Assembly: GCA_945860895.1 (NCBI GenBank)
Contig: CAMASK010000026.1
Coordinates: forward strand, 1 to 34,999
Length of the DNA: 34,999 nucleotides
Source of the DNA: Bacteriovorax stolpii
Lineage (GTDB): Bacteria > Bdellovibrionota > Bacteriovoracia > Bacteriovoracales > Bacteriovoracaceae
Direction of reading: 5' to 3'
Made by a program: the position numbers and the translations under genes
Notes under the pieces: model-generated
The model's database searches: none
What the model saw: the letters and a program-made list of their open reading frames with translations, nothing else
What the model was told of the DNA's origin: nothing
Shown here: in pieces, positions 1 through 34,999 of the stretch
How positions within the stretch are numbered: the stretch's first letter is position 1
Layout of the letters: every line of letters starts with the position of its first letter

Positions 1-1135
1 TATAGTTTGTCATTGCTCCAGCAACTGATCCAATAATAAGCCCCGCAATTTGAGAAGCAGCTCCAGAGGACAACTGCCGGGCGGAGCTTTCCAAGCTCAT
101 AAAAGTGCCTCGGTCTTTAGGATTGACGACGGCACTGACAATTGTCATGGCGGGTATAAAGCGTCCCGTGCCCGTCATCATGAAAATTGAGGTACTACAA
201 AGCGCTAAAACCAAAGGAACATGAGGAAGGTTAGTTAAAAAGAAAATAGGGATGATTGAGAAGAAAGCGACATATTTAAAGACACGATAACTCCCTACGC
301 GATCACAGGCCTTACCAATTAAGCGGGCGGAAATAATCGTACACGTCCCTCCTACCAAATAGATAAAGGGTAACTGAGCTTCAGTTAAGCCAACATTCCC
401 AACCATATAGGTAGAGATGAAAGGGACGATCATAAAGATTCCGAAACCAAGAACACTGGTCAGAAGGAAACTTTGCAAATAATCTTTATGGCTTAAAATC
501 ATTTTAAAATTGTTCAAATTTTCTCTTACGCTCAATTGTGTTGTTCTGACTTTTATTGATGGTAGATAAATCAGTGAAAGAATCCAAAAAACAATTCCAA
601 CAGCAACAATAAAATAGAAGGTAGCGTGCCAGTCAAAGATCTGGGCAATATAGAGACCCAGTGGGACGCCCAGAACGCTGGCCAACGAAAAAGAAGACAT
701 GACTACGCCCATGGCCGCACCTCTTCTCTCAAAAGGAATTAAATCAGATACCATGGAGAGAACACAGGCATTTAAAATACCACCAAAAGCACCCGCAACA
801 ATTCTGGCAATTAAGAGGGCCGCAAAATTAGGAGCGATCGAGCACATAAAGGTGCCGATGATGAAGCCGGTGAAATTGAATAAAAGAAATTTCTTGCGAT
901 CAAAATGATCGGCATAAAGTGCTCCAAAAAATCCCACGATCCCCGCACTAAAGGAATAGGCAGAAACGAGTGTTGAGAATTCAGTAGGGTTAATCTGAAA
1001 TACACGCATAAAGCGAGGACCCAAAGGCATCATGATCACGAAATCCAGGATGTGGGCAATTTGAATAGCAGAAAGAATAATAATATAAATTTTTTCTTTT
1101 TTTAGAGTCGCTTTAAGATCTAGAGAGTTTTCCAT
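1..1135 (-). CDS. MFS transporter (C-terminal end cut by window)
   Basis: Reading in from the ATG at 1135 gives 378 codons without a stop to the window edge, so the C-terminus is missing. The N-terminus (MENSLDLKATLKKEK) leads into successive hydrophobic segments. After the second segment comes a loop ending ADHFDRKKF, matching MFS motif A (G-x-L-x-D-R-x-x-R/K-K) at about residues 56-66. A second MFS-like loop (IPFERRGAAMG) lies near residue 130, and a motif A-like repeat (ARLIGKACDRVG) follows the central loop, as expected for a 12-TM DHA1-type exporter. The start lies 5 bases after the astD stop on the same strand, so the two are probably co-transcribed. It may export or import an amino acid, amine or drug; the substrate cannot be read from sequence. 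I am confident of the family only. Confidence 0.88.
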   Translation of the reverse strand, partial: MENSLDLKATLKKEKIYIIILSAIQIAHILDFVIMMPLGPRFMRVFQINPTEFSTLVSAYSFSAGIVGFFGALYADHFDRKKFLLFNFTGFIIGTFMCSIAPNFAALLIARIVAGAFGGILNACVLSMVSDLIPFERRGAAMGVVMSSFSLASVLGVPLGLYIAQIFDWHATFYFIVAVGIVFWILSLIYLPSIKVRTTQLSVRENLNNFKMILSHKDYLQSFLLTSVLGFGIFMIVPFISTYMVGNVGLTEAQLPFIYLVGGTCTIISARLIGKACDRVGSYRVFKYVAFFSIIPIFFLTNLPHVPLVLALCSTSIFMMTGTGRFIPAMTIVSAVVNPKDRGTFMSLESSARQLSSGAASQIAGLIIGSVAGAMTNY

Positions 1136-1140
1136 AATGT

Positions 1141-2661
1141 TTAATTTTCTAATCCCACTACGTCAGAAATTTTAGAACTATTGTCGTCCAGAGTCTCAAG
1201 GGAAGCGACTGTGCTTACGCAATGATCAATCATTGAAACTGCGGCCGGATGATGATTGCCGGAATTTTTCACACCACCGAAAGGCATACGTGCCGTCGCT
1301 CCAACCGTTGAACGGTTGAGATTGAGAAGTCCTGAATCAATATCACGCAGGCATAATTTATATATGTCCTGATCACGGGTGAAAACTGAAGCTGCTAAAC
1401 CGTATTCAGTGCAGTTTGCAATTTTAATCGCCTCTTCAATGTCATCGTAAGGCACAAAGAAACAGTTCGGTCCAAAAATTTCTTCCTGGATGAATTTGCC
1501 TTTAAGATCAGGTTTTTTAGCATAGTGGATGGAAGGAGAGACATAGTGTCCTTGATAGCCCACATCTAATTTTCTTGGGGAAACGATTTCTTCGGCACCT
1601 TCTTGTTTACCGAACTGACAAAAATCAAAATAAAGTTTCTCAGCGTGCTCATCAATCAATGGGCCCATAAATGGGTCTTGATCTTTTGTCGGATGGCCCA
1701 CTCGAATTCTTTCAGTCAGAGCTTTGAACTGCGATATAAATTCCTGCTCAATTTTTCTGTGTACAAGAATCATCGAAGTAGAAGTGCAACGCTGCCCGGA
1801 AGTTAAAAAACAAGCACGCAGTAGTTCAGGAAGAGCATGAGAAATATTTGTATCATGATGAATAATGGTCGAATTTTTTCCACCAAGTTCAAGCGCCACA
1901 AGCTTTCCTAGATCTTTATAGGTATTTTCTAAAATCTTTAAGCCAACATTTCTAGAACCTGTGAAGAAGATACCGCGGATGCGTTTATCACCGGTAAGTT
2001 TTCCAGCAGTATACCCAGTTCCATTAATAAAATTGACGACACCTTCTGGAAAACCAGCCTGATGAAAGCATTCAATCATGAGCTGAGCTGAGAAAATAGT
2101 TTTCTCGGATGGCTTAAAAATAATCGAGTTACCAGCTAGAAGTGCTGAGAGAATTTGTCCATTCGCCAAGTGACATGGAAAGTTAAATGGTCCAATGACA
2201 AAACATGGGCCAAGTGGTTTATAAACTACATGCCCATCAATTTTTGGCATGACATCTTTCAATGTTTCTTGCTCAATACGTTTTAGTGAATCAGTAATAG
2301 TCACACTAACTTTACTGTCTAATGCCGCTGCCTCAGTTTTGGCTTCCCAAAGTGGCTTACCAACTTCCAGTGCCAGGGCCATGGCAATTTCATCTTTGCG
2401 GGCCCGAACAATTTCTTGATATTTTTTTAAGAAATTTATTCTTTCAGCAAAACTGAGTTTTCTCCAACTATCAAAACCTTTTTCGGCTGACGCTATAACT
2501 TTCTCAACATGATCAAAATACACACCAGCTTCCCAAAGAGTTTGAGTCAGCTCTGCTGGGCATTTTTTTAAAATGCGCTCTTGGGCACCGGATAAATTAC
2601 CTAACCCTTCAGGATGAGTGAAACGACCGTTAAAATAGTCACCTTTAAGTAACATCTGCAT
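1141..2661 (-). CDS. astD: N-succinylglutamate 5-semialdehyde dehydrogenase (AstD)
   Basis: This 506-residue aldehyde dehydrogenase is of usual AstD length. It should oxidise N-succinylglutamate semialdehyde to N-succinylglutamate with NAD(P)+, the fourth step of the arginine succinyltransferase (AST) pathway in the cytoplasm. Visible ALDH features are GPFNFP (Asn160), the NAD-binding FTGSRNVG at 233-240, ELGGKN with catalytic Glu258, and SGQRCTS with nucleophile Cys292. The N-terminal YFNGRF and the GQRCTSTSMILV context fit AstD better than other ALDH classes. The ATG at 2661 is preceded by AAGGA with 5-base spacing, which supports this start. astA and an astC-like gene lie nearby on the same strand, but with the plus-strand hglS in between, so astD has its own promoter. 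A lysine-derived semialdehyde substrate (aminoadipate semialdehyde) is a less likely alternative, suggested only by the hglS neighbour. Confidence 0.9.
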   Translation of the reverse strand: MQMLLKGDYFNGRFTHPEGLGNLSGAQERILKKCPAELTQTLWEAGVYFDHVEKVIASAEKGFDSWRKLSFAERINFLKKYQEIVRARKDEIAMALALEVGKPLWEAKTEAAALDSKVSVTITDSLKRIEQETLKDVMPKIDGHVVYKPLGPCFVIGPFNFPCHLANGQILSALLAGNSIIFKPSEKTIFSAQLMIECFHQAGFPEGVVNFINGTGYTAGKLTGDKRIRGIFFTGSRNVGLKILENTYKDLGKLVALELGGKNSTIIHHDTNISHALPELLRACFLTSGQRCTSTSMILVHRKIEQEFISQFKALTERIRVGHPTKDQDPFMGPLIDEHAEKLYFDFCQFGKQEGAEEIVSPRKLDVGYQGHYVSPSIHYAKKPDLKGKFIQEEIFGPNCFFVPYDDIEEAIKIANCTEYGLAASVFTRDQDIYKLCLRDIDSGLLNLNRSTVGATARMPFGGVKNSGNHHPAAVSMIDHCVSTVASLETLDDNSSKISDVVGLEN

Positions 2662-2681
2662 AGAAATCCTTTTCGATTTTA

Positions 2682-2695
2682 ATGATAATCATCAT
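2682..2695. promoter_or_regulatory. ATGAT-AATC-ATCAT inverted repeat, Fur-box-like operator candidate
   Basis: A 5-bp inverted repeat with a 4-base spacer lies 20-34 bases upstream of the astD start. The 14 bases differ at one position from the core of the classical Fur consensus (ATGATAATCATTAT). No other Fur-regulated gene type is visible here, so a different regulator is equally possible. Confidence 0.3.
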
Positions 2696-2710
2696 ACCCC
2701 TTTTGTTTGG

Positions 2711-2726
2711 ATAGTGACACTATAAT
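2711..2726. promoter_or_regulatory. Perfect 13-bp palindrome ATAGTGACACTAT overlapping a TATAAT box (astD/hglS divergent promoter)
   Basis: Positions 2711-2723 form a perfect inverted repeat (ATAGTG-A-CACTAT). A plus-strand TATAAT at 2721-2726 overlaps its right arm and could be the -10 of hglS. On the minus strand TATAGT (2724-2719) overlaps the same palindrome and could serve astD. I could not find a good -35 at 16-18 bases for either. An operator over the -10 of a divergent catabolic pair is a sensible design, but the regulator is unknown. Confidence 0.4.
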
Positions 2727-2804
2727 ACAGAGTGTTAAAAACAAGGTTTGGCTTACAAATACCCTCATTTTTGGGTAAGCTAGGGGTATCTTTAAGGAGT
2801 TTAT

Positions 2805-3611
2805 ATGACAGTTAAAACTTTACCGGGTTTGTTGGACAAGATGTGGCACGATTATATTACGATTAATCCTTTGGCACAGAAAATTTCAGATCTTTTTACT
2901 GATGAAGGAGAAGTCATCCTAAATGACCATATTGCCCTTCGAACTTTTAATCATCCTCGTGTAACCATAGATGTACTTGCCAGGCCTTTCATTGAGTCTG
3001 GATATAAATATTTCGGCGACTACCATTTTCCGGAAAAAAAAGTCTATGCTAAACATTATCAGCATGCAGATGAAAAAATGCCTAAAATTTTTATCTCAGA
3101 AATTAGACTGGAAGAATTTTCACAAGCTTTACAAAAAATAGTTTATGGATTGGTTGATCAGATTCCAGAATCAAAAGAGTTTGAATTTGATTTTGTTTCT
3201 GGTGGACGTCCATGGAAAGTATCAACACAGTCATATAATGAACTCATGAAGGAAAGTGATTACGCAGCTTGGGTTGCGGCTTTTGGATACCGAGCAAACC
3301 ATTTTACGGTTTTTATTAATGCCTTGAAGAAGTTTTCTGATATTCACTATCTCAATGATTTTCTTAAGAGTAAGGGATACAAATTAAATGCAAGCGGTGG
3401 CGAAGTGAAAGGCTCTAAGGAAGTTTGTCTTGAGCAATCTTCGACTTTGGCCAATAACATTGAAGTCTTGTTTGAAGACGCTAAATTAACGATTCCTGCT
3501 TGTTATTATGAGTTTGCTAAGAGATACGCAATGCCAGATGGAAAACTTTATCAGGGATTTGTAGCAGCTTCAGCTGATAAGATTTTTGAGAGTACAAAAC
3601 AAGGCCAGTAA
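2805..3611 (+). CDS. hglS: DUF1338 family 2-oxoadipate dioxygenase/decarboxylase (HglS-like)
   Basis: The 268-residue product matches the DUF1338 family. The characterised member HglS is an Fe(II) enzyme that converts 2-oxoadipate to D-2-hydroxyglutarate in bacterial lysine catabolism. Seen here are the family hallmark DHIALRTFN (His42, Arg46), ANHFTVFIN (His166) and CYYEFAKRY (Glu236). The His/His/Glu set is a plausible metal triad, assigned by eye. The protein is shorter than the Pseudomonas enzyme. An AAGGAG Shine-Dalgarno sequence 5 bases before the ATG fixes the start. It is transcribed away from astD and faces the astC-astA operon tail-to-tail. Its presence beside an ALDH and an aminotransferase suggests that amino-acid degradation is not limited to arginine. 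Family certain; substrate inferred. Confidence 0.82.
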   Translation: MTVKTLPGLLDKMWHDYITINPLAQKISDLFTDEGEVILNDHIALRTFNHPRVTIDVLARPFIESGYKYFGDYHFPEKKVYAKHYQHADEKMPKIFISEIRLEEFSQALQKIVYGLVDQIPESKEFEFDFVSGGRPWKVSTQSYNELMKESDYAAWVAAFGYRANHFTVFINALKKFSDIHYLNDFLKSKGYKLNASGGEVKGSKEVCLEQSSTLANNIEVLFEDAKLTIPACYYEFAKRYAMPDGKLYQGFVAASADKIFESTKQGQ

Positions 3612-3631
3612 TTAAAAAAGTTTTTTGGAAA

Positions 3632-3650
3632 ATTCACTTCGCTTGTGAAT
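3632..3650 (-). terminator. Possible terminator of the astC-astA operon
   Basis: ATTCAC (3632-3637) and GTGAAT (3645-3650) form a 6-bp stem with a 7-base loop. Read on the minus strand it is followed by TTTTCC and a further T-rich stretch. It overlaps the last codons of the small lipoprotein gene and lies between convergent genes. The stem is short, so confidence is modest. Confidence 0.35.
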
Positions 3651-3813
3651 CAGGTATTTCTTCTCTCATTGAGTTTGCAGTGGCTTCCTCTTCCTCTAGC
3701 TTAGCCGCAAATTCAATCAGTGCATAATTATCTGAAAATTCAGACACTTTTTGAGGGGCTGAGCAAGAAAAGAGGGTAAAGCTTAATATTAAAATCCAAA
3801 AAAAAATGTTCAT
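3634..3813 (-). CDS. Small lipoprotein, 59 residues, unknown function
   Basis: The start ATG overlaps the stop of the upstream membrane-protein gene as ATGA (3813-3810). The product begins MNIFFWILILSFTLFSC, a hydrophobic signal with lipobox LFSC and lipidated Cys17. The mature 42 residues are acidic and helix-prone (AKLEEEEATANSMREE) and contain no recognised domain. It is the fourth gene of the operon aminotransferase-astA-HAMP-like-lipoprotein. Its reality rests on the precise ATGA coupling and the textbook lipobox. The residue after the lipidated Cys is Ser, which by the E. coli rule would send it to the outer membrane; that rule may not hold here. I do not recognise the family. Confidence 0.72.
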   Translation of the reverse strand: MNIFFWILILSFTLFSCSAPQKVSEFSDNYALIEFAAKLEEEEATANSMREEIPDSQAK

Positions 3814-4247
3814 TGTTTTTTATTAGAAAATTTTTGAATCATAGGCTCAATTTCTCGGAAAAAATCACTTTTTCTCAACTTGAAACTTTCTGGATCCAGT
3901 TCCTTGTTTTCTAGGTGCATCTTAATTTTGTGTAGAGGACCTGCAATGCGATGAGATACCGCTACTACAACTGCCAAGAGCAGAAACAAGTTTACAATTG
4001 CTAAGCCTATAAACAAATTATCAACATCATTTTTTTGATTTAGTAAAAATCTATAAAATACATGCCCATCAGGAATCCCAACGTTCAATGCTTTTTGCTT
4101 AATTTTCCAAAATAAAAGAAAAGTTGTCGTATATAAACTAAGAGTAGATAAGACAAACAGTCCGACAAAATAACTCATAATTTTTAATTGGAAAGGGGGA
4201 TTGATAAAAATATTTTTCATCATTCGAGGAACTTCATTCTTGCTCAT
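3810..4247 (-). CDS. Two-TM membrane protein with HAMP-like segment
   Basis: The 145-residue product has a short cytoplasmic N-terminus, TM1 at about 23-47, an external loop of ~30 residues and TM2 at about 78-98. It then has a HAMP-like segment (HRIAGPLHKIKMHLEN, 99-114) and a charged tail to Lys144. The (S)HRIAGPL motif is typical of the start of HAMP or HAMP-like domains in transducers of this bacterial group. There is no kinase, cyclase or methyl-accepting output domain, so it is a receptor stub that may pair with a partner. It overlaps astA upstream and the lipoprotein downstream, both by ATGA, so translation is coupled to arginine catabolism genes. It could be a sensor accessory or simply a regulatory membrane protein; function unknown. 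Confidence 0.75.
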   Translation of the reverse strand: MSKNEVPRMMKNIFINPPFQLKIMSYFVGLFVLSTLSLYTTTFLLFWKIKQKALNVGIPDGHVFYRFLLNQKNDVDNLFIGLAIVNLFLLLAVVVAVSHRIAGPLHKIKMHLENKELDPESFKLRKSDFFREIEPMIQKFSNKKQ

Positions 4248-5308
4248 ACTTTTAATTTCTTTTTTGTTACTTTTTTCTTTTTAATTTCTTTTGGTCGGAA
4301 TGAAACAAAACGAATTTTATCACCGAGACGCAATTTTAAGGCAGCTGCAGCAACTCCTGAGATTTTGTAACCCCCTGATTTGAGTTTTACCACTCCGCCC
4401 AGAGCTGCTCGAAAGTTCGAACTCTGTCTTGAAATAATAAAAATTTCGGACTTAAAAGGCTTGTCAGAAATTTCTTTAATTTCACCAACAACACTTTCTT
4501 TAATTGAACGTATATTATCAAGCTCGGCTATCAAGACTGGGCCTGGCTCAAATATACCCACCAAACCTGAAAAGCGAAATCCCTCCTGTTCAAGAATGCG
4601 TTTCGCTGGTTCAGTATTGGGATGAACCTTGCCAATTACGTACTCCGCTTCTTCCGGTAAAAGATTCGCTATAATTGGGTACTTTGGCATCATGTCTTCG
4701 ATAAATTTTTTATTCTTGATATAAAGATAATCAGCTGTAGGGAAATCAATTTTGAAAAAATGTTTTCCAACAGCGTCCCAAAAAGGAGAGTGGCCTGAAT
4801 CATTAACCATCCCACGCATCTCTGCAATAACTTGATCTTCAAATAATTTTCTATTTTCTGCAATGAAAAGAAATCTAGACAATGAAAGAAAACGCCCGTT
4901 TTGAGAGTTTCTGAAATCTGGATGAAGGTAAAGAGAACAAATCTCAGCTGGTCCGTTATGCACAAAATGAAAATGAAGAGCAGTCACATCATTTTTCACA
5001 TGAATAAGTTTTGATTCGTGATGAGTTTTTTCAAGACGATAAAAATAGTAAGGCTGAAAGCCACCAATTTTTGAAATAATAGCGCAAACGCCAACGATTT
5101 TTCCTGTGAAAATTTCTTCCATCACAAAGAGGTAATCTTCGCCAGTTGGCGTGTCTTCACGATTGGCAAAACTTCTCTCAGACATGCGGATACGTTTTTT
5201 TAAAACTTCCGGGTCTTTTGGCAAGGACGTTAATCCATGCCCAGACTTCTCCAGAAGCTCCATCAACCCATCAAGATCTTTTGTTTCAATCGGACGGATA
5301 ATAAACAT
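4244..5308 (-). CDS. astA: Arginine N-succinyltransferase (AstA)
   Basis: The 354-residue protein matches AstA from end to end. It transfers succinyl from succinyl-CoA to the alpha-amino group of arginine, the first step of the AST pathway (a GNAT-related fold). Signature stretches are IRPIETKDLDGLMELL near the start, GHGLTSLPKD (24-33), CSLYLHPDFR, VIAEMRGMVND, HSPFWDAVGKHFF and VIGKVHPNTEPAKRILEQEG. The family length is about 340-345, and the extra residues are a Lys-rich C-terminal tail (KEIKKKKVTKKKLKV). The ATG overlaps the upstream aminotransferase stop by one base (TAATG), and its TGA overlaps the next ATG. A substrate of arginine or ornithine is expected; I cannot exclude another amine. 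astB (dihydrolase) and astE are not in the window. Confidence 0.93.
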   Translation of the reverse strand: MFIIRPIETKDLDGLMELLEKSGHGLTSLPKDPEVLKKRIRMSERSFANREDTPTGEDYLFVMEEIFTGKIVGVCAIISKIGGFQPYYFYRLEKTHHESKLIHVKNDVTALHFHFVHNGPAEICSLYLHPDFRNSQNGRFLSLSRFLFIAENRKLFEDQVIAEMRGMVNDSGHSPFWDAVGKHFFKIDFPTADYLYIKNKKFIEDMMPKYPIIANLLPEEAEYVIGKVHPNTEPAKRILEQEGFRFSGLVGIFEPGPVLIAELDNIRSIKESVVGEIKEISDKPFKSEIFIISRQSSNFRAALGGVVKLKSGGYKISGVAAAALKLRLGDKIRFVSFRPKEIKKKKVTKKKLKV

Positions 5309-6693
5309 TAGGCTAACTCAATTAATGTTTTCTCAATGATGGCACAAACCTCGTCGATGTGTTTCATCTCTACTGCCATAATGGGCATAAGAAAACGAAC
5401 ACGCGTTGGACTTGAACCGGCCATAAAGGAGAGTACACCATTTTCAAAAAGTTTTATGGTGAAATTTTTAGATTTAGCTTCATCGCCATTAAATACAGTC
5501 ATGGCAACCATGGCACCAATCCCAAAAGGTCCAGAAAGTTTTTCAGGATGTTTTTTGGCAATCTTCTCCAGATTACCTTTGAAGTGTTGATGAAATTTTT
5601 CTATTTTACCGTTTTCACCAAGATATCCACCATTCACTATTTCATTGATGACATAGTTGGAAGCTGCAATCTGGGATGATGAGCCTGTAAAAGTTTGGGA
5701 CATCAACCCAGGTTTTGGTTTGTGATCATCCTTGAAGAGTGTAGCGCAAACTTGAGAGTTTTTGCCGATCGAAACTACATCCACATGCTTGTCTAGTTTA
5801 AAATGTTGAAAAGCAAAGAGATGATGAGTTCTCGCAAAAGTTTGCACTTCATCTACAAAAACTGAAATATTATTTTCTTGGCAAACTTTAATCAGAGCTT
5901 CAAAGTATTCAGTGTTCCCAACCCATGAACCATTTTCACCTTGAATTAATTCCATGATGAATCCAGCATGTTGACCAGCAAAGCGCGTGATTGCTTTTTT
6001 CATAGCATACACTGCCTTATCAATTGAACCCTGATGATCTAAAGCATCGTAGAAAGGAATGAAGTCTACATCAATCGTCTTTGGTAGACCCTGTCGGTAA
6101 GCTGCTTTATCAGTTACCCAGGCCATACCAAGAGTACGCCCGGAAAAACATTTCTCGAAGGCAAAGAAACGGGCCGCAGGATAACGTTTTTGATAAATCA
6201 TTTTGAAGGCATTTTCATTTGCCATAGCACCTGAAGTTGTAAGGAAAACGTTTTTGACTTCGGCTCCATGTTTACAGGCTTGCGTAGACATTAATTCCAC
6301 AAGTTTTGCACTATCTGTGTTTTGCTGAAGGTGACCATTCATTACAGTGTTTGAGATTGCCCCATTGATTTGTGCATCTATAACCCCAGGATGAGAGTGA
6401 CCCATGTAGTGAACACCAATCCCTGTAATAAAATCATATTTAACAGAGCCATCAGCTAATTCAACTAAAGGCCCATTACCAATGCCAGTTCCCAAATAAT
6501 TATAGAAAAGAGCACCACCACGATACTCTGCCATCTTTTTTAAAAGTTGGTCGTAACTTTCTTTTAATTCCGGATTCCCAGATTTCACACCTGTGATCTG
6601 TGATTGATGTTCTTTGAGTGCATCTTGAATAAGTTTTTTAGCTTCTTTAATTCGTGAATCTGCAAAAAAGCCGTCAGCAACCGTCTTGGCCAT
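5308..6693 (-). CDS. Class III PLP aminotransferase, likely succinylornithine transaminase (AstC-like)
   Basis: A fold-type I, class III aminotransferase of 461 residues. Visible features are the substrate/cofactor segment TTSGAMANENA (152-162), ELIQGENGSW (248-257), the PLP-ring aspartate in FVDEVQTFARTHH (279-291) and SIGKN with Schiff-base Lys311. Compared with ArgD/AstC it has a ~60-residue N-terminal extension, and GENG replaces the usual GEGG. The context (TAATG overlap with astA) makes succinylornithine 5-aminotransferase the best guess, removing the amine that yields the AstD substrate. I chose ATG 6693 because GGAG sits 6 bases upstream; the ATG at 6705 and TTG at 6708 lack a ribosome binding site. 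A lysine or acetylornithine aminotransferase is the main alternative. Family sure, substrate inferred. Confidence 0.82.
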   Translation of the reverse strand: MAKTVADGFFADSRIKEAKKLIQDALKEHQSQITGVKSGNPELKESYDQLLKKMAEYRGGALFYNYLGTGIGNGPLVELADGSVKYDFITGIGVHYMGHSHPGVIDAQINGAISNTVMNGHLQQNTDSAKLVELMSTQACKHGAEVKNVFLTTSGAMANENAFKMIYQKRYPAARFFAFEKCFSGRTLGMAWVTDKAAYRQGLPKTIDVDFIPFYDALDHQGSIDKAVYAMKKAITRFAGQHAGFIMELIQGENGSWVGNTEYFEALIKVCQENNISVFVDEVQTFARTHHLFAFQHFKLDKHVDVVSIGKNSQVCATLFKDDHKPKPGLMSQTFTGSSSQIAASNYVINEIVNGGYLGENGKIEKFHQHFKGNLEKIAKKHPEKLSGPFGIGAMVAMTVFNGDEAKSKNFTIKLFENGVLSFMAGSSPTRVRFLMPIMAVEMKHIDEVCAIIEKTLIELA

Positions 6694-6782
6694 ATAGAGC
6701 TCCATCAAAAGTTTATGAATGAGTTTTCGGCAGTTTAAGACAGAGACTTGAAGTTTATCAAGGAGAAAGCGGGAGATAATTC

Positions 6783-6803
6783 ATGACTATGCTAGTCGAC
6801 TAA
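6783..6803 (+). other. Possible six-codon leader ORF (MTMLVD)
   Basis: An ATG at 6783 is preceded by GGGAG at 7-base spacing, with AGGAG further upstream, and opens a six-codon reading frame ending TAA. It lies 43 bases before the start of the secreted-protein gene, which itself lacks a clear ribosome binding site. A 10-bp palindrome TAGTCGACTA covers its end. It may be a leader peptide or chance. Confidence 0.2.
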
Positions 6804-6845
6804 ACTGACTTTATGCTTCTGCTAAAATCAGCCGATAATGTTGGC

Positions 6846-7160
6846 ATGAGAATTTTGTGCCTTCTTACAATCCTCTTATCTTTTCAGGCTTATTCTGCTT
6901 CTGGATTAAAAGGAAGTGTGCAATCACCTAAAGATTGCGCAAGTCCTGTTATGCTTTGGGTATCCTTAGATAAAGATCAATATAAAGAGCGTCTGCTTTT
7001 AATGCATTCTGAGGTTCCGGTAGGCGGAACATTCCAATTTTATCTTAAGCCAGGTGACTACCAAATCAGAGCATCCGATGAAAAGGGGTGTGAATTTATG
7101 AAAAAAGTCTCGGTGGCATCAGGGGTAAGTTCATTCAATATTTTGATGGAGAAGAAATGA
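6846..7160 (+). CDS. Small secreted protein, beta-sandwich-like, unknown function
   Basis: From the ATG at 6846 the product is 104 residues with a Sec signal peptide (MRILCLLTILLSFQAYSA). An upstream in-frame ATG at 6813 would add 11 charged residues that spoil the signal, so I prefer 6846. The mature part is short and beta-rich. The stretch GTFQFYLKPGDYQIRASDEKG looks like the last strands of a carboxypeptidase-regulatory/transthyretin-like sandwich (the PGxYxI pattern), with two cysteines that may form a disulfide. The stop overlaps the next start as ATGA, so it is translationally coupled to the secreted 311-residue protein, and the two probably work together in the periplasm. No ribosome binding site is obvious, and a GCCGATAA motif lies just before the start. 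Not a recognised family. Confidence 0.75.
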   Translation: MRILCLLTILLSFQAYSASGLKGSVQSPKDCASPVMLWVSLDKDQYKERLLLMHSEVPVGGTFQFYLKPGDYQIRASDEKGCEFMKKVSVASGVSSFNILMEKK

Positions 7161-8092
7161 GACTCATTTTTCTCTTCATTTTGGTTATTTCTTCTGTCGA
7201 AATATTTGCAAAAAATTGTTCTGTTAATCAAATCAGAGTTTGGTCTCCTGAGTCTGGATATTCATGCCATATAAAAATGCAAAGTAGCCAAGGTGATTGT
7301 GTTTTACTCCCAAGTGATCTTAAAGATCCTTCAGAATGGCTTTCAAATTTTCCCTCAGCCGTTTTCCGGACAAAACCTCAACCATGGTGGGCCTCTCAGG
7401 GTGATCTTCATTATCCTAACTTGCATTTTCCCGGGGTCTGGCAAAATAGAGGTATTAATGCCAGCTATTATACTGGGAATGGTGAAGTGCATGCACTTAA
7501 ACCAAATATCTATGTAGAATCCATCCATAAAAATAAAAAATTCACTTTTGTTTTTGACTCAAAAGAAGAGCTAAATTTTCTTGCTACAACACCTTATCTT
7601 GATGAGAAGAACTCATGGAAAGGAAAAATCAATAATGATAAATTTGAAATCGAAGGTATTAACTACGATTATCTTTTTTATGATATCCGCTTTCCCAAAG
7701 ATAAAATGCAATATGAGCGTGGGCTTTGTGCCAATCGTGAAGAAACTATCAAATGGATGTTGAAAGATTTAAGTGAAATGAAGTATCCAGCCATCGCACT
7801 TCAAGATTTTGAAGAGCATTGGAGTGTTAAGATTCCTGATTTTCCTTTTTATTGTATTTATCCTCAGTACAATAAGCAGTTGGATGAAGTCCTTCCAGTA
7901 ACGATAAATGTGCCACAAACAACTTTTGTTCGTAGCCTTTATGTACTGATTCCTCACAGAACTGAACCCGATGTTGATGAACCCCAGGAAATACCTTTTC
8001 CAATGCTCGACTCAACAGAAGTCAGACCTAGTGCCTTGATAAAGCATGAAACAATGTTTAAAGAATGGGGAGTGGCTTTTTTAGGCCAGTAA
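7157..8092 (+). CDS. Secreted protein of unknown function, 311 residues
   Basis: The ATG overlaps the preceding stop (ATGA). The product begins with a signal peptide (MRLIFLFILVISSVEIFA) cleaved before KNCSVNQ. The mature chain is aromatic-rich and contains five cysteines (CSVNQIRVW, SCHIKM, DCVLLP, LCANREE, FYCIYP), suggesting disulfides in the periplasm or outside. Aromatic and His-rich turns such as PQPWWASQ and HYPNLHFPGVW are notable and would fit a ligand or metal site. The C-terminal quarter is proline/acidic-rich (RTEPDVDEPQEIP). No domain is recognised by eye. It forms a two-gene unit with the small secreted protein upstream. It could be a cell-surface or host-directed protein, but nothing in the sequence proves this. 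Confidence 0.8.
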   Translation: MRLIFLFILVISSVEIFAKNCSVNQIRVWSPESGYSCHIKMQSSQGDCVLLPSDLKDPSEWLSNFPSAVFRTKPQPWWASQGDLHYPNLHFPGVWQNRGINASYYTGNGEVHALKPNIYVESIHKNKKFTFVFDSKEELNFLATTPYLDEKNSWKGKINNDKFEIEGINYDYLFYDIRFPKDKMQYERGLCANREETIKWMLKDLSEMKYPAIALQDFEEHWSVKIPDFPFYCIYPQYNKQLDEVLPVTINVPQTTFVRSLYVLIPHRTEPDVDEPQEIPFPMLDSTEVRPSALIKHETMFKEWGVAFLGQ

Positions 8093-8236
8093 CTCTTTAA
8101 AAAAACTAATACGTAACTTACTAAGTTGTGCGTCAAAAGCCGGTCATTTCATTGCCCTTAAATCCTCTTTATGATAGTAATGTCCACCTAATTTCATTTA
8201 TAGTTAATAGCTGTTCCAGGCTTAGTGGAGAGTCAA

Positions 8237-10282
8237 ATGAGTTTAAAAGTTGTCAAACATCACGATATTAAAAAAACCGATAAGAAAACCCTCGAAAAAT
8301 GGCTAAACCTTCTCATCCTGGGTCGCATGATTGATGAGCGTGCTCCCAATTATTTGAAGCAAGCTCTGGGTTGGTCTTACCATGCTCCTTATGCTGGTCA
8401 TGACGGAATCCAATTGGCCATTGGGCAGGTCTTTGATAAAAACACCGATCATTTATTTCCCTATTACCGAGACATGTTAACTGCTCTTTCTGCAGGGCTA
8501 ACTGCTGAAGAAATTATTTTGAATGGTATATCCAAAGCTACTGATCTTGCTTCTGGTGGACGTCATATGTCTAACCACTTTGCCAAACCAGAATGGAATG
8601 TTCATAACGTTTCTTCTTGTACTGGTAACCATACACTTCATGCTGTAGGTGTTGGGCGTGCCATGAAAACTTATAAGCACAAAGGTGTTGCGATTTCTTC
8701 TCAAGGTGAATCTTCAGTCTCTGAAGGTTACTGTTATGAAGCCATCAATGGAGCAGACAGAGAGAAACTCCCTGTGATTTTCGTTTTCCAGGATAATGGT
8801 TATGGTATTTCAGTACCAAAAGCAGACCAGACTTCTAACGAAATGGTTTGTGACAACTTCATTGGTTTTCCAAATCTAAAGATCATCAAATGTGACGGTA
8901 AAGATATTTTTGATTCAATGAATGCCATGATCACGGCCCACGACTATGCTCTCAAGAATTCTGTGCCAGTTATTGTTCATGCAATGTGTGTTCGTATTGG
9001 TAACCATTCAAACTCGGATAACCATGAATGGTATCGCGATGAAAAAGAGCGCGCTGATGCGAAAGCTCAGGATCCTTTGCCAAAATTTAAAGCTGATTTG
9101 TTAGCAGCTAAGATTTTTACACAGAAAGAAATTGAAACGATTGAAGCTGATGCTAAAGCAACACTTCTGGATGCTCACACGAAAGCGGTGAAAGCTCCAA
9201 ATCCATCTCCTGAATCTATTTATGATTTTGTAGTGCCAGAGCCATATGTTCCACAAAAGTATGTAGATGGAACTCACGATTTTAATGGCGAGCCAATGAA
9301 GTTCATTGATTCACTCAATGGAACACTTAAAGCTGAATTCCGTCATAACCCAGATACTTATATTTGGGGTCAGGATGTGGCCAATAAAGAAAAGGGCGGG
9401 ATTTTTAACGTTACTAAAGGGATGCAACAAGAGTTTGGTAAATCAAGGGTCTTCAACGGACCAATCGCTGAGGATTATATTCTTGGTACTGGTAACGGAA
9501 TGTCTCGTTTCAATGATAAAATTCGTTGCGTGGTTGAAGGTGCAGAGTTCGCAGATTATTTCTGGCCAGCAATGGAACAAATGGTTGAGACTTCTCATGA
9601 CTACTGGAGAAGTAATGGCGCATTTTCTCCAAACTTAGTTATACGTTTAGCATCTGGTGGTTATATTGGTGGTGGCCTTTATCATTCTCAAAACCTTGAA
9701 GGAACTCTTTGTACTCTTCCAGGTATTCGAGTGGTCGTTCCGGCTTTTGCTGATGATGCCGCTGGTCTCTTGAGAACAGCTATGCGCTCTCGCGGAACGA
9801 CAGTTTATCTTGAGCCAAAAACTCTTTATAATGCAAAATATGCCATGACCCCGGTTCCAGAAGATTTCGAAGTGCCATTTGGTAAAGCTCGCCTTCGTCG
9901 CGAAGGAAAAGATTTATCCATCATTACTTACGGAAATACTGTGCACTTTTCGCTTGAAGCAGCTGAAGTTCTTTCAAAAGAAGGATATGAAGTTGAAGTA
10001 CTAGACCTCCGTTCATTGAATCCACTTGATTACGATGCCATCGTTAAAACCGTGAAGAAAACACATCGCGCCCTTGTAGTTCACGAAGATAAAGTCTTCG
10101 GTGGATTTGGAGGAGAGTTAGTAGGTGTGATCAATGAGCATGCCTTTGAATATCTGGATGCTCCTGTGAAACGCGTGGGTTCTGCTTTCACTCCAGTTGG
10201 ATTTAACCGCATCCTGGAACGGGCCACTCTTCCTGATATGAACAAGATCCTCATTGCTGCCCGAAATCTTATTGAATATTAA
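8237..10282 (+). CDS. 2-oxoacid dehydrogenase E1, fused alpha and beta subunits
   Basis: The 681-residue protein joins both halves of a heterotetrameric E1. The alpha-like part (about 1-330) carries the ThDP-binding region SSQGESSVSEGYCYEAINGA with QDNGYGIS (154-192), where the usual GDG is QGE. It also has the GGRHMSNHF segment typical of branched-chain or pyruvate E1 alpha. The beta-like part (about 355-681) has GQDVANKEKGGIFNVTKG, FNGPIAEDYILGTGNGMS, VVEGAEFADYFWPAMEQM and the C-terminal transketolase domain with VLDLRSLNPLDYDAI and VVHEDKVFGGFGGEL. It should decarboxylate a 2-oxoacid, perhaps branched-chain, onto lipoyl-E2. No E2 or E3 gene is nearby, so these must be elsewhere. ATG 8237 is chosen over GTG 8225 because GGAG lies 6 bases before it. 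Cytoplasmic and probably monocistronic. Confidence 0.88.
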   Translation: MSLKVVKHHDIKKTDKKTLEKWLNLLILGRMIDERAPNYLKQALGWSYHAPYAGHDGIQLAIGQVFDKNTDHLFPYYRDMLTALSAGLTAEEIILNGISKATDLASGGRHMSNHFAKPEWNVHNVSSCTGNHTLHAVGVGRAMKTYKHKGVAISSQGESSVSEGYCYEAINGADREKLPVIFVFQDNGYGISVPKADQTSNEMVCDNFIGFPNLKIIKCDGKDIFDSMNAMITAHDYALKNSVPVIVHAMCVRIGNHSNSDNHEWYRDEKERADAKAQDPLPKFKADLLAAKIFTQKEIETIEADAKATLLDAHTKAVKAPNPSPESIYDFVVPEPYVPQKYVDGTHDFNGEPMKFIDSLNGTLKAEFRHNPDTYIWGQDVANKEKGGIFNVTKGMQQEFGKSRVFNGPIAEDYILGTGNGMSRFNDKIRCVVEGAEFADYFWPAMEQMVETSHDYWRSNGAFSPNLVIRLASGGYIGGGLYHSQNLEGTLCTLPGIRVVVPAFADDAAGLLRTAMRSRGTTVYLEPKTLYNAKYAMTPVPEDFEVPFGKARLRREGKDLSIITYGNTVHFSLEAAEVLSKEGYEVEVLDLRSLNPLDYDAIVKTVKKTHRALVVHEDKVFGGFGGELVGVINEHAFEYLDAPVKRVGSAFTPVGFNRILERATLPDMNKILIAARNLIEY

Positions 10283-10290
10283 GTAGTTAA

Positions 10291-10323
10291 GCCCACCTCG
10301 GTAAAGTTTTTATGCGGGGTGGC
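10291..10323 (+). terminator. Possible terminator after the E1 gene
   Basis: GCC(C)ACCTC pairs with GGGGTGGC (10316-10323), an 8-bp stem with one bulged C and one wobble pair, around a 16-base loop, starting 9 bases after the stop codon. The following GTTTGGCTTTC is only weakly T-rich, so termination efficiency is doubtful. Confidence 0.35.
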
Positions 10324-10389
10324 GTTTGGCTTTCAATAGTCCTATATTCCCGCCCGTTAATCTTTTTAAATACTCTTAAGGAGTTCTCC

Positions 10390-11226
10390 ATGAAAAAGAT
10401 CCTGGCATTGGGAACCTTATTGCTTGCATTCAATAGCTACTCTCAGTCTTATTTAATTTTGAATAATGGAGTGACCCTTACCACTGATAAGGCTGCATTC
10501 GTTTATGATTTCGGAAATTTCATTCTTCCTTATAAAGTCACTTTAACTGGTGGACAGTTTTTTGTTGAAGAAGGGAAGTTGATCAGCACTGATGAAAAAG
10601 GTTTTCTTTACCCTAAAAATGAAAAAGTACCTTCAAAGATCAAAGGCAAAGGAAACAATTATTTAATTTCGGAGAATGGACATCTTTATACTTTCGATGC
10701 CAATGGATTCTTCTATAAATATGATAAAGAAGCCGCGACCAAGAAGACAGTAGGCTACGGCGGAAATTTCTTCACAGTAAAATTAAACGATAAAAAACCA
10801 GTTGTTAGTCTTTATACCACGAACACTAAAGGCAACTACTTTAAAATCGATGTGGCAGGATTAAACCCCGCTGACATAACAGTATTTGGTGGTCGTTTTT
10901 TCCAAACCAATCAAGGCGATACATATACTGTTACAAAAGACGGATTTGTATATCCTAAGCCTGAAGTTAAAACGGCGGCGATTACAAAAATAGGTGGGAA
11001 TTACTTTATTGATACAAACAATTCGCTTTATACAATTTCTGAAGAAGGATTCCTTTATTTACCAACTCTTCCTGCGACTTTAAAAGTGCCTACTATCACG
11101 AAGCTTGGAACTAATTACTTCATTGATCAAGATGGACAATTATTTGGTGTCGACAGTAATGGTGCCGTTTTTGAAAGAGCTATGACTGCTCATGATCTGA
11201 AAGAAGCTAAAATTCTTTCAATCTAA
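10390..11226 (+). CDS. Secreted seven-repeat protein A (tandem paralogue)
   Basis: The 278-residue product starts at ATG 10390, with AAGGAG 6 bases upstream; the longer in-frame extension from 10312 has no such site. It has a signal peptide (MKKILALGTLLLAFNSYSQ). The mature chain is seven consecutive repeats of about 35 residues with the pattern G-[GNT]-[NQR]-[YF]-[FL]-x(5,8)-[LY]-[FYT]-x(4)-G-[FA]-[VLF]-[YF]. Clear units start at GGQFF, GNNYLI, GGNFF, GGRFF, GGNYFI and GTNYFI. Repeat four is longer by an insert (VKLNDKKPVVSLYTTNTK). The regular aromatic/glycine beta pattern and the count of seven suggest a small-bladed beta-propeller or a beta-solenoid; I cannot tell which. The next gene encodes a paralogue with the same repeat number. 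Function unknown; probably periplasmic or released. Confidence 0.85.
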   Translation: MKKILALGTLLLAFNSYSQSYLILNNGVTLTTDKAAFVYDFGNFILPYKVTLTGGQFFVEEGKLISTDEKGFLYPKNEKVPSKIKGKGNNYLISENGHLYTFDANGFFYKYDKEAATKKTVGYGGNFFTVKLNDKKPVVSLYTTNTKGNYFKIDVAGLNPADITVFGGRFFQTNQGDTYTVTKDGFVYPKPEVKTAAITKIGGNYFIDTNNSLYTISEEGFLYLPTLPATLKVPTITKLGTNYFIDQDGQLFGVDSNGAVFERAMTAHDLKEAKILSI

Positions 11227-11236
11227 TCTTTTTTTT
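11198..11236 (+). terminator. Intrinsic terminator overlapping the 3' end of repeat protein A
   Basis: TGAAAGAA (11198-11205) and TTCTTTCA (11213-11220) form a perfect 8-bp stem with a 7-base loop inside the last codons. Eight consecutive T residues lie at 11229-11236, 8 bases beyond the stem. The stem is A+T-rich and the T-run is offset, so it is probable rather than certain. It would separate the two paralogues into independent transcripts. Confidence 0.45.
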
Positions 11237-11389
11237 GTTACGCACTCATTTAGCTTCGAGAGTCATCTTAAGGAAACACAGGACCATTCGGCAGCTTACC
11301 TTAGTATTAATAAACTTACACGACCATTATGGAAAAGCGTTAAAGCATTCTGTATAGTCCGCGCTGTGTTTTATACTAAGGAGCGACTC

Positions 11390-12205
11390 ATGCTGAAAAT
11401 ATTTATCACCGGTTTTTTTCTTTTATCAATCAATGCATTTTCTCAGTCTTATTTCGTCTTAGAGAATGGAATTACTCTGACTGTTGATAAGAATGGCTAT
11501 GTCTATGACTTTAGTCACTACACGCCTGTTGCGAGAGTGACAGTTAAAGGTGGTCAATATCTTATGGAAGATTCTAATGTCATTGTGACTGTAGACAATC
11601 AAGGAAGTCTATTCAGAAAGTATGAAGTTTTGCCAAAAGAGATCAGTGGCAAAGGTTTGAATTATTTTATTGGTACCAATGGTGCCTTGTACATCATCGA
11701 TTCAATGGGATTTGTAACCTTAATTGAAGGTGATACTAAAATGTTGAATGCCAGTAAGTTTGGAGGGAATTTTTTTATTGTGGATAATGAAATCTACACT
11801 GTGAGTGACGCTGGTTCATATTCTATGGTTGTAGTTGAAGGCTTAAATGCAGCAGATATAATCTCTTTTGGAGGTAATTATTTGATGACGAATAGAGGCA
11901 TTCTCTATACCGTTTCGAGTGATGGGAAAATCTTTTCAAAAGCACAGAATCGTATAGGGATAATTGTTAAGAAAGGCGGCAACTACTTTGTTGACACCAC
12001 CGGAATGCTCTACACTGTAGCTGATGATGGATCTTTAAAAATGCCAGCCTTGCCAGTTTCCTTAAGGATTCAGGCCATGTCCAGATTAGGTTCTAACTAT
12101 TTCATGGATGGTAACGGGAAGCTCTTTACGGTTGATAAAGATGGTAAAATTTTTGAGAGATGGATGAATTACGATCTTAAAATGACTAAAATTATTTCAC
12201 TTTAA
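11390..12205 (+). CDS. Secreted seven-repeat protein B (tandem paralogue)
   Basis: The 271-residue product starts at ATG 11390, with AAGGAG 6 bases upstream. The signal peptide (MLKIFITGFFLLSINAFSQ) leads straight into SYFVLENGITLTVDK, directly comparable with SYLILNNGVTLTTDK in the upstream protein. Seven repeats of about 35 residues follow, starting at GGQYL, GLNYFI, GGNFFI, GGNYLM, GGNYFV and GSNYFM, and the chain ends in the same way (MTKIISL against EAKILSI). Its fourth repeat lacks the insert seen in protein A. The two genes clearly arose by duplication and have diverged, with their own upstream regions. No catalytic motif or known domain is visible. A surface or periplasmic binding role is only a guess from the repeat architecture. 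Confidence 0.85.
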   Translation: MLKIFITGFFLLSINAFSQSYFVLENGITLTVDKNGYVYDFSHYTPVARVTVKGGQYLMEDSNVIVTVDNQGSLFRKYEVLPKEISGKGLNYFIGTNGALYIIDSMGFVTLIEGDTKMLNASKFGGNFFIVDNEIYTVSDAGSYSMVVVEGLNAADIISFGGNYLMTNRGILYTVSSDGKIFSKAQNRIGIIVKKGGNYFVDTTGMLYTVADDGSLKMPALPVSLRIQAMSRLGSNYFMDGNGKLFTVDKDGKIFERWMNYDLKMTKIISL

Positions 12206-12212
12206 GCATTTT

Positions 12213-12253
12213 GGTAGATAAGTTTTATTCTAGTATGTTGAAACTTATCTGCC
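12213..12253. terminator. Bidirectional terminator-like hairpin between convergent genes
   Basis: AGATAAGTTT (12216-12225) pairs perfectly with AAACTTATCT (12241-12250), extended by one G-T pair and two G-C pairs to 13 bp, with a 15-base loop. It sits 7 bases after the repeat-protein stop, between convergent genes. The T-runs on both sides are weak (GATTTT on plus, AAATGC on minus), so it may be an mRNA-end stabiliser rather than a strong terminator. Confidence 0.5.
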
Positions 12254-12281
12254 AGAGTGATTTTAGAATTGAACCAGTAAA

Positions 12282-12644
12282 TTAGATCGTCTGTATTTTG
12301 CTGAGAATCACTTCTGGAATGCCTTTCTTTAAATCTTTAAAGACATCATTATCATCAATTAAAACGAGATTATTTTCATCTTTAAGATGAGGTTTCACTA
12401 AATCGAAAAAACTCGTTAGTTCCGCTGTTTGGACCTTGCCGGCAAACACATAAAAGGTGTTGCCAAAGTTTTCACCCACTAGAACATGTGTTCTCGTAGC
12501 AGTGGAATTCAATGTCGCCGTTAAAAGCCCATTAAGGAGATAGTCGATGTCTTTATAATATTTTTGAGAAGTCGTTAGTTCCTCACTGGAGATCCATATA
12601 ATAGCTTTAGTGAGCGGAGTAACTTGGGCCAATAAATCAATCAT
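12282..12644 (-). CDS. Unknown 120-residue cytoplasmic protein coupled to nusB
   Basis: The start overlaps the nusB stop by 8 bases, so it is co-translated as the last gene of the nrdR-nusB unit. The product (begins MIDLLAQVTPLTKAIIW) has no signal peptide or TM segment. It alternates predicted strands and helices (THVLVGENFGNTFYVFAGK; NLVLIDDNDVFKDLKKG) as in a small alpha/beta fold. I do not recognise the family. Position suggests a role linked to transcription or growth, but operon neighbours in compact genomes are weak evidence. It faces the seven-repeat protein B tail-to-tail across a hairpin. Confidence 0.75.
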   Translation of the reverse strand: MIDLLAQVTPLTKAIIWISSEELTTSQKYYKDIDYLLNGLLTATLNSTATRTHVLVGENFGNTFYVFAGKVQTAELTSFFDLVKPHLKDENNLVLIDDNDVFKDLKKGIPEVILSKIQTI

Positions 12645-13089
12645 TACGTTTTAATTCTTGCTTATAAATATTATCCAGAATGCCGTTCAGGAATCCTGCC
12701 GATTCTTTTGTTGAATACTTCTTACCTAACTCAATAGCCTCATTGATGACCACTTTACCTGGAACTTCAGGATGAGATTTAAGTTCATAAATCGCCATGA
12801 TTAAAATGGAATGTTCAATTTTAGAAATACGAGAAAGTTTCCAGTTCTTAAGATATTTAATCAAAGTTTCTTCAAGGGCTTCATGGTCATGAAGAATTCC
12901 TTTAACCATTGTCGCAACATATGCTTGAGAGGCTGAATCCAGTTCAATCCCCAGAGTTTGTTTAAACTCCTGCATCCGAGCAAAGATTTCAACAGAATCC
13001 GGTTCTTTCTTTAAATCAGTAAAGGCCGGCAACTGAAAGTGATAAAGAAATTGAAGGCAAAATTCACGAGCTTCCCGTTTAGTACTCAC
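12637..13089 (-). CDS. nusB: Transcription antitermination factor NusB
   Basis: The 150-residue protein is a typical all-helical NusB, which with NusE/S10 binds boxA RNA in rRNA antitermination. Recognisable parts are TKREAREFCLQFLYHFQL at the N-terminus, the central SRISKIEHSILIMAIYEL and the conserved C-terminal INEAIELGKKYSTKESAGFLNGILD. The start is GTG at 13089, inside the nrdR end (11-base overlap), with an AAGGA motif upstream. In many bacteria the riboflavin genes lie between nrdR and nusB; here they are missing and the two genes overlap directly. Confidence 0.95.
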   Translation of the reverse strand: MSTKREAREFCLQFLYHFQLPAFTDLKKEPDSVEIFARMQEFKQTLGIELDSASQAYVATMVKGILHDHEALEETLIKYLKNWKLSRISKIEHSILIMAIYELKSHPEVPGKVVINEAIELGKKYSTKESAGFLNGILDNIYKQELKRND

Positions 13090-13579
13090 GGCTATCTTCC
13101 TTATTCAGAGATGGAACAATTTTGAACTGATTATGCTCGTCATGTTTAAGTTCGTTGACAAATTCCTCAACATCCTGGAATTTTCTATACACTGCTGCAA
13201 ACCGAACATAGGCAACAGGGTCAAGATGTCTTAAGTACATCATCACAAGGTTACCAACATCCTTGGAGTGAATTTCTTTATCGGAAATATCAAGGATGGC
13301 TTTTTCAATGTTATTGATGATGCGTTCAATTTGAACCGCTGAAATAGGTCGTTTTTCACAAGATTTTTGAATCCCGTGATTGATTTTATCTTTATTGTAG
13401 GGCTCTCTTCTACCATCACGCTTAATCACCATAGGCATAGAAAGTTCAACTGTCTCAAAGGTTGTGAAACGCTTCTGACAACTTTCACACTTACGACGTC
13501 GTCTAATCACGGAACCTTCATCAGAGTTGCGAGAATCTAGAACTTTTGTATCGGGAGCCGAGCAATAGGGACATTTCAT
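13079..13579 (-). CDS. nrdR: Transcriptional repressor NrdR
   Basis: NrdR represses ribonucleotide reductase genes by sensing ATP/dATP. The 166-residue product shows the zinc ribbon (Cys3, Cys6, Cys31, Cys34) with the basic DNA-binding stretch SVIRRRRKCESCQKRF, then an ATP-cone domain from about 49 (VIKRDGRREPYNKDKI) to about 140 (VAYVRFAAVYRKFQD). Length is slightly over the usual ~150-160 because of an acidic C-terminal tail. The ATG at 13579 opens the unit nrdR-nusB-unknown. The 114 bases upstream, up to the Kazal gene end, presumably hold its promoter, but I could not define one. NrdR's own targets (nrd genes) are not in the window. Confidence 0.96.
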   Translation of the reverse strand: MKCPYCSAPDTKVLDSRNSDEGSVIRRRRKCESCQKRFTTFETVELSMPMVIKRDGRREPYNKDKINHGIQKSCEKRPISAVQIERIINNIEKAILDISDKEIHSKDVGNLVMMYLRHLDPVAYVRFAAVYRKFQDVEEFVNELKHDEHNQFKIVPSLNKEDSREY

Positions 13580-13676
13580 AATGCAGACCTAAACTAGATG
13601 TTGTGGTTATTAGGGTATAAATATCACAATATATCCAAGATTGGAAGCTAAACAGCTGAAAATATGAAAGTCTTTA

Positions 13677-13692
13677 TAAACTTTAAAGTTTA
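13677..13692. repeat. 16-bp perfect A+T palindrome TAAACTTTAAAGTTTA
   Basis: A perfect 16-bp palindrome lies immediately downstream of the Kazal-lipoprotein stop codon and about 100 bases upstream of the nrdR start. It could act as an mRNA-end hairpin for the glyA transcript or as a protein-binding site. No T-run follows it on the minus strand, so it is not a standard terminator. Confidence 0.35.
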
Positions 13693-13693
13693 A

Positions 13694-13945
13694 TCACTTT
13701 TTCTTTGGACCACACTGACCGTCAGTCCAGGTTTTATGTCCATGGCATTCAGCTTCGCATGAATTGCCGTAGTTCATACCACCTGCACAGACAGGCTGAA
13801 AAATCTTCATACAAAAACACGGTTTAACCGTATAGGGACTAGCTGGTTTTGCGTTACTCTCAGTTGCAGCAACTACAGGAGAAGCCGGTTCATTTTTTTT
13901 TGCCATTGAACAAGAAAATAGAGTCAGAAGAATTAACCATTTCAT
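13694..13945 (-). CDS. Kazal-type serine protease inhibitor-like lipoprotein
   Basis: The 83-residue product has a lipobox signal (MKWLILLTLFSC, lipidated Cys12), a ~28-residue Pro/Ala/Ser linker and a single cysteine-rich domain. The domain cysteines at 43, 45, 53, 63, 67 and 78 follow the Kazal order C-x-C-x7-C-x9-C-x3-C-x10-C, with the characteristic PVCAGGMNYGNSCEAEC. The loop between the third Cys and the conserved Tyr is one residue shorter than in the classical pattern. Such domains inhibit serine proteases by inserting the loop before the third cysteine (here MKIFQ). Anchored in the envelope it could guard against the cell's own or foreign proteases. An AGGAG site precedes the ATG, and the gene follows glyA by 12 bases on the same strand. 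Inhibitory activity is inferred. Confidence 0.83.
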   Translation of the reverse strand: MKWLILLTLFSCSMAKKNEPASPVVAATESNAKPASPYTVKPCFCMKIFQPVCAGGMNYGNSCEAECHGHKTWTDGQCGPKKK

Positions 13946-13957
13946 AATCAGCTCCTC

Positions 13958-15199
13958 TTACTTGCCGTAAACGGGAAATTTTAAACAAAGTTCATGCACG
14001 TTATGTTTCACTTCGTTTTGAACTTTAGCATCAGTCGGATTTTTAAGTGCTTTAATAATTAACTCCGCCATAATTTTAGTTTCTTTTTCTTTGAATCCTC
14101 GAGTTGTAACGGCTGGTGTTCCCAAACGGATACCAGAGGTTACAAACGGCGATCGCTTATCATTTGGAACCATGTTTTTGTTACAGGTAATATCTACATT
14201 TTCAAGAATTTCTCCTGCTTCTTTTCCGCTCATATTAACAGAATCAGTTTTAAGAAGCACAAGATGGTTATCAGTTCCGCCGGATACGAGATCAATCCCA
14301 TTATCCATCAATGTTTTGGCCAGCATTTTTGAGTTCTTCACAACTTGTTCTTGATATATTTTGAATTCAGGTTCAAGGGCTTCTTTAAAGGCTACTGCCT
14401 TACCGGCAATGACGTGCTCAAGTGGTCCGCCTTGAATTCCAGGGAAAATGAGCGAATTAAATTTTTTTGCGAGTTCTTCATTATTTGTAAGGATCAGACC
14501 GCCTCGAGGTCCACGAAGTGTTTTATGAGTTGTTGAAGTAACTACATCTGCAACTTCCATAGGACTTGGATGAAGGCCAGCTGCAACAAGACCCGCAATG
14601 TGGGCCATATCAATCATCAATATGGCATCGATAGATTTTGCGATCTGAGAAATTTTATTAAAATCGATAATTCGAGGATAGGCCGATGCACCTGCGATGA
14701 TCATTCGAGGTTTTTCTTTCTTAGCAATATCTTCCATTTGATTGTAATCAATAGTTTCTTCTTTATTCAGGCCATAATGAAGGGCCTTATAAAGTCTTCC
14801 TGAGAAGTTTACTGGAGAACCATGGGTTAAGTGACCACCTTGAGCAAGATCCATTCCCAGAAAAGAATCCCCGTGATTCATCATGGCCATGTAAACTGCC
14901 ATGTTGGCACCTGAACCAGAGTGAGGTTGAACGTTGGCAAACTTCGCATTGAAAATTTGCTTCAATCGTTCAATTGCCAGAGTTTCAATCTCATCAACGA
15001 ATTGGCATCCATTGTAGTAGCGCTTCTTGGGATAACCTTCAGCATATTTGTTGGTTAAACATGAACCTTGAGCTTCCATTACTGCGCGAGAACAGTAATT
15101 TTCTGAAGCAATAAGCTCCAGCCCCATTTCTTGGCGCTCTTGTTCCATTTGAATAAATTTATAAACTTCAGGATCAGTGCTATTGAGGTGCTTTTGCAT
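13958..15199 (-). CDS. glyA: Serine hydroxymethyltransferase
   Basis: GlyA interconverts serine and glycine using tetrahydrofolate and feeds one-carbon metabolism. The 413-residue protein matches the family in length and order: [12 protein letters not shown] (27-38), [16 protein letters not shown] (55-70), [10 protein letters not shown] (91-100), [11 protein letters not shown] and the PLP motif [15 protein letters not shown] with Schiff-base Lys226. CGGAG lies 9 bases before the ATG. The gene leads the short transcript glyA-Kazal lipoprotein, and the same-strand fabF ends 199 bases upstream. In that 199-base gap (15200-15398) I see only the palindrome GTTGCAAC and an A+T-rich palindrome beside the fabF stop. 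There is no recognised riboswitch core and no plus-strand gene. Confidence 0.97.
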
Positions 15200-15398
15200 A
15201 TTGAATGTCTCCGAGGTGTTTGAAATATTTTAGGTCTTCCGTATTGTTCTGCCTATTGAAAAAACAGCTCTTTGCGTTGCAACACGGGGGAGAATCATCG
15301 CTACGCTTTAACTAATAGAGAGACATAAATTTTGGGATAAGGAGAACTAGCGGTCCAACACTGGCCTGATTTGATTCTTTAAAACCAAATAATTTAAA

Positions 15399-16640
15399 TT
15401 AGGCTTTCTTAAACAAAGTTGAAGAATTTGTTCCACCAAATCCAAAAGAATTATTAAGAGCATACTGGATGTCTTTTTTCTTGGATTTATTGGCGACATA
15501 ATCAAGATCACAAAGTGGATCCTGATTTTCTAAGTTAATGGTAGGTGGTAGCATCCCCGTTTCAAGGGCCTTAATGCAGAAAATGGATTCTAATCCACCA
15601 GCAGCCCCAAGTAAGTGGCCAGTCATTGATTTTGTAGAACTGACACTCATCTTGTAAGCCTGATCTCCAAATACTTTTTTTATCGCCTGAGTTTCGGCCA
15701 CATCACCTAATGGGGTAGAAGTTCCATGAGCATTCACATAACCAACTTCTTCTTTTCTAACGCCCGATGATTCAAGAGTTTGTTCCATACACAATAAAGC
15801 GCCCAGTCCTTCTGGATGGGGAGCTGTAATATGATGAGCATCTGAGCTTGCTCCAAAGCCAACTATTTCAGCAATAATACGCGCTCCACGGGCCACAGCC
15901 TTGTCATAATTTTCTAAAACTAAGATTCCAGCACCTTCGCCCATCACAAATCCATCACGATCAACATCGTAAGGACGAGAAGCTCGATGAGGCTCTTCAT
16001 TTCTTTTTGAAAGAGCTTTCATGCTGGCAAAACCAGCAATAGTATAACCAGTGATAACACCTTCAGTTCCACCAGTTATCATGGCGTCCTGGCGACCCAT
16101 CATAATTTCAGTTGCCGCTAAACCAAGTGCATGAGCACTTGAGGCACAAGCCGACGCTACTGCAAAGTTAATACCCTTGAACCCATAAAGAATAGAGATT
16201 AATCCTTCAGGCATATTTGGAATCACAGACGGAATAAAAAAAGGAGTTACCCTACGGGCACCTTTTTCTAAGTAGATCTTATGATTTTGTTCGATATGAG
16301 GAAATCCACCTAATCCAGTTCCAAAAATAATACCAATTTTGGCGGCAGAGTATTTGGCTTCTAATAAGCCAGATTGTTTAATCGCTTCGTCAGCTGAATG
16401 AAGTGCGTACTGATTAAATAAGTCAAAACGATCCTGATCCTTAAGGGGCATCAGATTTTCATTCAATTTAAAGTTTTTAACTTCTCCACCAAAAGTGACT
16501 GGCCAGCCTTCTGTAGTCTGACGAGTAATTGTGGTTATGCCGGATTTTGCGGCCAGGGCGTTTGTCCAAACTTCATCTAGACTATTGCCTAGCCCACAAA
16601 CTGCACCCATTCCAGTTACTGCTACACGATTTAATTTCAT
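15399..16640 (-). CDS. fabF: Beta-ketoacyl-ACP synthase II
   Basis: FabF elongates acyl-ACP with malonyl-ACP in cytoplasmic type II fatty-acid synthesis. The 413-residue product has the Cys-His-His triad of elongating condensing enzymes: Cys165 in VASACASSAH, His305 in VNAHGTSTPLGD and His342 in SMTGHLLGAAGG, plus the C-terminal NNSFGFGGTNSS. I start at ATG 16640 (MKLNRVAVTGMG), which aligns with family N-termini. An in-frame TTG at 16652 would add four residues and would have GGAGG 11 bases upstream, inside the preceding hairpin. The gene follows acpP across a terminator-like hairpin, so its expression is probably set below that of ACP. Confidence 0.96.
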   Translation of the reverse strand: MKLNRVAVTGMGAVCGLGNSLDEVWTNALAAKSGITTITRQTTEGWPVTFGGEVKNFKLNENLMPLKDQDRFDLFNQYALHSADEAIKQSGLLEAKYSAAKIGIIFGTGLGGFPHIEQNHKIYLEKGARRVTPFFIPSVIPNMPEGLISILYGFKGINFAVASACASSAHALGLAATEIMMGRQDAMITGGTEGVITGYTIAGFASMKALSKRNEEPHRASRPYDVDRDGFVMGEGAGILVLENYDKAVARGARIIAEIVGFGASSDAHHITAPHPEGLGALLCMEQTLESSGVRKEEVGYVNAHGTSTPLGDVAETQAIKKVFGDQAYKMSVSSTKSMTGHLLGAAGGLESIFCIKALETGMLPPTINLENQDPLCDLDYVANKSKKKDIQYALNNSFGFGGTNSSTLFKKA

Positions 16641-16653
16641 AGTTATATCCAAA

Positions 16654-16682
16654 AATGAAAAAGCCTCCTTGCGGAGGCTTTT
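16654..16682 (-). terminator. Intrinsic terminator/attenuator between acpP and fabF
   Basis: AAAAGCCTCC and GGAGGCTTTT form a perfect 10-bp stem around a four-base loop that reads GCAA on the minus strand. It is followed by TTTTTCATTTTTGG. This is a convincing Rho-independent terminator 4 bases after the acpP stop. Because fabF begins about 20 bases later without its own clear promoter, partial read-through is likely. Confidence 0.85.
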
Positions 16683-16686
16683 AAGA

Positions 16687-16920
16687 TTAATGTGATTTTG
16701 TTTTTAAGTAAGTTACAACGTCGCCGATGGACTTGAGATTTTCTGTTTCATCTTCTGGAATCTCTATACCGAACTCGTCTTCCATTTTCATCATGAGTTC
16801 AACCATGTCCAAAGAATCGAGGTTAAGATCATCTACGAAGCTTGTATTTAAGCTGATATTAGCGGCATCCATTTTTGTAGCTTCAGAAACGAGCTTAATT
16901 ACCTTCTCTTGTAATTCCAT
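16687..16920 (-). CDS. acpP: Acyl carrier protein
   Basis: The 77-residue acidic protein is a canonical ACP, the carrier of acyl chains for fatty-acid, phospholipid and lipid A synthesis. The phosphopantetheine site is DLNLDSLDMVELMMKMED with Ser36, and FGIEIPEDETENL follows as in the family. The start is ATG 16920 with GGAGG 8 bases upstream; a TTG further out (16935) lies inside that ribosome binding site and is not used. It is separated from fabG by 206 bases that contain a good -35/-10 pair, so acpP can be transcribed independently of the upstream fab genes. A strong terminator follows. Confidence 0.98.
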   Translation of the reverse strand: MELQEKVIKLVSEATKMDAANISLNTSFVDDLNLDSLDMVELMMKMEDEFGIEIPEDETENLKSIGDVVTYLKTKSH

Positions 16921-16950
16921 TAAAATATCCTCCAAAATTTAAGATGCACT

Positions 16951-16979
16951 AACTTATTAAACATCCATCCTGACGTCAA
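16951..16979 (-). promoter_or_regulatory. Probable acpP promoter
   Basis: On the minus strand TTGACG (16979-16974) is followed after 17 bases by TAAGTT (16956-16951), about 30 bases before the acpP start. The -35 is near-consensus and the -10 is weak. The rest of the gap (16980-17126) contains small inverted repeats (GGAAATTTTTCC; GAGAA/TTCTC; GAGTAA/TTACTC) but no gene or clear terminator for fabG. Confidence 0.45.
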
Positions 16980-17126
16980 TTTTTTATTGCCATCTCTCAT
17001 CAGTAATATCCCTCATTTACTTCTTGCTATTTATTGAAAATACTAGACTTTTTTATTATTTTTTTGCATTGAGTAAATTACTCTAAAGAGAAACTAAGCT
17101 TCTCCTATGGAAAAATTTCCAACTAA

Positions 17127-17885
17127 TTAGATGTAGAGACCACCATCAATCTTAAGGACTTCACCAGTCATGTAACTTGATGCCTTACTTAATAGAAAAC
17201 AAGTAAGAGAAGCTACTTCTTCAGTGGTTCCAAAACGCGCTAGAGGAATGGATTTTGAATATTCTTCTTTAGCTTTTTCATTAAGAGCGTCGGTCATTTC
17301 GGTTTGTATGAAACCAGGACAGATCACATTACAACGGACATTCCTTGATGCTAATTCCTTTGCCACTGATTTAGAAAATCCAATGATACCTGCTTTAGAA
17401 GCTGCATAAGCGGCTTGCGAAGGGTTTCCCATAAGACCAACAATAGATCCCATATTTACGATGGAAACATTTTCAGCTTTTAAAAAATTTCGAGAAAGGG
17501 CCTGAGTGACAAACATGCAGCCCTTTAAGTTTGTATCTATAATGGATGATATTTCATCAGGCTTCAAACGAAGAAGAAGAGTGTCTTTTGAAATTCCTGC
17601 ATTGTTGACCAGACCAGAAATGGGAGCCACGGTTTTTGTGAAATTATCCAGTTCTTTTGTCATAGCTTCATAATCCGTCACATCGAATTTTAATCCTGAG
17701 GCCTGACCACCTGCTGCTACTAACTCTTCTTTTAGAGCTGCTGCTTTAGCTTCATCACCACGATAGTTAAAAACCACATGCGCACCTTGAGCGGCGAGGG
17801 CCAGACTGATATGTTTACCGATACCGCGGGCAGCACCAGTTACGAGGATAACTTTGTTTTTTAAATCAGAATAAGTAGCAATCAT
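17127..17885 (-). CDS. fabG: 3-oxoacyl-ACP reductase
   Basis: FabG is the NADPH-dependent reductase of the fatty-acid cycle. The 252-residue SDR protein has the cofactor motif TGAARGIG (16-23), NNAG at 94-97, and the catalytic set Asn119, Ser147, Tyr160 and Lys164 (YAASK). PGFIQTEMT and the C-terminal MTGEVLKIDGG are typical of FabG. Its ATG overlaps the fabD stop as ATGA, so the fabH-fabD-fabG genes are translationally coupled. Other SDRs resemble FabG, but the gene context removes doubt. Confidence 0.96.
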   Translation of the reverse strand: MIATYSDLKNKVILVTGAARGIGKHISLALAAQGAHVVFNYRGDEAKAAALKEELVAAGGQASGLKFDVTDYEAMTKELDNFTKTVAPISGLVNNAGISKDTLLLRLKPDEISSIIDTNLKGCMFVTQALSRNFLKAENVSIVNMGSIVGLMGNPSQAAYAASKAGIIGFSKSVAKELASRNVRCNVICPGFIQTEMTDALNEKAKEEYSKSIPLARFGTTEEVASLTCFLLSKASSYMTGEVLKIDGGLYI

Positions 17886-18814
17886 AGGGCCTCAACTTCG
17901 GAAAATCCTGTCTCAGAATCAAGACTAATGACTTTCAAATTAGGGTTTATTTTTTTTATCAATCCGGCCAGAACTTTACCTGGACCACACTCGATAATAA
18001 TTGTGTCGTCTTTTAATTTTTGAATACTGTGTGTCCATAGAACACTTCCGCAAACTTGCTTGAGGAGATTTTCCTTAATGATTAGCGGATTAGTATCAAT
18101 GGCGTACTCATTAGCATCAATGTTTGCGGTATAAGAAAACTTTAGTGGATGAAAGGTGATCTGATCTAAAACTGCTTTCAATTTAATTTCCGCTGGCTTC
18201 ATTAAAGCACAATGAAATGGAGCAGAAACCTGAAGTTCAATCGCTTTGACTCTGGCTTGGGTCTTCTTTTCCAAGAGTTTGATGGCCCTTTCGCAGGCAA
18301 GTTTATTTCCGGAAATTACAATCTGACTTGGATCATTAAAATTTGCGGGTGATACAGATTCAGTTGAAGTTGAAGCGGCAATACAGGCTTCGCGGATAAT
18401 GTCTTCACTTTGTTTGAGGATGGCGTACATGGTTCCAAGTCCTGCTGGAACTGATTCCTGCATATATTTTCCGCGGTAATGGACTGCTCTTACTGCATCT
18501 TCAAAATTAAGGACACCGGCCGCAGATAAGGCAGCATATTCACCGACGGAATGACCTAGCACTCGTCTGATAGAAATATGTTTTTTCTCCAGCAATGTTT
18601 TTAATTTTTCAAATAACATGAGTGAGTGGGCCACGATGGCAGGCTGGGTATTCTCAGTCAGTTTAAGATCTTCTGCTGGACCTTCCAGCATCATCTTCTT
18701 GAGATCATAACCAGCTGCCTGATTTGCGGTATCAAAAAGTGGATGATCAGCAAAATTTGCTCCCATTCCTACGTACTGAGTACCTTGACCAGGAAATACA
18801 ATGGTAACCTTCAT
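17882..18814 (-). CDS. fabD: Malonyl-CoA:ACP transacylase
   Basis: FabD loads malonyl groups onto ACP. The 310-residue product begins with the family hallmark FPGQGTQYVGMG (7-18) and has the nucleophilic Ser89 in GHSVGEYAALSAAG and the catalytic His201 in SAPFHCALM. IIECGPGKVLAGLIKK near the C-terminus is also conserved. The start follows fabH by 8 bases, with a GGGG motif just upstream, and the stop overlaps fabG. Length and order match the family. Confidence 0.96.
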   Translation of the reverse strand: MKVTIVFPGQGTQYVGMGANFADHPLFDTANQAAGYDLKKMMLEGPAEDLKLTENTQPAIVAHSLMLFEKLKTLLEKKHISIRRVLGHSVGEYAALSAAGVLNFEDAVRAVHYRGKYMQESVPAGLGTMYAILKQSEDIIREACIAASTSTESVSPANFNDPSQIVISGNKLACERAIKLLEKKTQARVKAIELQVSAPFHCALMKPAEIKLKAVLDQITFHPLKFSYTANIDANEYAIDTNPLIIKENLLKQVCGSVLWTHSIQKLKDDTIIIECGPGKVLAGLIKKINPNLKVISLDSETGFSEVEAL

Positions 18815-18822
18815 TTCAACCC

Positions 18823-19821
18823 CTAGTATTTAAGGAATGCAGCTCCGGCAGTTAAACCGCCACCAAAAGCTGCAAGCAGGATATTATCTCCGCGTTTGAT
18901 TCTTCCATCGCGGATAGCTTCGTCTAAAGCTATTGGAACTGAAGCCGAAGAAGTGTTGGCATATTTATCAACATTGATAATGACTTTTTCAGGAGGAAAG
19001 CCGAAACGATTTCCTACTGCTTCGATGATTCTTAAATTTGCCTGGTGAGGAATAAACCAATCCACATCATTCATGTGTTTGCCGGCATCATTAATAACTT
19101 TTTCAGAGAGAGCTGCCATCGTTTTTACGGCAGATTTAAAAACTTCCTGGCCATTCATTTGGACCCAATTCTCACCTTTTTCCAAAACTTCATGAGTGAT
19201 ACGTTGAACTGCACCACCTGCTGGAATTTTAAGATGATCTCTTTTAGTTGAATCAGCAGTTAAAACTGTTGAGTAAATTTGGCTCTCTTCATTTTCAGAA
19301 GCTCGACCTAAAATAGCGACACCACAGCCATCGCCAAAAAGAATACAAGTATTGCGATCATCCCAGTTATTAAATGAACTGGTCATCTCTCCACCAACGA
19401 CGAGAATGTGTTTGTATAAACCAGTTTGAATCATGGCATTTGCCATTGGGATTAAATACATCCAGCCAGTACAAGCAGCATTTACATCCAAAGCCGGACA
19501 ACCATTTGTGATGCCCAGTTTATGCTGGAGCATACACGCAGTGTTTGGAAAAAAATGATCAGGAATTGTAGCTGAAAATAAAATCAGATCAATATCATTG
19601 GCAGTTAAGTTGGCCACTTCGAGTGCACGCTCAGTTGCAATCTTGGCCATACCACTGGGAGTCTCATCTTTTGAAGGATCAGCAATTCGTCTTTCGTGAA
19701 TACCAGTTCTATCCACAATCCATTGATGGTTGGTATCTACTCTTTTGGCAATATCATCATTGGTGAGAATCTTATCTGGAAGGAAACTACCGGTGCCTAG
19801 GATTTTCGTATTGAATTTCAT
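18823..19821 (-). CDS. fabH: Beta-ketoacyl-ACP synthase III
   Basis: FabH starts fatty-acid synthesis by condensing acyl-CoA with malonyl-ACP. The 332-residue protein carries the triad Cys117 (NAACTGW), His259 (FIPHQANLRI) and Asn289 (ANTSSASVP), with the usual N-terminal GTGSFLPDKILTN and C-terminal AFGGGLTAGAAF. It follows rpmF with only a terminator-like hairpin between, and plsX, its common upstream neighbour, is absent. Whether it prefers acetyl- or branched primers cannot be judged from sequence alone; the fused 2-oxoacid E1 in the window would be compatible with branched primers, but this is speculation. Confidence 0.96.
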   Translation of the reverse strand: MKFNTKILGTGSFLPDKILTNDDIAKRVDTNHQWIVDRTGIHERRIADPSKDETPSGMAKIATERALEVANLTANDIDLILFSATIPDHFFPNTACMLQHKLGITNGCPALDVNAACTGWMYLIPMANAMIQTGLYKHILVVGGEMTSSFNNWDDRNTCILFGDGCGVAILGRASENEESQIYSTVLTADSTKRDHLKIPAGGAVQRITHEVLEKGENWVQMNGQEVFKSAVKTMAALSEKVINDAGKHMNDVDWFIPHQANLRIIEAVGNRFGFPPEKVIINVDKYANTSSASVPIALDEAIRDGRIKRGDNILLAAFGGGLTAGAAFLKY

Positions 19822-19863
19822 TTGGACCTCTCATTTCAACTAAACGCTTCATGCGTGCGTTGA

Positions 19864-19892
19864 AAATGAAAAGGCCTTCTTGCGAAGGCCTT
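19864..19892 (-). terminator. Intrinsic terminator/attenuator between rpmF and fabH
   Basis: AAGGCCTTC (19871-19879) and GAAGGCCTT (19884-19892) form a 9-bp perfect stem whose loop reads GCAA on the minus strand, followed by TTTTCATTTTC. It resembles the acpP terminator in stem length, loop and tail. It should reduce transcription from the rpmF promoter into fabH. Confidence 0.82.
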
Positions 19893-19915
19893 CTATTTTA
19901 ACTTTCTTTTTAAAA

Positions 19916-20122
19916 CTATGCAGCTGGTTGAGCAGCTTTTACTTTAATCTCGATAACTTGTTTGCCTTTATAGTGGCCACAAGCTGGGCATACGTGATGT
20001 GGAAGAACTGAATCACCACAGTTAGGGCAAGCCTGAGGAAATTTTCTGTAAAGCTTATGGTGCTGACCTGCACGTCTTAAACCTTTACGCGAAACGCTGA
20101 CTCTTTTCTTAGGTACTGCCAC
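19916..20122 (-). CDS. rpmF: Ribosomal protein L32
   Basis: The 68-residue basic protein is L32 of the large ribosomal subunit. It begins AVPKKRVSVSRKGLRRA after the initiator and carries a zinc ribbon: Cys32 and Cys35 (ACPNCG), Cys45 and Cys48 (VCPACG). The start is GTG at 20122 with GGAGG upstream. It lies between yceD (DUF177) and fabH, the conserved yceD-rpmF-fab arrangement of many bacteria. A TATAAT-containing promoter lies in the 99-base gap to yceD. Confidence 0.97.
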   Translation of the reverse strand: MAVPKKRVSVSRKGLRRAGQHHKLYRKFPQACPNCGDSVLPHHVCPACGHYKGKQVIEIKVKAAQPAA

Positions 20123-20185
20123 AAATGCCTCCGATATTACTCAAATACTTATTTTTTTAGTTTTGTAAAAATGAGGTCTATTTCT

Positions 20186-20215
20186 ATTATAGAATTAGCC
20201 TCTTGCCAAGCCCAA
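20186..20215 (-). promoter_or_regulatory. Probable rpmF promoter
   Basis: On the minus strand a consensus TATAAT (20191-20186) lies 18 bases after TTGGGC (20215-20210). It sits in the yceD-rpmF gap about 65 bases before the rpmF start and would give L32 expression independent of yceD. Confidence 0.5.
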
Positions 20216-20221
20216 ATTTTA

Positions 20222-20767
20222 CTAAGCCTTAGGTGGAGTTCTCCAGTCCACTCCCAAGAGTTTAGCATCTGCGTCAAGTACGGGATATTGATTGTAATTT
20301 AGGAAGATCTGCTCATGAATCATCGCCTGAAAATCCACCGTCCGCTTATTGTAGAAGTAAATTTCATAGGTGTCGTTATCTACCCATGTCTCATCAACAT
20401 CTTTAAATAATTCAGTTGAGGCAAGAGCCTCGTCCACAAAACAAATCTTAAATGGAACGTTTAACTGAACTTTCATCGGCTTTAGGGTGCGAACACATTC
20501 TGTCACGTAATCGGCTTCAATATGTCCTTTGGCGAGAAGAAATTCACTCATTTCAGGTTTATTCTTTTTCTCGATATCCCCAAATATAACCAAATTGGTC
20601 TCCACCAAGTAGGCTTCTGGCTTTTTATCAGTGGCATGCTCATTCATCTCAAGCAAAATTTCTTTTACCCATTCTGTTTCTTTATCAATTTCAAATTCAA
20701 AAGTAGTGTTCGCTGCCAATTTAATCAAATTGATTTGAGCGCCGACTTTATTTTCGTTTTTTTGCAT
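20222..20767 (-). CDS. yceD: YceD/DUF177 family protein
   Basis: A 181-residue protein starting MQKNENKVGAQINLIKL, placed directly upstream of rpmF as DUF177/YceD proteins usually are. The family is linked with 23S rRNA or ribosome accumulation. Matching features are the paired-strand region GHIEADYVTECVRTLKPMKVQLNVPFKICF (its C-x-R-C-L-like segment reduced to ECVRTL) and the C-terminal DFQAMIHEQIFLNYNQYPV. ATG 20767 is chosen because AAAGG lies 7 bases upstream; longer in-frame starts up to 20890 run into the divergent aroK region and lack a ribosome binding site. The assignment leans on synteny because sequence conservation is low. Confidence 0.78.
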   Translation of the reverse strand: MQKNENKVGAQINLIKLAANTTFEFEIDKETEWVKEILLEMNEHATDKKPEAYLVETNLVIFGDIEKKNKPEMSEFLLAKGHIEADYVTECVRTLKPMKVQLNVPFKICFVDEALASTELFKDVDETWVDNDTYEIYFYNKRTVDFQAMIHEQIFLNYNQYPVLDADAKLLGVDWRTPPKA

Positions 20768-20832
20768 AAAACTGCCTTTCATTATAGATTGAGACTTAAT
20801 AATAAACATTTCTCGATCTGAGAAGGGCCCAA

Positions 20833-21375
20833 ATGGCTTCATGCGAAAAAATATTGATTGCTGGATTTTCTGGAGCAGGTAAAACCTCACTCCTAAAACA
20901 ATTAAAAACGCATCCTAAGACGCAAGGAGTCACATTTTCAGATTTAGACCAATTAATTCTCAAAAAACACGGTAAAAAATATTCCAATTTGTCAGAACTG
21001 ATCGAAGACAATGGCTGGGAGAAGTTCCGGCTTTGGGAGAGGCAGGAATTTGAGAGTTGGTTAAAAGAGGAGGGCAAAGGAGTTATCGCATTGGGAGGTG
21101 GTACTTTGTCTCCATTACTCTGGGAACTCTACTCAAAGCAGAGAAAACTTCTTTTTTGTTATCTGAAAGTGCCCTTTGAAGTTGCCTGGCAAAGACTAGT
21201 AAACCAGAGTGATGAAAACAGGCCTTTAGTGAAGCTGGGGAAAGAAAAATTCCATGAGCTTTTTGAAGCCCGAGAAGAAATATATTGTAAAATTGAGTGG
21301 CAACTTGATGGAACTCAGAAGCTCGAAGTTATTTCAGAGGCTTTTTGGAAAAATATTTCTGTTTTTAATGTTTGA
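20833..21375 (+). CDS. aroK: Shikimate kinase
   Basis: A 180-residue P-loop kinase that phosphorylates shikimate in aromatic amino-acid synthesis. Walker A is GFSGAGKT (11-18). The substrate residues of the family can all be placed: Asp37/Asp39 in SDLDQLI, Arg66 in EKFRLWE, the GGG of ALGGGT (88-90), the lid Arg130 in ENRPLV and Arg147 in EAREEIY. Length is usual (about 170-180). It diverges from yceD across a 65-base gap and may be followed by the regulator-alr operon after 123 bases. The usual partner aroB is not adjacent. A weak AAGGG lies upstream of the ATG. Confidence 0.88.
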   Translation: MASCEKILIAGFSGAGKTSLLKQLKTHPKTQGVTFSDLDQLILKKHGKKYSNLSELIEDNGWEKFRLWERQEFESWLKEEGKGVIALGGGTLSPLLWELYSKQRKLLFCYLKVPFEVAWQRLVNQSDENRPLVKLGKEKFHELFEAREEIYCKIEWQLDGTQKLEVISEAFWKNISVFNV

Positions 21376-21498
21376 TGGTGCCATTTTTGAGTAGTTGACT
21401 TGGTGCATTCTTATTAGGGGCTTCCCTCTCAAAACCTTTACATGCGTTTCCTTACTACGCTACCATTATCAAAAGAATCATTAGGTCGGGAGGACCGT

Positions 21499-22938
21499 AT
21501 GCAGACCACACTTCAGGGAATTGAATTATCTGTGGCAATTTTGATGGATGATTTGGCTTCGGCTAAAGAAATCGCATCGGCCTTAAGACAAAACAACATT
21601 CTCGCTCATCACTATCAAAGTCTCGATGAATTTTGGGTTGCTTCGAATATTGATTGCCCAGATTTAGTTTTCATCGATGTGACAAAAATGAGTCAGGGTA
21701 GTGTGCAGTTTAAGCAGCATCCTAAAGTTGTGGATAAATCCCTTTCTTATGTTTTTTATTCAAAAGACTCAACTAAAGTTTTATTACAATCAACTTTTGG
21801 ATTGAAGCCTTTTGGTTATATTCACAATGATCCTTCTCTCAATGTTCAGATCATGAGTTTGGTCGAGCGTCGTTTAGAAATAATTAAGCATCAAAAAGAA
21901 ATGAAAGAATTGGAACTTAGAATTAACCGATTACAGACAAGATCCCAGCGTCTTATTTCTGATCGAAGCTCCGCCGAAGAATTTAAATCTCATTTTGAAT
22001 TTATCCGCACTTTTTGCGGTGAAGTTGAATTAGATTCTATGGTTCAGGATTTCACACAATCTCTACTTTCCAAACTTGAAAAGTGGGAAGCGATTGATGG
22101 ATACGGTATCTATGAACTAAATCAAAGTGGACAGAAATTAATTTCACCTGAAACTTCAAAAAGAAAATATCATCCTTTTCCATCTTTGTGGTTAGGTCAG
22201 GCGAACCATCAAGGCATTGAAAATTTTGCTCTAGAAATGGCAACCCAGGTTGCGAATGATTTATTTGAAAGAGAGCCTGTAATTCTCCAGATTCACGCCG
22301 GAAGCTCTAAGCCAGATATGGTGTTGTTTGTTTCTTTCAGAGAAGAGCGCATGATGAATTTTCCATGGGATGTTTTCGAGTCAATGTTAAGCTCAAGCCT
22401 TCGCCGTTTAAAACTTCATCAACAAATTCCACAACTGACTTCTCAGTTTACTCCGATGTGGGAAGCTCTTGATAGTATGGATAAAATGCAGAGAGGAGGG
22501 GTAGATACAGATACAAGGATTCTTTGCCTGAGTCTTATTCCATTAATGAATGTTGCCAAGAAAAGATTTCAAAATAAATTTTACTGGTCAGCTTTTTTCA
22601 ATGATTTCTTCATCCAGCTTTCAGGTCGTTTAAATAAATCAACAAAGCTTTCTCTATTTGGCCCATGGCATGTGATTTTCTTTATTCCAAAAGAAGATTT
22701 AGAAACTGAATTTCAAATTCTTCAGACTTTTGTTCGTCAGTTTAGCTTCTGGAAATTCTTCGAAGATAATTCGCAAGTTCTATCTGATGAAATGATTCCT
22801 GTTCTAAAATTGATTCCCGCTTCTTCTTCTCACTACTTAAAAATTTTTGAAAAAGAATTTGAAGATATTGCAGGTGAGCAGGAAACCAAACGTCTAATGA
22901 CTCTCGCTCGCTCTGATGGCAAAAGACTTTCCACATAA
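21499..22938 (+). CDS. Receiver-like (CheY-fold) protein with coiled coil and unknown C-terminal region
   Basis: The 479-residue product starts at ATG 21499 (GGAGG 5 bases upstream); an in-frame ATG at 21442 has no such site. Residues 10-120 look like a receiver domain: acidic pair Asp17/Asp18, phospho-acceptor Asp60 in LVFIDVT, Ser88 in YVFYSKDS, and PFGYIHND where the usual catalytic Lys appears to be Asn110. Residues ~120-165 are a charged coiled coil. The rest (170-479) may contain a GAF-like alpha/beta domain, but I recognise nothing firm. The stop overlaps the alr start (TAATG), making it the first gene of a long operon with alanine racemase and the Mla genes. Probably a regulator or scaffold that is not switched in the standard way. 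Confidence 0.72.
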   Translation: MQTTLQGIELSVAILMDDLASAKEIASALRQNNILAHHYQSLDEFWVASNIDCPDLVFIDVTKMSQGSVQFKQHPKVVDKSLSYVFYSKDSTKVLLQSTFGLKPFGYIHNDPSLNVQIMSLVERRLEIIKHQKEMKELELRINRLQTRSQRLISDRSSAEEFKSHFEFIRTFCGEVELDSMVQDFTQSLLSKLEKWEAIDGYGIYELNQSGQKLISPETSKRKYHPFPSLWLGQANHQGIENFALEMATQVANDLFEREPVILQIHAGSSKPDMVLFVSFREERMMNFPWDVFESMLSSSLRRLKLHQQIPQLTSQFTPMWEALDSMDKMQRGGVDTDTRILCLSLIPLMNVAKKRFQNKFYWSAFFNDFFIQLSGRLNKSTKLSLFGPWHVIFFIPKEDLETEFQILQTFVRQFSFWKFFEDNSQVLSDEMIPVLKLIPASSSHYLKIFEKEFEDIAGEQETKRLMTLARSDGKRLST

Positions 22939-24044
22939 TGAGACACTCAACCTTCCTGGAAGTAAACCTCGGTTTACTTCAGGAAAATTTCCTTAAGATT
23001 AAAAGTTTTAGCAGCGCCAAGATTTTACCTATGGTTAAAGCCGATGCATATGGTAATGGTATAATTGCTATTTCTAAGTATCTAGTGGAGCAATGTGAAG
23101 TTCGAACTTTAGGATGTGCTTCATTAGGCGAAGCCTTGCATGTCTTTAATCAATGTCCAGATCTAAATGCGGAAATGATGGTCTTCTCTGATTCAGAAAT
23201 TTCAAATCCTGAATTGGCCGAAGCTTATGCAAATTTAGCTATCACTCCAGTACTTCATCAAAGAAGTGATGTTGAAGCCGTTCTTCACAACCCAGTCTTA
23301 TCGAAGATCCCAATAACTTTAAAAATTAACACTGGCATGAATCGTTTAGGACTAAGTCTGGATGAATTAGCAGAATTGGCCCCGAAGTTAAAAACTCGTG
23401 GTGTAAAACACTTGATGACTCATTTTTCATGCTCTTACTACAGCCTAAAAGATGGGGATAAGTCTCATCGACAAATGGATGAATTTAAAAAGGCTAAGGA
23501 CATTCTCAAAAATGCAGGAGTTGAAGTTAAAGAGACTTCTGTTGCTAATTCTGGAGCCATTGAGCAAAAATTCGGCATGAATGAAACTTATATAAGACCA
23601 GGATTAATGCTCTATGGTCCACCGAGTGTTGAACCTCGGATCTGGGATGGTCATCAGATTTCGAAATTACAGACGAAAATTTTGAAAACTTTTATTGTAA
23701 AAAAAGGCACTCCCGTAGGTTATGGAATTAATGTTGCCGGGGAAGATGGTTTTATTGCGATTATTCCGATTGGTTATGCCGACCTGAGTGTGACTACTGC
23801 CAGTGGTGCAGAACTAATGATAAATGGCCATAAAGCAAAAATCTTTGCACGAGTTAATATGGATATGTCATTTTTAATATTTGATGCCTCTGTGGCCGGT
23901 AAACTAAAAGCCGGTGATAGCATTGAATTTTGGAATCATGACAACCGAACAATAGCTGATCTTGCAATTCAAATGAAAACCATTCCATATCAATTAATGT
24001 GTGGAGTCACTAATCGAATTCCAAGAATATATAAGGTAAAATAA
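22938..24044 (+). CDS. alr: Alanine racemase
   Basis: Alr makes D-alanine for peptidoglycan. The 368-residue protein has the PLP lysine in PMVKADAYGNG (Lys34), the second base Tyr262 in VGYGIN, the barrel segments TLKINTGMNRLGL and SVANSGAI, and the C-terminal ARVNMDMSFLIF. Length fits the family. The start overlaps the regulator stop by one base, so it is translationally coupled, and mlaE follows after 5 bases. The mix of a wall precursor enzyme and a lipid transporter suggests an envelope operon. Confidence 0.95.
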   Translation: MRHSTFLEVNLGLLQENFLKIKSFSSAKILPMVKADAYGNGIIAISKYLVEQCEVRTLGCASLGEALHVFNQCPDLNAEMMVFSDSEISNPELAEAYANLAITPVLHQRSDVEAVLHNPVLSKIPITLKINTGMNRLGLSLDELAELAPKLKTRGVKHLMTHFSCSYYSLKDGDKSHRQMDEFKKAKDILKNAGVEVKETSVANSGAIEQKFGMNETYIRPGLMLYGPPSVEPRIWDGHQISKLQTKILKTFIVKKGTPVGYGINVAGEDGFIAIIPIGYADLSVTTASGAELMINGHKAKIFARVNMDMSFLIFDASVAGKLKAGDSIEFWNHDNRTIADLAIQMKTIPYQLMCGVTNRIPRIYKVK

Positions 24045-24049
24045 TTCGA

Positions 24050-24841
24050 ATGAAAGTCATGGTCGAAAAAAAAATTGAATCACTCGGGATCTATGTCACT
24101 GATTTACTCAATGGTTTAGGTGATTTTACAAATTTTACTTTTAAAACCATCTACTGGACGTTTAAGCCACCCTATAGATGGAAGTTACTATTTGAACAGA
24201 TTTATTTTATTGGAAACAAATCTGTGTTTATCATTTTTTTAACATCTTCATTCACCGGAGCTGTTTTTGCTTATCAGATATATGTAGGAATGAAAGTTAT
24301 CAATGCTGATTCATTTATTGGTCCATTAGTCACAATTGCACTTGCAAAAGAGCTTGCACCGGTTCTGTCCGGTCTGGTAGTGGCGGGGCGATGTGGAGCG
24401 GCTATGGCGGCCCAGATTGGTTCAATGAAAGTGACTGAACAGATCGATGCTTTAGAAGTGATGGGAATCAATAGTTATCAGTATCTTGCCGTTCCAAGAA
24501 TTCTTGGAGCAACTATCAGTATGCCGATGTTGTCTGCCATTTTTCTTTTAATTGGATATGGTGGTTCCTGGTTAATTGGAACAAAAGTTCTGATGATTGA
24601 TGAAGTGACTTTCACTTCTAAGGTAAGTGACTTCATGGAACTAGGAATGGTGACTGAAGGAATAATCAAGGCCACGGTTTTTGGTTACTTAATCGGCATC
24701 ATTGGAACTTATCAGGGCTTTAATGTCACTGGTGGCGCTGAGGGTGTGGGTAAGGGGACTAACATGGCAGTGGTGTGGGGAATGATCACTGTCTTAGTAG
24801 TGGATTTCTTTTTAACCAGCTTTCTGACACAAATTTTATGA
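24050..24841 (+). CDS. mlaE: MlaE-family ABC transporter permease
   Basis: The 263-residue inner-membrane protein matches MlaE/YrbE, the permease of MCE lipid transporters. Conserved pieces are FIGNKSVFIIFLTSSFTGAVF, the TIALAKELAPVLSGLVVAGRCGAAMAAQIGSMKVTEQIDALEVMG stretch (residues about 96-140, quoted by its key elements ELAPV, GRCGAA and EQIDAL) and the C-terminal GFNVTGGAEGVGKGTN. About five hydrophobic segments follow an amphipathic N-terminal helix. The ATG at 24059 is an alternative start; neither has a strong ribosome binding site, consistent with coupling to alr. Its stop overlaps the mlaF start as ATGA. Confidence 0.93.
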   Translation: MKVMVEKKIESLGIYVTDLLNGLGDFTNFTFKTIYWTFKPPYRWKLLFEQIYFIGNKSVFIIFLTSSFTGAVFAYQIYVGMKVINADSFIGPLVTIALAKELAPVLSGLVVAGRCGAAMAAQIGSMKVTEQIDALEVMGINSYQYLAVPRILGATISMPMLSAIFLLIGYGGSWLIGTKVLMIDEVTFTSKVSDFMELGMVTEGIIKATVFGYLIGIIGTYQGFNVTGGAEGVGKGTNMAVVWGMITVLVVDFFLTSFLTQIL

Positions 24842-25581
24842 GCGAATATTCAATTGAGTTCCAGCATTTAACTAAGAAGTTTGGTGAAGCCACCATCCTT
24901 AATGATGTTTCCTTTGGAATCGTAAAAAATAAAATCACCACCATTTTGGGCTTTTCTGGTGCAGGCAAAACCACTTTGATGAAGCACATTCTTGGACTCA
25001 CTATGCCCACCAGTGGTGATGTAATTGTATTAGATACTACGATTAATAAACTGGGAGACCTTCAGCTCAGGGAATTTCGTCGCAACTTTGGAATGGTTTT
25101 CCAGTATGCGGCCTTATTCGATTTTCTAAATTCTTATGAGAATGTGGCTTTTCCTTTGCGCGAATTCACTAAAATGACTGAGGAAGAAATAAAAGAAAAG
25201 GTGATGAGCTTATTGGAATCCGTAGGAATTTCAAAAGAAGCCGCGTTTCGTCTACCATCGGAGCTGTCTGGAGGAATGAGAAAACGTGTGGGTCTGGCCC
25301 GAGGTCTTGCACTTGATCCACACATCATGCTGTATGATGAGCCGACTTCTGGTTTGGATCCTATTACTACTCACATGGTTTATGATTTAATGAAAGAAAC
25401 CCACTATTCTAATGTTCACAAAGGATTTACTTCAGTCATTATCTCTCATGATATTCATGCCACATTAAAATACTCTGATTATATTGTCTTTATGGAAGCG
25501 GGGAGAGTAGTTGAGCATTTAGATGTAGAAAGCTTCAAAAAATCGGAAAATCCTGTCATACGAAGATTCCTTGAGTTATAG
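24838..25581 (+). CDS. mlaF: MlaF-family ABC transporter ATPase
   Basis: The 247-residue ATPase powers the MlaE permease. It has Walker A GFSGAGKT (38-45), the Q-loop at FQYAALF (Gln89), signature LSGGMRKRVGLARGLAL (143-159), Walker B IMLYDEPTSGLDP (163-175) and H-loop His204. The residues around the signature and AALFDFL match MlaF/MkL rather than other importers. I start at ATG 24838 because it overlaps the mlaE stop (ATGA) and aligns with family N-termini; a longer in-frame reading lies wholly inside mlaE. Confidence 0.94.
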   Translation: MSEYSIEFQHLTKKFGEATILNDVSFGIVKNKITTILGFSGAGKTTLMKHILGLTMPTSGDVIVLDTTINKLGDLQLREFRRNFGMVFQYAALFDFLNSYENVAFPLREFTKMTEEEIKEKVMSLLESVGISKEAAFRLPSELSGGMRKRVGLARGLALDPHIMLYDEPTSGLDPITTHMVYDLMKETHYSNVHKGFTSVIISHDIHATLKYSDYIVFMEAGRVVEHLDVESFKKSENPVIRRFLEL

Positions 25582-25649
25582 CCGAAATCGCTTATCATAA
25601 TTCTAATAACCGATAGTTAGTGTTACCGAATTTTGATGGAGTAAAATTC

Positions 25650-27032
25650 TTGAACCCACTGAAAGTAGGACTTCTCACTTTGGCAGCTTTGGCCAGTATT
25701 GTGGTGATGTCTTTAAAAATTACATCAAATAAATCCGGGTTCGGTGAATACGTTACCTATAAAACTGTGTTGAAAGATGCATCTGGAATTTTTGAAAAAT
25801 CTCCTATTAAAGTTGCTGGTATCAATGCAGGCAGAATTAAATCAATTGTCTTAAATGGTTCTGAAGGTGCATTGATTACTTTTGAAATGCTTGAAGGGAT
25901 TAAACTCACCAATAACTCCCGCCTAAAAATAAAGTCTGTTGGCTTTCTAGGTGATAAATATCTTGATATCCTTCTCGGTGATCAAAACGCTGAAAAGCTG
26001 CCTGAAAATTCTATGATTCCTTCTGAAGGCGGTGGTGGTTTTGAAGAACTTTCCAAGGACGCCGGAGAAGTGCTGAAGGAAGTGAAGGAAATTGCCGTTA
26101 CGATCAAGGAGTCCCTCAAGGATGCCGAGGGTAAGAATATGGTGAAGGAAATAATTGCCAATATTCATGAAATAACTGCCTCTCTTAAACGTATTACGAC
26201 TGCCAATGAAGATAAGATTAATCAAATTGTTGATGATGTCCGTGCTATTTCTGAACAACTGGCTTTTGAAACTGATCGAAACCAAAAAGATTCTTTAATG
26301 GCCGATCTTTCAAAAATCGGTCCAATTCTTGATAAAGCTGATGTAGCCGTAGGTGATTTAAAAATTATCATTGCCGATTTAAAAGATGGTAAAGGCACTG
26401 TTGGTAAACTACTTCGTGATGATGCCGTTGTGGATCAGGTATCACAAACCCTTTCTAGCGTAAACCGATTAGTTAACCGAATAAACAACATTGAAGCTGA
26501 TATTGGTTTGTCTACTGGTGCAAATACCAGAACTGGTACTGATACTCGCTTTGACCTGGATATTTATCCTGCTCCGGAAAGATTTTTCCGTCTAGGTATT
26601 GTGACCAATGAATTTGGGCCTCAATCGGAGTCTGAAAGTGATACCTACACTAGTACCAATGGTGGAGCGACTCAACACGTGAATACACGTAAAATCGATA
26701 AATCTGATTTTAAATTTAACTTCCAGATTGGTCGTCGTATTCAGCGCTTTGGTCTTCGTGCCGGTTTGATCGAATCAACCGGGGGCGTGGGTCTTGATTA
26801 TTTCTTTCCAGACTGGGGTATCCGCACAGGTATGGAATTATTCGATTATCAAAAAAATGCCGGGCCTAATTTGCGTTTAATGACTGAAATAAAACTTTGG
26901 AACGTTCTCTTTGCTCGAGTAGCAGGTGAAGATTTAGTTTCCAAAGATGGAAGTCAAAGTGCGACTTTTTCTCTAGGTCTCAGATTTAGTGATCAGGATC
27001 TTGCTGCACTTATTGGGATTTTTGCCAGGTAA
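25650..27032 (+). CDS. mlaD: MCE (MlaD-like) protein with C-terminal beta-strand-rich extension
   Basis: From the TTG at 25650 (GGAG 8 bases upstream) the product is 460 residues. It has an N-terminal TM anchor (NPLKVGLLTLAALASIVVM), an MCE domain at about 35-125 (VLKDASGIFEKSPIKVAG, VGFLGDKYLDILLG) and a helical/coiled-coil region to about 290 that includes KDGKGTVGKLLRDD. From ~300 a glycine- and aromatic-rich region of alternating strands follows (FRLGIVTNEFGP, FGLRAGLIES, GVGLDYFF, GIRTGMELF, SATFSLGLRF) and resembles an outer-membrane beta-barrel or OM-inserted domain. A GTG at 25620 would extend the protein but lacks a ribosome binding site. It is the substrate-binding, bridge-forming partner of MlaEF. 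No mlaB, mlaC or mlaA is nearby, so the C-terminal part may replace the periplasmic shuttle. Confidence 0.87.
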   Translation: MNPLKVGLLTLAALASIVVMSLKITSNKSGFGEYVTYKTVLKDASGIFEKSPIKVAGINAGRIKSIVLNGSEGALITFEMLEGIKLTNNSRLKIKSVGFLGDKYLDILLGDQNAEKLPENSMIPSEGGGGFEELSKDAGEVLKEVKEIAVTIKESLKDAEGKNMVKEIIANIHEITASLKRITTANEDKINQIVDDVRAISEQLAFETDRNQKDSLMADLSKIGPILDKADVAVGDLKIIIADLKDGKGTVGKLLRDDAVVDQVSQTLSSVNRLVNRINNIEADIGLSTGANTRTGTDTRFDLDIYPAPERFFRLGIVTNEFGPQSESESDTYTSTNGGATQHVNTRKIDKSDFKFNFQIGRRIQRFGLRAGLIESTGGVGLDYFFPDWGIRTGMELFDYQKNAGPNLRLMTEIKLWNVLFARVAGEDLVSKDGSQSATFSLGLRFSDQDLAALIGIFAR

Positions 27033-27035
27033 TAT

Positions 27036-27638
27036 ATGGGAAAAAATTGGTTAATCAGAACAAAATCAAATCATATTCTTGGACCAGTATCCAAAGATAA
27101 GGTTGTTGAGTTGTACCAAAATGGCTCTATTAAACCTGATGATGAAATCTGTAGTGGTAATGGTTATTGGTTTTTCATTCGTGAAAGTGAATTAGTTGAT
27201 AAATATTTATTAGGTTCTGAACAACAATCATTTAATCCAATCAGTGAAGCTAAAGACGTTCTTACTTCTTCCGATCCTGATGCTCATTCGGGCTCAAAAG
27301 ATGACATTACTATGATTGGCGCAATTGACTTGAGCAAGATAAAGGAAACCGCTAAACCGGTGATCCAGAATGTGCCTAAAGCTGATCATGAAGGATCGCT
27401 GAAAAAAAAAATGAAGGTTGAAACTGTAGCTAAGCAGTCAGTTACCTTTAAATCTTCTCAAAATTATTTAAAATATTTTGGATACTTTATTTTAATCATT
27501 TTCATTCTTTTGATTTACTACCGTAAATCTGTTTTAAAGACATTCTTTTCAAGTATCTTCTTTAATCCTGTCAGTTCATTAATTATTCCCACAGCTGAAG
27601 CTCAGGATGAAAGTCCTGCTAAAAAAAAAAGCTATTAG
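27036..27638 (+). CDS. GYF_2-like domain membrane protein (5' part of a probable frameshift gene)
   Basis: In its own frame the product is 200 residues. Residues 3-54 (NWLIRTKSNHILGPVSKD..., with GYWFFI) match the GYF_2/DUF4339 pattern of a small peptide-binding domain. A low-complexity linker follows, then TM at about 145-162 (FGYFILIIFILLIYY) and a second hydrophobic stretch ending IPTAEAQ, which looks like a signal-peptidase site. The frame ends in AAA codons inside an A10 tract (27621-27630), then Ser-Tyr-stop. From the tract onward the -1 frame is open for over 1.1 kb. A single -1 slip joins the two into a 574-residue protein. The gene starts 3 bases after the MCE gene, so it belongs to the Mla operon. 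Function unknown. Confidence 0.75.
   Translation: MGKNWLIRTKSNHILGPVSKDKVVELYQNGSIKPDDEICSGNGYWFFIRESELVDKYLLGSEQQSFNPISEAKDVLTSSDPDAHSGSKDDITMIGAIDLSKIKETAKPVIQNVPKADHEGSLKKKMKVETVAKQSVTFKSSQNYLKYFGYFILIIFILLIYYRKSVLKTFFSSIFFNPVSSLIIPTAEAQDESPAKKKSY
27621..27630 (+). other. A10 slippery tract, candidate -1 frameshift site
   Basis: Ten consecutive A residues fall in frame as AAA AAA AAA A, followed by GC. Slipping back one base reads AAG CTA TTA and continues in the open downstream frame; the 0 frame stops 6 bases past the run (TAG 27636-27638). Runs of this kind cause ribosomal -1 frameshifting or RNA-polymerase slippage, and are also common sites of sequencing error. Confidence 0.6.
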
Positions 27639-28759
27639 ATTCTAAAATCATCATTGATGAAGTCATTTTCCGGCCAGAAGTAGGACTCGAAGGATTTAGA
27701 GTCATCTCTCAATTAAATGTTGATAAATTTAGCTGCCAGCAATTAGAGAATCATATTGTCCAATTGGCTATCGTGCTCTATCCAGTGGATCTTGTGAATG
27801 AAATGTTTTTGATTAAAGTCCGAGACTGCATGGTTAAACTAAACGAAAAGCATCCAGTAAAAAGATGGCTTAAATCTCAGTCTACTTTAGCCAAGCCGGA
27901 TGCAACTGCGCAAAAGAAAATTGATTTTTTAAATAAAATTTTGAATTCTCAATTCAATCTCATTACGGATCAAAAGACTAAAAACATGGTCATTTCTTTA
28001 ATCGGTGAGATAACAGGTAAATCTAAACTAGAAGAAATTTTAAAGTCATATCTTTACCTGATGATAGGGAACATTACCCGCTCAGATAATATCCTGAAGT
28101 CACTAATTCAGCAGCCTGCGCGTTTTTTTTATCAGGGCTATAATATCAAGCCTTCTATTTATGAAAAGCAAACGGTCACTAATATTGAGAAAGTTTTAAG
28201 AAAGTTTTCACGCCATCCTGCGGATAGATTAACGTTCTATTTATTTAATCAATACGTAAAAAGTTTTTTGAATAAAAAAGAATTACTATCATTAATCGAC
28301 GACATCGAGCCAAGTGACTTAGATAAAAAATTGAATCTTGCCTATACGGAGAAAATTGCTCCTGAGCTTGTGGGGTTTTTGCGTTTATCAAAATTAAGTG
28401 ATGAAAAAAGAATGAAGAATCTTAGAAGTCCCAAATATCGATTAGAGATGCAAAGTTATTGGATTTGGTCCTTTTTACCAGTTGATCCTCTTATGTCGGA
28501 CATGACTGTTGAAAGAGTCAAAGAGATTGATAAATTAGATCCTTTGTGGGCAATGTATCTTCTGGACAATGAAAAACTTGCCGATCTTTATTTTAAAAAA
28601 GGTGGAGAACCTTTAATGAGAAGAAGAAAATTCCTTAGACAAAATTTAAAAAATGAAAAAGATTTTATGTTAACGCTTTATAAGTTAATTGAACTTGGTG
28701 ATGTTGACGGAGAATTAGTTAACGATGTCTTGAATTTCATTTCCAAATATGACCACTGA
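27623..28759 (+). CDS. Downstream -1-frame part of the GYF-like gene, unknown domain
   Basis: In the -1 frame the reading is open from 27623, just after a TAA at 27620, to the stop at 28759. There is no ATG or GTG before 27800, and the TTG at 27764 and ATG at 27803 have no ribosome binding site, so independent initiation is unlikely. The encoded region (SKIIIDEVIFRPEVGLEGF, then a ~330-residue helical, Lys-rich segment with KHPVKRWLKSQ and RRRKFLRQNLKNEKDF) has no domain I recognise. As part of the fused protein it would follow the TM segment and lie on its far side. The last 11 bases overlap the methyltransferase start. It may be a functional half made by slippage, or the remains of a gene broken by a recent single-base change. 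Confidence 0.6.
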   Translation, partial: KKKLLDSKIIIDEVIFRPEVGLEGFRVISQLNVDKFSCQQLENHIVQLAIVLYPVDLVNEMFLIKVRDCMVKLNEKHPVKRWLKSQSTLAKPDATAQKKIDFLNKILNSQFNLITDQKTKNMVISLIGEITGKSKLEEILKSYLYLMIGNITRSDNILKSLIQQPARFFYQGYNIKPSIYEKQTVTNIEKVLRKFSRHPADRLTFYLFNQYVKSFLNKKELLSLIDDIEPSDLDKKLNLAYTEKIAPELVGFLRLSKLSDEKRMKNLRSPKYRLEMQSYWIWSFLPVDPLMSDMTVERVKEIDKLDPLWAMYLLDNEKLADLYFKKGGEPLMRRRKFLRQNLKNEKDFMLTLYKLIELGDVDGELVNDVLNFISKYDH

Positions 28760-29333
28760 TTACTCACAGCCAGAATTTTATCGCTTCAATCAGGACTCCA
28801 TTTTTCTTGTTAATTGGATATTAAGCCAAAAAAGAACTGGCCAGCGGCTACTGGATCTAGGTGCAGGATGCGGAGTGATAGGCATTGAACTTGCTCGTAA
28901 CATGCATCCAAAATCACTGACATTAGTTGAATTTCAAAAGGAATTCATTCCTTATATAAAAAGAAATTGTCATGTTTTCTTACCCGAAAATATTGATTTT
29001 CATATCATTCATGCTTCTTTCTCTGAAATGCAAGCTTCTCAAATTTATGATCTGATAGTATGTAATCCACCTTATTATTTACCAGGAAAAGGCCAGGAAC
29101 CAAAACTTCCTCAGAGAGCTCTTGCCAGAAGTTTTATTCAGGATAATTGGTCTGTGCTTTTAAGCTTAATTGAAAAAAATCTTCAGAAGCGTGGAAGAGC
29201 CTTTATAGTGGTGAAACAGGATCCTCTTATCTTAAAAGAAGTAGAAAGAGCAATGCCTAAGGCCCTTTATCTTGACCTGCACCATGACCACGAGCTTACT
29301 ATTCTTGAACTATCGACTTTGGATATAGATTGA
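28749..29333 (+). CDS. SAM-dependent N6-adenine methyltransferase, TrmN6-like
   Basis: The 194-residue protein has SAM motif I LLDLGAGCGVIGIELA (at about 34-49), an acidic residue at the end of strand 2 (LTLVEFQKE) and the catalytic motif IV NPPYY typical of N6-adenine or glutamine methyltransferases. The NPPYY followed by a Pro/Gly-rich loop resembles TrmN6 (tRNA1(Val) A37), but the substrate is not certain; PrmC-type and rRNA enzymes share the motif. It begins 11 bases inside the preceding gene and ends overlapping the convergent DciA-like gene by 24 bases. Confidence 0.85.
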   Translation: MTTDYSQPEFYRFNQDSIFLVNWILSQKRTGQRLLDLGAGCGVIGIELARNMHPKSLTLVEFQKEFIPYIKRNCHVFLPENIDFHIIHASFSEMQASQIYDLIVCNPPYYLPGKGQEPKLPQRALARSFIQDNWSVLLSLIEKNLQKRGRAFIVVKQDPLILKEVERAMPKALYLDLHHDHELTILELSTLDID

Positions 29334-29813
29334 AATGAGCATCGCTTTAACATCGGGATCTTCAACATCAGCGAATAGTTTTTGAGCTTCTTGATTTAAA
29401 ATCTTATATTTCGGGCTTTGAGGGTGAAGTTTGGGAATCGCAGCTATCGCTTGATCTTTGATTTCTTTTTGCAGAAAAAATGACTCCTGAGTTTGAAACC
29501 CAAGTTTTTTAATAATTGGTTTTAGGTTAGGAAAAGAAACAAAAACTTGCTTTTTTATGTCCTCAGAGAGAAACGAAAGATGTTCTGAGTAGCTAGGATG
29601 TTTGGTTATGATGAAAAGCGTGTCCTGGCGTATTTTAAGGGGGGAAGTCACGGCCGATAGTTTTTCTCCCACTATTTGCGGCCATTTCTTAATTAAATCA
29701 AGAAAATCAAAGGTCAGATAAAAGGAGTGCATCTCATCGCGCTTAATGTCATGAGGGTCAAACCGTTGTAAATCACCGAAATTAAGTCTTTTATAATCTA
29801 ACTTTTTGAACAT
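29310..29813 (-). CDS. DUF721/DciA-like protein
   Basis: A 167-residue protein with the DUF721/DciA core KKWPQIVGEKLSAVTSPLKI, followed by the strand DTLFIITKHPSYSEHLSFL. DciA helps load or assist the replicative helicase DnaB; many DUF721 proteins are uncharacterised. The C-terminal half (FLQKEIKDQAIAA... onwards) is outside the family core. The gene is divergent from lptE with only 51 bases between, and its 3' end overlaps the methyltransferase tail-to-tail. Family call is fair; function by analogy. Confidence 0.7.
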   Translation of the reverse strand: MFKKLDYKRLNFGDLQRFDPHDIKRDEMHSFYLTFDFLDLIKKWPQIVGEKLSAVTSPLKIRQDTLFIITKHPSYSEHLSFLSEDIKKQVFVSFPNLKPIIKKLGFQTQESFFLQKEIKDQAIAAIPKLHPQSPKYKILNQEAQKLFADVEDPDVKAMLISIYIQSR

Positions 29814-29864
29814 CTCTTAAGCTGTAACCTAGCTCATCCGGGTTGTCCATGATATAGCTGTAGT

Positions 29865-30521
29865 ATGCGATGGATTTTACTTTTTATTTTTATTACGGGC
29901 TGTAGTGGCTATCGGTTTAATCACCAAGATAATCCGCTATCTCAATACGGTATTGAAAGTTTATCAATTCCCATGTTTCACAACTATTCCAATTTACCTG
30001 ATGTCGCCGATAATTTTACACGTGAAACCTATCGACTTTTAACTGGTTTTAGCAGACTTAAATTAAAAAGCGGTTATCATCCAGAAATGGATGCAGTCTT
30101 AATAGGCATTATTAAGTCTCAGGAAAAAGTCGCAGATAGTTTGCGTGCTAGTAACTTACGAGTAGCTCAGGAAAGATCCACGAACGCGATTGGTTCCGAG
30201 AGACAAAAATTTTATATTCCTGGTATCACTGACGTAGTTTTAACTTTGCAAATAATATTGATTAAAAAACCTACCGAAGAAGAATTAACTCTACTCAAGT
30301 CAGGAATAGGGGACAAGGTTCTATTAAATTCAAGAATTATCTTTAATGAATCTATAAATTTAAACAAACAGTACATTCGTGAAGTTTTCGATAAAAATAA
30401 CAGCACCGACCCAGTTAATGTGACCGCCACTCAAAACGCAGGGGTTCAACGCAAAGTAATTACCTCATTAGCAGAACAAGCCGCTATTTCTGTACGGGAT
30501 TTAATTCTTTATGCATTCTAA
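29865..30521 (+). CDS. lptE: LPS-assembly lipoprotein LptE-like
   Basis: The 218-residue lipoprotein has a short signal with lipobox ITGC (Cys13), followed by SGYRF as in LptE homologues, then SIPMFHNYSNLPDVADNFTRETYRLLTG, the pattern G-I-x-S-I-x-I-x-x-F-x-N typical of the LptE/RlpB family. LptE plugs the LptD outer-membrane channel. The stop region overlaps holA by 11 bases, and lptE-holA is a conserved pair in proteobacteria, which supports both calls despite low similarity. It is longer than the E. coli protein (193). Confidence 0.83.
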   Translation: MRWILLFIFITGCSGYRFNHQDNPLSQYGIESLSIPMFHNYSNLPDVADNFTRETYRLLTGFSRLKLKSGYHPEMDAVLIGIIKSQEKVADSLRASNLRVAQERSTNAIGSERQKFYIPGITDVVLTLQIILIKKPTEEELTLLKSGIGDKVLLNSRIIFNESINLNKQYIREVFDKNNSTDPVNVTATQNAGVQRKVITSLAEQAAISVRDLILYAF

Positions 30522-31464
30522 ATGGCAAATCTGGGATTTCTTTGCTTCATTCCAAAAAGATTATTTGAGTTCAGTTAATGGTGTTATTGCTCTTAATACC
30601 TTTGATCCAGTTTGTTTAAAGATGGTTAAGGACTACTTATCCAAAGGCTTAGGAACGAGGATTTTACACCATAAAATTGCTGTCGAAGTTAATCGCAGCT
30701 GGATTGAAGATGAGTTCCAGACATTAAGTTTTTTCAGTGGCACTGATTGTTTTTTTATTCACCAGGCCCAAGATTTAAAAGCCGAAACCATCGAATTATT
30801 GAGCAAACTCAATTTAAATGATCGCTTCGTCATCCTTTGTTATGAATCTGAAGGAGCTGGCTGGAAAAAAATAATTAAAGACAGCAATATTGCCACTTTA
30901 GTAATTGAGCCTCCTCGTTTTTGGGAGCTGAATAAACTTTTGGACTTTACTGCTAATTATTTAAAATTGCCGTTGTCCTATGAAGCGAAAACCTGGATTC
31001 TTGATTCTCTTGAGAATACATTGTCTGAATTTTATAATACCTGCACTTTACTCAAGCTGAATTTTCCTGAAACTAAGGAAGTCTCTTTAAGTGACGTAAA
31101 AAGCCTTTTGACTCTAGATAGACTGGATCAATTTGCAATGGCTTCATTGTTTGCCCGCAAAAAATTCATCGAATTTTACGATCGTTTAGTCATGCTTGAA
31201 GGTGATTTTGATAAGATGCGAGGATTCTTCAACTTCATGCAGTCTCATTTAATTAAACTTACTGATACTTCATATCTCGCCCAAAAACCACGTCTTACTC
31301 AGTATGATAAAGATCTTCAAAGTACCGCCAAGCTTTGGAAGGCACCTGAAATTGTAGCTGAGATCGAGCGCTTTAATCAATGGGAGATTCAGTCTAAGAA
31401 AAAAGACGGATTTCTTTGGAATGAACTACGACAGACTCATCTTAAGGCAGTGTCTAAAATTTAG
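30511..31464 (+). CDS. holA: DNA polymerase III delta subunit-like (HolA)
   Basis: The 317-residue product is a divergent delta subunit, the clamp-loader wrench that opens the beta clamp. The sequence shows the N-terminal alpha/beta part (TDCFFIHQAQDLKAETIELL; DRFVILCYESEGAGWKK; IEPPRFWELNKLLDF) and the helical C-terminal third (FFNFMQSHLIKLTD; NELRQTHLKAVSKI) in the usual order. It starts within lptE by an 11-base overlap, the common neighbour. The P-loop is absent, as in true delta. Assignment relies on both pattern and synteny. Confidence 0.78.
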   Translation: MHSKWQIWDFFASFQKDYLSSVNGVIALNTFDPVCLKMVKDYLSKGLGTRILHHKIAVEVNRSWIEDEFQTLSFFSGTDCFFIHQAQDLKAETIELLSKLNLNDRFVILCYESEGAGWKKIIKDSNIATLVIEPPRFWELNKLLDFTANYLKLPLSYEAKTWILDSLENTLSEFYNTCTLLKLNFPETKEVSLSDVKSLLTLDRLDQFAMASLFARKKFIEFYDRLVMLEGDFDKMRGFFNFMQSHLIKLTDTSYLAQKPRLTQYDKDLQSTAKLWKAPEIVAEIERFNQWEIQSKKKDGFLWNELRQTHLKAVSKI

Positions 31465-31476
31465 ACATTACTTTTT
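31451..31476 (+). terminator. Weak intrinsic terminator at the holA stop
   Basis: TGTCTA and TAGACA flank AAATT to form a short stem spanning the holA stop codon, followed by TTACTTTTT. The stem is only 6 bp (8 counting A-T pairs into the loop), so the terminator is weak. It would separate holA from the secreted-protein genes. Confidence 0.4.
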
Positions 31477-31490
31477 GGCGCTGTTAAACT

Positions 31491-31503
31491 ATTGGTCGCC
31501 AAT
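31491..31503. promoter_or_regulatory. Inverted repeat ATTGG-TCG-CCAAT upstream of the TULIP-like genes
   Basis: A perfect 5-bp inverted repeat with 3-base spacer lies 85 bases before the start of the first secreted TULIP-like gene. It could be an operator; no -35/-10 pair is clear in this 124-base gap. Confidence 0.25.
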
Positions 31504-31588
31504 AGATTTATACCTCGTTGTTTTTTCATACCTTTTAATGGCCTTCAAATTGCAAATCTAATGGCAAAACTTGTCTTTGGAGTGCAGT

Positions 31589-33550
31589 ATGAAGGCTTTG
31601 CTATTATTCCTGATATCGTTGTCTTCTCTTTCATTTGCTCAGGAGCAAATGGCACTCAGGATAAATCAAGCTGGTCTGATGAAAGTGATGCAGATGGCAC
31701 TTAAATACAACACTGGGACTCAAAACAGTCGTACAGTGGTGATTCCTCACAACCTATATAAGTTTACCATTAAGCAAAAAGATCTAGCTGCCAATCCAGT
31801 CATTAGTTTGGTTAACGAGATTAGTAACTTGAACCTCAATAAAGACTTTGATTTTTATCTTCATACTTCTGACATTAAGGTGACTGGTAAAGTTGATCCT
31901 AAGAGCCTTTCTACTGTCATTACAAATTCTGGTCCAAACGGATTTGATATTAAACTTTCTATTAACCTTACATCGATTACAGCAAATGCTCCAAAAATGA
32001 CCTTATGTGAAGACAAGGTTCCTAAATATAAAAAATGTGGAACTGGTTTAAAAACATCTGTTTCAGGTCTTAAAATCATTACTTTAAATCGTCCCGTGAT
32101 TCTAACTTCAACTATGAGACTTACTATCAAAAACGGTATGGCATCAGTTAAAGTTTTAGATGTGAATTCAAATCTTGAAGGGAAGAGTGCTCCAACTTTG
32201 GATGTTAATTTTACAGAGCTTGAAGTTCCAAGAATTGCCGTTGTTATCAATGACCAGGAAACGGAACTGGATACTTCAAAATTAAAAGACCAAATTCTTG
32301 AAAGAAAGTCCTTTCTTGGTAAAAAACTTTTGTCATTTGCCGGAGACTTTATTGCCAGTGATCTCGCTGAAATGATCAACGTTTACCTCGCCAACACTCA
32401 AATTGCCACCACTTTGCAGGTTTACCACCGTGATGATCCCGAGAAATTTGATGAAATGGAGCCTCAATTTAATGTCGCTGAGGCCGATGCAACATATGTG
32501 CGTCCCCCAATTATTATTCAGCCCTTTAAGTCATCAGTTATTAAAACCGAATCTCCTAAAAAAGAAATTAAGCCATTGTCATCAACATACTCTCAGTACG
32601 ATGACAGATATAAAGTTGCAATTGATAACACGTATGTAAAACCATCGTATGTTCCGATTGAATATTCACAGAAGAAGCCCTCTGTTGATGTTATGAAGAT
32701 TTTAATGGACCAGTTTGCTTTAGTGATAAGACACGCTCAAGTGGATCTTTCTCTTAAGTCGATCAAGACTCCCTCGAATAAAGATATCGAACTGGCCGGT
32801 GTTCTTAACTTTATTCTTAATCATAGAACTTTTACGGTTAAGAGTACTCTTGGAAATTCATCCCGTACACTTCCCCTCCTGGATTTATCGCCTTATCGCT
32901 ATAATGATTTAAATATTGCTATTTCAGAGCCAGTTATTAATGGTGCCTTGGACCTGGTAAGTTCAACTGGTCTGTTTCAGGAACTTTTGGAAGAAGTAAG
33001 TGATGTGGATGCCCTTGGCTTCAATAACTTGAAACTTCACTTCACAGGAAGCAATAGTATTAAGGTCATTGCCAACTTAACAATTGATCTTAAAAAAGTT
33101 CGCACCTCTTTCTGGAAAGACCCTAAAGGATGGGCCGAAACTGAAATTGGTGAATGGCTTGAAAGTAACAACAACAATAGCGTGATTTACTTCCCATTAG
33201 AAATCGAAGTTATTCCTGTCGTTGGAAAAACTGAACTTGGTGAGGCGACTTTGAGCTTGATAATTAAATCACCTTTTACTAGTAGTGGACAATTATTGAA
33301 TACCTATAAATATCCCAGCAACGTAGGAAAAATGTTTAACATCGTAAGAAAAGCAGTGTTAAAGCAGCTGCACGATCAACTTGACCAGTATGCTGATAAG
33401 ACTTTTAGCGTTGATTTGGCTAATTTTCTTAACCGGTCTGGAGTGATCTTTACCCCTAAATCAATTAGCATTAATCAATCAGCCTATTTACTTTTAAACC
33501 TTGATATCAAGGATATTAAATTTAACAGCACTAACCCTACTCAAAAGTAA
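31589..33550 (+). CDS. Large secreted protein, TULIP/BPI-like (tandem paralogue 1)
   Basis: The 653-residue product starts at ATG 31589 (GGAG 6 bases upstream) with a signal peptide (MKALLLFLISLSSLSFA). The mature N-terminus ALRINQAGLMKVMQ resembles the opening strand-helix of BPI/LBP lipid-binding proteins. It is followed by long alternating strands (FDIKLSINLTSITANAP; TLDVNFTELEVPRIAVVI), then LDTSKLKDQI and an amphipathic helix. A ~90-residue Pro/Lys/Tyr linker (about 290-370) joins a second, similar half. The next gene encodes a related protein: the block F-x-x-L-x-[VI]-P-[KR]-[IV]-[AS]-[VI]-x-I with D-x-S-K is shared. The TULIP fold is a guess from patterns, not proven. Two adjacent Cys pairs (CEDK, KKCG) may form a disulfide. 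Confidence 0.75.
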   Translation: MKALLLFLISLSSLSFAQEQMALRINQAGLMKVMQMALKYNTGTQNSRTVVIPHNLYKFTIKQKDLAANPVISLVNEISNLNLNKDFDFYLHTSDIKVTGKVDPKSLSTVITNSGPNGFDIKLSINLTSITANAPKMTLCEDKVPKYKKCGTGLKTSVSGLKIITLNRPVILTSTMRLTIKNGMASVKVLDVNSNLEGKSAPTLDVNFTELEVPRIAVVINDQETELDTSKLKDQILERKSFLGKKLLSFAGDFIASDLAEMINVYLANTQIATTLQVYHRDDPEKFDEMEPQFNVAEADATYVRPPIIIQPFKSSVIKTESPKKEIKPLSSTYSQYDDRYKVAIDNTYVKPSYVPIEYSQKKPSVDVMKILMDQFALVIRHAQVDLSLKSIKTPSNKDIELAGVLNFILNHRTFTVKSTLGNSSRTLPLLDLSPYRYNDLNIAISEPVINGALDLVSSTGLFQELLEEVSDVDALGFNNLKLHFTGSNSIKVIANLTIDLKKVRTSFWKDPKGWAETEIGEWLESNNNNSVIYFPLEIEVIPVVGKTELGEATLSLIIKSPFTSSGQLLNTYKYPSNVGKMFNIVRKAVLKQLHDQLDQYADKTFSVDLANFLNRSGVIFTPKSISINQSAYLLLNLDIKDIKFNSTNPTQK

Positions 33551-33553
33551 CTT

Positions 33554-34999
33554 ATGAAAAAAATATTTCTTCTTTTATTGATCATTCTTTCATTGCTTCC
33601 TTTGGCACAAGCTCAGGAGTTTAAAGCACCTGATTTGCTGATAGAAACGAAACTTAACTATGACTGGTCTGGGGTTCTGGTATCAAGAATCAGAAGACTC
33701 TTGAAAAACATGGGAATAGGTGATCCATTTCGCCAAACTTTTGTGGAATCGATTATTGTGACCGATTCCACTATCCAGGAATACCTAAATCCTAAAGCTA
33801 AGGAATTAGTGACCGATTTAGGCGAAATAATTGGCCTGGATATTTTGAATGGTAAAACACAGGTGAACATCACTGGTCTTCATTATGATGTCCATGGTTT
33901 CAAAATTGATCTTAACACTTCGGTTGAGAAAGTAGACGGCTTTTCAATTGATGCTGGATTTTCTGCCTCAAAAATTCGTGTTTCGGCAAAAAAATTAACT
34001 CTAACCTTGATGTTACCTGGTAAGAAGGCTCTTCCAGTGGTCAATATTGATATTATGAATCCACTTATTGTAGCTTCAAAAAAAGATCTAATAAACTTTA
34101 ATGCAAAAATTAAAATTCAAGATAATAAAGAAAAATTTAATTTAAAGTTAGAAGATTCTGACTTCACTCATATGTCAGAAAATCTAGTCTCTGCTGCCGA
34201 AGCGATAAATCTAACTTTTGATAAACTGGTGATCCCAAAAGTCTCCATTAGAATAGGGAATAAAGTACTCAATATTGATAATTCAAAAATTGAAGCCTTA
34301 CTAATGGGTCGTCTAGATGCCATTAAGAGTTTACTGGTTGGGCAGTTAGCTTCGTTATTAAGTCAGGGACTTGGTAATGACATGCTTAAGGCAATTGATA
34401 AAGTTGAATTTGATAAAGAATTTTGGATTGATTCTGATGAATTATTTAGTAAGATTCAAATTAAGCGTTTCAAATCAGACCCATACACTAATATCGTGGA
34501 AGTTTCTTTACCAGGTGATTTTTGTACTGCTGCAGCTTATAAGAAGCTTGCAGAAGATTGTGTGAATCAAAAAATAACTCAGCCAGTGAAAAGTTTGATA
34601 TCTGCTGAAAATCATAAGAACTCAATTGATCATTTGAAGACATTAGTTGATCAAGGTGATGCCAACTTGGTAGTAAGTATTTCAGAGGATTACGTAAATA
34701 AACTTTTAGTTGCTACCTACGATGCTAATCTCTGGAAGGATATGTTGAAGGAAGCTAGTGTAGCGATGGGACCAAATAAAGTCTTCTTCCGTATGGATAA
34801 AAAAGGCGAAGCTTCAGGGACCCTCTACATGGATCTTCTTTATACACCCAAGAAACTTGAACGCTGGGCAATTGGTGAAAAAATAGTTCGATTTCCTCTC
34901 GTAATTAAAGCTAGTTTAAAAATCAAAAGTGAAGGTTTGGTTCCAGTCTTCGTGATTCACCTTGATGAAATTGATACATCTGATGAAACCTTACTAGAT
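33554..34999 (+). CDS. Large secreted protein, TULIP/BPI-like (tandem paralogue 2, cut by window)
   Basis: The ATG is 3 bases after the previous stop and 482 codons are open to the window end, so the C-terminus is missing. A signal peptide (MKKIFLLLLIILSLLPLAQA) is followed by strand-rich sequence. LTFDKLVIPKVSIRIGNK...IDNSKIEALL parallels FTELEVPRIAVVINDQE...LDTSKLKDQI in the upstream protein, showing common origin. VVSISEDYVNKLLVATYDANLW near residue 375 resembles the start of the second BPI domain, and VRFPLVIKASLKIKSEG its strand-rich core. The two genes surely form one transcript. They may bind or carry lipid in the periplasm or on the surface; the sequence gives no enzymatic motif. Fold call tentative. 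Confidence 0.72.
   Translation, partial: MKKIFLLLLIILSLLPLAQAQEFKAPDLLIETKLNYDWSGVLVSRIRRLLKNMGIGDPFRQTFVESIIVTDSTIQEYLNPKAKELVTDLGEIIGLDILNGKTQVNITGLHYDVHGFKIDLNTSVEKVDGFSIDAGFSASKIRVSAKKLTLTLMLPGKKALPVVNIDIMNPLIVASKKDLINFNAKIKIQDNKEKFNLKLEDSDFTHMSENLVSAAEAINLTFDKLVIPKVSIRIGNKVLNIDNSKIEALLMGRLDAIKSLLVGQLASLLSQGLGNDMLKAIDKVEFDKEFWIDSDELFSKIQIKRFKSDPYTNIVEVSLPGDFCTAAAYKKLAEDCVNQKITQPVKSLISAENHKNSIDHLKTLVDQGDANLVVSISEDYVNKLLVATYDANLWKDMLKEASVAMGPNKVFFRMDKKGEASGTLYMDLLYTPKKLERWAIGEKIVRFPLVIKASLKIKSEGLVPVFVIHLDEIDTSDETLLD

Follow-up and report, generated by a model that had tools for sequence, protein, structure and literature searches.

The A10 run at positions 27621 to 27630 of the window (the whole 34,999-nucleotide stretch of Bacteriovorax stolpii DNA analysed) is probably a programmed slippage site, at which slipping of RNA polymerase would make one gene yield two, and perhaps three, nested products. 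As deduced from the sequence, the polymerase would slip on this run in a fraction of transcripts and add an A. The unslipped mRNA would be translated as far as the TAG at 27636, giving a 200-residue inner-membrane protein in which a linker connects a cytoplasmic GYF-like domain to one membrane helix. With one extra A (or four), the downstream frame ORF2 would be read as well to give a 574-residue protein with a solenoid on the periplasmic side, and cleavage by signal peptidase I at an AxAQ motif could free this periplasmic domain. The tract would then determine how much membrane anchor is made relative to periplasmic domain, next to the MlaE/MlaF/MCE lipid transporter.

Organisation of the locus

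The source genome is a MAG of 2.79 Mb in 129 contigs. Three adjacent genes on the forward strand precede the slippage gene and encode an MlaE-type permease (24050..24841; Pfam PF02405, E 1.6e-71, 240.7 bits), an ABC ATPase (24838..25581; Pfam ABC_tran, E 1.1e-30, 107.4 bits), called MlaF-type from its position between mlaE and the MCE gene, and an MCE/MlaD protein (25620..27032; Pfam PF02470, E 7.1e-13, 49.1 bits). In the ORF list, the last of these ends 3 nt upstream of ORF1. The Pfam matches and the ORF order agree with the operon of mlaE, mlaF and an MCE gene recognised in the first-pass annotation. A methyltransferase gene (MTS; 28749..29333, forward strand; Pfam PF05175, E 2e-12) overlaps the end of ORF2. 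Immediately upstream of mlaE is an ORF at 22938-24044 that we take from its translation to be alanine-racemase-like, and a minus-strand cluster at 15399-19821 presumably consists of genes resembling those for fatty-acid synthesis, again as named from translations.

ORF1, the zero-frame product of 200 aa (27036..27638, forward strand), starts at the ATG at 27036 and ends at the TAG at 27636-27638. It encodes, in order, a GYF-like domain (residues ~1-58; 27036..27209), a linker, one hydrophobic helix predicted to span the membrane (residues ~144-162; 27465..27521; placed by eye from the sequence), the motif A-E-A-Q (27594..27605), KKKSY and the stop. Two A10 runs lie within it. Tract 1 (27402..27411), which the earlier annotation did not mention, falls between the linker and the membrane helix; it is in frame here, and the other two frames both stop within a few codons. 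Tract 2 (27621..27630) is the candidate slippery site joining ORF1 to ORF2.

Direct reading of the letters confirmed the anatomy previously claimed for tract 2. The zero-frame TAG starts 6 bases after the run. The -1 frame is closed by a TAA at 27620..27622, ahead of the junction, and is afterwards open for more than 1.1 kb (27623..28759; ORF2, 378 aa, forward strand). Addition of one base at A10 gives a frame of 1722 nt, i.e. the 574 codons of ORF1 and ORF2 joined. The earliest ATG, GTG or TTG in the -1 frame of the window is a TTG at 27764.

Predicted domains of the two products

ORF1 had been described as GYF_2-like. In Pfam, GYF_2 scored 15.5 bits against ORF1, below the cut-off of 25.8; among 44 members, 17 matched GYF_2 at E <= 0.1, the best at 0.0011. 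The N-terminal domain in the AlphaFold2 model of L094, a relative with a continuous gene, matched solved GYF domains with Foldseek probabilities of up to 1.00 and target TM-scores of up to 0.70, at E-values of at least 0.5. The label GYF-like is therefore based on a sub-cut-off Pfam score together with Foldseek matches of weak E-value.

In the full-length L094 model, a small alpha/beta domain (1-58) is followed by disorder (67-154), helices (159-187, the first of them, 159-176, corresponding to the predicted membrane helix), further disorder (188-211) and then a solenoid. The AlphaFold2 model of ORF2 (pLDDT 92.7, pTM 0.91) has a beta-hairpin and then a helical solenoid almost from the first residues. 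ORF2 had no Pfam match above cut-off, and across the members there were scattered weak matches in one or two members each. Neither NCBIfam, PHROG nor plasmid records gave a match. No PDB sequence was found at E <= 0.001 (best 0.65), nor any PDB fold at E <= 0.001 with the model. TPR repeats were indicated neither by a Pfam TPR match nor by a confident PDB fold match. ORF2 is thus assigned, by prediction, as a helical solenoid, which would lie on the periplasmic side.

The A-E-A-Q sequence just upstream of tract 2 is probably a signal-peptidase-I site, as judged from the motif and not from a predictor. Its A189 and Q190 are invariant in 16 aligned ORF1 sequences. An AxAQ-like pattern was present in 59 of 71 genomes; its lack in the other 12 counts against the proposed cleavage.

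ORF2 is under coding constraint. Compared with genome G001, differences at the three codon positions are 0.33, 0.18 and 0.57, with the third position highest. Similarity of ORF2 within the genus starts at the first lysines.

Conservation of the junction run in Bacteriovoracaceae

ORF1 was found in 122 of 129 Bacteriovoracaceae genomes (one genome per species) and in 47 of 48 genera. A self-built iterated HMM detected an ORF2 homologue in 96 genomes of the family. In 73 of these the two ORFs are joined by a single shift, 3 have a double shift, 15 have a continuous frame and 5 have a separate ORF2 gene. Genomes were sorted by eye into the continuous, separate, double and no-ORF2 classes, with ORF2 presence and absence matching the iterated HMM. 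Outside the classes are six genomes cut by contig ends (G014, G107, G108, G109, G131 and G154), seven without an ORF1 match, and G026, which has no ORF2 match. When ORF2 alone was used as query, matches were found in 27 of 98 genomes, including the genome itself and 24 of 25 other genomes of the genus.

The 73 single-shift genomes represent 27 genera, and the shift at the poly-A run is -1 in 71 and +1 in 2, these counts not being independent as the genomes are related. The set was obtained with a script requiring an A run of at least 7, except for G021 and G045, which were placed by hand because their contigs end within the locus. The iterated HMM confirmed ORF2 homology in all 73. The junction run is A9 in 12 genomes, A10 in 51, A11 in 6, A12 in 3 and A14 in 1; although the script accepted A7, neither A7 nor A8 occurred at any of the 73 junctions. 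A frame list made without the run requirement gave only two frame-changed ORF2 genes lacking a run (G036 and G150), both of which start like a signal peptide. The run is kept in loci spanning 29% to 62% GC, the latter in G021. Named loci matching ORF1 belong mostly to Bacteriovoracaceae, Bacteriovorax, Halobacteriovorax and other Bdellovibrionota MAGs, and include one isolate, Bacteriovorax sp. BSW11_IV (L125), which is among the genomes agreeing on the junction.

A short and a long isoform made by programmed frameshifting or transcriptional slippage, as suggested in the first-pass annotation, are supported by the recurrence of the same run and -1 relation in 71 genomes. The annotation also pointed out that a sequencing error or a phase-variable tract would look the same. 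The window is a MAG contig and homopolymers are error-prone. However, 73 genomes of different species concur, the isolate included, and the coding constraint on ORF2 speaks against a pseudogene. Given the same junction run and -1 relation in 71 genomes of 27 genera and ORF2 homology in 73 of 73, an assembly error is excluded for the window, and the chance that the arrangement reflects sequencing error or gene decay is negligible.

The same recurrence strongly disfavours random phase variation, in which mutation of the tract in DNA would toggle production of the long form. Long A tracts are prone to mutation, the frame state varies between species, and run length differs among some close species (A11 with +1 in G006 versus A10 with -1 in G013; A12 and A14 in genus g9; A10 and A11 in genus g3). 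Nevertheless, the frame states (-1 in 71, +1 in 2, continuous in 15) are far from the random distribution of a freely varying tract, and length is constant in many relatives: G003 and G012 match at both tracts, A9 is shared by three g8 genomes and A10 by four g13 genomes. Phase variation also gives no reason for the missing A7 and A8 runs, and is considered very improbable.

The +1 genomes are G006 (A11) and G164 (A10). In three others, G025 (L022), G120 (L082) and G157 (L162), a +1 shift at tract 1 is followed by a -1 shift at tract 2. Neither arrangement is produced by one added A, and both count against slippage of RNA polymerase. Some of the +1 cases might be assembly errors. The opposed shifts of the double-shift genomes cancel, and these are either assembly errors or genuine double-slip genes.

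In genus g32 (L161, L190, L194 and L197), a -1 A9/A10 tract is located farther downstream, within the start of the ORF2-like domain; here the slip site seems to have been relocated and its use retained. In G056, positions 6-101 of the ORF2 model match across the end of ORF1.

Continuous, separate and absent ORF2

Relatives with an uninterrupted frame and no A run, or with a separate second gene, had been named beforehand as speaking against slippage. Uninterrupted relatives do exist, but a run of at least 9 A is retained in 14 of the 15. Among the 14 continuous genes that were measured, 13 have one or more such runs, and the fifteenth, G050, has A10 and A9. The run-less gene, that of G042, counts against the proposal. 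In G166 the sole A9 is deep inside the frame, and the only run in G048 resembles tract 1. After 25 runs in 13 continuous genomes, the median distance to the farther of the stops in the two other frames is 13 nt; for randomly chosen positions in those genes it is 38 nt (p 9e-7). Single runs reach 100 nt, and relatedness of the genomes makes the p value generous. On a tree of 24 members of the genus, the in-frame label changed 5 times, with at least 3 changes forced by well-supported branches, and clustered no more than shuffled labels did. Frame state has thus changed repeatedly while the run persisted, so that of the two the tract is the more stable.

Separate ORF2 genes were likewise found, in G051, G036, G114, G149 and G150, and in all five the junction lacks a run of 9 or more A. 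G114 has an A9 170 nt beyond the ORF1 stop, inside ORF2, and the contig of G149 starts within ORF1. As judged by eye, the separate genes open with what resembles a signal peptide, its last residues being AQ or SQ. This start is the best pointer to a periplasmic location of ORF2 and to AxAQ cleavage of the joined form, both of which we infer.

These five genomes, and the overlap of the two ORFs, would also fit two separate genes, with ORF2 translated from its own start or by coupling. This was found to be highly unlikely for the frame-shifted loci. Within 30 codons past the tract, the ORF2 frame of the 69 -1 genomes inspected has an ATG in 8 and any of ATG, GTG or TTG in 26. An SD-like motif accompanies an ATG in none and any start in 3, in agreement with the earlier statement that ORF2 has no credible start or ribosome binding site. 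Furthermore, ORF2 similarity in the genus extends from the first lysines onward, and a protein begun at a junction-side start would have no export signal.

In all 19 genomes without ORF2, the end of ORF1 is free of such a run. In three of them (G052, G110 and G112), runs of at least 9 A lie more than 260 nt upstream of the stop, and G052 has another 350 nt downstream. In genus g15, which lacks ORF2, ORF1 closes with NKPLPV immediately behind the helix and has neither AxAQ nor KKK; this holds for all 11 genomes whose locus is not truncated at a contig end. The lack of the junction run from the five separate-ORF2 and 19 no-ORF2 genomes supports its role in joining the two frames.

Tract 1 has a more restricted distribution. 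Of 23 genomes tested within the genus, 21 have a run of at least 9 A at this position, 212-242 nt upstream of tract 2, but the run is present in only 37 of 82 genomes, which counts against the proposal. In these 37 genomes, the farther other-frame stop lies at 11 nt, versus 42 nt for random positions (p 4e-16, also generous owing to relatedness). By position, tract 1 is the break site in G011, G034, G057, G151 and G164. It is conceivable, as a tentative extension, that the two tracts in series form a three-way splitter: a slip at tract 1 would give a soluble GYF product, no slip the membrane-anchored GYF protein, and a slip at tract 2 the long form, from which signal peptidase would free a solenoid serving the MCE transporter. 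Selection would then keep the tract and not the frame, the wiring having changed repeatedly with the product mixture constant.

Transcriptional versus ribosomal slippage

The first-pass annotation left the type of slippage open, and the evidence here leans to transcriptional over ribosomal. A junction run of no fewer than 9 A is consistent with the 9-10 bp RNA:DNA hybrid described in PMC5009743. Nine bases is also given in PMC1088944 as the length at which many genomes avoid such runs.

Programmed -1 ribosomal frameshifting, or sliding of the ribosome on AAA lysine codons, would make the same two proteins. Ribosomes can slide on A runs encoding lysine, A10 contains the slippery heptamer A_AAA_AAA, and the -1 relation in 71 of 73 genomes is as expected for this process, so that ribosomal slipping could contribute. 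A loose Shine-Dalgarno (SD) score of 5-6 upstream of the run, found in 9 of 73 genomes and in none of 73 control stretches, points in the same direction and counts against RNA polymerase; we suspect that this excess stems from the AQ[DE] codons. A stronger AGGAG or GGAGG sequence was upstream in just 1 of 73. Moreover, 7 A suffice for the ribosomal heptamer, yet A7 and A8 junctions are absent. Downstream RNA structure gave no signal, with a mean z of -0.21 versus -0.26 for the control over 73 genomes and a z of +0.22 for the window. The phase of A10 relative to the zero frame is variable (22, 8 and 20 across the three phases). The two +1 genomes and the continuous genes that keep their runs are left unexplained by a ribosomal event. 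On balance, ribosomal frameshifting is regarded as rather unlikely to account for the site, and slippage of RNA polymerase is preferred.

Comparison with known slippage systems

The closest counterparts are the type VI secretion genes tssM1 of Citrobacter rodentium and tssM3 of Yersinia pseudotuberculosis, for which transcriptional slippage giving two length variants is reported (PMC4256274). As here, an inner-membrane protein has its C-terminal periplasmic part behind a poly-A run with a nearby stop, and of the pair, one gene is in frame while the other is not. At the A11 of tssM1, the reported efficiency is ~20-25%, with 10-15 A measured in mRNA, and C. rodentium requires both TssM variants and their ratio (PMC4256274). 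The proteins and the operon are different, and slippage was measured for tssM, whereas in our case it is proposed from sequence. The authors report just one further tssM with poly-A (PMC4256274), whereas the junction run described here is found in 27 genera.

In dnaX of Thermus thermophilus, 9 consecutive A (T on the template strand) lead to a short and a long product by transcriptional slippage, and the wiring varies between bacteria, since E. coli dnaX uses a ribosomal frameshift (PMC5009743, PMC1088944). In Bacteriovoracaceae, by contrast, both wirings of one gene occur within one genus, and the longer product gains a domain that is probably exported. The Shigella genes mxiE, spa13, spa33 and mxiA are plasmid-borne cellular genes in which slippage gives extended or truncated products (PMC5009743, PMC4256274); they serve type III secretion, unlike the Mla/MCE-operon gene. 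In the papers considered here, bacterial examples of programmed slippage are confined to individual genes or to narrow groups; in the PMC1088944 survey, insertion sequences make up the largest group.

Bd0075 of Bdellovibrio bacteriovorus, treated as predation-essential, has a predicted cytoplasmic GYF-like domain, a membrane helix and extracytoplasmic TPR domains (PMC12034629). It resembles joined ORF1-ORF2 by description alone, and differs in having at least 965 residues and in being described as a single protein (PMC12034629).

In the open-licence literature, no paper was found on Bacteriovorax with transcriptional slippage or programmed frameshift, or on Halobacteriovorax with slippage, so novelty is unproven; for Bdellovibrio with transcriptional slippage, only a soil-virus paper turned up. 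The main text of the frame-transition survey PMC3711429 includes neither Bdellovibrio nor Bacteriovorax. The site is conserved in 27 genera of a single family, at locus GC contents of 29-62%, and has natural variants that are out of frame, in frame, split or lost, which offer a test bed for whether selection maintains the ratio or the frame. Ordinary annotation is likely to overlook this second product of a conserved Mla/MCE operon, or to annotate it as a pseudogene.

Origin of ORF2 and rarity of long A runs

None of 14 GYF loci from other families of the phylum has a run of at least 9 A inside the GYF ORF, and none gave an ORF2 match; by eye, 12 of the 14 adjoin an ABC ATPase gene. A wider ORF2 profile matched 58 of 240 genomes in a phylum sample, all of them Bacteriovoracaceae, with a sensitivity that is not complete, as it missed G036, G037 and G147, which were found by the iterated HMM. 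Since the GYF ORFs of other families have neither run nor ORF2, and the ORF2 profile is restricted to the family, ORF2 and its tract seem to have originated within Bacteriovoracaceae.

Runs of at least 10 A occur at only 12 distinct places (16 A10 windows) in the 2.79 Mb genome, and 2 of the 12 are in this gene (27402-27411 and 27621-27630). The A10 runs here are therefore beyond chance. In the single-contig genome G016, this gene accounts for 3 of 6 A10 windows. No run of at least 9 A was found in 44 kb of control upstream ORFs, which contain just two KKK triplets, a number insufficient for testing codon use. A contrasting gene with A10, which encodes an OmpA-type lipoprotein, has a run of at least 10 A in only G000, G003, G009 and G012 of 17 matched genomes, and the second match in G001 has A9.

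In this OmpA-family lipoprotein gene (L035/L238; G000 C9 27163-27807), the A10 follows soon after the lipobox cysteine and is in frame. Another A10 is near codon 34 of a 219-aa frame (L044; G000 C85 5731-6387) with Gp49-like and HTH domains, resembling a toxin-antitoxin gene, for which the matches of many relatives hold stops.
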